Shown: one piece after another, positions 1-64,000 of the stretch
Layout of the letters: every line of letters starts with the position of its first letter
Position numbering within the stretch: the stretch's first letter is position 1
DNA from: Sporosarcina jeotgali
GTDB lineage: Bacteria; Bacillota; Bacilli; Bacillales_A; Planococcaceae
DNA length: 64,000 bases
Reading direction: 5' to 3'
Assembly: GCF_033304595.1 (NCBI RefSeq)
Contig: NZ_CP116341.1
Location: 3,017,001-3,081,000, forward strand
Notes under the pieces: generated by a model
Databases searched by the model: none
The model's input: only the letters and a program-made list of their open reading frames with translations
What the model was told of the DNA's origin: nothing
Translations under genes and position numbers: made by a program

Positions 1-480
1 TGCAATAATAATCACTTCTTCATTAATTGTAGAAGGATCTGAAACATGAACGCCTAATAATTTTGCTAGAAGACGTTTCGTTACGTCACGAACGTCTGCA
101 GCACGTTCTCTCATATATTCGTTATCCATCGCCTCGAACATTGCCGTGAACGTATCTGCAGCCTGCTGCAAGGCGAATTCTGCATTGACGCCCTGTTCAA
201 TACTGCCTTTAACGCTGCTCTCAAGCTCAGGATCATTTAACACGAGTAAATGCGCGCTGAAAATCGCTGCTTTGTCTTCTCCGAAGTTTTCGGCTGCTTT
301 TGCTCGAATCGCTTCAAGTTCGACCGCCGCTTCAGCTTTCGCTGATTCAAATCGGACAATTTCCAGTTCCGGCTGCTCGACAGTTCGTTTTTCGACTGTT
401 AGGTCTGGCGTTTCCAAACGGTACGCTTTGGCGATCGCTATGCCGTCGGATACACCGATGCCTGTAATGGTTTGTTTCAC
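1..480 (-). CDS. ptsI: PTS enzyme I, N-terminal part (cut by window edge)
   Basis: Phosphoenolpyruvate-protein phosphotransferase, which passes phosphate from PEP to HPr in the cytoplasm. The minus-strand frame is open from a GTG at 480 to the window edge, giving 160 residues that begin MKQTITGIGVSDGIAIAKAY, the typical EI opening, followed by the helical HPr-binding region (FSAHLLVLNDPEL). The phosphorylated histidine lies further on, outside the window. The GTG overlaps the ptsH stop (GTGA), so the two genes are translationally coupled. Family is certain; the C-terminal two thirds are not visible. Confidence 0.93.
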   Translation of the reverse strand, partial: MKQTITGIGVSDGIAIAKAYRLETPDLTVEKRTVEQPELEIVRFESAKAEAAVELEAIRAKAAENFGEDKAAIFSAHLLVLNDPELESSVKGSIEQGVNAEFALQQAADTFTAMFEAMDNEYMRERAADVRDVTKRLLAKLLGVHVSDPSTINEEVIIIA

Positions 481-743
481 TCGCCGATACTTTCTGATTT
501 CATAATGTCTTCCACTTTTGCGATCGCCTCTGACTCGTCAGCGCCGTCTGCTGCAATTTCAACTTGCGCACCGGATTCAATCCCCATGCCCATAACACCC
601 ATGATGGATTTCAAGTTAGCAGTTCGTTCTTTATACGTAATGGTTACGTCTGATTTGAAAGGCGTTACTGCGGATACGAGCATTGAACACGGACGTGCGT
701 GCAACCCTTCGCTGCTTGTGATTGTGAATGTTTTCTTTTCCAT
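477..743 (-). CDS. ptsH: Phosphocarrier protein HPr
   Basis: Small PTS phosphocarrier of 88 residues that moves phosphate from enzyme I to the IIA domains. His15 sits in GLHARP and the HPr-kinase target Ser46 sits in LKSIMGVM, so the protein can serve both transport and CcpA signalling. The chosen ATG at 743 has AAAGGAG 8 bases upstream and gives the family length; an in-frame start at 767 would add eight non-family residues. It follows the SIS gene by about 20 bases and overlaps ptsI, so here ptsHI are the tail of the nag operon. Confidence 0.95.
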   Translation of the reverse strand: MEKKTFTITSSEGLHARPCSMLVSAVTPFKSDVTITYKERTANLKSIMGVMGMGIESGAQVEIAADGADESEAIAKVEDIMKSESIGE

Positions 744-763
744 AACTAAATCTCTCCTTTTAG

Positions 764-1495
764 TCAAAACTGGATGCGATCGCTGTAGTTGGCGACAAGA
801 GCATCATTGTGTTGTTCGTTGCCTTCTAGATTACCGCTTTTGAATACAGGCGGTTCCATTCCATTCTCACTCATTCGTACGACAACCTCGCAGAACAAGG
901 CGTGCAGCAATGCATTTCCGATCACTGAGGATGCCGGACCGCATTGAATTCCTTCCATGTCCATGATTCCATCGCCTGGAGGGACTTTTGTATCCAGCAC
1001 AGCGGACACGGCCGATTCCAGTCGCTTGCCTGAAGAATGACGAGAAGGATGTTCTCTTTCAGTATACAATAAAGACTGGATGGAAACCGTATATGCGCCT
1101 TGTGCATTTGCATATTCCGCCATATCAATCGGAACCGGGTTACGTCCTGAATTTGAAATAATGATTACGGCATCTTCCGGCCGTATATCAAGGCTTGTTA
1201 AAAAGGTTTTGCTGAAGTCAGGATCTTTTTCGTTTTTAGATGAAAGCAGCGCTCCTTCGTGCAACATTAGCGGCCCAATAGAAATGGGCTGTACACACGC
1301 CAGACTTCCCGCACGGAAAAAGCCTTCCTGCGCCAGCAATTGAGAATGGCCTGATCCGAAAAGATGGATGATGCCGCCTCGCGTTATTCGATCAGCGAGC
1401 TGCCCGGCTGCCCGTTCCACTGTTTCTTTTGCTTCATGACCTGCTTCTGTTAAGAGAGTTGTGATCTCGCTGATATATGAATTCATGGCATTCAC
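764..1495 (-). CDS. SIS-domain phosphosugar-binding protein (UPF0309/COG4821 type)
   Basis: A single-domain SIS protein of about 240 residues. The phosphosugar-binding signatures are GSGHSQLLAQE near residue 47 and IIISNSGRNPVP near residue 112; the second matches the serine-rich loop of sugar isomerases. Relatives are uncharacterised but related to MurQ and phosphosugar isomerases. The start at 1495 makes an ATGA overlap with nagR; an ATG at 1486 has better spacing from GGAAGGTG. It lies where nagB might be expected in a nag operon, yet it does not look like NagB (glucosamine-6-P deaminase). Its substrate is unknown; an amino-sugar phosphate is an inference from context. Confidence 0.8.
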   Translation of the reverse strand: MNAMNSYISEITTLLTEAGHEAKETVERAAGQLADRITRGGIIHLFGSGHSQLLAQEGFFRAGSLACVQPISIGPLMLHEGALLSSKNEKDPDFSKTFLTSLDIRPEDAVIIISNSGRNPVPIDMAEYANAQGAYTVSIQSLLYTEREHPSRHSSGKRLESAVSAVLDTKVPPGDGIMDMEGIQCGPASSVIGNALLHALFCEVVVRMSENGMEPPVFKSGNLEGNEQHNDALVANYSDRIQF

Positions 1496-2214
1496 CTTCC
1501 GATTTCACTAATGAATTTATATCGATCTGCCCGATATGTGCTCCGGACGACTTCAAAGATGCGACCGTCCATAAGGGCACTCACTCTTTCAATAAGGACA
1601 ACTGCTGCAGGAAGTGCGATTTGCAAATAACCTGCATCCTCAGTTTTAGCAAGAGCTGCCTCCATCCGCTGTGTTGCCTGCCCGATCACCAGCTTTTCCT
1701 GTTTTTCTATGAATGCATACAAAGAACCTTGCAATGCTTCTTCAGTGAGCGTTGGAAACAATTCCACAGGTAAATAAGATCGTTCAATCGCCATTGGCGT
1801 GTCATCCGCATAGCGGATACGGACCACCTTATAAACAAGTTCATCTGGAGAGATTCCGAGTCGGGCAGCAATCTGCGGTTCCGGATGGATTTTACTAAAG
1901 CTGATCAGTTTCGTCCCAGGCACCAATCCCCGCTCTTTCATGTCTTCAGTAAAGCTCGTTAACCCATTAAGCGGTTGTTCCATCTTCTCTTCCGCCACAA
2001 ACGTACCGCGGCCTTTTTCACGATAAAGAAGTCCGTCCTTGACTAAGTTCGTAAGTGACTGACGAACAGTCATGCGACTCACACCGAACATGTCCGTCAA
2101 TTCCCGCTCAGATGGAATTAAAGATTTTACAGGATACACGCCTTGAGCGATTTGCTCTTTTAAAAAATCTTCAATTTGAACGTAAATCGGGATGGCGGAT
2201 TGCTTATCTAGCAT
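1492..2214 (-). CDS. nagR: GntR/HutC-family repressor NagR (YvoA)
   Basis: Transcriptional repressor of GlcNAc use, about 240 residues. The N-terminal winged helix-turn-helix contains PSERELTDMFGVSRMTVRQ and is followed by a UTRA ligand domain with GLTSFTEDMKERG, almost the same as Bacillus NagR, whose ligand is GlcN-6-P or GlcNAc-6-P. The ATG at 2214 (MLDKQSAIPIY) matches the family start; an upstream GTG at 2244 adds ten unlikely residues. It is cotranscribed with nagA. The likely operator is at 5430-5461 before nagE, which would make the operon autoregulated. Confidence 0.92.
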   Translation of the reverse strand: MLDKQSAIPIYVQIEDFLKEQIAQGVYPVKSLIPSERELTDMFGVSRMTVRQSLTNLVKDGLLYREKGRGTFVAEEKMEQPLNGLTSFTEDMKERGLVPGTKLISFSKIHPEPQIAARLGISPDELVYKVVRIRYADDTPMAIERSYLPVELFPTLTEEALQGSLYAFIEKQEKLVIGQATQRMEAALAKTEDAGYLQIALPAAVVLIERVSALMDGRIFEVVRSTYRADRYKFISEIGR

Positions 2215-2247
2215 GAGTGCCACCGCCAATCGCTTCCGTTGCACACG

Positions 2248-3411
2248 TTACGACTTCCCATTATGTTCATACCCGATTACACCGCCACAAATCGTATGCA
2301 TAACCGTCCACTCTTTATCGAGAATGACGATATCTGCATCATTCCCAGCAATCAGACTGCCTTTTTTCGCAAGCCCCAGCTGGCGGGCTGCGTTCCCTGA
2401 AGAAACTTTCGCAACGTCAAGCGGGCTGATTCCTAATGTACGGACGACATTTTTGACCGCATGTTCCATTGTGAGGATACTTCCCGCAAGAGTACCATCT
2501 GAAAGGCGGGCATCCGTTTCAGTTACGTGAACAGGCTGTCCTCCCAGATCATATTCACCCGGTTCAAGTCCTTTCGCACGCATTGCATCCGTAATGAGGA
2601 TAAGTCTATCCGCCCCCTTGACCCGGTAAGCGAGTTCAACTGCTTTTGGATGACTGTGGATGAAGTCTGCGATTACTTCTGCACATAATTCATCTACAAG
2701 AAGAGCCCCGCCAATCGCACCTGGCTCGCGGTGATGGAAGGGAGACATCTGGTTATATAGATGCGTAGCCTGTACAGCTCCTGCTTCTGCAGCTTCTTCC
2801 ATTTGAGCAATTGTCGCATTCGTATGACCCATGGACGCAACAATGCCTTCAGCTGCCAGCTTTCGGATGAACGACATTCCGTTTTCTTCTTCCGGTGCGA
2901 GTGTAACCATGCGGATTTTGCCTTCTGCTGCCTTCTGCCAAGCATCAAACTGTTCTGCATCAGGAGGGCAAATGTATTCAATCGGTTGTGCGCCTGCACG
3001 CTTTGGCGATACGAATGGCCCTTCAAGGTGAACGCCCAGCATCTGTGCTTGTCCAGGTTTCGTTGTGAAGGCCGCTGCATTTTTTAATGCCGCTTCAATC
3101 GCCCCAGGAGCTTGTGTCATCGAAGTTGCTAAAAATGATGTTGTTCCTTCTTTAGGAAGGACATCGGCCATTGTTTGTAACGCCTCTTCCGTCGCATCCA
3201 TCACATCCGCTCCAGATGCTCCGTGAATGTGCATATCGATGAACCCAGGCAATACATATCCGCCTTGGGCATCTATTTGTTGATTGGCTTGGCGCTTTAT
3301 GGAAGTCCCGACTTCTTGGATCATCCCATCTTCTATGAACACTTCACCTTTTTCAAGAATTCCTTCTGGTGTTACAACGGTTCCGTTTGTCAGTAAAATT
3401 GTGTGTGCCAT
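2248..3411 (-). CDS. nagA: N-acetylglucosamine-6-phosphate deacetylase
   Basis: Amidohydrolase that converts GlcNAc-6-P to GlcN-6-P plus acetate in the cytoplasm. Metal and catalytic motifs are all present: HIH in GFIDMHIHG, the glutamate in GVHLEGPF, histidines in SMGHTNAT and THLYNQMSPFHHREPG, and the catalytic Asp in LITDAMRAKG. The ATG at 3411 has AAGGAG 9 bases upstream and gives 387 residues, the usual length. A start at 3477 would read through the hairpin between nagE and nagA. Confidence 0.96.
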   Translation of the reverse strand: MAHTILLTNGTVVTPEGILEKGEVFIEDGMIQEVGTSIKRQANQQIDAQGGYVLPGFIDMHIHGASGADVMDATEEALQTMADVLPKEGTTSFLATSMTQAPGAIEAALKNAAAFTTKPGQAQMLGVHLEGPFVSPKRAGAQPIEYICPPDAEQFDAWQKAAEGKIRMVTLAPEEENGMSFIRKLAAEGIVASMGHTNATIAQMEEAAEAGAVQATHLYNQMSPFHHREPGAIGGALLVDELCAEVIADFIHSHPKAVELAYRVKGADRLILITDAMRAKGLEPGEYDLGGQPVHVTETDARLSDGTLAGSILTMEHAVKNVVRTLGISPLDVAKVSSGNAARQLGLAKKGSLIAGNDADIVILDKEWTVMHTICGGVIGYEHNGKS

Positions 3412-3435
3412 TGCTGTCCGCTCCTTAAGAAAATA

Positions 3436-3470
3436 CGCCGGAAGAGTGACTGTCGTCTCTCCCGCCGGCG
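3436..3470 (-). other. Stem-loop between nagE and nagA
   Basis: On the minus strand CGCCGG pairs with CCGGCG, with an inner GAG/CTC pairing, in the 69 bases between the nagE stop and the nagA start. A short TATTTTC follows, too weak for a clear terminator. It may be an mRNA processing or stability element that sets the nagE:nagA ratio. The role is inferred. Confidence 0.35.
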
Positions 3471-3480
3471 TAATCATTTA

Positions 3481-5388
3481 TTATTCATCAACTTTAACAA
3501 TTGAATCTGTTCCTTTACGTTGGAACCCTTTTTTCAAGATGTGCAGGTTGGCTTTTTCTACGTTTGTGAAAATGACCGGTGTTACAACGGACGGAGCATT
3601 TGCTTTGATGTAGTCTAAGTCAATGTTCAACAACGCATCGCCCCGCTGAATGAGCTGACCGTTTTCTACAAGCAATTCAAATCCTTTACCGTTCAACTTC
3701 ACTGTATCCAGACCTACGTGAATGAGAACTTCTACGCCAGTGTCTGTTTCAAGACCGATTGCATGATTTGTCGGGAAGACACTCACGACTTTACCGTCAA
3801 TTGGTGAATGAATCGTTTTCCCTTTCGGCATGATTCCGAAACCAGGCCCCATCATTTCCTTCGCAAACACTTCATCTGGAACTTCTGAAAGCTCAATGAT
3901 GTCTCCGTCGATTGGCATATGGAAATCAGATTCAGGTAATGCTTTCACACTGTGCGGCTGTGTATCCAGTTCCATAGACTCTTCTGTTTTCGGAGCTGGA
4001 TTACCGTTCTTCATACGTCGTTTCATCGCTTCAGCTAAGAATTCAACAGCTGTTCCGATGACAACTTGAACGTTTGTTTTACTAATTTTCATGTAACCCA
4101 TTGCGCCATAACGCTTCAATTCTTTTTCATCGACAACATCAGAATTTTTAACAGTTAGACGTAAACGAGTTGTACAGTAGTCAATGGCTTGAATATTATC
4201 AAGACCTCCAAGCGCTTCAATCGTATGATACGCCTTAACTTCAACGATATCGTCGCTGTAGACAGCAGTATCTTCTACCATATCTTCGTCATCTTCACGA
4301 CCCGGTGTTTTCAAGTCGAGCTTCACAATAAGGAAGTAGAAGACTACAAAGTAGATGACACCGAATACGAGACCTATCACTAACAAGGTCAATGGATTTT
4401 GCGCCAATCCATAGTTGAGGACATAGTCAATCGCACCTGCTGAGAATCCAAATCCGTGATGGACGTCAAACATATACGATACGATCATCGAAGCACCTGT
4501 TAACAATGCGTGAACTACATATAGAACTGGTGAAAGGAACATGAACGCAAATTCGATTGGCTCTGTAATACCAGTAAGGAATGAAGTGAATGCGATACTG
4601 AATAACATACCGCCGACAATTGCTTTCTTTTCCTTTTTAGCTGCCGCATACATTGCGAGACACGCTGCAGGCAGACCGAACATCATAATCGGGAAGAAAC
4701 CAGACAAGAATGGTCCTGCTGTTGGATCTCCCTTAAGGAAACGGTTGATTTCCCCTTTAACTACTTCACCGCTTGCATCCGTGAATGTACCAAAGTCGAA
4801 CCAAACCACTGTGTTAATAACGTGGTGAAGACCTGTAGGGATCAATAGACGGTTCAAGAATCCGTACGCGCCTACTCCAAGTGTTCCTGCACCGAGTACC
4901 CAGTTACCGATGCTGTCGATAACGTGTTGAATTGGCGGCCATGCAAAGAAGAGTACACCCGCAAGTACAGTCATTGCAGCTGCTGTAACGATAGGGACGA
5001 ATCTTCGTCCTCCAAAGAATGCTAAGAAATCCGGTAATTTAATATTATAAAAGCGATTATAAAGAACGCCGGCTACAATACCGGAAATGATACCGCCGAA
5101 TACACCCATATTAATGGATTCATCGACTGCTTTTAAAGCACTAGTCAGTACTAAGAAACCGACAGCTCCGGCTAATGCCGCACCGCCACTATTGTCATGC
5201 GCAAATCCCATTGCAATACCAATGGCAAAGATTAAAGCCAAGTTACCAATAATTCCATCTCCCGCTGCCGCGATTAGAGGAACGTTCAGCAGATCTGGCT
5301 GCCCGAGTCGCAAAAGCAATGCAGCTGCCGGCAAGGTCGCAATCGGAAACATTAGTGATTTACCGATGCGCTGAATAAAGTTCATCAT
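3481..5388 (-). CDS. nagE: PTS N-acetylglucosamine permease, IICBA
   Basis: Membrane permease that phosphorylates GlcNAc during uptake, 635 residues in the order IIC-IIB-IIA. The IIC domain (to about residue 370) has about ten membrane segments and the GlcNAc/glucose-type GITEPIEFAFMF motif. The IIB Cys is in DYCTTRLRLTVKN near residue 405. The IIA domain (from about 490) has the active His in LIHVGLDTVKLNG. The fused IIA makes the protein self-sufficient. The start has AAAGGAG 8 bases upstream. It is the first gene of the nag operon. Confidence 0.95.
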   Translation of the reverse strand: MMNFIQRIGKSLMFPIATLPAAALLLRLGQPDLLNVPLIAAAGDGIIGNLALIFAIGIAMGFAHDNSGGAALAGAVGFLVLTSALKAVDESINMGVFGGIISGIVAGVLYNRFYNIKLPDFLAFFGGRRFVPIVTAAAMTVLAGVLFFAWPPIQHVIDSIGNWVLGAGTLGVGAYGFLNRLLIPTGLHHVINTVVWFDFGTFTDASGEVVKGEINRFLKGDPTAGPFLSGFFPIMMFGLPAACLAMYAAAKKEKKAIVGGMLFSIAFTSFLTGITEPIEFAFMFLSPVLYVVHALLTGASMIVSYMFDVHHGFGFSAGAIDYVLNYGLAQNPLTLLVIGLVFGVIYFVVFYFLIVKLDLKTPGREDDEDMVEDTAVYSDDIVEVKAYHTIEALGGLDNIQAIDYCTTRLRLTVKNSDVVDEKELKRYGAMGYMKISKTNVQVVIGTAVEFLAEAMKRRMKNGNPAPKTEESMELDTQPHSVKALPESDFHMPIDGDIIELSEVPDEVFAKEMMGPGFGIMPKGKTIHSPIDGKVVSVFPTNHAIGLETDTGVEVLIHVGLDTVKLNGKGFELLVENGQLIQRGDALLNIDLDYIKANAPSVVTPVIFTNVEKANLHILKKGFQRKGTDSIVKVDE

Positions 5389-5423
5389 CTTCTTCTCACT
5401 CCTTTTTAGTTATCTTACTATTC

Positions 5424-5461
5424 ACTATACCGCTATACCGGTCTAGTTGTCTATACCAATT
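5424..5461 (-). promoter_or_regulatory. nag operon promoter with NagR (dre-type) operator
   Basis: On the minus strand ATTGGTATAGACAACTAGAC (top strand about 5442-5461) is very close to the known NagR/YvoA dre site, and two further GGTATAG half-sites follow toward the gene. A possible promoter, TAGACA (5453-5448), 18 bases, TATAGT (5429-5424), has its spacer filled by the operator, which fits repression by NagR. The operator call rests on established dre sequences; promoter hexamers are an inference. Confidence 0.75.
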
Positions 5462-5482
5462 AAACCAGAAAACGAGAAGGAA

Positions 5483-5496
5483 TGTAAGCGTTTTTA
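5483..5496 (-). promoter_or_regulatory. CcpA cre site upstream of nagE
   Basis: TGTAAGCGTTTTTA (or TAAAAACGCTTACA on the other strand) matches the cre consensus TGWAARCGYTWNCW at 13 of 14 positions. It lies about 30 bases upstream of the proposed nagE -35 box, a position seen in both CcpA repression and activation. Confidence 0.6.
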
Positions 5497-5528
5497 TGAA
5501 TTTATGTTGAAAAGTTTGCGATTATGCA

Positions 5529-5563
5529 TAAAAAAGCGATTGCAGAGAGATCTGCAACCGCTC
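5529..5563 (-). terminator. Intrinsic terminator of crr
   Basis: On the minus strand AGCGGTTGCAGA pairs with TCTGCAATCGCT around a TCTC loop, followed by six Ts. It lies just after the crr stop and separates crr from the nag promoter. Confidence 0.88.
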
Positions 5564-5592
5564 TAATTAGTGTTTCAACCTATTAAATAGAC

Positions 5593-6135
5593 TTATGCAT
5601 CAACACGAACGAGGCCAGTAGTCCCTTTCGTCAGCTGACCTTCTTTCAGCAAATGGATTTTCTCTTTTTCAGTGTTTGTAAAAATGACGGGTGTGATTGC
5701 GGACGGTGCATTTGCTTTGATGTATTCAACGTCAATTTTCAACAGCGCATCTCCGCGGCGAATTGCCTGCTCGTTCTCAACCAGTAAATCGAAACCTTCC
5801 CCGTTCAATTTCACCGTATCCAATCCGACGTGAATCAGAATTTCAACACCTGTTTCAGATTCCAGTCCAATTGCATGTTTCGTCGGGAATACGCTGACGA
5901 CCTTACCGTCGACAGGTGAGCAAATTGTATCTCCTGACGGGTCAATCGCAAACCCCGGGCCCATCATTTCCTGCGCGAATACGGGATCCGGCACTTCGGA
6001 TAAAGGAAGAACAGTCCCCTCAATCGGCATTGCGAAACGTTCTTCTCCAATTCCTTTTTCTGCAGATGTCTGCTTCTCTTCAGCCGGGCTTTCTCCTTTT
6101 AACGACTGGGCCATCTTTTTAAAGAAATTAGCCAT
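5593..6135 (-). CDS. crr: Stand-alone PTS glucose-type EIIA
   Basis: A 180-residue soluble IIA(Glc)-family phosphocarrier. After a variable, charged N-terminus (about 35 residues), the domain runs from FAMPIEG to the end, with both conserved histidines, in TKHAIGLES and LIHVGLDTVKLNG. It is about 70% identical by eye to the IIA domain of NagE next door, so the two probably arose by duplication. It could phosphorylate a IICB permease lacking its own IIA. It sits 64 bases after the rocB-like gene with no clear terminator between them. Confidence 0.92.
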   Translation of the reverse strand: MANFFKKMAQSLKGESPAEEKQTSAEKGIGEERFAMPIEGTVLPLSEVPDPVFAQEMMGPGFAIDPSGDTICSPVDGKVVSVFPTKHAIGLESETGVEILIHVGLDTVKLNGEGFDLLVENEQAIRRGDALLKIDVEYIKANAPSAITPVIFTNTEKEKIHLLKEGQLTKGTTGLVRVDA

Positions 6136-6199
6136 TCTTCCACTCTCCTTCTATCCTGTTCATGTGTATTGTTCACTGAATTCATCTACACTATCCAAG

Positions 6200-7822
6200 T
6201 TACTTCCCGCAAAAGTGCATAGCAAGCGTCTCCAGCATTTGAGGAAGGCGCACAAAAGCACTTTCGATATGCAGTCTCTCTGTACGCTGGTGAGCATCCT
6301 TACCAAATGGACCGACGTTCAGAACTGGAGCGTCCAGGGCCTTCATTTCTTCAAATGGCATCCAATAGGTTGAGCCCCATACAGGTGTATTCCGTTCAAA
6401 TGATTTCCAGCCTGTTCCTTCGTCTTCATAATGAACATAGCTCAAATCACTAATTCCGTTGAAATAGTGGATTTGTGATACTTCTGTCCCAAGTGAAGTT
6501 GCTTTGTCTTGCATCAGCTGTACAAGTTCCTGAACGAGTGCATCGTCCGACGTATTTACGGCAGGATAATAAGGCGGTGCAAACAATAGAACTGTTGCAG
6601 GAGCCAGCTCTTGGCATTCAATCATCAGGGTATCGACGATTTTGAACGATTTGTCGCGATCGTCAAGCTCCCAATCACCGGAAACTTCGGTAATAATCCT
6701 TTTTACTTCAGCTTCGCCCAATTTGTTAGTAGCGTAATCCATCAGCTCTTCAAATTTGAGAAGTTTGATTTCACCAATTTTAGAAATCCCTTCACGTTCA
6801 CTCACTTCGGTATAGGCGGATTCACATGCACGGACTGCTTCTTTAGCAATGCCTTCAAATAATTCCATAACTTCCGCCGCAGTGCGTCTCATTGTGAAAA
6901 CGTTATAAAGCGCGGTGGAACGATATGGTGTTTGCACAGAATAATGTGCTTTTAAATCTTTTTGCTGCAGCGTCACGGGCAGCGGTGTGGTTTCGCCATG
7001 ATCCGTTTCTTCAAATACATTGTTCCATTCCATACGCTGTGTTAAAAAAGAAGCCATGAACGTTGATGTAATTCCTTTCAACGGTTCCCCTACATGTGTT
7101 TCTCTTCCATAAAACAAAGCAGCAGGCATAATCTTACCGATGGATCCCGAGTAAATGTATTCTCTTAGATCACCCGGCTCCTGAGAGAAAACAGGTTCGC
7201 CATTTAAAAACAACGTATACGTCAGATCATGTTCTTGCTTCATGCGAACGAGTGATTTCACCGCGGTACGCATACCGGCAGAGCTCACTTCTTCGTCAGG
7301 AACAGCTAGCAGCACTAAGTTTACTGGCCATTGTTCCGATGCCGCTTTTTCAATTAAGGACATATGCAATGCAAGTCCCATTTTCATGTCCATAGTTCCA
7401 CGGCCAAACAAATATTCCCCAGATTCTAAATCGGTCAATGCCTCTTCAGGAAGCTCGTCTTTATATTCATGTAATTTCACGGTCAGCTCTTCAGGATGGA
7501 ACGCAAATGGCTCAAGTGCGCCATATTCTTCTGTCCACACTGTGTCAAAGTGGCTAATCAGCACAATTGTATCCTGTGCTTTATGGTTTTTATACAATGC
7601 AGTGACTGAATTACGTCCAAGACCTGCATCATGCAACTCCAACTGTTCGGGATGTGCTTCGAAGTAAGGAACACTTTTCAACTTTTCAGCGAGTCGATGC
7701 GGGAAAGCTTTTTCTCCTTCGGTTGTTGTCCGACTCTCCCAATTCACAAGTTCGCACAATAGTGCGCGTAATGTTTCAGGTGTATTCCATTGCAGTTCTG
7801 TTTCAGTATGTTGGTTTGCCAT
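6200..7822 (-). CDS. M20 metallopeptidase, RocB-like
   Basis: A 540-residue M20-family amidohydrolase of the RocB (arginine utilisation) type, longer than common M20 enzymes. Metal motifs are visible: LISHFDTVW near residue 90, GRGTMDMKMG near 142, PDEEVSSAG near 175 and GPFGKDAHQRTERL near the C-terminus. RocB proteins are linked to arginine/ornithine catabolism but their reaction is not settled. The start has GGGGGAGGG upstream. No arginase or ornithine genes are beside it, so the substrate is open. Confidence 0.82.
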   Translation of the reverse strand: MANQHTETELQWNTPETLRALLCELVNWESRTTTEGEKAFPHRLAEKLKSVPYFEAHPEQLELHDAGLGRNSVTALYKNHKAQDTIVLISHFDTVWTEEYGALEPFAFHPEELTVKLHEYKDELPEEALTDLESGEYLFGRGTMDMKMGLALHMSLIEKAASEQWPVNLVLLAVPDEEVSSAGMRTAVKSLVRMKQEHDLTYTLFLNGEPVFSQEPGDLREYIYSGSIGKIMPAALFYGRETHVGEPLKGITSTFMASFLTQRMEWNNVFEETDHGETTPLPVTLQQKDLKAHYSVQTPYRSTALYNVFTMRRTAAEVMELFEGIAKEAVRACESAYTEVSEREGISKIGEIKLLKFEELMDYATNKLGEAEVKRIITEVSGDWELDDRDKSFKIVDTLMIECQELAPATVLLFAPPYYPAVNTSDDALVQELVQLMQDKATSLGTEVSQIHYFNGISDLSYVHYEDEGTGWKSFERNTPVWGSTYWMPFEEMKALDAPVLNVGPFGKDAHQRTERLHIESAFVRLPQMLETLAMHFCGK

Positions 7823-7942
7823 GTAAAACCCTCCCCCTTAAATACGTACTGATGTACTGACATCCTGACAGCATAAACCTGTCATTTTTGAGTGTACGCT
7901 TTTTGTCGAAAAGAGTCACCCCTTACAGGTTAATCGTTTGAC

Positions 7943-7990
7943 TTGCATACATTAAAACTTTTGTTTAAAATATAAACATAAGTTTATATT
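7943..7990 (+). promoter_or_regulatory. psuKG promoter with overlapping perfect palindrome
   Basis: TTGCAT (7943-7948), 17 bases, TAAAAT (7966-7971) form a plausible sigma-A promoter. A perfect 9-bp inverted repeat, AATATAAAC-ATAA-GTTTATATT (7969-7990), covers the -10 box and the expected start point, as a repressor operator would. No separate regulator gene is adjacent. The N-terminal wHTH of PsuK itself is the obvious candidate. Confidence 0.6.
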
Positions 7991-8009
7991 CCATTAAAAA
8001 GAACGGGAG

Positions 8010-9119
8010 GTGTTTACGCTGAACGAAAAAGAACAGCAGCTGATTTCATTAATCCGGCAAAATCCATACTGCTCCCAGCAAGAGCTGGCTGAAGGTCTTG
8101 GGCTATCACGTCCTGCTGTTGCCAATTTAATATCCGCACTGACGAAACGCGGATATATTTCAGGCAGAGCTTATGTATTAGCGCCAGAAGATGAAATAAT
8201 TTGCATCGGCGGTGCAAACGTCGATCGTAAGTTTCATGTCACCGGACCGGTAGCTGCGGGAACCTCAAATCCAGCTGAACAGTCGGTTACGATTGGCGGC
8301 GTCGCTCGTAACATCGCTGAAAACCTTGGCCGTCTGGACCATCCCGTTCGGTTGATTACTACAGCGGGAAAAGATGCAGACTGGGACTTGATTGCGATGC
8401 ATTCATCCCCTTATATGGACTTGACTTCGGTACGGTTACTGTCCAATGTCTCAACTGGCTCGTATTCTGCGGTTTTGGACAGTCAGGGTGAACTGGTGAT
8501 TGCGATGGCAGTTATGGAAGTGTATGAGTCGCTGAACACCGAGTACATCGCTTCCCTCGAACGGCATTTGGCTCGCGCGAAGATGATTGTCATGGATCTT
8601 AATGTCTCAAAAGAAACAGCAGAAGCAATTCTTGATACAGCGGTCCGACACCAAGTTCAACTTGCAATCGTTCCCGTATCAGGACCTAAAATGGCACATT
8701 TGCCAGATACGCTTGACGGGCTGACATGGTTCATCTGCAATGAAGATGAAGCTGAAACGTTAACTGGAATTACGATTCAAAACGATGAGGACTGGAAGAC
8801 GGCAGTTCATGCACTCTTAGACTCTGGAGCTGAACATGCGATCATTACTCGCGGAAAAAGAGGAATCATGGCTGGTGATCGAACTGCACGGATGATTCAT
8901 CATCATGCGGCGATTCCTGGAGTTGCTGTAGAGGACGTGACCGGTGCAGGCGATGCGTTTGTGTCGGGAGTACTGCACGCAGCCGTAATGGAACGTACAC
9001 TTAACGATGCAATTTCTTATGGCCTTGTGAACGCAGCTAAAACGTTAGCATCTACTTATACAGTCAGACCTGAACTGACCGCCAATGGACTAGAAAATGA
9101 ACTGGAGGAATACAAATGA
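8010..9119 (+). CDS. psuK: Pseudouridine kinase with N-terminal winged HTH
   Basis: Residues 1-55 form a winged helix-turn-helix ([19 protein letters not shown]). The rest is a PfkB-family ribokinase fold with the C-terminal anion-hole motif [12 protein letters not shown] and an N-terminal GGANVDRKF. Together with psuG, which it overlaps by ATGA, it should phosphorylate pseudouridine to pseudouridine 5'-phosphate. The HTH suggests that the kinase also acts as an autoregulator. Start problem: the GTG at 8010 lies inside the ribosome site GGGAGGTG; a CTG at 8019 (LNEKEQQ) has ideal 8-base spacing and may be the true start. Confidence 0.88.
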
Positions 9120-10030
9120 AATCTTATATCGTCTTCTCAGAAGAAGTTTTAAATGCTAAAGCCGCTGGACAACCAATCGTGGCATTGGAATCGACAATCA
9201 TCTCCCACGGCATGCCGTATCCGCAAAACGTGGAAACCGCTCGTGCAGTAGAACAAATTATCCGTGATAACGGTGCGGTTCCCGCAACGATTGCCTTGAT
9301 TGACGGGCAGATTAAGATCGGATTGTCTTATGACGAGCTTGAAATGTTCGGTAAAAGCGACAATGTAGCTAAAGTTTCGCGCCGGGATATCGGATACTTG
9401 CTTGCAACGAAACAATTAGGTGCGACTACCGTTGCCGCAACTATGATATGTGCAGATCTCGCTGAAATCCGTATGTTTGTAACAGGTGGAATTGGCGGCG
9501 TACACCGCGGTGCAGAGACTACGATGGACATTTCTGCAGATCTCGAGGAGCTTTCAAAAACAGATGTTGCTGTCGTTTGTGCGGGTGCAAAATCGATTCT
9601 CGATATCGGTTTGACAATGGAATACTTGGAAACGAAAGGCGTGCCGGTCATTGGGTACGAAACGGATGAGCTGCCTGCATTCTATACACGTAAGAGCGGA
9701 TTCGGAGTAAACTTCCGTGCAGACAATCCTGAAGTAGTGGCTGAAACTCTTGCTGTAAAATGGCATCTTGGACTTGCAGGCGGAGCCGTCATTGCAAACC
9801 CGATTCCTGAAGCAGATGAACTGGATCCTGAAATGATCAATGGAATTATCGAGCAAGCGTTAACGGAAGCAAAAGAAAAAGGCATCAAAGGAAAAGACGT
9901 AACACCGTTCATGCTTGGGAAAGTTAAAGATCTTACAGATGGCAAGAGTCTAGTTGCCAACATCGCACTTGTGAAACATAATGCAGTTGTTGGAGCTAAG
10001 ATTGCTGTCGCGTTAAGTAACGCACGTTAA
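9116..10030 (+). CDS. psuG: Pseudouridine-5'-phosphate glycosidase
   Basis: Cytoplasmic enzyme that splits the C-C glycosidic bond of pseudouridine 5'-phosphate into uracil and ribose 5-phosphate, 304 residues (family about 300). Characteristic stretches: [16 protein letters not shown] near residue 23, [18 protein letters not shown] near 125, with conserved catalytic Lys and Asp regions intact, and FLGKVKDLT-like [11 protein letters not shown] near 265. ATGA overlap with psuK shows a two-gene operon ended by the hairpin at 10041. Confidence 0.95.
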
Positions 10031-10040
10031 ATTGAATACA

Positions 10041-10072
10041 AAAAAATCCACAGCTGGATGGCTGTGGATTTT
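10041..10072. terminator. Bidirectional terminator between psuG and RND gene
   Basis: AAAAATCCACAGC-tggatg-GCTGTGGATTTTT is a near-perfect hairpin flanked by A and T runs on both sides, placed between two convergent genes, so it can stop transcripts from both. Confidence 0.9.
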
Positions 10073-10080
10073 TCATTCTA

Positions 10081-13000
10081 TTATACACGTTCTGCTTTCC
10101 GTCCAATTAGTTTGTAATACACCAGATACAACGAGGGAATCATCACCAATGTAAACAAACTAGAGAACGCCAGACCTGCAATGATGGTAATTGCCAGCGC
10201 TTCGAACAATGGGTCACCCGAGACAGCCACTGGAATCAAAGCTACAATTGACGTAAGAGTCGTCAAAATGATTGGTTTGATACGCGCGTAGCCTGATTCA
10301 ATAATCGCTTCAATGACATCCATGTTGCCTAGGAGACGGCGCGCTTCTACGAAATCGATTAACACCACCGCGTTTCGCACAACAATCCCCGTCAATGAGA
10401 CAATCCCCATGACACCCAGGAAGCTGAGAGGCGTCTGTGTGATGAACAATCCAAGTATCGCCCCAGAAATACCAAGATACACTGCGAACAGCACAAGGAA
10501 CGGCAGACTGAACGACTTGAATTGGAACGCAATAACTAAGTACACGAGCAACAGAACGACTAAGAACAGAATACCGATTTCAGCAAAGAATGCCTGCTGA
10601 TCTGAATTCTCTCCGCCAGTCGAGATTGTATAACCTTCAGGGAGATCTTTCTTTTCTGCATCCGCTGCGTCTAACATATCTGCTTTGAATCCGTCTGCAT
10701 CGCCATAGGCTTTCAGCGTAATCGCACGCTCTCCTTTTTCATGAGGAACTTGAGCAATAAGAGATGTTTTTTCTGAAGAAAGCAATTCATCCAACGGAAC
10801 GAGTTTAGGCGGGCCTTGAGTCGTCATGGAAGGAACAACACTTTGTGAAAGGTCGACTGCCTCCCCTTCGTTTACACCTTTTTCTTTTAATACGACTTGC
10901 TTTGAAATATCGCCTTCATACAACTTGAACAAAGGAACCCCCTGCGTCAGCAGTTGCAGCTGATTCGTCACTAAGCTTAAGGAAATTCCATTGTCCTCAA
11001 GCGCTTGACGATCCGGGACATACTGGATTGCCGGGATGGGTTCTCCTAAGTTATCCGTTACAATGTCGGCACCTTTTTTAAGCAAACGGTCTTTCAAATC
11101 ATCTCGCAGCTGAGCGAGCTGATCGATATTATCCCCTTTTATCGTCACGGTCACCGGTGCACCCACAGGCGGTCCTTGAACAATTGTATCCAAGAAAATC
11201 TCCGCATCTCCAAAGCGGCTGCGTAATTCCGGTTCCCACTTGTCAATGAATTCAGAAGCACTTGTATGCTCTTTCTTAATGCGGAATACGGCTTGCCCGG
11301 TATTTTCGCCAGTATTATCCATAGAAGCAGCAAACAAATTCGGTAACCCGCTGCCTGTGAAAATTGCAGTTTCTTTTACATTTTTATCTTCACTTGAAAC
11401 TTCGTCAATCATCTTTTGGATTTCGTTATTCGTTTCATCTATTGTCGTACCTGCTGCGAGTCGGACGTTCATGGTTACTTCTTCTTTATCCGCAGCCGGG
11501 AAGAATTCGAACGGTGTCAGCATCGCTAAGAATAACAGTCCTGTCGCGATAACCAACCCGCCTATTCCTACGAGTAAGGGTCGTTTTAAAACAGTGCGCA
11601 ATACTTTTTCTGAATAGAATACAGCGATTTTCTCCAAAGGCTTTCCTAAGAATCCTGGAGTATCTGATATTTTTTTATTGCGTTTTTTTGTTTTGATGAA
11701 TTGAAGCATGGGAACGAGCGTTACCGATAATACAGTTGAAGCAATGATGGTTGTGATTAATATACTTGGCAGTGCTTTAATGAATGCACCGTTTCCCCCC
11801 GAAAGCAATAGCAGCGGTGAAAACGTGACAACAATCGCCAAACTGGAAGAGATAATGGATGTATAAACTTCTTTAACGCCATTGACAGCCCCGTCCAGAG
11901 GTGAATCTCCAAGTTTGTACCGCCGCTGAATGTTGTCATTCACGACGATGCTGTCATCGACCAGAATCCCGATGGCGATAATAAGCCCGATTACTGAAAT
12001 CTGGTTCAAGTCAACCCCCATCAATGGAATTGGAATGAGTCCGACAAGCACAGACGCGAGAACGGTCAATGCAACTGCAAACGAACCGTACAGTGTCAGT
12101 CCCGCTGTTGTCACTACAAGAACAGCAATAACTGCGATGAGTAATGAGATATACAAACTATTGAATATTGAGTTCACGTTATTGGCTTGAGATTCATACG
12201 TGTGCGCTGTTACTTCATTAGGGAGATCTTCAATATATTGATCCATCTTCTTTGCAATGGTTTTATCCATGGAAGGAATATCTTGACCCGGCTGAAGGAA
12301 AACCGTGTAGGAAATTGCAGATTGGCCTTCGAACGTGACAATGTCCTTTGCCTCTTTGGCTGCTTCTCCAATATCCGCTAACTTAGCGAGGGGAACTGCA
12401 GCATCTCCAATTTGTAATTGTTTCAGCTTTTCAATGCCCTCATCTTGTTTCACTGTCAAGACGAGACGTTCCTTGCCGTCATCGTGTGTACCGAGCGAAA
12501 GCGGCTGATTGGCTTGCTGCAGCACACTGAGTACGTCAAATGGCTGCAATCGATTTTCAGCTAATTTGGCAGGATCCAGCGTAATCATCACTTGCTTTTC
12601 TGCAAAACCTTTGACGGTTGTTCCCGCAACTCCTTCTATAGACTGAAGCTCATCTGACAATGTGCCAAACGAAGTTTCTAACTCTGCAAGAGCTTTTTCG
12701 TCCCCTGTGAACATGTACGAAACGAGCGGAAACGCCAAATCGAGTTTTTTCACTTCAGGTGTCTGTGCGTTTTCCGGCAACTCACTGGCTGATCGCTGAA
12801 CTTCCTGCTGCAATTTGTTAATCGTCTGCTCGGAATCAATCCCATCTTTTAATGACAGGGTAATAATTGAAGCAGAGTTGGCAGAAACGGACTTCATCGT
12901 ATCAATTCCATCTACTTTTTTCACAGCCCGCTCTAATGGATTCGTTACGCTCCTCTCCACTTCTTCCGGTTCTGCTCCTGGTAGAATGGAAGATACCATT

Positions 13001-13125
13001 ACCAGATCTACAGGCGTTTCAGGAATTTCACGTTTCGGCAGCGTTAAGAACGTATAAACTCCAACTAGCATGAGAATGAAAATAAGGAAAATAAATAACT
13101 TGCTCCGTTTTAATAGATAGGCCAT
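10081..13125 (-). CDS. RND-family efflux permease (SwrC/AcrB type)
   Basis: A 1014-residue inner-membrane proton-driven exporter. It has TM1 at residues 9-28, a large periplasmic-type loop, about eleven further membrane segments and a second large loop. The proton-relay aspartates are present in ILVDDSIVVND near residue 393. Gram-positive members such as SwrC export surfactin-like lipopeptides or drugs without the outer-membrane channel. No adaptor (HlyD-like) or regulator gene is adjacent. The start has GAGAGGAAG upstream. A cre-like site lies 23 bases before the ATG. Substrate unknown. Confidence 0.88.
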   Translation of the reverse strand: MAYLLKRSKLFIFLIFILMLVGVYTFLTLPKREIPETPVDLVMVSSILPGAEPEEVERSVTNPLERAVKKVDGIDTMKSVSANSASIITLSLKDGIDSEQTINKLQQEVQRSASELPENAQTPEVKKLDLAFPLVSYMFTGDEKALAELETSFGTLSDELQSIEGVAGTTVKGFAEKQVMITLDPAKLAENRLQPFDVLSVLQQANQPLSLGTHDDGKERLVLTVKQDEGIEKLKQLQIGDAAVPLAKLADIGEAAKEAKDIVTFEGQSAISYTVFLQPGQDIPSMDKTIAKKMDQYIEDLPNEVTAHTYESQANNVNSIFNSLYISLLIAVIAVLVVTTAGLTLYGSFAVALTVLASVLVGLIPIPLMGVDLNQISVIGLIIAIGILVDDSIVVNDNIQRRYKLGDSPLDGAVNGVKEVYTSIISSSLAIVVTFSPLLLLSGGNGAFIKALPSILITTIIASTVLSVTLVPMLQFIKTKKRNKKISDTPGFLGKPLEKIAVFYSEKVLRTVLKRPLLVGIGGLVIATGLLFLAMLTPFEFFPAADKEEVTMNVRLAAGTTIDETNNEIQKMIDEVSSEDKNVKETAIFTGSGLPNLFAASMDNTGENTGQAVFRIKKEHTSASEFIDKWEPELRSRFGDAEIFLDTIVQGPPVGAPVTVTIKGDNIDQLAQLRDDLKDRLLKKGADIVTDNLGEPIPAIQYVPDRQALEDNGISLSLVTNQLQLLTQGVPLFKLYEGDISKQVVLKEKGVNEGEAVDLSQSVVPSMTTQGPPKLVPLDELLSSEKTSLIAQVPHEKGERAITLKAYGDADGFKADMLDAADAEKKDLPEGYTISTGGENSDQQAFFAEIGILFLVVLLLVYLVIAFQFKSFSLPFLVLFAVYLGISGAILGLFITQTPLSFLGVMGIVSLTGIVVRNAVVLIDFVEARRLLGNMDVIEAIIESGYARIKPIILTTLTSIVALIPVAVSGDPLFEALAITIIAGLAFSSLFTLVMIPSLYLVYYKLIGRKAERV

Positions 13126-13147
13126 GGTTTTTCTTCCTCTCTTAATC

Positions 13148-13161
13148 CGATAGCGCTTACA
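13148..13161 (-). promoter_or_regulatory. cre-like site before the RND gene
   Basis: On the minus strand TGTAAGCGCTATCG matches the CcpA cre consensus at 13 of 14 positions. A possible -10 (TAATAC) lies just upstream, so the site would overlap the transcription start, the typical place for CcpA repression. Confidence 0.5.
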
Positions 13162-13246
13162 GTGTATTATTGCTTCTTTCCTTTATCATGACATAGCCGT
13201 CTATCAATCACAATTGTGGAAACTCTGAATGAAGACCAATAATTGT

Positions 13247-13301
13247 TTGACAATGACTTTGTAATCTTGTACATTACATAAGGACGAACAATTACAGTTC
13301 G
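13247..13301 (+). promoter_or_regulatory. guaC promoter and paired PurR boxes
   Basis: TTGACA (13247-13252), exactly 17 bases, TACATT (13270-13275) make a strong sigma-A promoter. Just downstream, CGAAC (13284-13288) and GTTCG (13297-13301) form an inverted pair. CGAACAAT fits the core of the Bacillus PurBox AWWWCGAACWWT. Control of guaC by the purine repressor PurR is known in Bacillus; here it is inferred from the boxes. Confidence 0.6.
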
Positions 13302-13337
13302 GCCAAACAAATTATTCGCTTTTAGGAGTGTTCAATA

Positions 13338-14321
13338 ATGGATGTAGTATTCGATTATGAAGATATTCAACTGATTCCCGCAAAATGCATCGTTGACAGC
13401 CGTTCTGAATGTGATACTTCTGTCACACTGGGTAAGCATACGTTCCGTTTACCGGTTGTCCCTGCTAATATGCAAACAATCATCGATGAAAAGATTGCTA
13501 TTCAACTCGCTGAAGGCGGTTACTTCTATATTATGCACCGTTTTGACCCTGCATCACGCCCGGCATTCATCCGTGACATGCATAGCCGCGGACTGATTGC
13601 TTCAATTAGTGTCGGTGTTAAAGAAGACGAGTATGGATTTGTTGAACAGCTCGCTGCAGATTCATTGATTCCAGATTATATTACAATCGATATCGCACAC
13701 GGTCATTCAAACGCCGTGATTCGTATGATTCAACATATAAAGAAGCATTTGCCTGAGAGTTTCGTAATCGCAGGCAACGTCGGTACACCAGAAGCCGTTC
13801 GTGAACTTGAGAACGCTGGCGCTGACGCAACGAAGGTCGGAATTGGACCTGGTAAAGTTTGTATCACTAAGATTAAAACTGGTTTCGGTACAGGCGGCTG
13901 GCAGCTTGCTGCACTTCGCTGGTGTGCAAAAGCGGCATCGAAGCCGATTATCGCAGATGGCGGAATCCGTACACACGGCGACATCGCGAAGTCTGTCCGT
14001 TTTGGTGCAAGCATGGTCATGATCGGTTCACTATTTGCAGGTCACGAAGAGTCACCTGGGCAAACAGTAGAACGTGACGGCGAACAGTTCAAGGAATACT
14101 TCGGTTCTGCTTCAGAGTTCCAAAAGGGCGAGAAGAAAAACGTTGAAGGTAAAAAAATGTTCGTGGAATACAAGGGTCCTCTCCAAGATACGCTGACAGA
14201 GATGGAACAAGACTTGCAGTCATCGATTTCTTATGCAGGCGGCAAGAAGCTGGACGCGATCCGTACGGTGGATTATGCAATCGTGAAAAACTCTATCTTT
14301 AATGGAGATAAAGTTTATTAA
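13338..14321 (+). CDS. guaC: GMP reductase
   Basis: Converts GMP to IMP with NADPH in purine salvage, 327 residues as in Bacillus GuaC. IMPDH-like TIM barrel with the catalytic Cys in [11 protein letters not shown] near residue 175, the phosphate-binding [12 protein letters not shown] near 205 and AGNVGTPEA near 130. No CBS pair is inserted, which separates it from IMP dehydrogenase. It is a single-gene unit with its own promoter and a downstream bidirectional terminator. Confidence 0.96.
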
Positions 14322-14372
14322 TAAATGATTTACTGTGCTGATTTGCCCTTCAGGTAAATCACTTGAATCATT

Positions 14373-14415
14373 ACAAAAACCGGAATCCCTTTAAGGGGGG
14401 CTCCGGTTTTGTTGT
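14373..14415. terminator. Bidirectional terminator between guaC and YIP1 gene
   Basis: ACAAAAACCGGA...TCCC pairs with GGGG...CTCCGGTTTTGT around TTTAA. A and T runs flank both sides, between convergent genes. Confidence 0.88.
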
Positions 14416-14417
14416 GG

Positions 14418-15056
14418 TTATAGAGAGAAGATTGAGATGAAAATGATTCCGATTGTTAATGAAAGGACGACTGATAGGATAATGGCGATAACGACCGTAA
14501 CAAGAACAACGCCAAGACCGCGCCATGCAGAGAATCCATGCACTAGACCGATTCCTTTGCATGAAATTACTGTACTGTAAATCCCGATTGCAAATGTCAG
14601 GAACATAGAGATTAAGTACACACCCATTGGCAAGTTCGTAATCGCAAATGCTTCAGCAGGCGGCGCTTCGAATGCTAATTTTCCGTAACCTAAAATGACT
14701 AGATAATTGACGGGTGCCAGCCAAATTGTTGGCAACGTGGTGCCCGGGACTACGCGGAGCATTTCAGCAAATGTACCAGTTCCCCCGAACATCCCTTTCC
14801 CTATCCAATGGTAAATGGCTGCACCAATCACCCATGAAATGAGGGCTCCGACAAATGTGAATAAGATGAACAGCGGAATGAGTGCACCTAGCGGTAAATT
14901 GCTAAGTAACCCCGAACTTCCCGCTTGGTATCCTCCCGAAGCAAGGGCGGCAATGGCAAAAATCAGGATTGCATAGCCTGTGGTTGTCTCGTCCCTCAAG
15001 TACCGTAACGTTTCAGTTGGTTTGCTCCAAATTGTTAGCAATGGTTTTAAATTCAT
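14418..15056 (-). CDS. YIP1-family membrane protein
   Basis: A 212-residue integral membrane protein with about five hydrophobic segments and the short cytosolic N-terminus KPTETLRYL, characteristic of the bacterial Yip1 domain (Pfam Yip1 family). Function in bacteria is unknown. The start has AAGGAGG upstream. It is divergent from the alpha/beta hydrolase at 15133, with only about 75 bases between them for two promoters. Confidence 0.75.
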   Translation of the reverse strand: MNLKPLLTIWSKPTETLRYLRDETTTGYAILIFAIAALASGGYQAGSSGLLSNLPLGALIPLFILFTFVGALISWVIGAAIYHWIGKGMFGGTGTFAEMLRVVPGTTLPTIWLAPVNYLVILGYGKLAFEAPPAEAFAITNLPMGVYLISMFLTFAIGIYSTVISCKGIGLVHGFSAWRGLGVVLVTVVIAIILSVVLSLTIGIIFISIFSL

Positions 15057-15132
15057 GAATTGTCCTCCTTAGAACTTGTCACTCCCCTTTGATAGAAAAG
15101 ATGGTACACTGACTTTTAGGGGGTGGAATTTT

Positions 15133-16086
15133 TTGAAAAGAAAAATTGCAATTACACTCAGTACGCTCATTGTTGTACTGCTTGTTGCGCTCGTTTTTGC
15201 AGGCAATTATTTTTACGACCAAGGAATTAAGCGCGGTACCGAGGTAAAACTTCATAGCGAATCCGAAGCTGTCAATGAACTTGCCAGTGAGTCGGACCAA
15301 GCGCTGCTAAGAGAAGCAAAAATCTGGTATGCCGAGCAGCCTAAAAACACGATTACGATGCAATCCTACGATAACTTAAAGCTGAAAGCTCAATTTATCA
15401 AAAACAATAAAAACACGAATCACAACGCTGTCATTCTGGCCCATGGTTTCCGCAATACCGGTGAAGATATGGGGAAATATGCGAAGTTTTACTATGACCA
15501 AGGATTTGACGTCTTGCTCCCTGATGCGCGCGGCCATGGAGACAGTGAAGGCGATTACATCGGCTATGGCTGGCACGAACGCCTCGATTACAAAGACTGG
15601 ATTAAGTATCTCATTCAACAGCATGACGCGGAACAAATCATTTTGCAAGGAAATTCCATGGGGGCCGCGACTGTTTTAATGACGAGCGGCGAGCAATTGC
15701 CGAAGCAGGTGAAAGGAATTATTGCAGACAGCTCCTATAGTACGGTAAAAAAAGAACTTGCCCATCAGCTGAAGTCCATATACGGGTTGCCGGCATTCCC
15801 TTTACTTGATGTGACAAGTGTCATCGCTAAAATCCGTGCAGGCTATACGCTTCAAGAAGCGTCCGCGGTGGATCAGGTAAGGAAAACAGAGATCCCGCTC
15901 CTTCTAATTCATGGGGATGCAGATGATCTGGTCCCAACGGAAATGGCAACTGAATTGTACGATGCAGCCAAGGGCGATAACGAGTTATGGATTGTTCCGG
16001 AAGCCGGGCATACGAAAGCATTTGACAATATTACAGGTGAGTACGAAACAAAGCTCACACAGTTTCTTGAGAAAGTACTTAATTGA
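15133..16086 (+). CDS. Membrane-anchored alpha/beta hydrolase
   Basis: About 317 residues. One N-terminal membrane segment (residues 5-25) is followed by an extracytoplasmic alpha/beta hydrolase domain: ILAHGFRNTGED oxyanion region, nucleophile Ser in GNSMGAAT, acid Asp in HGDADDLVP, and catalytic His in PEAGHTKAF. It resembles the YqkD-type hydrolases of Bacillus, whose substrate is unknown. The TTG at 15133 has GGGGGTGG upstream; the longer frame from 15076 would place hydrophilic residues before the anchor and lacks a ribosome site. Confidence 0.82.
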   Translation: MKRKIAITLSTLIVVLLVALVFAGNYFYDQGIKRGTEVKLHSESEAVNELASESDQALLREAKIWYAEQPKNTITMQSYDNLKLKAQFIKNNKNTNHNAVILAHGFRNTGEDMGKYAKFYYDQGFDVLLPDARGHGDSEGDYIGYGWHERLDYKDWIKYLIQQHDAEQIILQGNSMGAATVLMTSGEQLPKQVKGIIADSSYSTVKKELAHQLKSIYGLPAFPLLDVTSVIAKIRAGYTLQEASAVDQVRKTEIPLLLIHGDADDLVPTEMATELYDAAKGDNELWIVPEAGHTKAFDNITGEYETKLTQFLEKVLN

Positions 16087-16093
16087 ATATCGG

Positions 16094-16124
16094 ATCGCTC
16101 TCCAAATTAGGAGGGCGATTTTTT
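16094..16124 (+). terminator. Intrinsic terminator of the hydrolase gene
   Basis: ATCGCTCTCC pairs with GGAGGGCGAT around AAATTA and is followed by a T run. Confidence 0.9.
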
Positions 16125-16276
16125 ATAATAGTTTATTCTATACCTTCTATTACGATAGCATCGCTAAAAGGTTTCATTGATTGGTAGGTTACTTTTCATT
16201 CTCTGCCATTCAGGGTACGCTACGAGTAATTAAAGAATTACAGAGCAAGTGATTATAAATGATTTATATGCAGGCA

Positions 16277-16331
16277 ATGGTCGGTTACAACGTCTGGCAG
16301 ACGTTCACGATGAACCGATCACCTGGACCAT
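16277..16331 (+). ncRNA. Candidate structured leader RNA
   Basis: Three nested pairings can form in 55 bases of the leader before the phosphoesterase: ATGGTC (16277-16282) with GACCAT (16326-16331), GGTT (16283-16286) with AACC (16313-16316), and ACGTCT (16290-16295) with AGACGT (16299-16304) over a GGC loop. An AT-rich -10-like TATAAAT lies about 25 bases upstream. The unpaired pockets (TCACGATG, GATCACCTG) could hold a ligand site. No known riboswitch class was recognised; this is a structure prediction by eye. Confidence 0.4.
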
Positions 16332-16364
16332 CTTGTCTAGTTGAACTCGAAAGGATGGATGCAG

Positions 16365-16862
16365 ATGAAAGTAATCATTACAGGAGATACACATATCCCG
16401 GGCAGAGGAAGTAAATTGCCGGACCGTTTACTGAATGAATGCAAAGATGCAGACTGCATCATCCATACGGGGGACTGGCGCTCTCCTGAGGTTTTTGAAT
16501 CGCTCTCTGCATTAGCGGACGTAATCGGGGTTTATGGAAATGTAGATGGCGATGAAATGCGTGCTCTTGTGCCTGAGCGGCAGCTGCTGGATCTGGGTGG
16601 AATGCGGATCGGCATCGTTCACGGTCATGGAGACAAAAAGACGACCGAACAGCGTGCAGTGGACACATTTTCCGATGAGCACGTGGATGCGATTATCTAC
16701 GGCCACTCCCATATTCCCGTTATCAAATACTACAAAGGACTTCTCCTGATGAACCCTGGTTCGCCAACAGATAAAAGAAAGCTGCCGTTTTATTCGTTCA
16801 TCACACTGGATATCGGAGACGAAATTCTCCCTGAGCTTATTCTATTTCGTGATAAATCATAA
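16365..16862 (+). CDS. YfcE/MJ0936-type metallophosphoesterase
   Basis: A 165-residue calcineurin-like phosphodiesterase. All metal motifs are in order: GDTHIPGRG, HTGDW, YGNVDGD, HGHGDK and YGHSH, followed by MNPGSPTDKR. Relatives hydrolyse small phosphodiesters in vitro; the true substrate is unclear. The ATG at 16365 has AAAGGA 9 bases upstream, and MKVIITGDTH is the standard family opening; in-frame starts at 16341 and 16359 are less good. Confidence 0.85.
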   Translation: MKVIITGDTHIPGRGSKLPDRLLNECKDADCIIHTGDWRSPEVFESLSALADVIGVYGNVDGDEMRALVPERQLLDLGGMRIGIVHGHGDKKTTEQRAVDTFSDEHVDAIIYGHSHIPVIKYYKGLLLMNPGSPTDKRKLPFYSFITLDIGDEILPELILFRDKS

Positions 16863-16929
16863 TGCGGCTCACTGAATGATTCACGCTTCGATACATATAC
16901 TACTGGCGAATTGAACAGGAGGAGTTTGA

Positions 16930-17280
16930 ATGATGGAAGAGTATTCAGCAGATGGGGTACTACAAAGTTATAAAGAAAGCATAGGCCAGTTCACTGAACA
17001 AATGCCCGAGATTGGGAGCGGGTTCCACTCCTTTACCGAGAGCTGCTTTGCAGATGGAGCGCTGGACGGGAAACAGAAACAGCTGATTGCACTGGCAGTG
17101 AGTGTTTACGCAAACGATAAAACCTGTATGACTTTCCATGCAAAGGGATGTGTCGATGCTGGCTGCACCGAACAAGAAGTGTTAGAGGCATGCAGTGTAG
17201 CCGCTGCATTAGGAAGCGGTGCCGTGATGAGTCGGACGGTTACTTGTTTAAGCGGGATGTTCCAACAATTTCAGAAGTGA
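16930..17280 (+). CDS. AhpD-like carboxymuconolactone decarboxylase family protein
   Basis: A 116-residue all-helical protein of the CMD/AhpD family. The core KQLIALAVSVYAND and the segment CMTFHAKGCVDAG match the active region, but only the second Cys of the usual CxxC remains: position -7 from the His is Asp. It may therefore not be a thiol peroxidase of the AhpD kind. GGAGGAG precedes the start. It stands alone. Confidence 0.8.
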   Translation: MMEEYSADGVLQSYKESIGQFTEQMPEIGSGFHSFTESCFADGALDGKQKQLIALAVSVYANDKTCMTFHAKGCVDAGCTEQEVLEACSVAAALGSGAVMSRTVTCLSGMFQQFQK

Positions 17281-17377
17281 TGATGATTGCTGCTCGTCGG
17301 ACAACTTTACAGTTGTTGGCGGGTGGTTTTTTGTTGTTGGCTGCAGGGGTATGGGTGCTTTGTGAGGACGGGTTAGC

Positions 17378-17630
17378 GTTATGAGCAGTTTTTCGGGGTT
17401 TATGATCACTTTCCTGGGGGTTATGAGCGGTTTCCTTGGTTTATGATCACTTCCCTGCGGTTATGAGCGGTTTCCTTGGTTTATGATCACTTCCCCGCGG
17501 TTATGAGCGGTTTCCTTGGTTTATGATCACTTTCCTGTGGTTATGAGCGGTTTCCTTGGTTTATGATCACTTTCCCATAGTTATGGGCGGCCTTGGGGTT
17601 ATAATCACTTTTCAAGAGTTATCATTAATC
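17378..17630. repeat. Intergenic array of 20-bp tandem repeats (array 1)
   Basis: About 12 units at a 20-bp period fill most of the 433-bp gap between the AhpD-like gene and the antiporter. From 17421 to 17580 two unit types alternate strictly: TTATGAGCGGTTTCCTTGGT (at 17421, 17461, 17501, 17541, four identical copies) and TTATGATCACTTYCCNNNRG (at 17441, 17481, 17521, 17561), making a 40-bp higher-order repeat. Flanking units decay. All begin TTATGAKC. The rest of the gap (17281-17377, 17631-17713) shows nothing clear. Confidence 0.95.
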
Positions 17631-17713
17631 TGCATAGCTACCTTCCCCTCTCCAGCTTCAGCTGTTTCAATACGTGCCGCCTGTGGTACTAGATGGAGTA
17701 GGTATGCGAAAGG

Positions 17714-18913
17714 GTGAGGGCATTGATTGCTATACAAATTACAATTTTACTTGCGATTGGGTACACAGCACTCACAATTGACCGCTGGCAGAAGAACTTC
17801 CCGCTGCCCGTATTTCTTGTGCTCGTCGGCATCGGCTTGTCTTTCATTCCTTACTTCGCTGCTATGTCCGTCTCAAAAGACATAATCTATGATGTTTTTT
17901 TACCTGGACTTCTATTTATCTCAGCCTATCAGTACTCTGCAAGGGCTTTAAACGCTCATAAAGGTGTAATTGGGGTTCTGAGTACTCTTGGTCTCATCTT
18001 GACGGCCGTAGTGCTCGGAGCTTTCGTCTATGCGTTTGGCGGCCTGTTCATCAGCATTTCCTTTGTAGGCGCGCTTTTGTTTGCATCCATCCTGACCCCA
18101 ACAGATCCTGTGTCCGTCGTTTCTATATTGAAGCAATCTACAGATGATCCCGCCATTGCTGAAATTGTGGATGGCGAATCGATGATCAACGACGGAACAA
18201 GTGTCGTGCTGTTCGGGGTTTTGATGGGGATGTTTACAATTGACAAATCGTTTCACCTTTTTTCATTTCTGGGAGAGTTCCTTTATGTATCTATCGGTGG
18301 TGCCGGACTTGGGTTACTCATTGGCTGGCTCTTTAGTAAAGCTCTCCACCTGGCTCCCCAAAAAGAAAACCAAGTACTGCTCAGCATCGTTATTGCGTAC
18401 GGAGTTTTTCATCTAGCAGAGTTCTTCGAGTTTTCCGGTGTTCTTGCAACGGTGTCTGCCGGAATCATGTTATCTGCTGAACTTGAGCGCACAACGAACG
18501 AAAAAGAGTATCGGGCTGCACTTAACGGCTTTTGGGAAGTCGTTGAACCTGCATTGCTCTCCTTGCTATTCCTATTGATCGGCATTACATCTGCGAAGTA
18601 CCTGCTATTTAATCATTGGATTCTGGCAATCGTCATCTTTGTTGTATCCATAGTTATTCGATTTTTGGTTATCGCCGGAACCATGCAGGTTTTTGATGGA
18701 TTAAAACAGCGCATCAGCTTTAGCGACGCTTTCCTTCTCTCGTGGTCAGGCATTCGGGGTACGATGTCCGTCTTCCTGCTGCTCAGTTTGGAAGCAGAAG
18801 CTGATGGTCATGCTGACATCATCATTTCACTGGGATTTGCAGTCGTCTTTCTGTCTCTCGTTTTTCAAAGTATCGGGATTTATCCACTATCGAAACGATT
18901 GGCCCGTCACTAA
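17714..18913 (+). CDS. CPA1-family Na+/H+ antiporter
   Basis: About 399 residues with eleven to twelve membrane segments. Ion-site motifs typical of NhaP/NHE exchangers are present: LTPTDPVSV near residue 133 and DGESMINDGTSVVLF near 155. A conserved Arg lies in SWSGIRGTMS near 338. It lacks the long C-terminal cytosolic domain. The start is uncertain: GTG at 17714 has almost no spacing from AAAGG, while TTG at 17723 would use GGGTGAGG. It probably exports Na+ and is useful in alkaline or salty habitats. Confidence 0.9.
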   Translation: MRALIAIQITILLAIGYTALTIDRWQKNFPLPVFLVLVGIGLSFIPYFAAMSVSKDIIYDVFLPGLLFISAYQYSARALNAHKGVIGVLSTLGLILTAVVLGAFVYAFGGLFISISFVGALLFASILTPTDPVSVVSILKQSTDDPAIAEIVDGESMINDGTSVVLFGVLMGMFTIDKSFHLFSFLGEFLYVSIGGAGLGLLIGWLFSKALHLAPQKENQVLLSIVIAYGVFHLAEFFEFSGVLATVSAGIMLSAELERTTNEKEYRAALNGFWEVVEPALLSLLFLLIGITSAKYLLFNHWILAIVIFVVSIVIRFLVIAGTMQVFDGLKQRISFSDAFLLSWSGIRGTMSVFLLLSLEAEADGHADIIISLGFAVVFLSLVFQSIGIYPLSKRLARH

Positions 18914-18919
18914 CTTCTG

Positions 18920-19678
18920 TTAGTCAGATTCTATTTTCAGCAGCTGCATTCGTTCTGTAAACAAACTTCTATAGGACAGGAAGCCAAGAAACACACTCGT
19001 CATCGCTGCTGTCGCAAGCAATAAAAACACAACGAGCAGTTGAAATTGAACCGCCTGGATTGGATCTGCTCCTGCAATGATTTGGCCGCTCATCATCCCT
19101 GGCAGCTGAACGATCCCAATTGTCTTCTGGCTTTCAATGGTAGGGATCATGCTCGCCTGAATTGCTTTCAATAATTGACGATTGATGGATTGTTTCGGGG
19201 TACCGCCCAATGATAAAATCAATTCACTTTCGTCTCGATGTGCTTCGACTTCTGCAGTGAAACGGTTTAAAAACAAGATTGCCAGCACCATCGAGTTGCC
19301 GATCACCATTCCGCTAAGTGAAATAATGTATTGAGCTGTTGCGGGAACAATATGTAATCCAAGCAATACGGTTTGCGTCAGCACTTCAATCGCAGCAAAT
19401 GTGACAAACAGTTTCCAGGTGATTCCTTTAATCGCTTTCCCTTTATGGCGCGCATTCTGGACCGCTGCTACAATCATGAGCAGCACCATTAATAGGATGA
19501 ATACAGGATGTTCGGAATCGAATACAAACTTTAATACGAATCCTACTGCTATGAGCTGAATCGTCGATCGAAGCGTTGCAACAATCGTATCCCGTTCCAG
19601 TCCCAAGTTCAGCGTTTTCGACAGCAATAATGGGATGAATACAAAGATCAGCGTTAAACTTAATGTCATCCAGCTCAT
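18920..19678 (-). CDS. fetB: ABC permease of the FetB (UPF0014/YbbM) family
   Basis: A 252-residue membrane protein with about seven hydrophobic segments. The conserved central part IGNSMVLAILFLNRF and LSLGGTPKQSI belongs to the FetB family, whose characterised members export iron with FetA. It overlaps the ATPase gene by four bases and is convergent with the antiporter, with six bases between stops. Metal specificity is inferred from family only. Confidence 0.85.
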   Translation of the reverse strand: MSWMTLSLTLIFVFIPLLLSKTLNLGLERDTIVATLRSTIQLIAVGFVLKFVFDSEHPVFILLMVLLMIVAAVQNARHKGKAIKGITWKLFVTFAAIEVLTQTVLLGLHIVPATAQYIISLSGMVIGNSMVLAILFLNRFTAEVEAHRDESELILSLGGTPKQSINRQLLKAIQASMIPTIESQKTIGIVQLPGMMSGQIIAGADPIQAVQFQLLVVFLLLATAAMTSVFLGFLSYRSLFTERMQLLKIESD

Positions 19679-20424
19679 GACAGCGCTCCTTTCACAAATC
19701 GCTTCACATGCACGTCTTCTGACGCATTAATCTCTTCTTTAGTACCGGCTTCACGCAATTCCCCATCAACCATTACCCAGTAATACTCCCCTATCCGACT
19801 TGCCTGTTCCAAATTATGAGTAATCCAAACGATGGTAATTTTCCCGGTATCATTCAATTTGACAATTAACTCTTCAATTTCCTGAAGCGATGCAGGATCG
19901 AGAGAAGCTGTGATTTCATCTAATAATAAGATTTTCGATTGATTTAATAGCGTGCGTGCAATGGATACTTTTTGCTTCTGCCCCCCTGAAAGTTCTCGGG
20001 CATCGCGTGCTAGAAGCGATAAGGGCAGGCCAACCTGTTCCATCGTGGCTTTTGCTTGTTCATCTGATAAGATTTGTCCGCGCAGTTGTAATGGAAGTGC
20101 TAAATTATCGCGGACCGTTCCCTGAACCATCGGAGAACTTTGCAGCACAATACCAACATGCCTTCTAACAGAAACTGGGGACTTTTCTTCAATTCGCTTT
20201 CCATCTATGTAAATTTTACCTTCTGTCGGACTAATAAGACCGTTGCATAACTTTAACAATGTCGTTTTTCCTGCTCCTGAAGGTCCGATTAATGCTGTGA
20301 TTTTACCAGCAGGAAATTGACCGCTCACATCTTTAATAATGTCGGTATGATTGACACCATAACTTACATGATTTAACTCAAGAGCGATTGGTGAAGGTGG
20401 AATACTTCGCTTTTCTTGACTCAT
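19675..20424 (-). CDS. fetA: ABC ATPase of the FetA (YbbL) family
   Basis: Nucleotide-binding subunit of about 249 residues with Walker A GPSGAGKTT, Q-loop IVLQSSPM, signature LSGGQKQKV, Walker B ILLLDEITASLD and H-loop WITHN. It partners the FetB permease, to which it is coupled by ATGA. The ATG at 20424 lies 9 bases after AGGAG; a TTG at 20433 is too close. Confidence 0.87.
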   Translation of the reverse strand: MSQEKRSIPPSPIALELNHVSYGVNHTDIIKDVSGQFPAGKITALIGPSGAGKTTLLKLCNGLISPTEGKIYIDGKRIEEKSPVSVRRHVGIVLQSSPMVQGTVRDNLALPLQLRGQILSDEQAKATMEQVGLPLSLLARDARELSGGQKQKVSIARTLLNQSKILLLDEITASLDPASLQEIEELIVKLNDTGKITIVWITHNLEQASRIGEYYWVMVDGELREAGTKEEINASEDVHVKRFVKGALS

Positions 20425-20569
20425 ATGATTCAACTCCTAACGTATTGAATTGCCTATTCTTACACAACCTGATTCTTCCGATTTATTCCATCCAATGACC
20501 TATTGTAATTTTACCATTTCGATCAATAATCAAACCATACCATATCTTGTTCTCTAAGGAGGTCACACG

Positions 20570-21901
20570 ATGTACATCTCGTTCATACACAAAAAAAGAC
20601 GGGTTACCCCGCCGGTTCTCATTGCAAGCAGTTTTTTAGTTACGATAGTCATCGGGACCTTGCTGCTTAAACTTCCTTTTGCAACAACCATTCCAATCAC
20701 TTGGACAAATGCGCTGTTTACTGCCACATCCGCGACAACGGTTACAGGATTAAGTGTATTTGATGTGGGTTCTACTCTTACGCTATTCGGCGAAATAGTA
20801 CTTCTAGCTCTCATCCAAATAGGCGGCGTTGGATTAATGGCTTTCGCGGTTGCACTTTTAATGGTTCTTGGACGAAAAGTGGGGATGAAAAACCGGATAT
20901 TTCTTCAAGAATCATTCAGTCAGCAATCGCTCGGAGGAACGGTTAAATTTTTGAGAAGCATTCTGGCATTCGTATTCGTAACAGAAGGTATCGCATTTAT
21001 TTTATTATCATTTTTTTGGATCCCAGAGTTCGGTTTGAAACATGGTCTTTACTATAGTCTATTTCATGTCATTTCCGCTTTTAACAATGCGGGATTCTCT
21101 TTATTTCCTGATAACTTAATGGGATTTGCGGGCAGTCTACCTGTAACGCTCATTTTATCTTCACTTTTCATCATCGGGGGACTTGGTTTTACAGTAGTCA
21201 TGGAGGTTATCGCAAAACGCTCTCCAAAACAATGGTCTCTTCATACGAAAATGATGCTGGCCGGAACACTCACGGTTAACCTGATCGCTGCATTTTTGCT
21301 GTTCGCGTTGGAATATCACAACACGAAAACTATCGGCAGCATGTCTTTCGGGGACAAAGTGCTGACCTCCTATTTCCAAGCTGTCACACCCAGGACAGCT
21401 GGATTCAACATGGTATCCATCGGTGATATGGAGAGCAGTTCCCTCCTTCTTACATTGTTGCTCATGTTCATCGGAGGGGGCAGCGCTTCTACAGCGTCAG
21501 GTATTAAACTGACAACGTTCATCGTCATTGTAGTGGCCACGCTCGCTTATTTCAGAGGGATGACAGAGCCCCACTTATTTAAGCGCACGATTAAATCGGA
21601 AATCATCTTCCGCTCACTTGCAATTGCGGCTGTTAGTTCTATGCTCGTATTTACAGCGTTCTTCTTGTTGACTGTTACGGAAAAAATGCCATTCATTGAT
21701 TTGTTAATGGAAACGGTATCCGCATTCGGAACAGTTGGCTTGTCAGTTGGGATTACGGGTGATTTGAGTCCCGTGGGAGAATGGATTATCTGCGGAGTTA
21801 TGTTTTTAGGCAGAATCGGCCCCCTCACACTATTCTTCATGCTGATCCGGCCTAAGAAAGAGACCTTCAAGTATTCTTACGACCGTGTTCATACAGGATG
21901 A
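20570..21901 (+). CDS. ktrB: KtrB-type potassium uptake channel subunit
   Basis: A 443-residue TrkH/KtrB family protein that forms the K+ pore. Four M1-P-M2 repeats show the selectivity glycines in TTVTGLSV, NNAGFSLF, PRTAGFN and GTVGLSVG. The gating-loop GGGSASTASGIK lies in the third repeat. The start has AAGGAGG. No KtrA gene is adjacent, so the gating RCK subunit must be elsewhere (as for KtrD/KtrC in Bacillus). The paralogue assignment KtrB versus KtrD is not certain. Confidence 0.9.
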   Translation: MYISFIHKKRRVTPPVLIASSFLVTIVIGTLLLKLPFATTIPITWTNALFTATSATTVTGLSVFDVGSTLTLFGEIVLLALIQIGGVGLMAFAVALLMVLGRKVGMKNRIFLQESFSQQSLGGTVKFLRSILAFVFVTEGIAFILLSFFWIPEFGLKHGLYYSLFHVISAFNNAGFSLFPDNLMGFAGSLPVTLILSSLFIIGGLGFTVVMEVIAKRSPKQWSLHTKMMLAGTLTVNLIAAFLLFALEYHNTKTIGSMSFGDKVLTSYFQAVTPRTAGFNMVSIGDMESSSLLLTLLLMFIGGGSASTASGIKLTTFIVIVVATLAYFRGMTEPHLFKRTIKSEIIFRSLAIAAVSSMLVFTAFFLLTVTEKMPFIDLLMETVSAFGTVGLSVGITGDLSPVGEWIICGVMFLGRIGPLTLFFMLIRPKKETFKYSYDRVHTG

Positions 21902-21908
21902 CAAAAAG

Positions 21909-21948
21909 ATACCGCCCTGAGTCTGCCAGTGCAGATGCAGAGCGGTAT
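21909..21948 (+). terminator. Stem-loop downstream of ktrB
   Basis: ATACCGC pairs with GCGGTAT, with inner CTG/CAG and TCTGC/GCAGA pairings. The tail TGTGTTAG is poor in T, so it may be a weak terminator or an mRNA-stabilising hairpin. Confidence 0.55.
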
Positions 21949-21996
21949 TGTGTTAGGCATCGATTATTCAGACGGGGTTGAATGGTAACTTTTTAG

Positions 21997-22155
21997 TTAT
22001 GATCACTTTTTAAGTTTTATGATCACTTCTCTCGAGTTATGATCGTCTTTACAGACTTATGATCATATTTCTGGTGTTGTGATCACATTCACAGGGTTAT
22101 GAGCACTATTTGGCATTTATGATCATTTCCCTGTGTTTATGAGCAGATTATCACC
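21997..22155. repeat. Intergenic array of 20-bp repeats (array 2)
   Basis: Eight units start exactly every 20 bp at 21997, 22017, 22037, 22057, 22077, 22097, 22117 and 22137. Each opens with TTATGATC, TTGTGATC or TTATGAGC; the last 10 bases diverge freely. The core is shared with array 1, but the units are much more degenerate. It lies between the convergent ktrB and HEPN-like/CBS genes. Confidence 0.92.
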
Positions 22156-22181
22156 TTTGCACGCCCCTCATTGCGATCCCG

Positions 22182-22886
22182 TTAGTCAATCTTCAATAAA
22201 TCATAAGGAGTGATAATCCCGATCAACTTTTCATTATGTCCGGCATTCTCCGTAATTAGCAGCGCTTCGAGACGTGATCCTTTTGTAATTGCTCTCTTGA
22301 AATAATCTTCCGCTTCGTACACAGATAGATCTCTTTTGACAAATTCGAACGATTCCTTACGTTTTTCATAGTTGTAGACGTCAGAGAGTGTCGGTATTTC
22401 CCGGGAAATAGAATCTTCTGTCGATTGGCCAGCGAGCCAGTGAGTAATACCGGCAGCTGTAATGAGTCCTTTGAACTTTTCATTTTCGTAAATCGGAACC
22501 TGGCCAAATTTATTATCACGCATTAGCCTAAGGGCAGATGTAAGGGGATCTGATGCTTGCAATGTATGTACCTTACAACCGAACAAGGCACCCACATTCA
22601 ACGGATTGCTTACTTTGCGTTCAATCAATTCAATCAGTTCCACGATATCATCATGCGGTTCGGCAATCACGTAGTCCAGCCCGGTTCGGTGATGAATAAT
22701 CGCATTCCGTAAATCACCAAACTCCCGCAAGTCCTCTTCATAATTACGGACTACCGAGTTTTTGATTTTCGCTTTTTCAATGAGACGATAAAAAGGCAGA
22801 AAACCACTCTCATCTACTTTTTTAGAAAGTGTTTTTTCAATACGATTGTAGGCAATAATAAAGCGATCTGAATTTTTCACAGACAT
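22182..22886 (-). CDS. HEPN-like helical domain fused to CBS pair
   Basis: A 234-residue soluble protein. Residues 1-92 are helical with the segment GDLRNAIIHHRTG (R60, H65), which resembles the R-x4-H motif of HEPN ribonuclease-fold domains. Residues 100-234 form two CBS repeats (VPIYENEKFKGLI and IITPYDLLKI), which usually bind adenine nucleotides. The combination suggests nucleotide-controlled activity, but catalysis is not shown. AAGGAG precedes the ATG. It is monocistronic with a position between array 2 and the opp operon terminator. Confidence 0.7.
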   Translation of the reverse strand: MSVKNSDRFIIAYNRIEKTLSKKVDESGFLPFYRLIEKAKIKNSVVRNYEEDLREFGDLRNAIIHHRTGLDYVIAEPHDDIVELIELIERKVSNPLNVGALFGCKVHTLQASDPLTSALRLMRDNKFGQVPIYENEKFKGLITAAGITHWLAGQSTEDSISREIPTLSDVYNYEKRKESFEFVKRDLSVYEAEDYFKRAITKGSRLEALLITENAGHNEKLIGIITPYDLLKID

Positions 22887-22937
22887 GTCTTCATCAACTC
22901 CTTACAATGAGTATACCCATTAAATTCGATTGAATCG

Positions 22938-22972
22938 CAAAAAAAGCCGTCCCTGTAGAAAGGGACGGCTTC
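22938..22972 (-). terminator. Terminator of the opp operon
   Basis: On the minus strand AGCCGTCCCT pairs with AGGGACGGCT around TTCTAC and is followed by seven Ts. Confidence 0.92.
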
Positions 22973-22985
22973 TCCATTTGGTTGC

Positions 22986-24809
22986 TTATTCAGCAACTCC
23001 CCACTTATAACGATCAGATTCTGTACCTGGCTCGATTGAGTAGTTTACAACGCGCTTATTAGCTGCTTCAAGAGCGTAACGGTATACAGTTGGTGCAACC
23101 GGAACGTCTTCATACATTAGCTCTTGCCATTGATTGTAGATATCTTTACGGTACTCTAAGTCAAATGCTTTTTCAGAAGTACCAGCTTTCAACAACTCAT
23201 CGTTCTTTTCGCTAGTATAGCGAGTGTAGTTGAATGATGCTGTACGGCCATATAGACCAGATGGATCTGGGTCAGAACCAGTTCCCCAAGCACCTTGGTA
23301 GATGTCAATCTTAGGATCATCATTTTCAACCATGTCGTAGAATGCGTTGAAGTCGTGCAGACGACCGTCAACTAGTTCAACTTTCAAACCAATGTCAGCC
23401 CAGTTTTGCATGTAAGCTTTTGCGATTGGCTCAGCAGTTTCTCCACCTGACATAGAAGCGAAGTTGATAACCAATTTTTCACCGTTCTGATCTTCACGGA
23501 ATCCGTCGCCATCTTTATCTTCAAAGCCAGCGTCGTCAAGAAGTTGTTTTGCTTTTTCCGGGTCAAACATGCGTCCTTCAACGCTCTTATCGTGGAAGCT
23601 TTCAAATACAGGAATGATTAGTGATGTTGCTGGGAAACGAAGACCGTGGTAAAGTTTTTCACCGATTGTCGCGTTATCCATTGCATACCACATTGCCTGA
23701 CGAAGTTCTTTGCTTGCCATTTTTGCATCTGGATCTGTTACGTTTTCTTTCTTAGCTGCATCCCACTTACCTTGTTTGAAACCGATGTACGTGTATGCAT
23801 AGTCAACTTGAGCAAGAAGTTCAATATTATCTACGTCTTTTACTGTTTCATACTGGTCAGCAGGGATCGTAGCAATATCCACGTCACCTTTTTTGATTGA
23901 TTCAACAATTGTTGCTGGACTTACTACTTTTTGAACGATTGACTTAAGAGCAGGCTTGCCTCTCCAGTAGTCGTCGTTACGAGAATAAAGAACTGACTCG
24001 CCTGGTACGATTTTGTCAATTTTGTAAGGACCGAAACCAATTGGATTTACACGGATTTTGTCTGAAGACTCAAGATCCTTAATCGTTGTTTCACCAGTCA
24101 TAATATCTCCAACGTGGTGACGAGGAGTTGCATATGACCAGAATCCTGAAAGGATTGAAGGTGTTGCTTCAGTGAACGTAAACTTCATCTCTTGATCGTC
24201 AATGATTTCGATACCAGAGATTTCTTTTGTTTTACCTTCGTGATATTCAGGCATACCTACTACGTTTTCAATCATGAAATCATAACGGTTTCCTGCGTAA
24301 TCAGGATGGCCGAGTAGTTGATAAGAGTAAAGAAGGTCGCTTGTTTTGACAGGCTCCCCATCATGCCATTTTACGCCGTCTTTGATTTTTAAAGTTAGTG
24401 TTTTGTTATCTTCTGAAAGTTCATATGTTGCAGCACCCTCGTTAGTGATCAAATAGTCACCATCTGTGTCAAGAAGTCCTTCATCGAAGAAACTAAGGAT
24501 TTCCGCATCATACGTACCTGAATAGAAGTTACGGTTCAATGTTCCTTCGAATGGCTCTCCGGCAACCATGGCTACTGTCATTTCGCCATCTTCCATTGCT
24601 TCAGCGTCATTAGACACTGAAAGTGGAAAATCGATATCTGCTGCATTTTCACCAGAGCCTTGTTCTGTTTTTTCGTTATCTTTTCCTTTATCTTTCCCTT
24701 TGTCCTTGTCTTTTCCGCCATCAGCACTATCGTCGCCATTACAAGCAGCCAGGAACACGCTGAGGACGAGCATTAGACTTGCCAGCAACATAAAACTTCT
24801 TTTCTTCAA
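22986..24809 (-). CDS. oppA: Oligopeptide ABC transporter substrate-binding lipoprotein
   Basis: A 607-residue SBP_bac_5 protein. The signal peptide ends in the lipobox LAAC (Cys22), followed by a low-complexity Asp/Lys/Gly linker, then the peptide-binding fold (TLKIKDGVKWHDGEPV near 135). It captures peptides outside the membrane. TTG start after GGGGAGG. It is the last gene of the operon oppD-F-B-C-A, before the terminator. This order differs from the usual oppABCDF. Confidence 0.9.
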   Translation of the reverse strand: MKKRSFMLLASLMLVLSVFLAACNGDDSADGGKDKDKGKDKGKDNEKTEQGSGENAADIDFPLSVSNDAEAMEDGEMTVAMVAGEPFEGTLNRNFYSGTYDAEILSFFDEGLLDTDGDYLITNEGAATYELSEDNKTLTLKIKDGVKWHDGEPVKTSDLLYSYQLLGHPDYAGNRYDFMIENVVGMPEYHEGKTKEISGIEIIDDQEMKFTFTEATPSILSGFWSYATPRHHVGDIMTGETTIKDLESSDKIRVNPIGFGPYKIDKIVPGESVLYSRNDDYWRGKPALKSIVQKVVSPATIVESIKKGDVDIATIPADQYETVKDVDNIELLAQVDYAYTYIGFKQGKWDAAKKENVTDPDAKMASKELRQAMWYAMDNATIGEKLYHGLRFPATSLIIPVFESFHDKSVEGRMFDPEKAKQLLDDAGFEDKDGDGFREDQNGEKLVINFASMSGGETAEPIAKAYMQNWADIGLKVELVDGRLHDFNAFYDMVENDDPKIDIYQGAWGTGSDPDPSGLYGRTASFNYTRYTSEKNDELLKAGTSEKAFDLEYRKDIYNQWQELMYEDVPVAPTVYRYALEAANKRVVNYSIEPGTESDRYKWGVAE

Positions 24810-24830
24810 TTGTCTTACCTCCCCTTTTTT

Positions 24831-25736
24831 TTAAGCCAATCTTTGTCTTGCATCCGACGCGCGTTTCACCGCTTGCCCGATGTAATTTATACACAGCATC
24901 ATTACTAGAATCAGTAATGCTGCGGGTAACCAAACCCACCATTTGTTTTGAACGATATCCGGATTCGTCGCAAACGCGATCAATGTCCCAAGAGACGGTG
25001 TACTTGCCGGAAGTCCAAAACCTAGAAATGTTAAACTGGTCTCAAGACCGATGTTGATAGCGAGCGTCAACGTCATATTTACAATGACAAGTGAGCTAAG
25101 GTTAGGGAACATTTCAAAAACCATGATCTTCCAATTTGGGGTGCCGAGTGTTTTGGATGCATTGATATAATCCAATTCCCGTTCGGCAAGACCTTTAGAT
25201 CGGATGAGTCTGGCCTTTCCAAACCAGGCGAACGCACTCATTATTAAGACGAATGTGAACACTGAGTAATCCGGAACGATTACGATAAATACAATGATGA
25301 ACATCAAACTAGGCAATACCATTAAGAAGTCTATTATTCTCATAATGATGTTATCTACAAAACCGCCAAAATATCCTGCGATTAGACCGATTGTTAAACC
25401 AAACAAACCGGCAATAAGTGTCACGCTGAGTCCAATTGTAAATGAGTTTCTCGTTCCAAGAAGTAATTGGCCGAATACATCTCGTCCGCCATCATCCGTA
25501 CCAAGCAGATGAGTTTCGGATGGTCTCTCCCATGTTTCTAAGAAATTAACACGCTGCAGTTGTTCCTGATCAATAAATAACGGTGAACTATACGCGGTGA
25601 TAATAATACCAAGTAGTAAAACTAACGAAACCAGTGCCAGCTTATCGTGTCTAATTTCCCGCCAAATCGTTTTTAAAAGTGACGGGTTACTCGCTTTTTC
25701 TTTAGCGATTAATTCTTTTTGATTTACTGTAACCAT
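24831..25736 (-). CDS. oppC: Oligopeptide ABC permease, OppC type
   Basis: A 301-residue permease with an N-terminal cytosolic segment, a first membrane segment near residue 37 and the BPD_transp_1 core. The EAA coupling loop is at about NASKTLGTPNWKIMVFEMFP. LGTDDGGRDVFGQLL is the OppC signature. It lies 27 bases after oppB. Confidence 0.92.
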   Translation of the reverse strand: MVTVNQKELIAKEKASNPSLLKTIWREIRHDKLALVSLVLLLGIIITAYSSPLFIDQEQLQRVNFLETWERPSETHLLGTDDGGRDVFGQLLLGTRNSFTIGLSVTLIAGLFGLTIGLIAGYFGGFVDNIIMRIIDFLMVLPSLMFIIVFIVIVPDYSVFTFVLIMSAFAWFGKARLIRSKGLAERELDYINASKTLGTPNWKIMVFEMFPNLSSLVIVNMTLTLAINIGLETSLTFLGFGLPASTPSLGTLIAFATNPDIVQNKWWVWLPAALLILVMMLCINYIGQAVKRASDARQRLA

Positions 25737-25763
25737 CTCTTATTCCCTCCTCATCTGCTTTTT

Positions 25764-26732
25764 TTATTCAATTCGAATACGCGGATCGATGGCGCTCAAT
25801 ATGACGTCTGAGAGCATAGTTCCGACAATAACAGCCGCACCAGAAATCATGACGATAGCTGTTACGACGGTAAAGTCGCGTCCTGTAATCGATTGTATAA
25901 AGAGCTGACCGAGGCCTGGATAACTAAAGATGGTCTCTAAGAAAATCGAACCGCCAATCAATCCTGTTATTTCGTACCCAAGGAACGCAGCGATTGGCAA
26001 TAACGAGTTACGCAAAATGTGCCGTGTGTAAACTTTACCTTCAGGAACACCTTTTGAACGCGCCGTTTTAACAAAGTCTTTTAACTTTGTATCGATAATA
26101 TCATTCCGTAAATATTGAATTGTTCCGAAAGTTGCAAGCAGTGCACCGGACAATCCTGGCAGTACTAAGTGATGTAATTTACTCATGAATTGTGCAAAGG
26201 TGCCTGATTCGATTCGGATATCGACACTGCCGCCCGTTGGGAACCAGCCAAGTATGAAACCGAATACGAACAACATGAGTAATGCAAATACAAATAATGG
26301 GGTAGCGAACGAAAAGTAATTATAGGTGACAATCAATTTGTCCACCCAGGTGTCCGACCACCTTCCCGCTATAATGCCAAGCGGTATGGCGACTGCATAG
26401 GAAACAATCAGGACAAAAAGTGATAGAGTTATCGTGTTTGCTACACGACCTGCTAGCAATGATGTAACAGGTTGCTTGTGAGTATAAGATTGTCCTAAAT
26501 CGCCTTTGACAGCTTTTCCAACCCATGCTCCGTACTGTACGTACCAAGGATCATTGAGTCCATATTGCTCACGTATCTTCTCCACTTGTTCAGGCGTTAC
26601 GTTCGGATTCCCCATGAAGGCTCCTGTTACCGCATCACCCGGCATTTGCTTCGCCAATACAAAAATGATAAGACTTAACAAAAAGAGCTGTGGAATCATA
26701 ACTAGCATACGACGCAAGATAAATTTAACCAT
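25764..26732 (-). CDS. oppB: Oligopeptide ABC permease, OppB type
   Basis: A 322-residue permease with six membrane segments. The OppB N-terminus MVKFILRRMLVMIPQLF is typical, and the EAA loop (VKTARSKGVPEGKVYTRHILRN region) contacts the ATPases. GGGGGG precedes the start. It pairs with OppC to make the channel. Confidence 0.92.
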   Translation of the reverse strand: MVKFILRRMLVMIPQLFLLSLIIFVLAKQMPGDAVTGAFMGNPNVTPEQVEKIREQYGLNDPWYVQYGAWVGKAVKGDLGQSYTHKQPVTSLLAGRVANTITLSLFVLIVSYAVAIPLGIIAGRWSDTWVDKLIVTYNYFSFATPLFVFALLMLFVFGFILGWFPTGGSVDIRIESGTFAQFMSKLHHLVLPGLSGALLATFGTIQYLRNDIIDTKLKDFVKTARSKGVPEGKVYTRHILRNSLLPIAAFLGYEITGLIGGSIFLETIFSYPGLGQLFIQSITGRDFTVVTAIVMISGAAVIVGTMLSDVILSAIDPRIRIE

Positions 26733-26735
26733 CGT

Positions 26736-27674
26736 TTACATACCCCCCTGATGCACAGCTACCGAATGTGTGGGAGTAAGCGGTTTCAAGTCGAACATCC
26801 GACCGTCTTTATCGAAGTAGCTATCGTATTCCGTTCGATAAGCAACATTGATTTGTTCGCGCAATTCCATTTTCTCGAAACGTTTTACGGGGTCCATCTC
26901 GGGAATTGCTGCGATCAATCGCTTTGTATATAGATGCTGAGGATTCGTGTAGACATCTTCTGCAGTGCCTTCTTCGACAAAACGACCTTTATACATGATT
27001 CCGATTCTGTCGCAGATATGTTTAATAACACCAAGATCGTGGGATATGAATAAGTAAGTCAATCCGAAGTCTTTTTGAATTTCTCGCATGAAGTTCAATA
27101 CTTGAGCCTGTACTGAAACATCCAGAGCAGATACAGGTTCATCCGCAATGATCAGTTTAGGATTAAGCATCAACGCCCGAGCAATCCCGATTCTCTGTCG
27201 TTGTCCCCCAGAGAACTGGTGAGGGTACTTGTAAATAGATTCTGGACTCAATCCGACACGCTCGATCATATTTTGAACACGTGTCAGCTCTTCTTTAGGA
27301 GACAGGCGCTCAAAGTTCCGCAAGGGTTCTGCAATAATATTTAAGACGTTCTTTCGACCATTTAATGAAGAGTAGGGGTCTTGGAAAATCATTTGAATAT
27401 CACGAATATGTTTTTTACGATCATATCCGTTCATAGTCGCAAGGTTTTCTCCATTAAATAGTACTTCCCCGCCAGTTGCTTTGTTGAGTCCGATAATCGC
27501 GCGGCCTGTTGTTGTCTTTCCACACCCGGATTCACCAACTAGACCGTATGTTTCACCAGGCTCCAGTTCAAAGCTGACCCCATCCACCGCACGCACTTGA
27601 TCGACCACTCGACGGAAGAAACCACCTCTAATTGGAAAGTGTACCTGTAAGTCTTTTACATTAAGTAGTGACAT
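26736..27674 (-). CDS. oppF: Oligopeptide ABC ATPase, OppF type
   Basis: About 312 residues with Walker A GESGCGKTT, signature FSGGQRQRI, Walker B LIIADEPVSALD and H-loop ISHD, plus the OppF C-terminal region. The ATG at 27674 lies 9 bases after GGAGG and overlaps the end of oppD by 14 bases. A much earlier in-frame ATG at 27815 would add 47 unrelated residues read through oppD. Confidence 0.92.
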   Translation of the reverse strand: MSLLNVKDLQVHFPIRGGFFRRVVDQVRAVDGVSFELEPGETYGLVGESGCGKTTTGRAIIGLNKATGGEVLFNGENLATMNGYDRKKHIRDIQMIFQDPYSSLNGRKNVLNIIAEPLRNFERLSPKEELTRVQNMIERVGLSPESIYKYPHQFSGGQRQRIGIARALMLNPKLIIADEPVSALDVSVQAQVLNFMREIQKDFGLTYLFISHDLGVIKHICDRIGIMYKGRFVEEGTAEDVYTNPQHLYTKRLIAAIPEMDPVKRFEKMELREQINVAYRTEYDSYFDKDGRMFDLKPLTPTHSVAVHQGGM

Positions 27675-28680
27675 AGTTTTCATCCTCCACTCGTTCTTCG
27701 GGGAAGTGGAATTCCTTGTGACATGTACAGCGTACAAAGTGACCTGGTTCCACTTCATGGAGCGTCGGATTGTCTTCATGCGCATCCTCAGAAATCCACG
27801 GGATCCTAGGAGCAAATCGGCATCCTCCGCGATCTAGTTTTTGAATCGATGGCACAATACCTTCAATAACATGCAGTTCTTCTTTGTCTGTCATATTCGA
27901 AGGGATTGAGCTCAGCAGCGAGCGTGTATATGGATGCAAAGGATTCGCAAATAGTGTATTTACATCTGCAATCTCTACAAATTCACCTGCATACATAACT
28001 GCAACCCGGTCTGCCATCTCAGCAACTACACCCAAATCGTGCGTGATGAGGATAATTCCTGAATCCGTAATACGCTGAAGCTCTTTCATCAAATCCATAA
28101 TCTGAGCTTGGATCGTCACGTCCAATGCTGTTGTTGGTTCATCCGCAATGAGCATTACTGGATTGCAGGCAAGTGCAATGGCAATGACGATACGCTGTCT
28201 CATACCCCCTGATAATTCATGGGGATATTGTTTGTAAACGCGTGGTCCATTTTTAATACCGACCTGTTCAAGTAACTCTAAAACTCGCTTTTTCTTTGCA
28301 GACTTGGATAGTTTCATATGGTAATCCATCGGCTCTTCAATTTGGCGGCCAACTGTTGCAAGCGGGTTCAGAGCTGTCATTGGATCTTGAAAGATCATGC
28401 CCAGGTCTTTTCCGCGGATTTTGTTCAACTTTTCCACCGGCAGACTTAGCAGATTCTGCCCTTTCAAGTTCACTTGACCTTCCAGTTTTGTCGTCTTCGC
28501 ATTATGAAGACCTATGATGGATAGTGCGAGTGCACTTTTTCCACATCCTGATTCACCGACAATCGCCACGACTTCATTTTTATGAACAGTAAGTGAAACA
28601 CCGTCCACAGCTGCGTAATAGTTTCCCTTGATGTTGAATGATGTTCGCAGGTTCTCAATTTCCAAAACTGTCTCAGCCAA
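27661..28680 (-). CDS. oppD: Oligopeptide ABC ATPase, OppD type
   Basis: A 339-residue ATPase with Walker [10 protein letters not shown], signature LSGGMRQRI, Walker [12 protein letters not shown] and H-loop ITHD. The C-terminal oligopeptide domain has cysteines (CRFAPR, CTCHKEF) that in the family can hold an Fe-S cluster. TTG start after AAGGAGG. First gene of the operon; promoter at 28756-28784. Confidence 0.92.
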   Translation of the reverse strand: MAETVLEIENLRTSFNIKGNYYAAVDGVSLTVHKNEVVAIVGESGCGKSALALSIIGLHNAKTTKLEGQVNLKGQNLLSLPVEKLNKIRGKDLGMIFQDPMTALNPLATVGRQIEEPMDYHMKLSKSAKKKRVLELLEQVGIKNGPRVYKQYPHELSGGMRQRIVIAIALACNPVMLIADEPTTALDVTIQAQIMDLMKELQRITDSGIILITHDLGVVAEMADRVAVMYAGEFVEIADVNTLFANPLHPYTRSLLSSIPSNMTDKEELHVIEGIVPSIQKLDRGGCRFAPRIPWISEDAHEDNPTLHEVEPGHFVRCTCHKEFHFPEERVEDENYVTT

Positions 28681-28755
28681 CGTAGTTCCTCCTTGCCTTT
28701 GGTGATATGTACAAAAAAAGGTTGATGTAATTTTCAGACTTTATAAGCTTTTTCA

Positions 28756-28784
28756 ACTATACTACACAACTTTTAAGTTGGCAA
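28756..28784 (-). promoter_or_regulatory. Promoter of the opp operon
   Basis: On the minus strand TTGCCA (28784-28779), 17 bases, TATAGT (28761-28756). An 11-bp word GCAATACTATT (28781-28791) overlaps the -35 and recurs before dppA. Confidence 0.6.
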
Positions 28785-28857
28785 TACTATTTTTGCAGAA
28801 TACCAAATACATAGACTATTTCAACTGTGACAAAACAATGACAAACTCTGTAACAAA

Positions 28858-28894
28858 GCGGATTCGGAACATTTAATTTCCGAATGCTTTTTTT
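28858..28894 (+). terminator. Plus-strand terminator-like hairpin without an obvious gene
   Basis: ATTCGGAA (28862-28869) pairs with TTCCGAAT (28878-28885), then GC and seven Ts on the plus strand. No plus-strand gene precedes it; the flanking genes are both on the minus strand. The remaining part of this 422-bp gap (28895-29102) is AT-rich and shows nothing clear. Confidence 0.55.
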
Positions 28895-29102
28895 AATTTT
28901 TTTAAACTCGAATAGAAATCCCTTCGCATCGCTAGTTATAAATCATGCGCACTTCGTTTTCATGATCCCACGCTACTGGAAATTGCCCCATTACTTTAGA
29001 AGCATATTCTCGGAAATCCTATTCCATCCAATTCATTTGCTCTCTATTTTACGACATTTCGCGACACGAAAATCCACTCTACTATAATAACTGGTGCAGT
29101 TT

Positions 29103-29708
29103 TTAGTCGGAAAGAGTTTCAATACAGAGCGTCACGCCTTTTACAAGATCATCTAACGGCCACCCTGGTATTTTGCCATGCTGAACAGCCAGCTCAAACG
29201 AAGCAGGGATGTGTAAAAACCCTGATGGCATATCCGGTCGATGCTGTGAAGCCCAATGAAGCCCCGCATACATGACGTTATTACACAAATAGGTTCCCGC
29301 TGAATTGGAGATTGCTGCAGGCAGTCCCGCATCTGATAATCGGTTCACCATCTCCCGAATAGGAAGCGTAGAAAAATAAGCAGGCGGTCCTCCTTCTTCA
29401 ATCGTTTCATCAATCGGCTGGTGACCTTCATTATCGGGTTCGCCATCTTTCACATTGAGTGCAACTCTTTCCGGAGTCACTTTATAACGTCCTCCTGCTA
29501 GACCTAATGACACCACTGCATCCGGTTTTTCTTCATTAATATAAGTGAGCAGTTCTTCTCCGGATGCATTAAAATTCACCCATAGAACCTTTCCGCACAC
29601 CTTATAATCTCCGATGACTGTTCCATCTAATCTTTCAACAACTTGCATCGTCGGATTCACTGGAAACGCAAGAAACGGTTCAAATCCTGTAAGCAGTAAT
29701 TTCTTCAA
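29103..29708 (-). CDS. pcp: Pyroglutamyl peptidase I (pyrrolidone-carboxylate peptidase)
   Basis: Cysteine peptidase (C15) that removes N-terminal pyroglutamate from peptides, 201 residues. The catalytic triad is visible: Glu in PERVALN near residue 79, Cys in NSAGTYLCNN near 143 and His in GFLHIPASFE near 167. TTG start with AAAGGAG 9 bases upstream. It ends the dpp-type operon. Its product can be opened by the PxpABC enzyme encoded at 42677-45164. Confidence 0.95.
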   Translation of the reverse strand: MKKLLLTGFEPFLAFPVNPTMQVVERLDGTVIGDYKVCGKVLWVNFNASGEELLTYINEEKPDAVVSLGLAGGRYKVTPERVALNVKDGEPDNEGHQPIDETIEEGGPPAYFSTLPIREMVNRLSDAGLPAAISNSAGTYLCNNVMYAGLHWASQHRPDMPSGFLHIPASFELAVQHGKIPGWPLDDLVKGVTLCIETLSD

Positions 29709-29721
29709 TTTTAAAACTCCT

Positions 29722-30738
29722 TTATACGTGTACCTGTTCTGCCTGGCTGCTAACTTCTTTCATTATCGAGTCATCGTGCAAGTGACACGCGACAAAGTGA
29801 CCCTCATCTTTTTCAAGCCATGCGGGTTTCTGTGCAGCACATACGTCCATTGCATACGGACATCTCGTTCTGAACACACAACCTGAAGGAGGGTCAATCG
29901 GACTTGGCAGTTCCCCCTCTAATAGAATGCGTTCTCTCGATTCCTCAATATCGGGATCTGGAATCGGGATTGCAGAGAGCAACGCTTCTGTGTAAGGATG
30001 CAAAGGTTTTCCATAGAGCTGATCACTTGTCGTTAACTCTACTAAATGACCTAAATACATAACGCCAATCCGGTCCGATAGGTATTTCACCATCGATAGA
30101 TCATGTGCAATGAATAGATAGGTCAGTCCTTTCTCGCGCTGCAGCCGCTGAAACAACATAACGACCTGTGCCTGCACGGACACATCCAGTGCAGAAATAG
30201 GTTCATCTGCAATAATGAACTCCGGGTCAAGTGCCAGCGCACGAGCAATTCCAATTCGCTGTCTCTGTCCGCCAGAAAACTCGTGAGGATATCGGTTTGC
30301 ATGGTCACGATTTAACCCCACATCTTCCAAAAGCTCATTTACGCGTTCCCGCAATTCCTTTTTGGACTTGTACATTTTATGAATTTCCATCGGTTCAGCA
30401 ATGATTTCATAAACGGTAGAACGCGGATTGAGAGATGCATAAGGATCTTGGAAGACCATTTGCATTTTCTTAAGAAAATGCTGGCGCTCTTTATCATTCA
30501 TATCGTGAACGTTTTGCCCTTCATAAACGACCTCGCCATCTGTCTTATTATAAAGCCCTAAGATGGTACGACCTGCCGTAGACTTACCGCAACCCGATTC
30601 TCCTACGAGACCAAACGTCTCCCCTTTATAGATATCAAAGCTGAGTCCATCCACCGCTTTCAGCGTCTTCCCCTTGCCAACGTCAAAGTGCCGTTTCAAA
30701 TCCTTTACAGATAACAATACTGATTGGGAATTAGTCAT
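29722..30738 (-). CDS. Dipeptide/oligopeptide ABC ATPase (DppF/YkfD type)
   Basis: A 338-residue OppF-like ATPase: Walker [10 protein letters not shown], signature FSGGQRQRI, Walker B FIIADEPISALD, and the C-terminal CVFRTRCPYAMDVC cysteine motif. It is placed after the epimerase, as ykfD is in the Bacillus dpp-ykf cluster, and so completes the DppBCD transporter. GAGGAGG precedes the start. Confidence 0.9.
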   Translation of the reverse strand: MTNSQSVLLSVKDLKRHFDVGKGKTLKAVDGLSFDIYKGETFGLVGESGCGKSTAGRTILGLYNKTDGEVVYEGQNVHDMNDKERQHFLKKMQMVFQDPYASLNPRSTVYEIIAEPMEIHKMYKSKKELRERVNELLEDVGLNRDHANRYPHEFSGGQRQRIGIARALALDPEFIIADEPISALDVSVQAQVVMLFQRLQREKGLTYLFIAHDLSMVKYLSDRIGVMYLGHLVELTTSDQLYGKPLHPYTEALLSAIPIPDPDIEESRERILLEGELPSPIDPPSGCVFRTRCPYAMDVCAAQKPAWLEKDEGHFVACHLHDDSIMKEVSSQAEQVHV

Positions 30739-30740
30739 CG

Positions 30741-31859
30741 TTATTCCTCCTCGTTTCCAGACGTTCTATGATGAGTAAGCCTTGATGGGTCTATCTGTAC
30801 ACCGAGTCCAGCCCCCTCAGGAAGCCCAACGGTTTGACCGGAATACGTAACGCCGCCTATTACAGGATCGCCGCTTAACATGAGCGGTGCATCAAAATCA
30901 CAGCGCGTAATATTCGGCTGGCTCGCTGCAAAGTGTGCGGCAGCCGTAATCCCAAGCTTTGTTTCAATCATACTGCCTGTCATACATTGCACTCCGTAAC
31001 TCTCCGCAAGTGCATTTATTTTAAGGGCCTCATGGATTCCGCCTGATTTCATTAACTTGATGTTGATCAAATCTGCTGCGCCGCATTGTAAGACTCTTAA
31101 CGCATCGCGCGGTGAAAAAACACTTTCGTCTGCCATAATAGGCGTTAATGTATTCTGAGTTACATACAGCAATCCATCGACATCTTCGGCATGGACAGGC
31201 TGCTCGACGAGTTCAATCGCGAGTCCGGCATCTTCCATTGCCCCAATTGTCCGGATTGCTTCTTTAGGATGCCATCCTTGGTTCGCATCCAGGCGGATTT
31301 TCACTGTATTGCCGACCCGCTTTCGAATTGCTTTGACACGCTCTATATCAAGCTCGGAGGAACCAATACCTACCTTTACTTTCAGCGTAGTAAATCCATC
31401 TTCTGCGTATTGGAATGCATCGTCCGCCATTTCCATCGGATCATTCACGCTCACGGTAAAGTTTGAATCGAGCTTGCATTTGTTTCCGCCTAGGAATTGA
31501 TAAAGCGGCAGTTCTGCAAGTTGACCAAGTAAGTCATGGATTGCCATGTCAACTGCAGCTTTCGCGCTGGTATTTCGCACAATTGTTTTATGTAGAACAG
31601 CGAAAAGTCCGGTTCGGTTCCGAATATCCATCCCAATCAGTTTAGGCGCCATTATTTCCTCAATCACATAGGCTATACTTGCCATGGAATCACCTGTGAT
31701 CACATGAGTTGGCGGCGCTTCCCCCCACCCAATTCTGCCATCGTCTGCCGTAATCTTTACATAAGTTGAATAGGCAGTATGGACAGTGCGCAACGCTGTT
31801 TTAAATGGTTTCCGTAACGGAACAGCGACAGTTGCCAGCTCAATCGATTGAATCTTCAT
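30741..31859 (-). CDS. ykfB: L-Ala-D/L-Glu (dipeptide) epimerase
   Basis: Enolase-superfamily enzyme of about 372 residues that turns murein-derived L-Ala-D-Glu into L-Ala-L-Glu. Catalytic lysines are in TLKVKVG near 163 and IKLMKSGG near 268; metal ligands are in IRLDANQGW, ELVEQPV and MADESVFS. A short C-terminal DFDAPLML contributes to dipeptide recognition. The ATG at 31859 lies 9 bases after AAAGGAG. Context with DppA and the transporter supports murein-peptide use. Confidence 0.92.
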   Translation of the reverse strand: MKIQSIELATVAVPLRKPFKTALRTVHTAYSTYVKITADDGRIGWGEAPPTHVITGDSMASIAYVIEEIMAPKLIGMDIRNRTGLFAVLHKTIVRNTSAKAAVDMAIHDLLGQLAELPLYQFLGGNKCKLDSNFTVSVNDPMEMADDAFQYAEDGFTTLKVKVGIGSSELDIERVKAIRKRVGNTVKIRLDANQGWHPKEAIRTIGAMEDAGLAIELVEQPVHAEDVDGLLYVTQNTLTPIMADESVFSPRDALRVLQCGAADLINIKLMKSGGIHEALKINALAESYGVQCMTGSMIETKLGITAAAHFAASQPNITRCDFDAPLMLSGDPVIGGVTYSGQTVGLPEGAGLGVQIDPSRLTHHRTSGNEEE

Positions 31860-31890
31860 AGACACCTTCTCCTTTCTCGCCTAAAACGAA

Positions 31891-31926
31891 CAAAACTGTG
31901 TGCGTCGAACACTCGGCGCACACAGT
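31891..31926 (-). terminator. Terminator after the dpp binding-protein gene
   Basis: On the minus strand ACTGTGTGCG pairs with CGCACACAGT, followed by TTTTG. Placed inside the operon after the binding-protein gene, it probably attenuates expression of the downstream epimerase, ATPase and pcp. Confidence 0.75.
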
Positions 31927-31935
31927 CTCCCCTGC

Positions 31936-33579
31936 TTATTCTTTGTCAGCGTATTTCAGGTCGAGATAGCCGACTGGGTGACGTAGAATCCCTGTAACAC
32001 CAGGCTTTTCTAATGTTGATTGATTGTAGTAGTAAAGTGGAATGACCGGCATTTCGTCCATAAGCATCTTGTCTGCATCTTGTAACAAACTCCAACGAGT
32101 GTTTTCATCTGTTTCGTTTTTAATCTTTTCGATTAGCTGATCATATTCAGGATTTGACCAAGTTGTACGGTTCATCGATGAATCTGTAATGAAACTTTCC
32201 AGCGCATTGACAGGGTCTGCGTAGTCATGCAAGAACGAAGAACGTGAGAACTGATACTTAAATTCTTTCTGATCTGCAAGGAATACTCCGGCTTCTACGT
32301 TTTGCAACTCGATATCGACACCAAGATTTTCTTTAAACATCGATTGCAACGCAACTGCAATTTTTTGATGAGAATCACTTGTTGAATACGTTAACGTTAC
32401 TTTTGGAAGTTCTGTATAGCCTTCTTCTTTCATACCTTCTTCTAGCAATTTCTTAGCTTCTTCAGGATTAAATGAAACTAAGTCTCCTGCAGACTCACGG
32501 AACTCTTTGCCATCCGGACCAATGAATCCGTAAGTAACAAAACCATGTGCAGGCTTTTCTCCGTTTTTCGTAACAAATTCTACTATATCCTCTTGATTAA
32601 CCGCTTCACCAAACGCTCTGCGGATTTTTTTGTTTGTAAAGGGTTCCATAGATGTGTTGAATCGGAAGAAGTAAAGTCCAGCCTGGTCTTCCATTTTAAC
32701 TTCTGGATTGTCTTTCAAATCTTCTGCAATTTCAGATGGTACATCCGTGCTGTCTAGCTCATCAGACTGATACATTTGGTAAGCCGTTGTTGACTCACTC
32801 ACCATTTCCCAGTTCACTTTGTCGAGCTTCACTTTGTCTGCATCCCAATAGTTTTCGTTCTTTTCAAAGACGAACTTTACGTCATGATCCCATGAAGCCA
32901 GTTTAAACGGTCCATTGGAAACGAAAGAGTCGGCTTCTGTAAACCATTTCGGGTTGTCTGTCGCAACTTTTTCATTGATTGGGAAGAAGCTTGGGTTGGT
33001 AATGATATTCAAGAACGCTTCGTTTGGAGCAGTCAGTTTTACGACAAATGTTTTCTCATCAGGTGCTTCGATTCCAATGTCTTCAACAGTGCCTTCACCG
33101 TTGTTGTAGTCCTCTGCGCCTTCAATAAAGTATGCAAGGAATGCCGCAGGAGATGCTGTTTCCGGGTCAAGCATATGCTGCCATGCAAATAAGAAGTCGT
33201 TTGCTGTGAGCGGATCTCCGTTTGACCACTTTGCGCCGTCGCGGATTGTGAATGTGTACGTCAATCCGTCTTCAGATACATCAATTTTTTCCGCAGAAGC
33301 TTCTTCTGCCAAATGATCTTCTGACAAACGAGTGAGTCCTTCCATTAAGTTGTTAAGCGCACTCCAAGAAACTGCGTTAAAGCCGACGGACGGGTCAAAC
33401 GACGTTGGTTCTTCACCGTTGTTCAAGTAGAGAACTTTTTCTGCTGCAGGCTTGTTATCCTTGCTGTCTTTACCCCCTGTTTCGGCTTCCGGCTTCTTGC
33501 CTGCGTCTTCGTTTGCCGTACAAGCTGCGAGTACTGCGATTAGTGCAGTAAATAAGACAAATTTGATCCACTTCTTCAA
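31936..33579 (-). CDS. Peptide ABC transporter substrate-binding lipoprotein (DppE/OppA type)
   Basis: About 547 residues. Signal peptide with lipobox LAAC, then a charged linker and the SBP_bac_5 fold (TFTIRDGAKWSNGDPL). In Bacillus the equivalent DppE binds murein tripeptides and dipeptides. The TTG at 33579 follows GGGGG by 7 bases; the frame reaches further up to 33627, but without a ribosome site or signal peptide logic. Confidence 0.9.
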   Translation of the reverse strand: MKKWIKFVLFTALIAVLAACTANEDAGKKPEAETGGKDSKDNKPAAEKVLYLNNGEEPTSFDPSVGFNAVSWSALNNLMEGLTRLSEDHLAEEASAEKIDVSEDGLTYTFTIRDGAKWSNGDPLTANDFLFAWQHMLDPETASPAAFLAYFIEGAEDYNNGEGTVEDIGIEAPDEKTFVVKLTAPNEAFLNIITNPSFFPINEKVATDNPKWFTEADSFVSNGPFKLASWDHDVKFVFEKNENYWDADKVKLDKVNWEMVSESTTAYQMYQSDELDSTDVPSEIAEDLKDNPEVKMEDQAGLYFFRFNTSMEPFTNKKIRRAFGEAVNQEDIVEFVTKNGEKPAHGFVTYGFIGPDGKEFRESAGDLVSFNPEEAKKLLEEGMKEEGYTELPKVTLTYSTSDSHQKIAVALQSMFKENLGVDIELQNVEAGVFLADQKEFKYQFSRSSFLHDYADPVNALESFITDSSMNRTTWSNPEYDQLIEKIKNETDENTRWSLLQDADKMLMDEMPVIPLYYYNQSTLEKPGVTGILRHPVGYLDLKYADKE

Positions 33580-33640
33580 TGTGATTCCCCCTTTTATATG
33601 ATGAAACCATTGATACCATATACACACTCTAGAGATGAAC

Positions 33641-33771
33641 AGTGTTGACTTCCGCTACAGGTGGACGCTTTCCGAGGGGCTTGATTTCAGCCGCTTCCCT
33701 CGCTTCGCTCAGTCCAGGGTCTTCAATCTGCGCCGATCCCTCCGGAGTCGCCACCTTTCGCTTCACTCAAC
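33641..33771. repeat. GC-rich palindromic intergenic repeat
   Basis: About 130 bp with imperfectly complementary ends: GTTGA...CCGCTACAGGTGG at the left and CCACCTTTCGCTTCACTCAAC at the right fold onto each other, with CCGAGG near CCTCCGG inside. Its composition differs from the flanks. It resembles the dispersed hairpin elements common in Bacillaceae and Planococcaceae intergenic regions. It lies inside the dpp-type operon, between dppD and the binding protein gene. Confidence 0.7.
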
Positions 33772-33812
33772 GAATATCACTGTAACTGCGGATATTTAAT
33801 AAAGACTGGCGA

Positions 33813-34928
33813 TCAAGACAATACCGCTTGTGCTCGCGGGTCTTGGAGCCAGCAGTCTACGGTATGCTGGCTGGTGAGCTGGGTAGTTGCTGGGTAAACG
33901 CGGTCACACACTTCCATAGCAAAAGGACATCTCGCTGCAAATGGACATCCTTCTGGCGGGGCGAATAAGTCTGGCGGTGTACCTTCAATCGGTTTTAACT
34001 CTTCTTCTTGCAGATCGAGCCGCGGCACTGAGTTTAGAAGGCCTTGCGTATATGGGTGCTGCGGGTTGTAGAAAATCTCCCGCTTATTCCCGATTTCAAT
34101 GATTTTCCCTGCATACATGACGGCAATGCGATCTGCAATTTTCGCGACAACGCCAAGATCGTGAGTGATGAGAATAATCCCTACGCCGGTTTTACGTTGG
34201 ATTTCATCAAACAATTCCAGAATTTGTGCTTGGATTGTGACATCCAATGCAGTTGTCGGTTCGTCCGCGATAAGTAATTCAGGTTCACAGATCAGAGCAA
34301 TTGCAATAACAATTCGCTGCCGCATTCCGCCTGAAAATTGGTGAGGGTATTGTTTAAGACGCTCTTCCGGATTGGAAATCCCGACTAGGCTGAGCATTTC
34401 CACTGCTTTTCTCTTTGCTTCAGTACGTGACACCTTATGATGCGTTCGTAATCCTTCTATTAGCTGCTCTCCAATTTTCAATGTTGGATTCAGGGCAGTC
34501 ATCGGATCCTGGAAGATCATCGAGATATCTACGCCTTGAATGTCACGCAGCGCTCTTTTGTTCAGTTTGGTTAAGTCCCGATTTTTGAATAGGACCTTCC
34601 CATTCCGAATTCTCCCTGGCGGTTGCGGGATAAGACCCATTATCGTGTTTGCTGTCACACTTTTTCCGCAGCCTGATTCTCCAACGACTGCAAGGGTTTC
34701 CCCTTTGTATAAATCGAACGAAACACCGCGGATTGCCTGTACTTCCCCTCCAAATGTTTTGAAGGAAACTTCCAAGTCACGAACAGAGAGCATTATTTCT
34801 TGTGAGATTGTTTTCTTCTGTTTTCTTTTCTCTTCTGTGGCAACGCCTGAACCAGAGTGATGCGCCCTTTCTAGAGTGGCATCTCCAAAGCTTGACGCAT
34901 GTGCCAACTGTTGTCCTGTCACATCCAT
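33813..34928 (-). CDS. dppD: Dipeptide ABC ATPase, DppD type, with N-terminal extension
   Basis: A 371-residue ATPase: Walker [10 protein letters not shown], signature FSGGMRQRI, Walker [14 protein letters not shown]-terminal [14 protein letters not shown]. The usual domain begins at [11 protein letters not shown] (residue 46). The first 45 residues are polar, basic toward the end and unlike the family. The long start is favoured because its ATG overlaps the dppC stop (TAATG) after GAGGGGG, while the internal ATG has no ribosome site. Confidence 0.88.
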
Positions 34929-35866
34929 TACCCCCTCAATTTCGGATCGAGCGCATCCTGCATCCCATCTCCTAGTACGTTAAATGCAAACATCGTAATC
35001 GAGATGAAGAAGGCTGGGAAGAATAATCGCCACCAGTCACCAGATAGAATTACCGGGAGAGCGTCATTCGCCATTACCCCCCAACTTGCATATGGCGCCT
35101 GAATACCAAGGCCGAGAAAGCTCAGAAAAGCTTCTGCAAAGATCGCGCTAGGTACAGTAAGTGTCATTTGAACAATGATTGGACCCATTGTGTTCGGAAG
35201 CAGGTTTTTACGTATAATCCGAGGTGTTCGTGCACCAAATGACTTTGATGCGGTTACGAACTCAAAGTTTTTAATTTGCAGTACCTGGCCGCGAACAATT
35301 CGGGCCATTCCTACCCATCCCGTAATCGTCAGTGCAACAATGATGGTTGTCAGGCTTGGACCCATTACAACCATTAACAAAATAACAACGAGTAAATGCG
35401 GGAGTCCATAAAGAATTTCAATGATCCGCATCATGAATGAATCCGTACGGCCGCCTTTATAGCCGCTGACGCCTCCATAAACGATTCCAATGAAAAAGTC
35501 GATAAGCGCCGCCATTACACCTACAAACAATGAAATTCGGGCGCCATACCAAGTTCTTGTAAAGACATCCCTGCCCATTTCATCCGTTCCAAACCAATGT
35601 GCTGCACTGGGTGCCATGTTTTGGTTTCGTAAATCTGTTGCTGTTACTTCGTAAGGTGAGAATACAGGACCGAATATTGCAAGAAGTGTGAGGAGAACTA
35701 AAAATACTAATCCGCCCATTGCAAGCTTATTTTTCCTTAATCGTCTCCAAGCATCTTTCCAATAAGAAAGGGATGGACGCACCACGGCCTCTGCCTTTTC
35801 ATGATCTTCTCCTTTTTTCCGAAACCACTCATCGGGTATGGAGACTCTCGGGTCTTTGGCTACCAT
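34928..35866 (-). CDS. dppC: Dipeptide ABC permease, DppC type
   Basis: A 312-residue permease with a cytosolic N-terminus of about 45 residues, then six membrane segments. It has the DppC/OppC signature WFGTDEMGRDVFTRT, and its EAA-type coupling loop is near TASKSFGARTPRIIRKNL. TAATG overlaps on both sides bind it tightly to dppB and dppD. Confidence 0.92.
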   Translation of the reverse strand: MVAKDPRVSIPDEWFRKKGEDHEKAEAVVRPSLSYWKDAWRRLRKNKLAMGGLVFLVLLTLLAIFGPVFSPYEVTATDLRNQNMAPSAAHWFGTDEMGRDVFTRTWYGARISLFVGVMAALIDFFIGIVYGGVSGYKGGRTDSFMMRIIEILYGLPHLLVVILLMVVMGPSLTTIIVALTITGWVGMARIVRGQVLQIKNFEFVTASKSFGARTPRIIRKNLLPNTMGPIIVQMTLTVPSAIFAEAFLSFLGLGIQAPYASWGVMANDALPVILSGDWWRLFFPAFFISITMFAFNVLGDGMQDALDPKLRG

Positions 35867-36801
35867 TACACTTCACCTTCCTTTTTGTGAAGCTTAATGC
35901 GCGGATCTAAGAATCCGTATACGATATCCACTAAAAACAGCATGAACACTAAAAATGCACTGTAAAATACGGTAGATCCCATAATGACTGGATAATCTCG
36001 ATTGTTAATGCTCTCTACGAAGTACTTTCCCATACCAGGGATTGCAAAGATTTTTTCAATAACAAACGTCCCTGTCAAAATCCCCGCAAGCATCGTTCCC
36101 ATGATGGTAACTACAGGCATAAGCGCATTCCTAAGCGCATGCCTCGCTACAATTCGAAAAGGGGTTAATCCTTTTGCACGCGCCATTTTAATGTAGTCCT
36201 GGGTCAAGACTTCCAACATGCTGGCACGGGTGAGACGTGCAATAATAGCCGTCGGTCCTGTAGCGAGTGCAATCACTGGCAGAATCATATGTTTCGGACT
36301 GCTCCAGGTAGCTGGAGGCAGGATATGCCAGTTCACTGCGACTTGCTGAATGAGAAGTGTTGCTAACACAAAGTTCGGAATGGATATCCCTACTACCGCG
36401 AAGGTCATGGCTCCATAATCGATGATTCCATTATGCCGAAGTGCAGCAAACGTACCGAGAATAATTCCAGAAATGACAGCAACTATAATTGTTGCCATCC
36501 CTAGTTCAAAGGAAATCGGGAATCCTCGTGCAAGTAACGTATTTACAGATTCATTCGGCTTTTTTATGGAGGGACCATAGTCGAATGTCACAATAGATTT
36601 CAAGTAGTTCAAGTATTGAATCGGCATCGGCTGATCCAACTTATAAAACTTCTCCAAGTTCGCTTGGATGGTCGGATTGGACGTGCGCTCTTCATCAAAC
36701 GGTGAACCTGGGATCGCCCGCATGAGCACAAATGTAAGCGTGGCAATTATTAAAACGGTGACAATCATCATGATGAAACGCTTCAATATGTATAGCGGCA
36801 C
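35866..36801 (-). CDS. dppB: Dipeptide ABC permease, DppB type
   Basis: A 311-residue permease with six membrane segments and the family N-terminus ILKRFIMMIVTVLIIAT. The coupling loop is at MARAKGLTPFRIVARHALRN. GTG start after AAGGAGG. Overlaps dppC by one base. Confidence 0.92.
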   Translation of the reverse strand: MPLYILKRFIMMIVTVLIIATLTFVLMRAIPGSPFDEERTSNPTIQANLEKFYKLDQPMPIQYLNYLKSIVTFDYGPSIKKPNESVNTLLARGFPISFELGMATIIVAVISGIILGTFAALRHNGIIDYGAMTFAVVGISIPNFVLATLLIQQVAVNWHILPPATWSSPKHMILPVIALATGPTAIIARLTRASMLEVLTQDYIKMARAKGLTPFRIVARHALRNALMPVVTIMGTMLAGILTGTFVIEKIFAIPGMGKYFVESINNRDYPVIMGSTVFYSAFLVFMLFLVDIVYGFLDPRIKLHKKEGEV

Positions 36802-36813
36802 ACTGCTTCCTCC

Positions 36814-37638
36814 TTAACAAAACTTCGTTTGCATCGCGAGCTCCGTCATGACAAGCATTGCACGGTATGCTTCAACAATATCTTTTGCCTCGTAACGAAC
36901 AATTGTCGTTCCTTCTTCCAGTACACACCCTGGCATCATAGCGGCCCACTCCGCTTCTCCATAATTCGTAAATTCGATACGCATAGTGGGGTTATCAGGT
37001 GCTTTGAGCGGTTTAATCTCGTTACGTTTTTCAAGTGCTTCTGCCATTTTTTCTTTCAGCAGCGCCTGCGCCTTTTGAGGATGCAATGTCCGGACGGATG
37101 AACGGGAAATGGACTGTTTCACTGCAGCTGTTACGACTCCAGGGATGAGTGCTTCCGCTTCACGGCACGCACCATCGTCACCTGCTACTAACAGGACTGG
37201 TACATCAAAATGACCGGCAACATAGGCATTGAACCCCAGTTCTCCGATAACTGCATCATTGATAAAAATGTTGCGAACCCCAAAGATCATCGTGTGACTC
37301 ATGACTCCAGGTTGTCCCGCACGCGCGTGATACCCCGCAAAAACAGCACCTGTATAAGATTCGTCCAAAGACTGAACCATTGAAAGCGGTTTCACCTCTC
37401 CGGTTATTAACTCAACGTCTGGATGCATCTCTTCAACTAGTAAGTTATTCATTTTTGAATGACTATCATTTACTAGTACTTCTTGTACACCTGCTTCAAA
37501 TGCTGATGACGCAATTGCATTTGCTTCCTCTGTCATAATACGTCTGGCACGCTCATAATTATGCCGGTGAGAGTCAACAAACGACTCGTCTGGCAAACCC
37601 GTAATACCTTCCATGTCAACGGAAATAAATAATTTCAT
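36814..37638 (-). CDS. dppA: D-aminopeptidase DppA
   Basis: Zinc-dependent self-compartmentalising D-aminopeptidase (M55), 274 residues, which frees D-Ala from peptides. The signature MKLFISVDMEGITG begins the protein (metal ligands D-x-E), followed by VNDSHSKMNNL and YHARAG metal or active-site segments. The ATG at 37638 has GGAGG 5 bases upstream; a longer frame to 37701 does not match. It is first in the operon, as in Bacillus dppABCDE. Confidence 0.95.
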   Translation of the reverse strand: MKLFISVDMEGITGLPDESFVDSHRHNYERARRIMTEEANAIASSAFEAGVQEVLVNDSHSKMNNLLVEEMHPDVELITGEVKPLSMVQSLDESYTGAVFAGYHARAGQPGVMSHTMIFGVRNIFINDAVIGELGFNAYVAGHFDVPVLLVAGDDGACREAEALIPGVVTAAVKQSISRSSVRTLHPQKAQALLKEKMAEALEKRNEIKPLKAPDNPTMRIEFTNYGEAEWAAMMPGCVLEEGTTIVRYEAKDIVEAYRAMLVMTELAMQTKFC

Positions 37639-37680
37639 AAAAACCTCCACATGCTTATCAGAAACTATATTTCTGATTTT

Positions 37681-37779
37681 ATTGTCAATTAACAATACCA
37701 AAATATTTTCAAAATAACAAGATAATTTAGTATAATGAAATTATGTTTACTCTTTTTTTATGTTTTAGCAATACTATTG
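37681..37779. promoter_or_regulatory. dppA upstream region with palindromes
   Basis: ATTGTCAATTAACAAT (37681-37696) is a 16-bp palindrome with one mismatched pair, 43 bases before the dppA start; on the minus strand it contains TTGACA. CAATACTATTG (37769-37779) is a perfect 11-bp palindrome. The intervening DNA is very AT-rich, with TATTTTCAAAATAAC weakly like a CodY box. Bacillus dpp is controlled by CodY and AbrB; here the binding proteins are guesses. Confidence 0.4.
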
Positions 37780-37847
37780 TGCCAAAAGTGAGAAATTCAA
37801 AGTCCAATAGTATACTAAAACCACTTTTATGAAAGAGGTGGTGCTAC

Positions 37848-38798
37848 GTGAACAAGCGGCTGTTAATCGGAGGTATGGCTGCACTGTCAATTTTGCTTCT
37901 GTTCGCTGCTTATTTCCGTCTCAATGATGGACAACCTACATGGGTCTATCAACTTCAGGATGCTTCTATCGAAAGAATCGCACAGCTTCCCGTTTCCTAT
38001 GCGGTGATCGATGCAACAAAAGACGGCCAAGAAAGATACAGCATAAAAGACATTACAACCCTGCGAGACAAAGGAATAAACCCAATTTCTTATTTAAGCA
38101 TCGGAGAAGCAAGCAGTTACCTCCCCTACTGGCAACCAGAATGGGGATCCAAGCAAAAAGGAGTGTTAACGGTCACCGATTCTGCCCCTGAATGGGCAGG
38201 CAACGTCGCAAATCCCGATTGGCCGGAAAGTGTGAAAGTACGTTATTGGAATCCGGAATGGCAACAATATATGTTTGAGGAATTGAAAAAAATTCAAGAC
38301 GCAGGGTTTAGCGGGGTATACTTAGACATCATTGATGCTTACGTTTACTGGGGAGATCCCACTACGTACGAAGAAGGCGGCGAACAATCAGTGCCGTTTG
38401 ATCCTGTATCCGAAAAAGAAGCAGCAGAACGCATGATTTCTTTCGTCCGGACACTATCTGCCGTTGCGAAGGAACGTGATCCTGATTTCCTGATTATCCC
38501 TCAGAACGGTGAAGAATTATTGCAATTTGATAAGGGATCCTATCTGGATGCAGTGGATGGAATCGGTGTAGAGGACATTTGGTTCAATGGAAATGAAAAG
38601 AACCCTTCAGACGAAATTGAAGCGCGACTTAAGTGGCTGCGGCAGTTTACCGAAGCAGATAAACCTGTATTTTCAGTTGACTATGCAAAAGGCCGTTTCT
38701 CCATCAATCGATATTATAGAGCTTGCAGAAACGAAAAGTTTTACTGCTTTGCAGCTGCCCCGGATCGATCACTTTCTTCTATTAAAGCATTTGACTAG
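37848..38798 (+). CDS. GH114-like (TM1410-type) extracellular glycoside hydrolase
   Basis: A 316-residue protein with an N-terminal membrane anchor or signal (residues 5-22) and a TIM-barrel domain: DISYLSIGEA-like PISYLSIGEASSY near 84, GVYLDIIDAYVYW near 160, QNGEELL near 221. These match the family of endo-alpha-1,4-polygalactosaminidase, which cuts galactosamine exopolysaccharides. A bacterial role in biofilm or wall polysaccharide turnover is inferred. GTG start after AGAGGTGG. Monocistronic, divergent from dppA. Confidence 0.75.
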   Translation: MNKRLLIGGMAALSILLLFAAYFRLNDGQPTWVYQLQDASIERIAQLPVSYAVIDATKDGQERYSIKDITTLRDKGINPISYLSIGEASSYLPYWQPEWGSKQKGVLTVTDSAPEWAGNVANPDWPESVKVRYWNPEWQQYMFEELKKIQDAGFSGVYLDIIDAYVYWGDPTTYEEGGEQSVPFDPVSEKEAAERMISFVRTLSAVAKERDPDFLIIPQNGEELLQFDKGSYLDAVDGIGVEDIWFNGNEKNPSDEIEARLKWLRQFTEADKPVFSVDYAKGRFSINRYYRACRNEKFYCFAAAPDRSLSSIKAFD

Positions 38799-38811
38799 AA
38801 AACGTGCTATA

Positions 38812-38831
38812 TGACGTCAAATTTAACGTCA
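38812..38831. promoter_or_regulatory. Inverted repeat TGACGT-N8-ACGTCA
   Basis: A perfect 6-bp inverted repeat in the 299-bp gap before the MFS gene, about 50 bases upstream of the promoter at 38879. It has the size of a dimer operator. No regulator is identified. Confidence 0.35.
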
Positions 38832-38878
38832 AACAATTGTACACTCAAATCTGAAGGTTTAATCTTAAATAGTTTCTA

Positions 38879-38907
38879 TTGACACATAACTGTCGATTAA
38901 GTATGCT
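38879..38907 (+). promoter_or_regulatory. Promoter with long leader before the MFS gene
   Basis: TTGACA (38879-38884), exactly 17 bases, TATGCT (38902-38907). The start codon is about 180 bases further on. In that leader CTCTGC (38935-38940) can pair with GCAGAG (39007-39012), enclosing a TACCT/AGGTA hairpin, but no known riboswitch is recognised. Confidence 0.6.
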
Positions 38908-39097
38908 CGATTAGTAGTTGATTTTCTCGCAGGACTCTGCTAGCCGATTATTCATACAAACTGATCTTCGTGAAATACCTCCTGATTTAGGTAGTACTTA
39001 TAGATTGCAGAGGACGTATTGACGTTCATAAATCGTTATGACAGAGACCCACAAGATATTGATTGCAAAAATATAATAAAGAAAGCAGTGGGAATAA

Positions 39098-40366
39098 ATG
39101 GCGACAGCTAAGAAGAAAATCCACTACGCTTGGTGGACGCTTGTAGCACTTTGTATTATTGTTGGTCTTGCAAAGGGTGCATTAAATAACTCTGCAGGAC
39201 TATTCATACCTGGAGCTACAAAAGAGTTAGACATTTTGACTGGAAACTTGACACTATATTTCAGCATTTCTTCAATTATAACAATGATTTTCCTTCCTAT
39301 CGGTGGTAAAATTCTGGCAAAATATGATATTCGTACAGTATTAATCACCGCGATTATTTTACAAGCGGGTGCATTTATTGCCTTTGGTTTCAGTAACTCA
39401 GTATGGGGCTGGTACATTTTCTCTATTCCATTAGCAGTAGGCGGGGTCTTTACAACGGTTATCGTAGGACCTGTTCTAGTTAACCAATGGTTTAAAAAGA
39501 AAAACGGAATGGCACTTGGTATTATTGGAGCATCCGGCGGCTTACTTGGTGCAATCGCCCAACCGATTGTTGGTCATACGATTGCAAACGAGGGATGGCG
39601 TACTGGTTATATTTCACTCGGAATAGCAATTATTATAATTGTAGTTCCTACCGTACTTCTACTAATTCGCAAATCTCCACAGGCTATTGGTTTAACACCC
39701 TATGGAGCAGAACTAGATTCAGCGTTAGGCGATAACGGCATGAAAAATGATTCTGATAAAGGGGTCACGCTTGCAATAGCACGTAAGTCTTCTGCATTCT
39801 ACTCTTTATTCTTGTTCTTCTTGCTCATAACATCTATCGCCAGTTTCTCCATCCATATCCCTTCTTACATCCAATCTCGCGGATATGATGTAGGATTCGC
39901 AGGTAATGTCATGGGTGCTTATATGATTGGTGTTCTTTTAGGTGCTTTGGTTCTTGGTTATCTCGTCGATAAAATAGGCTCTCGAAATACTGTCTATTTG
40001 GCTATGGTGCTAGCAATCATCGCTGTTTTAGTACTTTTATTTGCTGCGAATAGTAAGTTAGCACTTACTCTTGCAACAGGATTGTTCGGATTTACTGTGT
40101 CCAACTCCGTCGGTACTCTTGCTCCCGCAATGACTACTAGTCTATTCGGCAGCCGTGAGTATAGTCAAATCTACTCTACTGCATCGCTTGGACTAGCGAT
40201 TGCCGGGATAATAGCACTTCCAGCGTACGGATATATCTTTGACTTCACTGGCAGCTACACACCAGTATTATACGTAGTCTTAGTACTCCTCATTTTAAAT
40301 ATTATTCTTGTGACATACGCGTTTGAAGGCAAGAAAAAGCTTCAAAAAGATGGTCACTGGAACTAA
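39098..40366 (+). CDS. MFS transporter (oxalate/formate antiporter-like)
   Basis: A 422-residue major facilitator with 12 membrane segments in two halves separated by a charged loop near residue 210. The N-half loop GGKILAKYDIRTV and C-half GYLVDKIGSRNTV match the conserved MFS loop 2-3 and 8-9. Overall layout resembles the monocarboxylate or oxalate-formate group (TC 2.A.1.11/13). The substrate cannot be read; an organic acid is likely. Single-gene unit with its own promoter and terminator. Confidence 0.82.
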   Translation: MATAKKKIHYAWWTLVALCIIVGLAKGALNNSAGLFIPGATKELDILTGNLTLYFSISSIITMIFLPIGGKILAKYDIRTVLITAIILQAGAFIAFGFSNSVWGWYIFSIPLAVGGVFTTVIVGPVLVNQWFKKKNGMALGIIGASGGLLGAIAQPIVGHTIANEGWRTGYISLGIAIIIIVVPTVLLLIRKSPQAIGLTPYGAELDSALGDNGMKNDSDKGVTLAIARKSSAFYSLFLFFLLITSIASFSIHIPSYIQSRGYDVGFAGNVMGAYMIGVLLGALVLGYLVDKIGSRNTVYLAMVLAIIAVLVLLFAANSKLALTLATGLFGFTVSNSVGTLAPAMTTSLFGSREYSQIYSTASLGLAIAGIIALPAYGYIFDFTGSYTPVLYVVLVLLILNIILVTYAFEGKKKLQKDGHWN

Positions 40367-40380
40367 TTTCATGAATAACA

Positions 40381-40426
40381 AAAGCTGTTTCAGTACTAGT
40401 AACCCTGGTATTGAAACAGCTTTTTT
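40381..40426 (+). terminator. Terminator of the MFS gene
   Basis: AAAGCTGTTTCA pairs with TGAAACAGCTTT across a 19-base loop and ends in a T run. Confidence 0.85.
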
Positions 40427-40483
40427 AGTTGTTATCTTTCTGCCTATGTCGAAATCAGTCGGAAATTGTTTCACATGGAACAG

Positions 40484-41548
40484 TTAAGAAAATGGTGCTG
40501 GATAGACCGTTAAGCCCTTCCTCCCTGTCGTTTCAACCGCTTGGGACAGCGAATTTAAGATGGCTTCTTCCGTAACTTCAGCTGTTGCTTGGAATAGCTC
40601 ATTCAATGCAGGATCACTATCCCGAAGTAAGTGAACACATTCTAAAGAGGCCGATTTCTCATGCGGGAATTTGTGAGCAGTTGAAAATGCAATTACGATA
40701 TCTCCGCTTCCATTGCTGTAATGACTGCCAGTTCTAGCGAGTCCGATTCCCGCACGTTTTGCTACTCGTTTTAATTGACGATGATCCAAAGGCGCATCTG
40801 TTGCCAGGACGATCATGATAGACCCGTCGGCAGGCTTTGGCGCATTAGGCTGCGTGTCAGAAGCGCCTTTTATATATCGGGAGCTTTCGAATTCTTCCCG
40901 CTTGCCAAAGTTGCTTAGTACCAAGCAGCCTATCGTAAACGATTCGTTAGATTGTTTTGTGTGAATCACGCGTGAAGATGTCCCGATTCCGCCTTTATAA
41001 CCAAAGCAAACCATGCCTTTTCCAGCACCCACTGCCCCTTCTTCTGACGGGTGTGCGGATGCTTTTTTGATTGCCTGCCCGGCATGATCGGCTGTAACAG
41101 ACAGTTCTCTAATGGAGTTAAGCCGACTGTCATTGCACTCTCCAGTAACAATGTTAACAGTCCCTGTTGTGTCACCGATTTCTGGCGTCTGATCGAGCAG
41201 CCACCTAAGGGCTCCTTCAGTTACAGCTGGAACACCGAATGTATTTGTCAACATGATTGGTGACTCCAGAACTCCAAGTTCATCTAACTGAATGAGTCCT
41301 GTCGTCTTACCGAATCCGTTAATCACATAACTTGCTGCTGCTACTTTTTCTCGAAAAGGATTCCCTGAATGGGGCAAAATCGCAGTGACCCCTGTTGCAG
41401 CATACTCTCCATTCTCCAACGGTTCATCGAGAGTTACGTGGCCAACCCGTACATTGGCTACGTCTGTAATACAGTTGTTTTCACCCGTGGAAAGTGTGCC
41501 GATCTGAATACCGCGTGCTCTGACTTTCATTGGTTGTTGCTTCGACAT
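40484..41548 (-). CDS. P1-family (S58, DmpA-like) aminopeptidase
   Basis: A 354-residue Ntn-type peptidase that matures by self-cleavage before a Ser or Thr nucleophile. The likely site is in PADGSIMIVLATDAPL near residue 245. Other family blocks: GKTTGLIQLDELG and VGAGKGMVCFGYKGGIGTSSR. DmpA releases N-terminal D- or L-Ala from peptides; BapA relatives cut beta-peptides. GGGAG lies upstream. It stands alone within a peptide-use neighbourhood. Confidence 0.88.
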   Translation of the reverse strand: MSKQQPMKVRARGIQIGTLSTGENNCITDVANVRVGHVTLDEPLENGEYAATGVTAILPHSGNPFREKVAAASYVINGFGKTTGLIQLDELGVLESPIMLTNTFGVPAVTEGALRWLLDQTPEIGDTTGTVNIVTGECNDSRLNSIRELSVTADHAGQAIKKASAHPSEEGAVGAGKGMVCFGYKGGIGTSSRVIHTKQSNESFTIGCLVLSNFGKREEFESSRYIKGASDTQPNAPKPADGSIMIVLATDAPLDHRQLKRVAKRAGIGLARTGSHYSNGSGDIVIAFSTAHKFPHEKSASLECVHLLRDSDPALNELFQATAEVTEEAILNSLSQAVETTGRKGLTVYPAPFS

Positions 41549-41620
41549 TTTTCATGGCTCCCGTCTATGTATAGTCTTTCACAAAAGTTTCCACACTACG
41601 CAGTAAAAGGAGTGATCATT

Positions 41621-41899
41621 ATGCTGACGGAGTTTCCAACGATTCACACCAATATATGGGATGCATTTTGGGCGGTCCCTGTGACATTTGTTGTCGTTCT
41701 AATTGCTAAATGGGTTTTTCGAGTACGGCCAACGTGGCTTTCTACAGTTGCCACAGTGGTTGCTCTCATTTTATCCATTTTCATCAGTCATCCTCATAGT
41801 CTTTCCGCGGGTATCTTTATGGGGTTTTTCTATAGCGGTGCAGCTATGGGCGTCCTGTATTCAATGAAGCAATCCTATTTAGCATTTCGGTCAAAATGA
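41621..41899 (+). CDS. Small membrane protein of unknown function
   Basis: A 92-residue protein with three hydrophobic segments (about residues 14-31, 39-56, 62-80) and short polar ends. The ATG at 41621 follows AAAGGAGTG by 6 bases; the frame is open further upstream inside the peptidase gene, but no start with a ribosome site exists there. It is convergent with the FhuF-like gene, with eight bases between stops. I do not recognise it. Confidence 0.7.
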   Translation: MLTEFPTIHTNIWDAFWAVPVTFVVVLIAKWVFRVRPTWLSTVATVVALILSIFISHPHSLSAGIFMGFFYSGAAMGVLYSMKQSYLAFRSK

Positions 41900-41907
41900 G
41901 GAACGTT

Positions 41908-42618
41908 CTACACTTTCAGCGGACAAAATCCACATTGCATGAGTCCTGGAACGTCTTTTGAAAGGCAACAAGTTTTTCTCACAGTTGTGTTTAGTAAATC
42001 TGCGGGTTCACTTCCATTCAAATAAGAAGAAAATCGCGAGTGCGAAGAGATTCCCGTCCAAAACGAATCGTCCTTAAGGTGATTGAAAACAATTCTAGCC
42101 TCGTCTGAACAGGTTGGATCATTCAGCATGACGTGAAACTGCCAAAGCCAGAAGCCAAAAACGTTTTCCCACAGCACATTCGGAGAAATCGAAGCTGCCG
42201 ACCGGAGCGCCTCAATCACCATCTGGATTTGGACAAGGAGATTCCGAACGACGTCCGCAGCGTCTTTAATCGGGACATCTATCCAACCTTTGCTGTCTGG
42301 ATAAGTACTGACGGTCATATTGCCATATTCATGAACAGCTCCGAATGTTAACTCGTTGTCCCCGCCTCGCCACAGCTCCTCATATTGGATGAACTGAAAA
42401 AGCTGCATAGCTGTAAACATTCCATAACGACGCATGAAAAAAGAGGCAGCCACTGTCGTATTCGGACTTTTGCTTACGGTTTGAAGAACGGTTAATAGCC
42501 TTTCTTTATCACTTGCAGATGTTAAAATATGCAACGTGAATATGGGATGTCCGGGTCGTGTCGTATACACACCATTACTATGAAGTTGACTGATTTGGTT
42601 TCCTGTAAGTGTTGTCAT
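41908..42618 (-). CDS. FhuF-like siderophore-iron reductase
   Basis: A 236-residue protein whose C-terminus carries the FhuF [2Fe-2S] motif C-C-x10-C-x2-C (TCCLSKDVPGLMQCGFC). FhuF proteins reduce ferric siderophores in the cytoplasm. No siderophore uptake genes are adjacent. There is no ribosome site before the ATG; a TATACT box lies only 8 bases upstream, so the message may be leaderless. Confidence 0.8.
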   Translation of the reverse strand: MTTLTGNQISQLHSNGVYTTRPGHPIFTLHILTSASDKERLLTVLQTVSKSPNTTVAASFFMRRYGMFTAMQLFQFIQYEELWRGGDNELTFGAVHEYGNMTVSTYPDSKGWIDVPIKDAADVVRNLLVQIQMVIEALRSAASISPNVLWENVFGFWLWQFHVMLNDPTCSDEARIVFNHLKDDSFWTGISSHSRFSSYLNGSEPADLLNTTVRKTCCLSKDVPGLMQCGFCPLKV

Positions 42619-42676
42619 GAGATTAGTATATCAAAGATTCCGTCTTCATTCATGGTCCGCTTTTACTGAAAAGAAA

Positions 42677-43459
42677 TTAGTACATCCGATGAATAAAATC
42701 CCCTGCTTTCGTGACCGAAATCCCTTTTAGTTTTAGATCGTTACTCATTCTTTTAACGAATGCCAATGATTGTTCATGATCTCCATGTATGCAGATTGTC
42801 TCCGCTAAAATCGGCGTCTCTTGCTGTATACCGGTACGGACAGTTCCATCATTCACCATATTCATTACTTGCGTAATTACTAAATTATAGTCTTGAATGA
42901 CCGCGCCTCGTTGATTTCTCGGTGTTAGCGATAAATCGGATTCGTAAGTGCGGTCTGCGAATACTTCACTGGCAGTTAAGAGCCCCTGCGATTCACCTGC
43001 ATGAATCAGTGCACTTCCAGACAATCCATATAAAATCGCTTCAGGCGACACTGCAGCAACTGCACGTGCGATCGCTTCGGCGGCTGCTTCGTTGTTAGCT
43101 GCCATATTGTACAGGGCCCCATGAGGCTTCACATGGTGGAGCGGTACGCCTGCTGCCTTTAAAAACCCTTGGAGTGCACCTATTTGATAAACCATCAAAT
43201 CATATATCTCACGTTGCGTCAGATTCATTTCCCGTCTTCCAAACCCATTTAAATCCGGCAACCCGGGGTGAGCACCAATCGCAACATTATGCTGGGAGGC
43301 AAGATCAATCGTTGCATGCATTGTATTTGGATCACCTGCATGAAAACCGCAGGCGATATTCGCTGATGTAATGTACTTCATGACTTCCTCATCATTTCCG
43401 ATCGTGTAGGCGCCGAAACTTTCTCCTAAGTCACAGTTGATGTCTATATGTACAGTCAT
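42677..43459 (-). CDS. pxpA: 5-oxoprolinase subunit A (LamB/YcsF)
   Basis: A 260-residue TIM-barrel-like protein opening with DINCDLGESFG and containing GAHPGLPDLNGFGRREM and HVKPHGALYN, all diagnostic of PxpA. With PxpB and PxpC it hydrolyses 5-oxoproline (pyroglutamate) to glutamate at the cost of ATP. It overlaps pxpC by ATGA and is last in the operon. Confidence 0.95.
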   Translation of the reverse strand: MTVHIDINCDLGESFGAYTIGNDEEVMKYITSANIACGFHAGDPNTMHATIDLASQHNVAIGAHPGLPDLNGFGRREMNLTQREIYDLMVYQIGALQGFLKAAGVPLHHVKPHGALYNMAANNEAAAEAIARAVAAVSPEAILYGLSGSALIHAGESQGLLTASEVFADRTYESDLSLTPRNQRGAVIQDYNLVITQVMNMVNDGTVRTGIQQETPILAETICIHGDHEQSLAFVKRMSNDLKLKGISVTKAGDFIHRMY

Positions 43460-44466
43460 TGAATCCCTCCATTGATAAACTTAAGTTTTATCCCTATACG
43501 CAATTCATTTATAGTTTCTTCAACTTGCTGCAAGAGCTTCTGTGCAGTATGTATAGAGACTTCCCTAAACTGAATAGAATCCCCTGGCTTCGCTTGAGCT
43601 AATAATGGCAGGTCTGCTGTTATCACTTGAGCAATTTTAGGATAGCCGCCAGTCGTTTGATGATCCGCCATCAGTATAATGGGTTGTCCATTCGATGGGA
43701 CTTGAACAGAACCGAATGTGACGGCTTCAGATAAAAGCTCTTGAGGTTCAGATAGCTTAAGAAGCGGACCCTGTAATCTATAGCCCATGCGATCGGATTT
43801 CGAGTCTACCTTAAAGATAGAGGCTGCAAAGTCCTTTTGGCTTTGTTTGGTGAAAAGATTTATTTGAATACCTGGCAGCACCCGAATTGTGAAGGGCTCT
43901 TCTGCTAACGGCCGCAGTTTTTTGGCCACAGACCAAGTCACAGTTAAAAAAGGAAGCCGACCCTGCATCATATGCTCCATTCTCATAGGAGACGTTTCCC
44001 AGGGTCTTTTTACGGGCAACAGATCGTCTTTTTCTAGGCTTCTTCCCTGGAATCCCCCAAATCTTGCATTTATGTATGTGGAATGACTGCCCAGCGCTTC
44101 AGGCAAGTCAAATCCTCCAGCAACAGCCATGACAAGACGACATCCACGTGTTGCAGGACCAATCGTTAATACCGAGTTTTTCTTTATTGCGACAGGTCTC
44201 CACAACGGAACTGGAACCCCGTCTATTTCCGGGGTGAATTCGCCCCCGCATAAAGAGAGGAGCACATCTTTCTCGAACAGAAGCCTGGGCCCAAGGAGCG
44301 TCATTTCGAGAACGGCTTCACCTTCTGCATTCCCTACAAGGAGATTCGCAATTCGACTAGAAACGGAATCCATCGTTCCGCTATGGATGACACCAAATTG
44401 CTGGTAGCCGCTTCTGCCGCTGTCCTGAATCGTGTCTGACAAACCAGCCTTCACTACTCGAATCAT
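43456..44466 (-). CDS. pxpC: 5-oxoprolinase subunit C (biotin-dependent carboxyltransferase family, KipA-like)
   Basis: A 336-residue AHS2-domain protein: TIQDSGRSGYQQFGV at residue 12, GSHSTYINARFGGFQGR near 126 and MADHQTTGGYPKIAQV near 268. It is the KipA/PxpC half that works with PxpB. Overlaps both neighbours by four bases. Confidence 0.94.
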   Translation of the reverse strand: MIRVVKAGLSDTIQDSGRSGYQQFGVIHSGTMDSVSSRIANLLVGNAEGEAVLEMTLLGPRLLFEKDVLLSLCGGEFTPEIDGVPVPLWRPVAIKKNSVLTIGPATRGCRLVMAVAGGFDLPEALGSHSTYINARFGGFQGRSLEKDDLLPVKRPWETSPMRMEHMMQGRLPFLTVTWSVAKKLRPLAEEPFTIRVLPGIQINLFTKQSQKDFAASIFKVDSKSDRMGYRLQGPLLKLSEPQELLSEAVTFGSVQVPSNGQPIILMADHQTTGGYPKIAQVITADLPLLAQAKPGDSIQFREVSIHTAQKLLQQVEETINELRIGIKLKFINGGIQ

Positions 44467-45164
44467 ACATTCCCCTCCTTATAGACATCATATTGCTCTT
44501 TCGTAATGGCAAAAAACTCGAGCTGATCACCCGCACGCAACAAACTAGGCGGCGTTTCGTCCGGCAAAAACAACTCAATTGGCGTCTGTCCGATTAGCTG
44601 CCATCCCCCTGGTGTTTCAATCGGATAGATACCGGTTTGCCCCCCTGCAATCCCAACAGATCGGGGCGGTATCCGCAGCCTTGGATCTTCTCTGCGAGGT
44701 GCCGCAATTTTTTGCGACATCCCTGCTAAAAATGGAAATCCTGGGGCAAAGCCTAACATTTGTACAGTGTAGACAGCAGACGTATGAATAGTGATTACTT
44801 CATTTATTGTCAGTTCGTTCAGTTCAGCAACACTTTGCAAGTCAGGGCCGTGGTCGCCGCCATACAATACTGGAATTCTAACCGTACGCCGTTCGGTTAT
44901 CTTAATCGGTTCCAGACTGTCAAATAACTTTCGAATTTCCAAACAAACTTTTTCATAAGGAAACACATCTCTTGGAAAACAGTGAATATCATAAAGAATG
45001 GTAACGGACGTATAGGATGGAATGTATTCAATGAACCAAGCCGGCTGTTGTTCATCAAATACAGCAGTCACGGTTCTGATCTTTCTTTCCGTTTCTTCAA
45101 GATATGGTTCCCCGAATTCGAGGAGAACTGCCCGATCTCCTAAAGGAGAAATGATAAACTCCAT
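44463..45164 (-). CDS. pxpB: 5-oxoprolinase subunit B (AHS1, KipI-like)
   Basis: A 233-residue AHS1-domain protein with GFAPGFPFLAGM, PRLRIPPRSVGIAGGQTGIYP and TPGGWQLIG, the PxpB/KipI blocks. First gene of pxpB-pxpC-pxpA; start after AAAGGAGGAG. In Bacillus the orthologue was first described as a KinA inhibitor, but the oxoprolinase role is better supported by the complete operon. Confidence 0.94.
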   Translation of the reverse strand: MEFIISPLGDRAVLLEFGEPYLEETERKIRTVTAVFDEQQPAWFIEYIPSYTSVTILYDIHCFPRDVFPYEKVCLEIRKLFDSLEPIKITERRTVRIPVLYGGDHGPDLQSVAELNELTINEVITIHTSAVYTVQMLGFAPGFPFLAGMSQKIAAPRREDPRLRIPPRSVGIAGGQTGIYPIETPGGWQLIGQTPIELFLPDETPPSLLRAGDQLEFFAITKEQYDVYKEGNV

Positions 45165-45286
45165 TCCGCTCCTCCTTTACACGTTTTGTTTAGTATAAGG
45201 AAAAAACACTGTTCAGACAATTCTCGACTTGATGCAGTCAGACTGGATATAATCAGCATCCATTGTATAGTTCGATTTTCAAGTTA

Positions 45287-45322
45287 GAAAAACAGGCTGC
45301 CCTCACTAAGAGGACAGCCTGT
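45287..45322 (-). terminator. Terminator of the ureide-locus MFS gene
   Basis: On the minus strand ACAGGCTGTCCTC pairs with GAGGGCAGCCTGT and is followed by a T run. Confidence 0.9.
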
Positions 45323-45331
45323 CTAGATCAC

Positions 45332-46588
45332 TTATTCAGTTACTGCTTTCGTGTCTGTTAATTTTGGTTTGTTATCTTCCTTAATCAACGCTGCGGCAAT
45401 TGTACCGATGATAAGTAGGAAACCTGCAAAGTAGAAGCCCATATCCAGATTACCAGTTACATCAGCCAAGTAACCTGTGATGTATGGTGCAAGGATGGAA
45501 CCACACATTCCGATGAAGTTGTACACACCGAATGATGTACCATATGCATTTTTAGGAGCGTTGTCTGCGACAACAGCAACCAAGACAGGGTTTGTACTGA
45601 TTTTACCAAAGATCCCGTAACCGATTAGTGCTGCATAGAGAACATACATGTTGTCGAATGCAACGATGGAAACGAGAGAAATCAATGAAAGTGGAAGCAT
45701 AACAAGCAGTACTGGACGGCGCTTACCAAGACGGTCAGCAATCCAGCTGAAAAGAATCGAACCTGGTACAGCTGCCCATGGCACTAGTGAAGATACAGTT
45801 GCAACCGCGCTGCCTTCAATCCCGCGTGCGTGCTGCAAGTAGTAAGGCATCCATGTTACGACTACAAAGAATCCGTAAATTGCACAGAAGATTACGATGT
45901 AAGACATAAGCAAGTTGCGGTTTTTGAACAACACACTGATCTTGAATGGCTCTTCATTCTCAATTTCAGCTTTAGCTTTCTTGCCATATGGATTTTCTTT
46001 AACAAGCCACCACATTAGCAAACCAATGAGTACGACCGGAATTGCTACAATGTAGAATGGTGCTCTCCAAGACATTCCAGCTTCAATTGTATAACTGGAT
46101 AAGAAGTAACCAGCGGATAGACCGAACGCCATACCACTGTTGATAATTGCTGAACCGACTGTGATGTGTTTCTTAGGAATCGCTTCTGAAGATAAACCAT
46201 ACTGAGGTCCATAATAGAATCCTTGGAATACACCAACCATTAACCACATCAGTACGAATAAGAAGAATGTCGGCATAGACCCTGCAATTGCTGCAAAGAT
46301 ACCGAACATAATAATCCCTGGTACAAGCACTTTCTTTTTACCGATTTTATCACCGAGAATACCGGATGGAATGTTCAATCCCGCATAACCGATGAAGAAG
46401 ATACTGCTGATCATACCGAGTTGACCAGCGGATAAGCTGAATTCATTTTGAATATCATCCATGACAGGGTTTAAGATTGCACGCGTTCCATAAATTGCAA
46501 CCCAACCTAAGAAGAATACGATAACGGCTTTGATCCAATAAGGAATGAGTTCTTTTTTCTGGCCATTATCTTGTATTTGTTTCGCCAT
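45332..46588 (-). CDS. MFS transporter of the ureide locus
   Basis: A 418-residue anion:cation symporter-type MFS protein with 12 membrane segments. Loop 2-3 reads SGILGDKIGKKKVL and loop 8-9 IADRLGKRRPVL. Its promoter carries the same 48-bp block as fdrA, so it is likely the uptake carrier for the pathway substrate (allantoin, allantoate or another ureide). That substrate is an inference from regulation and location. GGAGG precedes the ATG. Confidence 0.85.
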   Translation of the reverse strand: MAKQIQDNGQKKELIPYWIKAVIVFFLGWVAIYGTRAILNPVMDDIQNEFSLSAGQLGMISSIFFIGYAGLNIPSGILGDKIGKKKVLVPGIIMFGIFAAIAGSMPTFFLFVLMWLMVGVFQGFYYGPQYGLSSEAIPKKHITVGSAIINSGMAFGLSAGYFLSSYTIEAGMSWRAPFYIVAIPVVLIGLLMWWLVKENPYGKKAKAEIENEEPFKISVLFKNRNLLMSYIVIFCAIYGFFVVVTWMPYYLQHARGIEGSAVATVSSLVPWAAVPGSILFSWIADRLGKRRPVLLVMLPLSLISLVSIVAFDNMYVLYAALIGYGIFGKISTNPVLVAVVADNAPKNAYGTSFGVYNFIGMCGSILAPYITGYLADVTGNLDMGFYFAGFLLIIGTIAAALIKEDNKPKLTDTKAVTE

Positions 46589-46655
46589 CGTTAGTTCCTC
46601 CTCAATTTTTTTATAATAGGTACTTAAGTGAAATGATCATTTACCTTACACTTGT

Positions 46656-46718
46656 ATAATACTGCAGCTGGCATTGCAGACGAATAAAATCAAAACAGCT
46701 AACATTGCCAAAACATTA
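46656..46718 (-). promoter_or_regulatory. Promoter of the MFS gene with shared 48-bp regulatory block (site A)
   Basis: On the minus strand, TAATGTTTTGGCAATGTTAG, eight variable bases, then ATTTTATTCGTCTGCAATGC (46718-46671), followed 10 bases later by TATTAT (46661-46656). AATGTT recurs at an 11-bp step, the usual spacing of OmpR/PhoB-type sites. There is no -35 box, as expected for activator-dependent promoters. The same block is at 55314-55361. Confidence 0.75.
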
Positions 46719-46772
46719 AATATCTAAAAGAATGTTTTCTGCCCTTCCTGACGGCGGTTCTTCAGGTACATT

Positions 46773-47489
46773 CTATTCACTAAGAGCGGCAACACTTTTC
46801 AACATGTACCCTAGACCCGGGTACGTAACAATGTACTCTTCCGGCTCTTTCAATCGCTCTTTGATTTTCCGTCTGATTCTTGCAATACCAACGCGCAGAT
46901 ACTCGACATCGTCTCGATATTGGGGACCCCATACTTCTGAAAGCAGCGATTCATGCTGCACGACTTTGTCTAGATTCAATGCAAGAATCTCCAATAATGA
47001 AAACTCGGTTTGCGTCAATTTCAATTCTTCATCGTCAATCCAAATCCGTTTACCCCCAACATCGACTTGCAGGGCTCCCGTCTGGATAACAGACGATGCA
47101 CCCGCAGACGCATCTGTAAGGCTTGGCTGACTTCTGCGCAAAACCGCGTTGACGCGTGCGAATAACTCGTCTAACGAAAACGGCTTCGTCAGGTAATCAT
47201 CAGCCCCTAAATTCAACCCATTCACTTTATCTTTTGGATTACTTCTAGCGGTTAACATAATAATAGGCGTATGAGAAAACTTGCGCAGTTCCTCCAAAAC
47301 ATAAAACCCATCTTTTCCTGGCATCATGATATCGAGTAATATTAAGTCCGGTGAAATGAGATCATACTTCTCCAGCAGTTCTTCCCCTGAGTCGGCAGTC
47401 ACCACTTCATATCCAACAGATCGTAAATTCGCAGAGATAAAACGCAAAATCTTTGCCTCATCATCTACGACACATATTTTTTGTTTCAT
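46773..47489 (-). CDS. OmpR/PhoB-family response regulator
   Basis: A 238-residue regulator: receiver domain with phospho-acceptor Asp in LILLDIMMPG near residue 53 and Lys in LTKPF near 107, then a winged-helix DNA-binding domain (LTQTEFSLLEILAL, VGIARIRRKI). It is placed directly after the sensor kinase. The shared repeats upstream of the MFS gene and fdrA have 11-bp spacing suited to such a dimer. Confidence 0.92.
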   Translation of the reverse strand: MKQKICVVDDEAKILRFISANLRSVGYEVVTADSGEELLEKYDLISPDLILLDIMMPGKDGFYVLEELRKFSHTPIIMLTARSNPKDKVNGLNLGADDYLTKPFSLDELFARVNAVLRRSQPSLTDASAGASSVIQTGALQVDVGGKRIWIDDEELKLTQTEFSLLEILALNLDKVVQHESLLSEVWGPQYRDDVEYLRVGIARIRRKIKERLKEPEEYIVTYPGLGYMLKSVAALSE

Positions 47490-47491
47490 CT

Positions 47492-48796
47492 TCAGGACCC
47501 CTTTCGTATCGGAAAGTAAAGTGTAAATGTACTGCCTTCTCCAGGTTTGCTATCGACTTCGATTCTGCCTTCATGCGCTTCCATAATCCCTTGGCAAATC
47601 GATAATCCTAAGCCCGTTCCGCCTGATCGCCGGGTTGCAGTGACATCGACTTGGTAAAAACGGTTAAAGATTTTCTGTAAATGCTCTTTCGAAATTCCAA
47701 TACCATTGTCCGTGACTGCAATCGTCAAGAAGTCGTCTTTTTTCTCCAACGTGATATCAATCTGCTTATGTGGGTGGTCGTTATAACGAAGTGCATTTGT
47801 AAAAAGATTCACCAGCACTTGTTGTACACGTGTTTTGTCCGCATAGAAGAATAAGTAATCCTCCGCTTTGTTGTGGAACGACAAAGTCGCCTCTTCTTTC
47901 AGGCTAATCGGGACAAGTTCGATGGACTTCTCGATAACGTGATCTGCCCGCACCATATTACGCTCAATGTACATGGATCCCGATTCGATTTTCGAGATAT
48001 CCATCCAGTCATCGACTAAGTGCTGGATTCGCTCAATGTCCTCATGAACGCCTTCCAGCAATTCCTCCTGAAAGTCCGGTTCCCACTCCACGTCATCCCG
48101 CAGTAAAGTTTCAACACTTCCTCTAATGTTGGTAATCGGTGTTTTAAATTCATGGGAAGTTAACGATATCAAGTTGTTTTTCAACGTATCGATTTCTTCT
48201 TCTTTTGTGATATCACGGATTAGCAGTCCCTCACCGATTTGTTTCTCGTCTGATATAACCGAGAATTTATGAAGCATATAAAAATCGGCATTTCCTGATT
48301 TTGTTTTGTATTCAAGTTTCAAATCACTGGCTTCTCCTTCAAAAAATGAAGTAAGTTCCTCCGCTGTGCTTTCAAACAGAACATTAATCCGGTTAAGAAC
48401 TTCAGACAGGCGCCCAAGGGGGACGTTTGTGCCGTCTCCGTCAATTACATTCAAGAAGAATTCATTTACATACTCGACTTCGTGATCGTTATTCAAAAGC
48501 ATGACACCTTCAGACATGCTCTCGAGAACCGCATCCAGTTCAGCATGCTTATTACGATACCGTTCAAATAATAATTTGTTTTGCAGCATAATCGCGAGAG
48601 AACGAGAGAACGTTTGAAGAAATGCCTGTTCTTTCGCTTTGATGGTTTGACCGTCTTCTAAGTCCACAATCAGGTATCCGTTCGGCAGGCCATCCAGTAC
48701 AATCGGTTCCATATGGTGATTCGTTCCTTGAACATTCGTCTTTAAATACTGTTGTAGACTGCTTTCCGGGTAAATTGCATTTCCTGTCACAGCCAA
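47492..48796 (-). CDS. Sensor histidine kinase, C-terminal part (frameshifted gene)
   Basis: The second half of a split kinase. From its upstream frame (SPFNVHIWFREL, before any start codon) it continues a GAF domain, then a PAS domain (about residues 88-195), HisKA with the phospho-acceptor in SLTSHEFKTPITN near 212, and HATPase with N-box NLFTNALRYN, VTDNGIGIS and GGTGLGLS. The TTG at 48796 has no ribosome site, so independent translation is doubtful. Joined to the frame ending at 48819 it gives one kinase of about 870 residues. Confidence 0.85.
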   Translation of the reverse strand: MAVTGNAIYPESSLQQYLKTNVQGTNHHMEPIVLDGLPNGYLIVDLEDGQTIKAKEQAFLQTFSRSLAIMLQNKLLFERYRNKHAELDAVLESMSEGVMLLNNDHEVEYVNEFFLNVIDGDGTNVPLGRLSEVLNRINVLFESTAEELTSFFEGEASDLKLEYKTKSGNADFYMLHKFSVISDEKQIGEGLLIRDITKEEEIDTLKNNLISLTSHEFKTPITNIRGSVETLLRDDVEWEPDFQEELLEGVHEDIERIQHLVDDWMDISKIESGSMYIERNMVRADHVIEKSIELVPISLKEEATLSFHNKAEDYLFFYADKTRVQQVLVNLFTNALRYNDHPHKQIDITLEKKDDFLTIAVTDNGIGISKEHLQKIFNRFYQVDVTATRRSGGTGLGLSICQGIMEAHEGRIEVDSKPGEGSTFTLYFPIRKGS

Positions 48797-48818
48797 TTCA
48801 CGGAACCAGATGTGTACG

Positions 48819-50108
48819 TTAAACGGACTGTTTAATATTTTGCAGACACAGCTGTATGAAATGCGGTAAGTCCATCTTGGACGAAACTGGTGTTATCAGC
48901 TGGTTGACCGCTTGCAATTCTGAATTTCGCTGCTCCAAGTTTGCCGTCCGCTCTTGTACACGCGCTTCTAGTTGTGTATTCAATTCCATGAGCTCCACTC
49001 GATTTTCTTCAATTTCAGACATCATGTCATTAAAATGAGTAAGCAGATCTGTCATTTCTTGAGGTCCTTGAATATGGTCAGACAATTTTACGGGATGGTT
49101 CGTCTTATAACTCGCCGTATAGCTTTTTATTGTGTCCAGCAAATTACGAATTGTCCGTTCAAGGCGATTTGTTAAAAAGAAACTCGCCAGTATGACAAAC
49201 AGGGCGGTGATTGGGATGAACCATAAAACTGTATTCGCTGCACTTCTTAGGGGCTTGTTGATCAAAGTGGATGGATTTGCTATCCACACAGTCCAGCCAA
49301 GCTCTTGAATTTTAGCGTACGTTATAAATTCTTTTCCGCTGTTATCCTCTTTGACGGTCAAGCTATTCATGGGCCGGTTCTCTTGCTTGGTAATCGTTTG
49401 TACAATTTGGGAGTTGGTTAAGTTGACCATTTCCGTTCGAGTATCCACATCTGGATGAACGATTACATTATTGTCCTGATCAAGAAGGACGGCATAACTG
49501 GCTTCACCGGAAATTCTGGTGGACACGTACTTTTCCAACGCATTTAAATCGATTGCACCTAAAATATAGCCTTGCATCTTGCCTTCACTGCTGAAGATTG
49601 GTGAAACAATTGCTACTAGGAGCGTATCCGTTCCTCCTCGTCCACGGAATACAGGTGAGATTACTTGTTCGTTCGTTTCCAGCAGTTCTTTGTAATACGA
49701 GCGATCGCTGAAATCTAAATGTTCCCGTGTCGCGCCATCCGTATAAGAAGCTGGAAAGAAGACGAGTGACTTTCCGTCTTTATCGCCCACATACAAGTTG
49801 ACGAAACCAGGATAATTGAGTTTAATATCCCGAAGTTTCTCTTCAATTGCCTCTGTTTGATTATTTTCCAATAACGGTGCAATACTTGCAGACATCGTTT
49901 CGATGATTCTTCCATGCTGTTCCATATAGCCTTCAATATTGTCTTCCAAAAACTCGGTTACTTTCGTCTGACTGTCCTGATTGCCTTCAATTAACGAAGA
50001 GAGCTGGAAGAATTGAAAAAAACCGAGGAGGATAATTGACGAGAGCCCAATGGTAAGAAATGAGTAAATGAGTTCTTTTTTAAAGGAACGGGATCGTCTA
50101 TTTTTCAT
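48819..50108 (-). pseudogene. Sensor histidine kinase, N-terminal part (interrupted by frameshift)
   Basis: The membrane sensor half: TM1 near residues 14-32, an extracellular double-Cache domain (RDI...YVGDKDGK, DFSDRSYYKELLE, GAIDLNALEKY), TM2 near 300-320, HAMP, and a coiled coil with ARVQERTANLEQRNSELQ. It stops just inside the GAF domain with NIKQSV. Removing one T from the TTTT at 48838-48841 restores the frame into the next segment. The ATG at 50108 follows AGGAGAG. Double-Cache domains often bind small acids or amines; here a ureide is a guess. Confidence 0.82.
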
Positions 50109-50173
50109 CCGTATTCTCTCCTTCCATTTTCGCCCTTTTATGTAACTCGAAATGCCTGTGTACATACCAAAAC

Positions 50174-50209
50174 GGTATTGGCTTGTGTTATAACACCATA
50201 GCCAATACC
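50174..50209 (-). terminator. Terminator-like hairpin after arcC
   Basis: On the minus strand GGTATTGGCT pairs with AGCCAATACC, followed by GTTTTG. It separates the all operon from the kinase gene. Confidence 0.7.
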
Positions 50210-50219
50210 ATCCAGTAGA

Positions 50220-51158
50220 TTACTTTTTAATTTGTGTTCCAGCTTTTCCTTCAACTGCAAGGTCAGCCTGTCCGAGTGAACAAATAATTGCACGTCCGCC
50301 CATTTCAGCAAACTTCATCGCAGCTTCAACTTTAGGACCCATGCTGCCCGCAGAGAATTGACCTTCATCTGCATAGCCTTTTGCTTCTTCAAGTGTAATT
50401 GTGCCAAGTGCTTTTTGATCAGGTTTTCCGTAGTTAACAAATACGTTATCCACGTCAGTCAAAATCATAAGAACATCCGCTTTTGCCTCTTCTGCTAGAC
50501 GGAACGCACTGCGGTCTTTATCAATAACCGCTTCAATGCCTGTTAAGCTGCCATCTTTTTCACGTACGACTGGAATTCCGCCGCCGCCTGAAGCGATAAC
50601 AATAACCTTGTTATCTGTCAGCAGTTTAATTGTATCTGAGCTTAAGATTGACTTCGGATTTGGTGAAGCAACAACGCGTCTCCAGCCACGGCCGGCATCT
50701 TCTTTAACATCCCAGCCTTTTTCTTCTGCCAATTGCTTTGCTTCTTCTTCTGAATAGAAGACACCGATTGGCTTAGAAGGATCTTCAAAAGCAGGATCAT
50801 GACGATCCACTTCTGTTTGCGTCAGCATGCTGACTACTTGGTTGTTAAGACCAAGCTTATTCAATTCGTTCTTCAATGTCTGTTCCATCATGTACCCGAT
50901 GAATCCTTGTGATTCTGCGCTACATACGTCTAGTGGAAGTGCGGGAACAACATCTTTAGCTTCTTCGTTCTGACGAAGAATGTTGCCTACTTGCGGGCCG
51001 TTGCCATGCGTCACGATGACTTCATGACCGTTCTTGACAATTTTCGCAATGATTTCAGTACTAATCCGTACGTTTTCACGCTGATTCTCGTAAGTCGCTT
51101 CCTGCTTTGGCTGCAAGATTGCGTTTCCCCCAAGTGCAATTACTACTTTTTCTGTCAT
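50220..51158 (-). CDS. arcC: Carbamate kinase
   Basis: A 312-residue amino-acid-kinase-family enzyme that makes ATP from carbamoyl phosphate and ADP. Motifs: VIALGGNAI, VTHGNGPQVGN, VIASGGGGIPV, LTDVDNV and AGSMGPKVEA. It overlaps the DUF2877 gene by ATGA and is not next to arginine deiminase genes, so in this locus it most likely consumes the carbamoyl phosphate released by the AllFGH-type complex. Confidence 0.95.
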   Translation of the reverse strand: MTEKVVIALGGNAILQPKQEATYENQRENVRISTEIIAKIVKNGHEVIVTHGNGPQVGNILRQNEEAKDVVPALPLDVCSAESQGFIGYMMEQTLKNELNKLGLNNQVVSMLTQTEVDRHDPAFEDPSKPIGVFYSEEEAKQLAEEKGWDVKEDAGRGWRRVVASPNPKSILSSDTIKLLTDNKVIVIASGGGGIPVVREKDGSLTGIEAVIDKDRSAFRLAEEAKADVLMILTDVDNVFVNYGKPDQKALGTITLEEAKGYADEGQFSAGSMGPKVEAAMKFAEMGGRAIICSLGQADLAVEGKAGTQIKK

Positions 51159-52075
51159 TCTGTTTTCCTCCTTAGCGCTAGTAAGCCGAGTAACATGCCA
51201 AAAACCGTATCTGTTCCAGAACTATGCCCCATTTCGAGCAATTCCAAAAGCAGTGGTTTTAGCATATAAATATCTGTCTTCCGTGTCAATGCCGAAGTTG
51301 CTTCTACTACTGTTGAACTGAAATGTCCATTCAATGCGTAAAGCAAGTACTCGCGGCCGATATCAGTCGTCAGAGCTTCTTGCACAACGAGCTGTCTTAA
51401 GGTATCCGTAAATGGATCCGATAAAATTCCCGTCGCTTCATGGATAGCAAGTAAACCGACCAAATGATCATCACCAGACGGGGTAAGTCCTTGTCCCCGT
51501 CCAATGATATATCTTAGATGCCGTTCAATTTCGTTCGTGTTTGAGGAATTCATTGATTCTAATAAAGCAGAAAGATGCTGCTCTGTCAGGCCATTAGCAA
51601 GACTTCCTTCCAACTGTCGGGTCAACCATAATTCAATATCGATGTCTAAGCCAGTCACTCGCGGTTCTTCGAGTAAGATGGATGCAAACATCGCTAAATT
51701 ATCCGCCAGCCGCTCACTCGTTACGAGTTCTCGGGAAACCTTACAGTCAAAAGGGTCACCTCCAACTAGACTCACAACTGTTTCCGTCTCTCCAAATGAC
51801 AGACTTCGATCATTTGGTTCCCAAGAGACGGCAGAATTCTCATTGATTCCATTTAACAGCCGGTCCAAATCCTCTTGTGACAGATGAATACCAAATGGCA
51901 GCCGGCCATTTTTTACCGTTCCGATGAAAAATAGACGATCACCGCTTTTGATATTTAACCCATTCTGAAACGTGCTGTGGACGGTGCACACTGGATGCTT
52001 TGCCAGATGGAAAGGTATTTGCTGCTGGTATTCTGTCGCATGCAGGATGGTTCGTCTTGCTTGCGGCCGAGTCAT
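51155..52075 (-). CDS. allH: DUF2877 protein, AllH-type subunit of oxamate carbamoyltransferase
   Basis: A 306-residue protein with the DUF2877 hallmark GRGQGLTPSGDDHLVG near residue 190. It corresponds to YlbF, the third member of the fdrA-ylbE-ylbF set in enterobacterial allantoin clusters, for which oxamate carbamoyltransferase activity has been assigned. Its start overlaps the stop of the DUF1116 gene by one base (TAATG). Confidence 0.85.
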   Translation of the reverse strand: MTRPQARRTILHATEYQQQIPFHLAKHPVCTVHSTFQNGLNIKSGDRLFFIGTVKNGRLPFGIHLSQEDLDRLLNGINENSAVSWEPNDRSLSFGETETVVSLVGGDPFDCKVSRELVTSERLADNLAMFASILLEEPRVTGLDIDIELWLTRQLEGSLANGLTEQHLSALLESMNSSNTNEIERHLRYIIGRGQGLTPSGDDHLVGLLAIHEATGILSDPFTDTLRQLVVQEALTTDIGREYLLYALNGHFSSTVVEATSALTRKTDIYMLKPLLLELLEMGHSSGTDTVFGMLLGLLALRRKTE

Positions 52076-53337
52076 TAGATCAAGCCTAACTTCACAGCGT
52101 ATGCTTCAATTGCTTTTTCAAAACATTCTTTTGGTGCACGAACTGTACCTGCACCTACTTGTCCCATACCAGCCTTTTTGTTCGCAATTCCTGTGTTGAT
52201 AATTGGTTCGATACCAGTTTCAACAACTTTACGAGCATCGATTCCCAGACAAGCCCCTTGGAAATCCCAAGTAGGAATTGTAAAGTTACTGTTTTGAGAA
52301 ACACAGATTTCTGTCATTTCGTTACTAGTTGCAAGTGCATCATCGAAACCGCCAGCACCCACGAAACGTGTTACACCAGGAGCAGCAATCATCGCCATAC
52401 CGCCAACACCGAATGTTTCAGTAATTGCGCTGTCGCCGATGTCCGGATTCGCATCTTCCTGAGAGAATCCAGTGAAGAATAAGCCTTGTGGCGTATTTAC
52501 TGGAGCTGTAAACCACTCATCTCCCATACCGCTAATGCGGATACCGAAGTCTTTACCGTTACGGCACATTGCAGTAACGACTGTTCCGTCTTGAATTGTA
52601 CGGGCAGCATCCATAACAGCTTTACCAGTTGCCATTGCGATGTTCAAGAAGAACTGATCTGTATCGGCTAGGAACTGAATTACATCTTTACGATCGTTCG
52701 CATCCATATCCAGCTGGACGATGTACGGGCTGATCTCTTTTAGGAAAATTAATGATGCTGCAATGTTGCGCTGGTGGAATTCGTCACCCATTGTGATCGC
52801 TTTTGCAATGATAACGTTCAGGTTCAAACCATCTTCAGTAAGAGCGAGCGCTTTTGCGATTGTTGGTCCAAGAATATCTTGCATCCATTTTAAGCGATCA
52901 ATTACTTCTTGTGAATTTGCTCCGAAACGAAGAACTTTACCGATTCCTTCGTTCATAATGCAATATGCCTCGTTCCCTTCTGAACGATTTTCTACAACGA
53001 ATACTGGCATATTTGCTGATGTGATTCCGCCCATAGGTCCAACCGCATTTACATGATGGCAAGGAATAAATTTTACTTCTCCGCCAGCTAATTGCTTTTC
53101 AGCATCTTCTTCAGATGCTGCCCATCCTTCATAGATTGCAGCACCAATACATGACCCCTGCATTGGACCTGTCATGTCACTCCACTGAATTGGAGGGCCC
53201 GCATGAAGGATTACTTTCCCCTCGTTAAGCTCTTTGATTTTTTCTTTTGCTGGTACAACGTCGACTAGAAATGGAGCTGATCCGCTAATTTTATCGATAA
53301 CTGCTTTGTTTGCTTCATCCATTGACTTGTAGTTCAT
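52075..53337 (-). CDS. allG: DUF1116 protein, AllG-type subunit of oxamate carbamoyltransferase
   Basis: A 420-residue YlbE/YahG-like protein of the DUF1116 family: LHAGPPIQWSDMTGPMQGS near 42, GGMAMIAAPGVTRFVGAGG near 315 and a C-terminal IINTGIANKKAGMGQVGAG. It is the second member of the FdrA-AllG-AllH set. The ATG at 53337 (MNYKSMDEANK) has GAGGTG 6 bases upstream; earlier in-frame starts up to 53382 lack ribosome sites. Confidence 0.87.
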   Translation of the reverse strand: MNYKSMDEANKAVIDKISGSAPFLVDVVPAKEKIKELNEGKVILHAGPPIQWSDMTGPMQGSCIGAAIYEGWAASEEDAEKQLAGGEVKFIPCHHVNAVGPMGGITSANMPVFVVENRSEGNEAYCIMNEGIGKVLRFGANSQEVIDRLKWMQDILGPTIAKALALTEDGLNLNVIIAKAITMGDEFHQRNIAASLIFLKEISPYIVQLDMDANDRKDVIQFLADTDQFFLNIAMATGKAVMDAARTIQDGTVVTAMCRNGKDFGIRISGMGDEWFTAPVNTPQGLFFTGFSQEDANPDIGDSAITETFGVGGMAMIAAPGVTRFVGAGGFDDALATSNEMTEICVSQNSNFTIPTWDFQGACLGIDARKVVETGIEPIINTGIANKKAGMGQVGAGTVRAPKECFEKAIEAYAVKLGLI

Positions 53338-53386
53338 AACGCACACCTCATTCGTCATATTTACAGATGTCTCCATCTGCATAGTA

Positions 53387-53416
53387 AAGGTCCAGTCCAG
53401 CGCGGATCTGGACCTT
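53387..53416 (-). other. Intercistronic hairpin between fdrA and allG
   Basis: On the minus strand AAGGTCCAG pairs with CTGGACCTT around a 12-base loop. The tail is TACTATG, not T-rich, so it is more likely a processing or stability element than a terminator. Confidence 0.5.
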
Positions 53417-53436
53417 TTATCTTGATCAGTCTGAAA

Positions 53437-55185
53437 TTACTTCAGTAAGCTTAAGATTTTTGCCATGCGTGCATTTCCGCCAGCAACTGGACGCCAGTCA
53501 TATTGAACAAACTGTGTAGCAGTGTCTGAAAGTGCATCTGTAAAGCCTTTCAATCCGACGTTAATGACACGCGGACGTTCTGAAACGAGTGACGCGATGT
53601 CTTCAGAGACAGTGAGATCGAATTTCTTATCTGATTTTGTTCCTTCAACATGTTTCTTCTGGTTATCTTCCACTTTGAGCCCAACAATGCTGAGAGCAGT
53701 ACGGACTGCTTCGTTGTTAGTTTCTTTTACAATCACACCAGCTTCTCTCAGCTGTTTCACGTGACCGTCATAGCTTTGCGGATCGTTTTTAGTACCGCAC
53801 ACAGTTGCGACGACATGCAATGTACGTCCGCTTTCTTTTGCCTGTGCAACCGCTTTGTTGATAGATGGCAGCAATGCGCTAGCCATGTCGTCATGTGAGC
53901 CATATCCAAGAACGAAGTCGAGCAAGATAACAGCCGTTGTTTCATCAGCTCCTGCTTGTTCGATGAACTTCGAACGAGTTTCCGGATCGATCATTGGGTG
54001 TGGTTTCCCTTGCGTATACTTATCATCTCCAAGGTCCACGATTTCTTGACCTTCGTGCTTCAAGACATAGCCTTCTTCGTTTTTAATATGTGTACCTAGA
54101 CCTAATGCGTCAGAAATCAGAACAGCTGCTTCAGAAGCGAGTGTACCGCCTGAATACAATCCTTTAAGCGTCTTCTGTCCTTCTTTCAAGTCAGCATTCT
54201 CAACAGAGAAGTCTCCTGCATTATAGTCAGGTTTCACTTCGTTGCCGCGAGCGAGGTCCACTGCAATATGTGCAGTTTCTGCAAGGGTATATGCTTGGTA
54301 CACATTGCCTTCGTACTGTTCAAGCTTTTCACCCAGGAATACAGCTACTACTGGCTTCGTCAAACTTTGAAGAAGTTCCATTACTTCGTTACGCACGTGT
54401 TCTGCAGGCGGCTTCGAAATAATTGTGATAATTTCTGTCTGACTATGGTTTTCAAGAGCGCGGATTCCATCCATCATCGTAATCGCACCAATCGGATCTT
54501 TCAGGTCACGTCCGCCTGTACCGATTGCGTGGCTTACACCTTCTCCTAAGCGATCGATAATTGTAGATACTTCCTGAATTCCTGTTCCTGATGCACCGAC
54601 AAGTCCGATTCGGCCTTTGTTTACAACGTTTGCAAATGCCAAAGGTACACCGTCAAGAATTCCAGTACCGCAGTCTGGACCCATAACAAGCAACCCTTTG
54701 TCATGTGCTTTTTGCTTTAAGCGCAACTCGTCTTCTACTGAAACGTTATCACTGAACATGAACACGTGAAGACCGCGGTCCAAAGCTTTGTCCGCTTCAT
54801 CTGCTGCATATTCACCTGGTACTGAAATCATGGCAACGTTTGCATTTGGCAGTGCATCCATTGCTTTGTCCCACGTACGAACAGTTTCAAATCCTTGCTT
54901 TTTGTTGCTGATGGATTGGTCATTCAAGTACTGCTCCACTTTTTCAAGAACCGTATCCATCATTTCTGCACTGTCAGTGTCGACAACAATCGCCATGTCG
55001 TTCGATTCTGCAGCTTCAAGTTCTGCTGTATGCAATCCTGCATCTTTAAAGATATCTTTATTTGCTGGTGTAGCCATCATGATCTGTACTTTGTTGAGAC
55101 CTTCCATTGTTGCAATTGAGTTCGTCAGCAACATTAGGTTAATAGAGTCTTGGTACGAGTTCTTCTTGATAATCGTATGAAGCAC
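53437..55185 (-). CDS. fdrA: FdrA-family protein, AllF-type subunit of oxamate carbamoyltransferase
   Basis: A 582-residue protein related to succinyl-CoA ligase alpha and beta chains: CoA-ligase-like Rossmann segments (VMGPDCGTGILDGVPLAFAN near 170, GLVGASGTGIQE near 195) and GLYSGGTLASEAA near 350. It is the first subunit gene of the FdrA-AllG-AllH complex that phosphorolyses oxalurate to oxamate and carbamoyl phosphate. GTG at 55185 follows AGGGGTG; the GTG at 55194 is part of that ribosome site. Confidence 0.9.
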   Translation of the reverse strand: MLHTIIKKNSYQDSINLMLLTNSIATMEGLNKVQIMMATPANKDIFKDAGLHTAELEAAESNDMAIVVDTDSAEMMDTVLEKVEQYLNDQSISNKKQGFETVRTWDKAMDALPNANVAMISVPGEYAADEADKALDRGLHVFMFSDNVSVEDELRLKQKAHDKGLLVMGPDCGTGILDGVPLAFANVVNKGRIGLVGASGTGIQEVSTIIDRLGEGVSHAIGTGGRDLKDPIGAITMMDGIRALENHSQTEIITIISKPPAEHVRNEVMELLQSLTKPVVAVFLGEKLEQYEGNVYQAYTLAETAHIAVDLARGNEVKPDYNAGDFSVENADLKEGQKTLKGLYSGGTLASEAAVLISDALGLGTHIKNEEGYVLKHEGQEIVDLGDDKYTQGKPHPMIDPETRSKFIEQAGADETTAVILLDFVLGYGSHDDMASALLPSINKAVAQAKESGRTLHVVATVCGTKNDPQSYDGHVKQLREAGVIVKETNNEAVRTALSIVGLKVEDNQKKHVEGTKSDKKFDLTVSEDIASLVSERPRVINVGLKGFTDALSDTATQFVQYDWRPVAGGNARMAKILSLLK

Positions 55186-55298
55186 AAAAATCACCCCTGT
55201 AAGTTTTTTAAAAAATCAGCACGCTAGCTCTTGCATGTGTTTCCCTAATCGGGATACTCAAAACTTGTGCGAAAGCTGTTTTTATTTAATCCAAATTA

Positions 55299-55361
55299 AT
55301 TGTAACGCAATTTGCATTACAGACGAATAAAATACCGGAGCCTAACATTACAAAAACATAA
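55299..55361 (-). promoter_or_regulatory. fdrA promoter with shared 48-bp regulatory block (site B)
   Basis: On the minus strand, TTATGTTTTTGTAATGTTAG, eight variable bases, ATTTTATTCGTCTGTAATGC (55361-55314), 10 bases, TACAAT (55304-55299). Layout and spacing are the same as in site A at 46656-46718. The 311-bp gap also serves the divergent hydrolase gene; I see no clear plus-strand promoter in it. Confidence 0.75.
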
Positions 55362-55505
55362 AAGTATGAATCGAAAGCTGTATTCTTGACGTTTCGTGTC
55401 GTAAGATAGTGGCAGAAACGGTTTTCTTCAGAGTTTTTTTCGCCCATTAGACTCTGCTGTTTGTTTTGATGTACCGACAGATACTCGAGGAAAGAGGATG
55501 CAATT

Positions 55506-56384
55506 ATGGCGGATACTTTTGTTTATAAAAAGACGGATGGTTGTGAAATTCAAGGGGTGCTTCATGAAACTGATGGAAAACAAGCACCTTTACTTGTCTA
55601 CATTCACGGCGGCGGACTGATTTGGGGCACACGCGACGATATGAATCGGGAACAAATTCGTCGATACAATGAGGCTGGTTTCAATGTGTTCTCTGTGGAT
55701 TATCGCCTTGCACCTGAATCTAGACTTCCTGAAATCCGGGATGATATTCAGGACTTGATGGTTTGGCTCAAGACAGACTCACCTGCTCACTTCGATTTTG
55801 ACCGTGAACGGGTAGCTGTAATCGGCAGCTCGGCGGGAGGTTATCTAGCACTTTTATCAGGGACGTTTGACGTGAAGCCGGATGCGATTGTCTCGTTTTA
55901 TGGATATGGACAAGTTACAGGCGATTGGTACCGCAATCCAAGTCCTCACTTTACTTCAATGACGACAGTGCCTGAAATACTTGCGAAACAACTGATTCAG
56001 TCAACTCCGATTTCATCCGCTCCAATCGAACGCCGGTATGCGATTTACTTGTATTGCCGTCAGCAAGGTACTTGGCTCGACTGGGTGACTGGTTCTGATG
56101 CTGCCGTTAAAGGCAGGCTGGGACATTATGCACCCGTTGAAACAGCGGATACAGAATTTCCAGCAACTCTTCTTATTCACGGGGATGCGGATGAGGACGT
56201 GCCTTATTCTGAGTCTGTAGCCATGAAAGAAAAGCTGGATTCCCTTGGTGTTCGAAACGAACTAATGACAATCACAAACGGAAAGCATAACTTTGATGCC
56301 AACATGGACGACCCCGATTCCGTACGTGCAGTGAATCACGGGATTAGGTTTCTGCAAGAACAGTTTCATATGAAGTCGCTTTAA
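55506..56384 (+). CDS. Alpha/beta hydrolase (HSL-type esterase fold) of the ureide locus
   Basis: A 292-residue cytoplasmic hydrolase with the oxyanion motif HGGGLIWG, VDYRLAPES, nucleophile Ser in GSSAGGYLAL, Asp in HGDADEDVP and His in NGKHNFDAN. It lies 31 bases before allD in one operon, divergent from fdrA. No such enzyme is part of the standard allantoin pathway, so its substrate here is open; an ester, lactone or amide ureide intermediate is possible. AAAGAGG precedes the ATG. Confidence 0.82.
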   Translation: MADTFVYKKTDGCEIQGVLHETDGKQAPLLVYIHGGGLIWGTRDDMNREQIRRYNEAGFNVFSVDYRLAPESRLPEIRDDIQDLMVWLKTDSPAHFDFDRERVAVIGSSAGGYLALLSGTFDVKPDAIVSFYGYGQVTGDWYRNPSPHFTSMTTVPEILAKQLIQSTPISSAPIERRYAIYLYCRQQGTWLDWVTGSDAAVKGRLGHYAPVETADTEFPATLLIHGDADEDVPYSESVAMKEKLDSLGVRNELMTITNGKHNFDANMDDPDSVRAVNHGIRFLQEQFHMKSL

Positions 56385-56415
56385 ATTACTAGTGAAGCCA
56401 AAAGGAGTGTCAGGG

Positions 56416-57465
56416 ATGAATATATCGATTAATGAATTGAAAGAATTGATGGCGAACAAACTTACACAAGCGGGGCTGAAACGAGAAGATGCCGGTGTAG
56501 TGGCAGACGTACTTGCTCACGCAGATGCTCGCGGGATTTTTTCACACGGAGCAATGCGGACGGAGTATTATGCAGAGCGAATTGCGAAAGGCGGCATTAC
56601 GGTAAACCCAGACGTTCAATTCAAGCAGACCGGTCCGGGTACCGCAGTGCTGGATGCTGATAACGGTGTTGGGCATGTTGCTGCAAAAGATGCGATGACC
56701 CGTGCGATAGAGATGGCTCGGGAGAATGGTACTGCCGTTGTTGGCATTCGCCGGATGAGCCATAGTGGAGCCATGTCGTATTTCGTTCAACAAGCTGCAG
56801 AAGCTGGAATGATTGGAATTTCAATGTGTCAGTCTGATCCAATGGTTGTTCCTTTTGGCGGAGCTGAGCCGTATTTTGGCACAAACCCCATTGCATTTGC
56901 CGCGCCTGGTGAAGGTGACGATAAAATCATCTTTGATATGGCGACAAGCATTCAAGCATGGGGGAAGATTTTGCACGCACGGTCGAAAGGTGAAACCATT
57001 CCAGATACGTGGGCAGTTGACAAAGATGGTGTTCCGACAACAGATCCTTTCAAAGTGACAGGGCTGCTTCCAATTGCCGGGCCTAAAGGATACGGTCTAA
57101 TGATGATGGTAGATATCTTGTCCGGTGTGCTGCTGGGACTTCCGTTTGGCAAGCACGTTTCCTCGATGTACCATGACATGACTGCAGGAAGAGAGTTAGG
57201 GCAGCTCCACATCGTTATCGATCCAGGTGCCTTCACCAGCACTGACCTGTTCCGCGCCAATATTTCAGGCATGATGAAAGAATTGAACGAAGTGAAACCT
57301 GCTCCAGGATTCGACCAAGTGCTCTACCCCGGTCAAAACACTACGCTTCAAGAGAAGGAGTCTTTGAAAAATGGCGTTGAGATTGTGGATGAAATTCTCG
57401 ACTACTTACGGAGTGATGTTGTTCATCATAACCAGTATGATCATAAAGATCCTTTTGCAAAATAA
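56416..57465 (+). CDS. allD: Ureidoglycolate dehydrogenase (NAD+)
   Basis: A 349-residue member of the malate/L-lactate dehydrogenase (LDH2) family that oxidises ureidoglycolate to oxalurate. It is strikingly close to enterobacterial AllD over its length: HADARGIFSHGAMR, RMSHSGAMSYFVQQAA, SMCQSDPMVVPFGGAEPYFGTNP (read in parts), DTWAVDKDGVPTTDPF and GLPFGKHVSSMY. The ATG at 56416 follows AAAGGAG; the GTG at 56392 is upstream of that site. Confidence 0.93.
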   Translation: MNISINELKELMANKLTQAGLKREDAGVVADVLAHADARGIFSHGAMRTEYYAERIAKGGITVNPDVQFKQTGPGTAVLDADNGVGHVAAKDAMTRAIEMARENGTAVVGIRRMSHSGAMSYFVQQAAEAGMIGISMCQSDPMVVPFGGAEPYFGTNPIAFAAPGEGDDKIIFDMATSIQAWGKILHARSKGETIPDTWAVDKDGVPTTDPFKVTGLLPIAGPKGYGLMMMVDILSGVLLGLPFGKHVSSMYHDMTAGRELGQLHIVIDPGAFTSTDLFRANISGMMKELNEVKPAPGFDQVLYPGQNTTLQEKESLKNGVEIVDEILDYLRSDVVHHNQYDHKDPFAK

Positions 57466-57468
57466 ACT

Positions 57469-57500
57469 AGAGGACCCACTACGAGTGGGTCCTCTTTTTT
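57469..57500 (+). terminator. Terminator of the hydrolase-allD operon
   Basis: AGAGGACCCACT pairs with AGTGGGTCCTCT around ACG, followed by a T run. Confidence 0.93.
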
Positions 57501-57540
57501 GATGACTTTTCTACTTGTCGATCAGATTATGGGGATTGAC

Positions 57541-57645
57541 CTTCATCTGGGAGGTTTTCTCCATCACTCGCGCGCGTTTCTCCTACACTTGGAGCGATTT
57601 CTCGATAACGGGGCACAATTCAAGTTCGTTAAGGGAGTTAATTAG
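57541..57645. repeat. Degenerate 21-bp repeat array (array 3)
   Basis: Five units of 21 bp at 57541, 57562, 57583, 57604 and 57625. The first three are clear (CTTCATCTGGGAGGTTTTCTC-like, ending TTTCTC with a G-rich middle); the last two are decayed. It lies in the 308-bp gap between the convergent allD and amidohydrolase genes. The motif differs from arrays 1 and 2, but the period of two helical turns and the location are alike. Confidence 0.6.
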
Positions 57646-57721
57646 CGGCGCTTTCCAGGCCTTTCGACGAGGTAACTCATCGATGGATGTATTTTAGAGG
57701 GAATGAGCAAAATCATATCCG

Positions 57722-57761
57722 CAAAAAAGCAGCGCAGCTAGACAATTTCTGTCCCACTGCA
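57722..57761 (-). terminator. Probable terminator of the amidohydrolase gene
   Basis: On the minus strand GCAG...GACA pairs with TGTC...CTGC imperfectly and is followed by six Ts. Confidence 0.45.
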
Positions 57762-57773
57762 CTACTCGGGTAG

Positions 57774-59006
57774 TTAAATCATTTTCGCTTGTCTTAACAT
57801 GAATGCGCGTAACACTTCTGCCCCTTCAAGCAATTCTTCCATGGATGTGTATTCCGCAGGGTTATGACTAAGTCCGTCTTTAGATGGCACAAAAATCATA
57901 CCTGTCGGACAGAATGCCGCCATATTCATGGCGTCGTGTCCCGCACCGCTTGGCATTTCCAGCCACTTCACGCCGCGTTCTTCACATACAGCTTTGAATT
58001 CGTTCACGATACCAGCGTCCATTTGAACCGGTTCTTCACTGGAGATGGCGTCCATCCAAACGTCTAACCCGCGCGCTTCAGCTACTTCTTTGACTGCCTT
58101 TTCAAGTGCAGAAACGACGCGGTGCCGTGATTCTGTGTTCGTTCCTCGAATGTCGACGTCCATTTCCGTTGCACTTGGGACAACATTCATCGCTCCAGGT
58201 TTTATTGAAAAAACGCCTACCGTACCAACTGTGCCATACTCAAGCTCTTCTAGTGCAGCTTGCTCAACAGCTAATGCAATTTCAGCACCGCCAAGTAATG
58301 CATCATGGCGATAATCCATTGGAGTTGTCCCTGAGTGGTCTGCGGTTCCCCCGACATGAACATGGAATCGAACAGGCGCTGCAATAGCTGAGACGACCCC
58401 GATGGATGCGTTTTGCTTTTCTAAAACCGGGCCTTGTTCGATGTGCAGTTCTACAAATGCTTTGAACTCATCTTGAAAACGCATCGCTAAATGGACTTCT
58501 TCTAAATCGAGTCCATTTTCTTCAAACGCCTGCATAAGGGTGATGCCGTTTCGATCCGTCAGTGACCGGGTGTATGCAGGATCCAATCGTCCGGACATGG
58601 CTTTGCTGCCAAGGGTGGAAGCTCCAAAACGTGATGATTCCTCGCATGCAAAGATAATGACTTCCATCGAATGCTCTGTTTTAATGTTTTCGTCTTCGAG
58701 GGAACGCATTACTTCAAGTGCAACAAGCACACCAGCTGTTCCATCAAACTCTCCTGCTGCGTAGACCGAGTCAATATGAGAACCCGTTGCTACGACAGGC
58801 AGCTCAGCGGTCATTCCTTCACGGCGTGCGATCACATTTCCCGCGTAATCTGTACGCACAGTAAGACCCGCATCTTCAAACTGGCGGATCATATACTCTC
58901 GAGCATTGCGCTCTGTTTCCGTGTAAGCAAGCCGGTTGATGCCTTCTCCTTCGTCTGTAAACTTCGCAAGTTCTTCAAATGACTGACGCAATCGATCCAG
59001 CTTCAT
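57774..59006 (-). CDS. M20 amidohydrolase, allantoate amidohydrolase/N-carbamoylase type
   Basis: A 410-residue Zn-dependent hydrolase of the hydantoinase/carbamoylase family: ATGSHIDSV near residue 75, EFDGTAGV near 88, CEESSRFG near 122, LHIEQGPVLE near 185, MPSGAGHDAMN near 355. AllC frees ammonia and CO2 from allantoate; N-carbamoyl-L-amino-acid hydrolases look alike. Beside allD and fdrA, allantoate is the most likely substrate. The ATG at 59006 follows AAGGGG; a longer frame begins at 59042. Confidence 0.85.
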   Translation of the reverse strand: MKLDRLRQSFEELAKFTDEGEGINRLAYTETERNAREYMIRQFEDAGLTVRTDYAGNVIARREGMTAELPVVATGSHIDSVYAAGEFDGTAGVLVALEVMRSLEDENIKTEHSMEVIIFACEESSRFGASTLGSKAMSGRLDPAYTRSLTDRNGITLMQAFEENGLDLEEVHLAMRFQDEFKAFVELHIEQGPVLEKQNASIGVVSAIAAPVRFHVHVGGTADHSGTTPMDYRHDALLGGAEIALAVEQAALEELEYGTVGTVGVFSIKPGAMNVVPSATEMDVDIRGTNTESRHRVVSALEKAVKEVAEARGLDVWMDAISSEEPVQMDAGIVNEFKAVCEERGVKWLEMPSGAGHDAMNMAAFCPTGMIFVPSKDGLSHNPAEYTSMEELLEGAEVLRAFMLRQAKMI

Positions 59007-59105
59007 GGCAATTCCCCTTTTCATATAAGTAGCGTGATGCAAAATAATTCACGAAAAATTCGTTCACTCCTACTGTAAAGTATCGCAATTTCATAGAAAA
59101 AAATC

Positions 59106-59143
59106 AAACCGGCGTTCCCTTTTCACTGCAGGGAACGCCGGTT
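59106..59143. terminator. Strong hairpin terminator between small gene and amidohydrolase gene
   Basis: AAACCGGCGTTCCC pairs with GGGAACGCCGGTTT around a 10-base loop. It ends the glutaredoxin transcript on the minus strand, and can act in both directions. Confidence 0.8.
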
Positions 59144-59145
59144 TA

Positions 59146-59304
59146 TCAGTTCATCCATTCCATAATCACAAGAAAAATACCAGTTGCAAAAAGTGCTGCG
59201 TGTCCTATGCAAAATTTCGGAAAGAGTTTTCGTGTCATTTCTTTCTCCGCATCTGTTTCATTCGAACATGTCATACAGCGGAATTTGTAAATAAAATGTT
59301 TCAC
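59146..59304 (-). CDS. Small CxxC membrane protein of unknown function
   Basis: A 52-residue frame, start GTG at 59304 overlapping the glutaredoxin stop (GTGA) with GGAG 7 bases upstream. It has an N-terminal RCMTCSNETD with a CxxC pair, a further Cys near residue 32, and a C-terminal membrane segment (about 35-48). The stop abuts the terminator at 59143. The coupling, ribosome site and cysteine pattern argue that it is real. A redox or metal-related partner of the glutaredoxin is possible; the function is unknown. Confidence 0.65.
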   Translation of the reverse strand: MKHFIYKFRCMTCSNETDAEKEMTRKLFPKFCIGHAALFATGIFLVIMEWMN

Positions 59305-59546
59305 TGAGATTCTCCACGAAGCGCTTTTTGAATACCCTCGGGATCAAAACCTAAAATCCAAACGTCATTCAATTTGGTTTGAGGCACCCCCATCTGTCCA
59401 GTCGTTTTTACAAGACGTTTTCCTGCTTCCGGATCTTGTGAGACATTAATTGTTTCATAGGTAATCTCTTGTTCATCCAAGTAATTCGTCATCATTGTGC
59501 AATAAGGGCACGTATTAGAAACATAAACGGTAGCTTGAGTTGTCAT
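59301..59546 (-). CDS. Glutaredoxin-family protein
   Basis: An 81-residue thioredoxin-fold protein with active site CPYC (SNTCPYCTMMTNYL), cis-proline in MGVPQT and GFDPEG at the C-terminus. It resembles NrdH/YruB-type small glutaredoxins that reduce disulfides. The ATG at 59546 follows AAGGAG by 8 bases; an ATG three codons earlier is too close. Confidence 0.88.
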   Translation of the reverse strand: MTTQATVYVSNTCPYCTMMTNYLDEQEITYETINVSQDPEAGKRLVKTTGQMGVPQTKLNDVWILGFDPEGIQKALRGESQ

Positions 59547-59710
59547 AACATACACTCCTTATGATGTGATTGACTTCATCATATACCCCCAAAGGTATTA
59601 AATCAATTATTCAGCTCTCTACTATTCCTATTCCTTTAACACCTCACTAAAAGTCTAAAACCTCAGATGGTTGTGAATGGACGTAACCTATCAGGCAACT
59701 TTGTTTCTTA

Positions 59711-59761
59711 TAAAAAAGGCAGCTAACAAAGACGAAAATCTGTCTTTGTCCACTGCTTTTA
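59711..59761 (-). terminator. Terminator of the dicarboxylate symporter gene
   Basis: On the minus strand GCAG...ACAAAGAC pairs with GTCTTTGT...CTGC, followed by TTTTTT. Confidence 0.82.
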
Positions 59762-59781
59762 GTAATCTATATGCAACTATT

Positions 59782-61035
59782 TTAAGATTGTGCGGCCGTT
59801 TCTTCTTGTTCTTTTAAAGTACTCTTTCGTTTTTCAGTCCGGCTGATAAGCGTCGTTCCTACAAGGTCACCTGTGACGTTCAGTGCTGTTGCACCCATGC
59901 CAATTAACGCGTCAATTGAAGTCAGCAAAGCGACCGCTTCGATAGGCAAACCGAGTTGTACAAAAACTGTCGCAATCATGACAATCCCTGCACCGGGAAC
60001 CCCTGCAGTGCCAATGGAAGCTAGTGTCCCGATTAAAACCACCAATAACATATCCGTCAAGGACAAAGGGTTACCGGATATATTAGCTGCAAAGACGGCA
60101 GATACCGCGATTCGTATCGCAGCGCCATCCATATTGATCGTAGCGCCGAGCGGTAAACTGAATCCATATAAACTGCGCGGCAATCCTAAATCATGCGCAG
60201 CTGTTAACGACAAGGGCAATGCACCCGCACTGCTTTGTGTAACGAATGCTGTCGCAATCGGGCTCCGAGCGTGCTTGAAAAATGTAAGTGGATTTACTTT
60301 AAACAGCAGCATGGCAACAACATATAAAACAATTTGTGCAAACAAAGCCGCGTAGAGTACACCAATCATTCCTCCTAATGAGAGGAGTGTGTCTATCCCC
60401 TGGCTTCCCACTGTTTTCGCCATAATTGCAAATACACCAATCGGAACATATTGCAAAATCCCTTTTAGGATGAATAATGAAGCTTCGTTCAATGCACTGA
60501 CCGTTTTCATCAGATGATTGCCAAGTTCGTTCAATCCTTCTGAACTGCGCATCGCAGAAATTGCAATCCCAAAAACGAGTGCTGTAAAAATAATTCCAAG
60601 CAAGTTCATTTCCGTAAAGGCAGTGACAATATTCGAAGGGACAATATTCAGCAAGACATTGACAATGCCAGGATTATCCGGCACATCGAACGACGCATTC
60701 CCATCCAGCTTCATGCCAGACCCAGGCTGGAATAGCGTGGCAACTGCGAGTCCTACCGTAATCGCGATTGCAGAACTGACCGTATAATAAATGAATACTT
60801 TCCCGCCCATGCGGCCCAGATTCGATAGTGTCGTTTGATTTACACCGACGATGAGTGTAAAGAGGATAAGAGGAATGATTAAGAACGTCAAAAGACGGAT
60901 CAGCAGATCACCTAGTGGCGCAAACACTGCTGCTTGCTCGCCCATAAGCAATCCAACCACTATTCCAAGTATTAAAGCTATCGTTATTTTAAGGATTAAA
61001 GATGCGTTCGCATATCGGTTCCAGAGCGCTTTCAT
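59782..61035 (-). CDS. Dicarboxylate/amino acid:cation symporter (DAACS)
   Basis: A 417-residue GltP/DctA-type transporter with eight membrane helices and two re-entrant loops: serine-rich TQSSAGALPLS near 268, LGATINMDGAAI near 300 (NMDG of the Na+/substrate site) and GVPGAGIVM near 348. It imports glutamate, aspartate or C4 acids with Na+ or H+. AAGGGG lies rather far (13 bases) before the ATG. An intrinsic terminator lies about 85 bases upstream of the start on the same strand. Confidence 0.9.
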   Translation of the reverse strand: MKALWNRYANASLILKITIALILGIVVGLLMGEQAAVFAPLGDLLIRLLTFLIIPLILFTLIVGVNQTTLSNLGRMGGKVFIYYTVSSAIAITVGLAVATLFQPGSGMKLDGNASFDVPDNPGIVNVLLNIVPSNIVTAFTEMNLLGIIFTALVFGIAISAMRSSEGLNELGNHLMKTVSALNEASLFILKGILQYVPIGVFAIMAKTVGSQGIDTLLSLGGMIGVLYAALFAQIVLYVVAMLLFKVNPLTFFKHARSPIATAFVTQSSAGALPLSLTAAHDLGLPRSLYGFSLPLGATINMDGAAIRIAVSAVFAANISGNPLSLTDMLLVVLIGTLASIGTAGVPGAGIVMIATVFVQLGLPIEAVALLTSIDALIGMGATALNVTGDLVGTTLISRTEKRKSTLKEQEETAAQS

Positions 61036-61117
61036 TGTATGTCGGCATCCCCTTTTCTCTATATTTCTGATTAATTCCTATCTGCATACTAGGGAATATA
61101 ATAGTCTACAATAATGC

Positions 61118-61156
61118 ACAAAAAAAAGCTTGTCAATGTCTCTGCTTTTACAAGCT
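61118..61156 (-). terminator. Terminator in the leader of the dicarboxylate symporter gene
   Basis: On the minus strand AGCTTGT pairs with ACAAGCT across 16 bases, then eight Ts. Since the upstream neighbour runs on the other strand, it ends no gene and may attenuate symporter transcription. A tiny frame MKEMTSL* runs into the stem, and AGTCACCGCTTACA (61184-61197) upstream is a cre-like site with 12 of 14 matches. Confidence 0.55.
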
Positions 61157-61304
61157 AGTCATCTCCTTCATTATTCCCTAACGAGTCACCGCTTACACCC
61201 TAATCTTGATACTTCCGCATAAGTTATTGGAATTATTGTTTTACTCGCACGCAAGAGTGGTAGTTTACATATTAGTGAAGACATTTTATAAGGAGGGAAA
61301 ACTA

Positions 61305-61733
61305 GTGACCACCCACTTGAAGAACCTTTTTTCAGAAGTTCAGTGTGAAAGCGCGCAAGCTATTGCTGCGATTGGCTCATATGACCATCCCCTGCTGGTA
61401 TTGCTCAAGCAAACGCTTACAGATCAACAAGCGTCCCTTCGCCTGTTGCTGGATGAACTGACGGATCAGTCAAACCCGCCACTTTCATCCTTTAAAAAAG
61501 AGTGCACTCATGTTTATCATGCAAACGAAGTGGCTATGCCGTTCTATGAATCTTGGGCACGGGCTGTAAACTGGGTTCCAGATGAATCCGCGAAGATCGA
61601 ACAGAAACTCGGAAACTCCATGCATGTGATCCATACAAAATTAGAAGAGGCTGCTGAAGTCCTTGAAAAGGATTATGGCCATATGGAAGTAAAATATGTG
61701 ATTCCAACATTTTATCTACCCGCTACTAAATAA
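61305..61733 (+). CDS. Unrecognised 142-residue helical protein coupled to the molybdoenzyme
   Basis: Predicted soluble and mostly helical, with no cofactor motif; one cysteine near residue 13 and one near 66 (KKECTHVYHA). The GTG at 61305 follows AAGGAGGG by 7 bases; the frame is open upstream to 61206 but without a start context. It ends 13 bases before the molybdopterin oxidoreductase, so the two are cotranscribed. It is not a DUF1641 protein (the usual partner of such enzymes in Bacillus) as far as I can judge. It may be a subunit or maturation chaperone. Confidence 0.7.
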   Translation: MTTHLKNLFSEVQCESAQAIAAIGSYDHPLLVLLKQTLTDQQASLRLLLDELTDQSNPPLSSFKKECTHVYHANEVAMPFYESWARAVNWVPDESAKIEQKLGNSMHVIHTKLEEAAEVLEKDYGHMEVKYVIPTFYLPATK

Positions 61734-61746
61734 GGAGGAGAACACT

Positions 61747-64000
61747 ATGTCCTGGCAAGAAGAACGGATTGACCAAAATGTTTACAGTCAAGGAGATCCC
61801 GATAAATGGGTGTACAGCACCTGCAATATTTGCTCCGTAGGCTGCGGCTGCTATATAGCTATAAAAGATGAGCAAATTGTAGGAATCAAAGGAAATGGAG
61901 ATCATCCAACAAATCGCGGCAGACTAGGTCCTAAAGGCGAAAACCAATGGCAGGCCAACCAGGCTCCCGACCGGATCACTTCTCCCCTGATCAGGAATGC
62001 TCAAGGACTGCTTGAGAAGGCCACGTGGGATGAAGCTTTTGATTTGATCATCCATAAGGCAAAAGAGACCATCAAAGAACTAGGACCGAACAGTATAAGC
62101 ATCTATTCGACAGGACAAGGCTTCTTGGAGGATTATTACACAACCGCTAAAATCGGACGGGCCGGATTACAAACACACCTTCTCGATGCGAATACACGTT
62201 TATGTACAGCAACAACCGAGTTTTGCCTCCTGCAATCATTCGGTGCAGATGGCACACCTGCTTCATACGATGACATTGACGAAACCGAAACACTCATGCT
62301 TTTCGGCCATAACGCTGCAGAAACCGGAACGGTCCTATTTGAACGGATCATGGATCGAAAAAAGCGAACAGGGAAACCGTACCTGATTGTTGTGGACCCG
62401 CGTGAAACGCTTACTGCCAAGGAAGCAGATCTTCATATTCCGGTGAAACCCGGTGCAAACCTGCCATTACTTAATGGGGTTGTTCGTGAGATACTGCAGA
62501 ACGGCAAGCTCGACCAGTCATTCATCGATGAACACACTGTTGGATTTGAAGATATGAAGGATTCTGTCCAGGACTGGACACTGGAACGAGCAGCTAAAGT
62601 TACGGAAGTGCCAATTGAAAAATTACAAACGCTCGCAAACGTCCTCGGTTCCACGCCTTCTCTTGTCACGACTACGCTGCAAGGCGTTTATCAAAGTGCT
62701 GAAGCGACTACTTCGTGTGTCGCCATTAATAACCTGCATCTGATACGGGGTCTAATCGGAAAACCCGGATGCGGTCCTCTTCATATGGCGGGTCAGCCAA
62801 GCTCTTCAGCGAATCGCACTGCTGGCGGAGTGGGAACTTACCCCGCTCATCGGAATCCTACGAATCCTGTCCATATTAAAGAAATGGCAGAGCTGTGGAA
62901 TGTGGAGGAAAAAACTTTGCCTGCTGGACCGGAAAAAGGGATTGAAGATATTCTGTCTTTGATTGAAAAGAAGAAAGTCGGTCTATTCTGGAATATTGGA
63001 ACAAACCCTATGGTTTCCCTGCCAAATCGCGAAAGAGCACGCAAGGCCCTGGAAAGCACGTTTGTCATTGTCCAAGATCCATTTATGACCGAAACTTCTG
63101 CTGTTGCGGACGTCATATTGCCTGCAGCATTGTGGGGCGAAAAGGAAGGAACCATGGAGAATGCCGACCGAACCATCAATCTGTTGAGGAAAGCGGTGAA
63201 CCCTCCTGAAGGCATCAAAACCGACTTTGAAATCTTATTGGAGTTTGCAAAACGGATGGACTTCAAGGACAAAGATGGACAGCCATTAGTGGCATACAAT
63301 ACGCCAGAAGAATGCTTCGAGGAATTCAAGGTTATTTCAAAAGGACGTCCATGTGACATGTCGGGAATCACCTATGAGCGTCTCGAGAAAGAAAACGGAC
63401 TTCGCTGGCCTGTACCTGATGAACAATCTAAAGGTACACCGCGCCTTTACTCGGATTTCAAATTCCATACAAAACCGGATGATGCCCAAACATTCGGGAA
63501 GGACCAATTCACTGGCCGTGCCCTCTCCAAAGAGGAATTTGAGGATATCGGAGCAGATGGACGCGCAATCTTGCGTCCGACCCGCCACGTTCCTCCATTT
63601 GAGCAGCCGAATGATGAGTACCCATTATGGTTGACGACGGGCAGGCTCGTTTGGCATTGGCACACTCGGACAAAAACCGCTCGATCTCCAATTCTCCATA
63701 TGGCTGCACAGCACGGTTATGTGGAAATCAATGAGCAGGACGCATCTGCACTCGGAATTTTGGAAGGTGAAGTTGTCCGTATTACGTCTCCGCGCGGTGT
63801 CATTGAAGTGCCCGCTCGTATCGGAACGGTTGTTCAAAAAGGACTGATTTTTGTCCCATTCCATTTTGGGAACTGGGATAAAAAAGAGGCGGCAAATGAG
63901 CTTACCATCGACTTAGTCGATCCACTTTCCAAACAGCCGCTGTTCAAACAGGCTGCCTGCAAAGTGGAAAAGTTGCGTGATACCCATCACGTCCAAAAAG
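61747..64000 (+). CDS. Molybdopterin oxidoreductase (nitrate reductase/formate dehydrogenase family), cut by window edge
   Basis: At least 751 residues of a DMSO-reductase-family catalytic subunit. N-terminal Fe-S region has C26, C29 and C33 (CNICSVGCG), but the fourth ligand position is glycine (NRGRLGPKG, G61). The putative Mo-ligand Cys is in NTRLCTATTE near 158. Mo-bis-MGD segments follow (FGHNAAETG, VVDPRET, NIGTNPMVSLPN), then the C-terminal molydopterin-dinucleotide domain from about 620. Closest in layout to assimilatory nitrate reductase-like proteins. GGAGGAG precedes the ATG. No signal peptide, so cytoplasmic. Confidence 0.88.
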   Translation, partial: MSWQEERIDQNVYSQGDPDKWVYSTCNICSVGCGCYIAIKDEQIVGIKGNGDHPTNRGRLGPKGENQWQANQAPDRITSPLIRNAQGLLEKATWDEAFDLIIHKAKETIKELGPNSISIYSTGQGFLEDYYTTAKIGRAGLQTHLLDANTRLCTATTEFCLLQSFGADGTPASYDDIDETETLMLFGHNAAETGTVLFERIMDRKKRTGKPYLIVVDPRETLTAKEADLHIPVKPGANLPLLNGVVREILQNGKLDQSFIDEHTVGFEDMKDSVQDWTLERAAKVTEVPIEKLQTLANVLGSTPSLVTTTLQGVYQSAEATTSCVAINNLHLIRGLIGKPGCGPLHMAGQPSSSANRTAGGVGTYPAHRNPTNPVHIKEMAELWNVEEKTLPAGPEKGIEDILSLIEKKKVGLFWNIGTNPMVSLPNRERARKALESTFVIVQDPFMTETSAVADVILPAALWGEKEGTMENADRTINLLRKAVNPPEGIKTDFEILLEFAKRMDFKDKDGQPLVAYNTPEECFEEFKVISKGRPCDMSGITYERLEKENGLRWPVPDEQSKGTPRLYSDFKFHTKPDDAQTFGKDQFTGRALSKEEFEDIGADGRAILRPTRHVPPFEQPNDEYPLWLTTGRLVWHWHTRTKTARSPILHMAAQHGYVEINEQDASALGILEGEVVRITSPRGVIEVPARIGTVVQKGLIFVPFHFGNWDKKEAANELTIDLVDPLSKQPLFKQAACKVEKLRDTHHVQK

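Follow-up and report, generated by a model that had tools for sequence, protein, structure and literature searches.

Between two convergent genes of the Sporosarcina jeotgali chromosome, eight copies of a short motif succeed one another every 20 bp, which raises the question of what these copies are and what holds their core and spacing in place. We analysed the surrounding stretch of 64,000 bp (the window), in which the array and its neighbours are arranged as follows:

20570-21901, plus strand: TrkH-type cation transporter gene (Pfam PF02386, E 9e-56), whose 3' end faces the array
21909-21948, plus strand: terminator-like inverted repeat (ATACCGC ... GCGGTAT), just 3' of trkH
21997-22156, plus strand: degenerate array, the second of the window, 8 units of 20 bp
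22182-22886, minus strand: CBS-domain protein gene (Pfam PF00571), convergent with trkH

The units start at 21997, 22017, 22037, 22057, 22077, 22097, 22117 and 22137, and every step is exactly 20 bp. The eight units in strict phase between convergent genes, as described in a first-pass annotation made from the letters, were thus borne out. The same annotation held that the first 8 bases were kept. This was right for a shared core, TT(A)TGA(T/G)C with a next base of A (seven units) or G (one unit), but not for literal identity (five units TTATGATC, unit 5 TTGTGATC, units 6 and 8 TTATGAGC). The core differs from a DnaA box of the TTATNCACA type at two or more positions. The stop of the CBS-domain gene is 26 bp from the end of the array. 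The inverted repeat on the trkH side has no clear T-run and was rejected by the terminator scorer, and the trkH end is absent from the accepted terminators; in the relatives G020 and G010 the corresponding hairpin is followed by a T-run.

The first array of the window (array 1) lies between two genes of the same strand:

16930-17280, plus strand: carboxymuconolactone decarboxylase-family gene, upstream of array 1
17360-17638, plus strand: array 1, 14 units with the tolerant caller, alternating TTATGAGCG and TTATGATCA types
17714-18913, plus strand: Na+/H+ exchanger gene, downstream of array 1

Array 1 has four steps of 18-21 bp among its 20-bp steps and is partly homogenised into a 40-bp higher-order repeat. 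At steps of 19-21 bp, chains of four or more TTATGA were found twice in the window and never in 60 first-order Markov simulations, while a two-unit pattern had 332 and 201 matches in the whole host genome (G000) versus 0 for the reversed pattern. Chance is therefore excluded as the origin of the arrays.

The arrays belong to a family whose 20-bp unit has the consensus TTATGA(T/G)C(A/G) S WWW Y C n n G R T. The sampled stretches of G000, together with the window, contained at least 43 arrays with 506 units; this is a lower bound, as an array beyond 830 kb entered the sample only if one of its ends led to it or if it adjoined an array so found. Using a caller that tolerates steps of 18-22 bp and one missing unit, 427 of 463 steps were 20 bp, 26 were 21 bp and 10 were 18, 19 or 22 bp. 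Units of the types TTATGATCA and TTATGAGC(G/A) often alternate. Exactly 8 units were present in 15 of the 43 arrays and fewer than 8 in three, although the independent 8-unit arrays number fewer than 15, because four lie in one tandem duplication (L187) and two in another (L183). At L187 (2146-3593), five arrays of 8-9 units follow each other at intervals of 314-319 bp, array and flank having been duplicated together in tandem. Eight was also the unit number of 9 out of 23 arrays in G008 (7 to 9 units in 17 of the 23) and the commonest one in named genomes (11 of 55 arrays, range 3 to 25), the mode being broad outside G000 and G008. Isolated cores were counted in 224 kb outside arrays (TTATGATC 4, TTATGAGC 11); the counts were similar to those of the control words TTATGACC (7) and TTATGAAC (10) and show neither avoidance nor enrichment.

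The strand of the G000 arrays was compared with the direction of replication, placing the origin near 3.18 Mb from parS sites and assuming the terminus opposite. One chromosome half carried 11 plus and 9 minus arrays. The other, left half (1.58-3.18 Mb), was strongly one-sided, with 21 plus and 2 minus arrays, five of the 21 forming one tandem duplication. A symmetric replichore rule was accordingly rejected. A Chi-like motif was rejected as well, covering only part of the G-type units. Array borders showed features of their own. Across L161-L188 of G000, the 20 bp upstream of the arrays are G/T-rich and the stretch past the last unit is richer in C and A. In G008 (L206-L221), GTGAAG stands directly 5' of unit 1 in 7 of the 17 arrays listed, the first unit there being 21 bp long, and is a possible species-specific 5' border.

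Next, we compared core (positions 1-6 and 8) and linker (positions 10-20) between orthologous arrays paired by their flanks. For the four ortholog pairs with 8 units in both G000 and G083, 0 of 224 core positions had changed, compared to 55 of 352 linker positions (Fisher p = 4e-13). The step lists agreed fully, two of the four pairs sharing a first step of 21 bp, and each unit had its own linker, which argues that the units were not recently copied. Position 7 changed between T and G in 3 of 3 cases and position 9 between A and G in 4 of 5. Over all 14 pairs of G000 and G083, changes amounted to 17/1007 in the core, 276/1562 in the linker and 332/3930 in the flanks. The 17 pairs of G008 and G088 gave 3/849, 49/1326 and 215/4975 respectively, counts that still contain, as erroneous pairings, two L214-L232 pairs (one flank only, 82-85%) and one L213-L237 pair (one flank only). 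As the arrays were found by their core, this conservation is conditional on array survival. Between G000 and G083 the linkers differed more than the flanks (17.7% vs. 8.4%), perhaps because flanks include coding ends or because units convert each other.

In 17 stretches of G083, 152 of 186 steps were 20 bp and 26 were 21 bp. The 43 alignment gaps inside the 14 G000/G083 pairs comprised 17 that deviate by at most 2 bp from a multiple of 20, 17 of 1-5 bp and 9 of other lengths, and some small gaps cancelled each other or, with a neighbouring gap, completed a whole unit. Whole-unit changes are thus frequent and small shifts also occur; G083 looks like a metagenome assembly, in which long arrays may collapse. 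Taken together, the alignment of orthologs supports what had been proposed from the window, namely that core and spacing are under selection and that the pattern does not stem from recent duplication. The core did not evolve as fast as the linker over the 14 pairs, and spacing was held in the four 8-unit pairs. Phase-breaking indels were not common, within the limits that one-base shifts occur and that unit number varies from 0 to 15 at the trkH gap. The denial of duplication holds for the 8-unit ortholog arrays but not for some others, array 1 among them.

The trkH gap is free of the bias of ascertainment by core, as a protein search, rather than the motif, led to it. We compared it in ten species, nine of which had both the TrkH and the CBS genes, the tenth (G083) being cut by a contig end. 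Nine of the 10 species had at least one unit, identically placed and oriented: 8 units in G000, 2 in G083, 1 in G025, 2 in G020, 15 in G007, 3 in G076, 6 in G010, 8 in G088 and 8 in G008; G022 had none. Linkers differed between species except for close relatives (G008 and G088 identical, first units in common between G000 and G083, end pieces in common between G007 and G020). In G083 (L130, 1-300) the array ends after the second core and is followed, at the contig end, by other DNA resembling the end of an insertion sequence. With 0 to 3 units at this gap in G022, G025, G020, G083 and G076, the array is dispensable at a given locus.

In the genus survey, 36 of 68 genomes had at least one three-unit TTATGA match and 12 had more than 100. 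At least one of the 32 genomes lacking such a match, G034, has another core. The matches listed in a scan of named genomes included Sporosarcina, Fictibacillus and Bacillus niameyensis; the remaining ones, mostly single and in unrelated taxa, look like chance. The 90-unit array of Bacillus niameyensis (L061, 5739-7538), the first nine units of which are identical (TTATGAGCGAGTTTCGGATT), is a recently expanded minisatellite on the same core.

Other species carried other cores on the same 20/21-bp frame, TTATGGACTT, TTATCAGCG and TTATGACCG (the last in G061 and G220), and other genera GGACAGTATT or CGCGAGTATT, the latter at 21 bp in genus g32. The trkH gap of G068 contained five TGGACTT units at 20 bp, in a genome with only two three-unit TTATGA matches. 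Three-unit matches of TGGACTT numbered 44 in G068, 11 in G029 and 1 in G032, versus 0 in the other 65 genomes of the genus, and with the preceding bases this core reads mostly (T)TATGGA(C/G)TT. Arrays of TATCAGCG at 20 or 21 bp were found among the 68 genomes in G034 (8) and G035 (11). Matches of the reversed control pattern in g37 and g32 led to arrays of AGTATT. Ten distinct ones, with steps of 20 or 21 bp, were assigned to g37 from the numbering of their loci (L243, L244, L251, L252, L256, L259, L263 and L264). Seven of them have four exact units and the other three have three, two of the latter following a degenerate unit. Of these 10 arrays, 8 have GGAC ahead of unit 1 and 5 have TCCAA behind the final core, which hints at inverted ends. 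Several TTAT-type cores appear to differ from one another in a stepwise manner, which suggests a recognition factor changing with its sites.

A conserved short core, a fixed phase, free linkers and a size near eight units form the pattern expected of cooperative protein sites. We consider the chances evenly balanced that the array is a multi-site, operator-like docking platform for a putative sequence-specific DNA-binding protein, whose likeliest role would be architectural. Each unit would offer one 8-9-bp core, TTATGA(T/G)C(A/G), to this putative binder, and the 20-bp step, nearly two helical turns, would bring successive cores onto roughly the same side of the helix. A/T pairs predominate at unit positions 1-4 (99-100%) and 11-13 (95, 91 and 80%), and G/C pairs at positions 5, 8, 10, 15, 16 and 18, a 10-bp alternation of weak and strong pairs that, judged from base composition, is compatible with bending. 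The 12-bp linker would be free in sequence save for the A/T-rich patch at 11-13, and the resulting alternation may act as it does in bent or wrapped DNA. The working size would be about 8 units (160 bp), larger numbers being tolerated. Acting at the DNA level in intergenic space, the arrays would nucleate a nucleoprotein filament or wrap by which the chromosome may be organised or insulated; we infer the bound protein, the wrapping and the architectural role from the pattern of the sites. Candidates for the binder were sought beside the arrays. None of the 14 largest clusters (up to 10 members) of 584 flanking proteins was recognised as DNA-binding, judged without Pfam annotation, and these clusters revealed no common neighbour gene, several being one locus repeated or one locus across species. 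Rep_3 (PF01051), the sole candidate family tested by co-occurrence, is absent from G000; it had a match in 9 of 68 genomes (8 over the cut-off) and did not follow the distribution of the arrays.

The neighbours of 69 arrays were convergent in 30 cases, co-directional in 18, anti-directional in 17 and divergent in 4; in a second set, counted once per gap (n = 54), the numbers were 18, 11, 16 and 9, compared to 23, 39, 39 and 28 in 129 control gaps of at least 40 bp. The over-representation of convergent gaps (p = 0.03 for 18/54 vs. 23/129) is what would be seen if the arrays were transcription insulators or roadblocks, at which a bound protein halts read-through between convergent genes or beyond weak terminators. 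However, 27 of the 54 gaps are tandem contexts. Furthermore, of 54 distinct gene ends facing an array, 36 had an intrinsic terminator ahead of the array, compared to 49 of 124 control ends (p = 0.001; 43 of 61 if an end facing more than one array is entered once for each). Arrays therefore tend to lie beyond transcription terminators and do not replace them, and we regard insulation of transcription as quite improbable. It is hardly conceivable that the array works as a structured or protein-binding transcript. Its units keep a fixed orientation within an array, and for 2 of 24 native 8-unit arrays the array strand folded with a z of -3.1, but the mean z of the 24 against unit-permuted versions was -0.36 ± 0.25 and +0.07 ± 0.23 on the two strands, and array flanks paired no better with their own partners than with others. 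No Rfam family was above the gathering score in the window (the best in the array region, E 0.99, was sub-threshold and outside the array), and among five further array loci, L213 has an L31 leader and L264 a sub-threshold manganese riboswitch, both lying away from the arrays. Moreover, array orientation is largely independent of transcription, if not perfectly even (16 anti- vs. 11 co-directional in one set, 17 vs. 18 in another), and the position is often beyond terminators. In the absence of a mean folding signal and of specific flank pairing, the array most likely works as DNA.

Neutral or selfish tandem repeats of the STAR or satellite type, growing and shrinking by slippage, tolerated at gene 3' ends and keeping their core by the copying of whole units, would account for the fluctuation of unit number between species, for the homogenised arrays (the 40-bp period of array 1, the 90 units of Bacillus niameyensis) and for the scarcity of divergent gaps (4/69 and 9/54 vs. 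28/129 in the control). Nevertheless, an unchanged core alongside a separate linker for every unit in the four 8-unit pairs is difficult to reconcile with unit copying, as is the persistence of trkH-gap arrays whose linkers are distinct in all but close species, and a mode at exactly 8 units is no obvious slippage distribution; this explanation is unlikely, though it carries some weight. BIME-2 elements of enterobacteria are the model for a topological role, in which preferred gyrase or supercoil-pinning sites at gene 3' ends would act by way of intrinsic curvature. The 160-bp size, the 10-bp weak/strong periodicity and the gene-end position agree with such a role, but an invariant core of 8-9 bp is more specific than expected of gyrase, and gyrase is common to bacteria whereas the cores differ between species of one genus, which makes it very unlikely. 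The arrays might instead be plasmid-style iterons or partition centromeres, sites for Rep or ParR that have been domesticated or that act against plasmids. Such sites are typically phased direct repeats with a unit of about 20 bp, and ParR of pSK41 is reported to bind 20-bp repeats (PMC9426499). This reading, already disfavoured and highly improbable, is opposed by the tens of chromosomal loci, by the ordinary metabolic or transport genes adjoining the two window arrays and by the lack of Rep_3 in G000. A mobile origin on phages or plasmids was likewise rejected, because blastn with array 1, the sole query, gave no plasmid or phage match, and the two viral matches of the pattern were 10-bp simple repeats.

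Coming back to the docking platform, its wider form is a more tentative possibility: the arrays may be, across the family, what satellite DNA would look like in bacteria, with tens of chromosomal arrays per genome, each a short series of sites in 20/21-bp phase, and with the putative protein's specificity and the core shifting together between species while the frame stays constant. If so, they would represent a chromosome-organising system with fast-evolving specificity. If a protein reads the arrays, tens of chromosomal loci are bound in strict helical register, and the putative binder can be isolated directly with the known target sequence as bait. The change of core within the genus, once at the trkH gap itself, would allow the binder and all its sites to be watched evolving together.

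Among the matches listed from the open-licence PMC literature, no published description of 20-bp arrays such as these was found, and the arrays were compared with known systems of related design. CRISPR arrays consist of near-identical repeats of 20-50 bp and unique spacers of similar length, whereas only 8-9 bp are conserved per 20 bp here. Plasmid iterons bound by Rep_3 initiators are helically phased direct repeats, about 20 bp each; the present arrays differ from them in their many loci and free linkers, in a genome without Rep_3. Proteins of the BldC and Lrp types bind cooperatively to phased repeats and form filaments or wrap DNA, and the arrays resemble their sites as repeats for a filament-forming or wrapping protein, the binder here being putative. 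The parC locus of pSK41 is alike in its direct repeats of 20 bp, where DNA wraps around ParR as a solenoid, and parC repeats differ in sequence and spacing between families (PMC9426499). It is a plasmid locus upstream of parM, whereas the arrays occupy tens of chromosomal loci beside unrelated genes, the neighbours of the two window arrays belonging to families other than parM and parR.

The nearest known kind is the STAR elements of staphylococci, although the arrays lack two of their defining features. The STAR motif is a GC-rich 14-mer, T(G/A/T)TGTTG(G/T)GGCCC(C/A), interspersed with at least 40 bp (PMC3532100). Its consensus had 0 matches in the window at up to 1 mismatch, and the step here is 20 bp. 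Both are interspersed intergenic direct repeats with a conserved motif, locus-specific spacers and a variable unit number, spread from locus to locus was seen in neither, and in both the numbers differ strongly among species of one genus (PMC3532100); the two kinds have their mode of evolution in common. The arrays differ from what is described there in their 8-9 bp every 20 bp, their 8-unit mode and their species-specific cores on one frame. The function of STAR elements is reported there as unknown (PMC3532100), and a protein reading the arrays described here would offer a testable function for intergenic direct repeats of this kind.

Follow-up and report, generated by a model that had tools for sequence, protein, structure and literature searches.

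A ureide gene cluster with an embedded two-component pair

The window, a 64,000-nucleotide stretch of the Sporosarcina jeotgali genome, carries on its minus strand four adjacent genes that form an allFGHK cluster. These are fdrA/allF, encoding an oxamic transcarbamylase subunit (53437..55194, NCBIfam FdrA, 726 bits), allG (52075..53382, Pfam AllG, E 7e-99), allH (51155..52075, Pfam AllH, E 2e-24), and the carbamate kinase gene arcC/allK (50220..51158, TIGR00746, 426 bits). The allFGH genes encode oxamic transcarbamylase in E. coli, and the conversion of oxalurate to oxamate and carbamoyl phosphate has been shown for the E. coli proteins only (PMC11326118). Beyond these genes are a ureidoglycolate dehydrogenase gene (allD) and an allantoate-amidohydrolase-like gene.

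On the same strand, arcC is followed by a histidine kinase gene that is split into two fragments, a sensor half with a dCache domain (48819..50165, dCache_1, E 7e-27) and a kinase half with a weak PAS match, HisKA and HATPase_c (47492..48796). Next come a response regulator gene (46773..47489) and an MFS transporter gene (45332..46588, MFS_1, E 9e-64), both on the minus strand. The regulator combines a receiver domain (Response_reg, PF00072, E 2.5e-30) with a Trans_reg_C winged helix (PF00486, E 1.8e-20), the architecture of the OmpR/PhoB family. Its phospho-acceptor D53 is invariant in 18 homologues and the recognition helix VEYLRVGIARIRRK is nearly invariant. The presumed substrate of the transporter is a compound of the ureide/oxamate pathway. 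Past the MFS gene, the region 40484-45164 encodes PxpA/PxpB/PxpC-type (5-oxoprolinase) proteins and an S58 peptidase and contains an uncharacterised ORF (41908-42618) that lacks a Pfam match; a pyroglutamyl peptidase gene is found at 29103-29708.

Two matching promoter blocks and their geometry

Two 48-bp blocks on the minus strand lie on either side of the regulator gene, block A (46671-46718) before the MFS gene and block B (55314-55361) before fdrA. The earlier note had described them as alignable without gaps, identical at about three quarters of positions, and composed of two arms around eight free bases. All of this is borne out: 36/48 positions are identical (75%), with 19/20 in the arm near the -10 box, 17/20 in the distal arm and 0/8 in the middle. 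The runner-up ungapped 48-mer in the window, with both strands searched, reaches 26/48. A search of the 3.2-Mb Sporosarcina genome with the shared two-arm pattern, as that note had suggested, matched exactly two sites at up to three mismatches (A and B), and the reversed control pattern gave zero matches in the same search. By chance, the two-arm pattern in its degenerate form would be expected about 1e-6 times per genome. Single-arm matches were rejected as further targets in this genome, because at three mismatches they are at or near chance (29 matches vs 36 for the control with the distal arm, 75 vs 52 with the near arm).

The distal arm (AATGTTTTGGCAATGTT) contains AATG repeats 11 bp apart, and the near arm (TTTATTCGTCTGCAATG) is a degenerate form of this repeat. 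In block A, the near arm TTTTATTCGTCTGCAATG (46672..46689, minus strand) overlaps the -35 region, has no mismatches and has a core that is invariant in 12 Sporosarcina; the distal arm TTTAATGTTTTGGCAATGT (46702..46720, minus strand) shows the 11-bp AATG repeats. The equivalent arms of block B, also on the minus strand, are TTTTATTCGTCTGTAATG (55315..55332) and TTTTATGTTTTTGTAATGT (55345..55363). The earlier note had proposed that AATGTT steps of 11 bp fit an OmpR-type dimer. Both arms can be summarized as TTWAT-N5-TGYAATG, a pair of half-sites with an 11-bp step. Within a block, the four half-sites lie at 0, 11, 31 and 42 bp, near whole 10.5-bp turns and on one face of the DNA. This phasing would suit two tandem OmpR/PhoB-type dimers, with the near one replacing the -35 element.

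The -10 hexamers, TATTAT for the MFS promoter (46656-46661, minus strand) and TACAAT for the fdrA promoter (55299-55304, minus strand), are each 10 bp from the near arm. There is no TTGACA-like -35 element; the hexamer at a 17-bp spacer is TTCGTC. This layout, a box about 10 bp from the -10 without a -35, is that of PhoB-type promoters in which the bound protein replaces the -35. The same layout, claimed at first for the two blocks here, recurs at all 53 sites in related genomes that were chosen by their arms alone: TAnnnT is found exactly 10 bp past the near arm in 53/53, T1, A2 and T6 are always present, the hexamer has at least 4/6 sigma-A-type matches in every case, and a -35 element is absent throughout. 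At 50-52 of the 53 sites, a TG follows close to where transcription is expected to start. A good -10 without a -35 calls for an activator. Since the near arm overlaps the -35 region, protein bound there might also obstruct polymerase, and the block could then serve chiefly for repression by the same regulator; alternatively, it could work only with an alternative sigma factor. Given the sigma-A-type hexamers at every site, we consider these variants very improbable.

Could the likeness of A and B stem from recent copying of a stretch of promoter, or from a transcribed RNA element, instead of selection for protein binding? Two alike copies in one genome would be expected in that case. However, the middle eight bases are wholly different, the outer flanks match at only about 40% (7/17 and 14/32), and the arms are kept over eight genera while their surroundings change. 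An RNA element is further opposed by the absence of any Rfam match and by the position of the block upstream of the -10, which places it outside the transcript made from that promoter. We therefore give this explanation almost no weight, and treat each block as a probable protein-binding site. Downstream of the -10, the MFS leader also contains a palindrome, AAATGATCATTT (46631..46642), that is kept in 12 Sporosarcina and absent in other genera; it is a possible second operator.

Distribution of the block and of the regulator

A scan for FdrA, confirmed by tblastn, gave 40 loci. The kinase and regulator follow arcC in 23 of the 40, which with the window makes 24 loci from Sporosarcina, Bacillus, Cytobacillus, Paenibacillus, Lentibacillus, Neobacillus, Ornithinibacillus and Virgibacillus. 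The order fdrA-allG-allH-arcC-kinase-regulator is kept in these 24 loci (the allH match is missing in three), most with an MFS gene next. The block precedes fdrA in 24/24 loci of this gene order and precedes the nearby MFS gene in all 23 that have one; in two of these, the spacer is one base longer. Within 12 Sporosarcina, the intergenic regions have diverged outside the block, the -10 region and a small number of further short elements. We built a scoring matrix from the 12 Sporosarcina A sites and applied it to the fdrA and MFS upstream regions elsewhere. Non-Sporosarcina sites of this locus type score from 4.3 to 44 bits, apart from the two MFS sites with the extra spacer base (-8.5 bits in L045 and 8.5 bits in L050), and loci without a regulator orthologue score -12.7 or less. 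In one further locus (L057), the kinase and regulator are upstream of fdrA, the regulator is 64% identical and the score is -1.3.

Overall, 26 genomes from at least eight genera keep the block before fdrA and/or the MFS gene. The strict pattern occurs in exactly two copies in 10 of the 11 matching Sporosarcina genomes and in none of 250 other genomes of the family. The earlier note had taken a block before many unrelated genes as evidence against the regulon, but in a scan of 399 Bacilli it was detected in none of the 398 other genomes. The extra copies in relatives precede either a pathway gene or a plausible one. The MFS orthologue keeps its block when it is encoded on another contig (Virgibacillus LDC-1 and Oceanobacillus luteolus). 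In Sporosarcina sp. D27, an AllG paralogue (L161:1499-2995, 71% identical to AllG) has its own block, with a degenerate second arm and the -10 exactly in place. The full block is upstream of a gene with three RidA domains in two species (Bacillus and Cytobacillus, L102 and L112), which suggests that RidA takes part in the oxamate pathway, and an Nramp-like transporter gene is preceded by a block with three mismatches.

Single sites resembling the distal arm, in reverse orientation, are found 50-100 bp upstream of chemoreceptor genes in the S. jeotgali genome (C1:750861 and C1:2538764) and in relatives (L073, L074, L151 and L157), only in Sporosarcina genomes that bear the regulator. They lack both the second arm and a -10 at the right spacing and were not accepted as targets; we retain them as a lead only.

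In whole-genome scans, the block is present in all 26 genomes with a regulator orthologue (at least 64% identity) and in 0/5 fdrA-bearing genomes without one (Fisher test, 6e-6, a value that ignores relatedness and is descriptive only). Part of this co-occurrence is due to shared ancestry, since the operon travels as a unit. Linkage alone could indeed produce the pattern if the block were the operator of another factor, such as a PucR/AllS-like protein or a nitrogen regulator, with the two-component pair merely co-travelling. B. subtilis uses PucR. The E. coli allF operon is under AllS and ArcA (PMC12535856). Against this, typical loci encode no other regulator between fdrA and the MFS gene, and direct repeats with an 11-bp step are in keeping with OmpR-type proteins. 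The block also goes with the regulator in two genomes where the operon parts are scattered (G296 and G299), and it is absent in a genome with a 72% identical fdrA that is missing the regulator (G303). Control by another factor thus appears unlikely. In Bacillus chungangensis (L051), a second allFGHK copy beside allD genes has neither an adjacent regulator nor a block. Regulator paralogues of 52-54% identity occur in two genomes, and the one scanned (G298) has no block, so that either the specificity has diverged or the block was missed; no divergent block was seen beside the 54%-identical paralogue in L052.

Given that the block is found, across many soil bacilli, only in genomes with this kinase and regulator pair, the pair very probably acts through it to turn on the nitrogen-scavenging ureide/oxamate genes. 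The ureide two-component regulon proposed in the earlier note gains support from comparative genomics, in which block presence tracks the adjacent regulator. In this strain, the regulator and both putative operators are intact. The model needs a correction for the kinase, whose gene is split here at 48796-48822, where the sensor half meets the kinase half, by a 5-nt deletion relative to five aligned relatives. In 24 related loci, the kinase is a single ORF of about 860-925 codons. With its kinase frameshifted, the circuit could be non-functional or changed in this strain, though intact in relatives; the split indicates either a decaying circuit or an assembly error.

The predicted circuit, its signal and known systems

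We consider it highly likely, from sequence comparisons, that each block is an operator of the OmpR/PhoB-type regulator encoded between them, and that the regulator activates both the allFGHK-kinase-regulator operon and the MFS gene. Judging by gene order, transcription of the entire operon, two-component genes included, probably depends on block B. The dCache domain of the kinase would detect a small molecule outside the cell, most likely a carboxylate of the pathway such as oxamate, oxalurate or ureidoglycolate. The phosphorylated regulator would then occupy each arm as a head-to-tail dimer, with both dimers on one face of the DNA, and the near dimer would stand in for the -35 and recruit RNA polymerase to the -10 box 10 bp away. 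This would switch on allFGHK together with the kinase and regulator genes, a positive feedback if the gene order is a guide, as well as the MFS transporter.

The AlphaFold model of the extracellular part of the kinase shows a dCache domain (mean pLDDT 83). It superposes on KinD with bound pyruvate (4jgp) over 201 residues (VIA Z 20.5, rmsd 2.2 A), a Z similar to that of many other dCache proteins. In a comparison of the sequence profile with solved structures, KinD is the top match (E 7e-9), and KinD R131, mutated in 4jgq/4jgr, aligns with an Arg that is invariant in 23 kinases. The domain thus has both the fold and the R131 equivalent of KinD. In PctA-type dCache_1 sensors, Arg126 contacts the carboxylate of the amino acid and Asp173 the amine (PMC10104139). 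The Arg126 equivalent is invariant in our kinases and the Asp173 position is Ala (HMMER alignment to PctC), so the pair of residues that marks amino-acid sensors of this type is incomplete. An amino-acid ligand is thus not favoured, and a carboxylate that lacks an alpha-amino group, for instance the pyruvate isostere oxamate, is a plausible candidate. The resemblance to pyruvate-binding KinD leads us to guess that oxamate or a relative is the signal; KinD is also reported to bind AI-2 (PMC7584622).

A broader reading, which we put forward tentatively and hold to be possible rather than probable, is that this is a widespread and undescribed two-component system of Bacilli, in which a KinD-like pocket senses external oxamate or a ureide-derived carboxylate and switches on the oxamic transcarbamylase pathway, the transporter and possibly chemoreceptors. 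Our literature search found no description of such a system. Oxamic transcarbamylase remained an orphan enzyme up to 2024 and, to our knowledge, E. coli is the only organism in which its control has been described. For Gram-positive bacteria, the present analysis proposes a dedicated signalling system for this enzyme, together with a putative operator and a candidate transporter, so that the controlling signal can be tested directly.

E. coli PhoB binds pho boxes of 11-bp direct-repeat half-sites located about 10 bp before the -10 of promoters with a weak or absent -35. The blocks described here share the 11-bp repeats, the distance to the -10, the missing -35 and a winged-helix response regulator. 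They differ in their half-sites (YAATG/TTWAT), in the presence of two dimer sites with roughly the length of one half-site between them, and in the regulon. The kinase resembles B. subtilis KinD in its dCache fold and in a D-R-S-aromatic-aromatic stretch, whereas sequence identity is about 15% and KinD is a member of the sporulation phosphorelay. The enzymes are those of E. coli allFGHK, oxamic transcarbamylase and carbamate kinase (PMC12535856, PMC11326118), but where E. coli relies on a LysR-type regulator and ArcA, the operon described here contains its own pair of a dCache kinase and an OmpR-type regulator.
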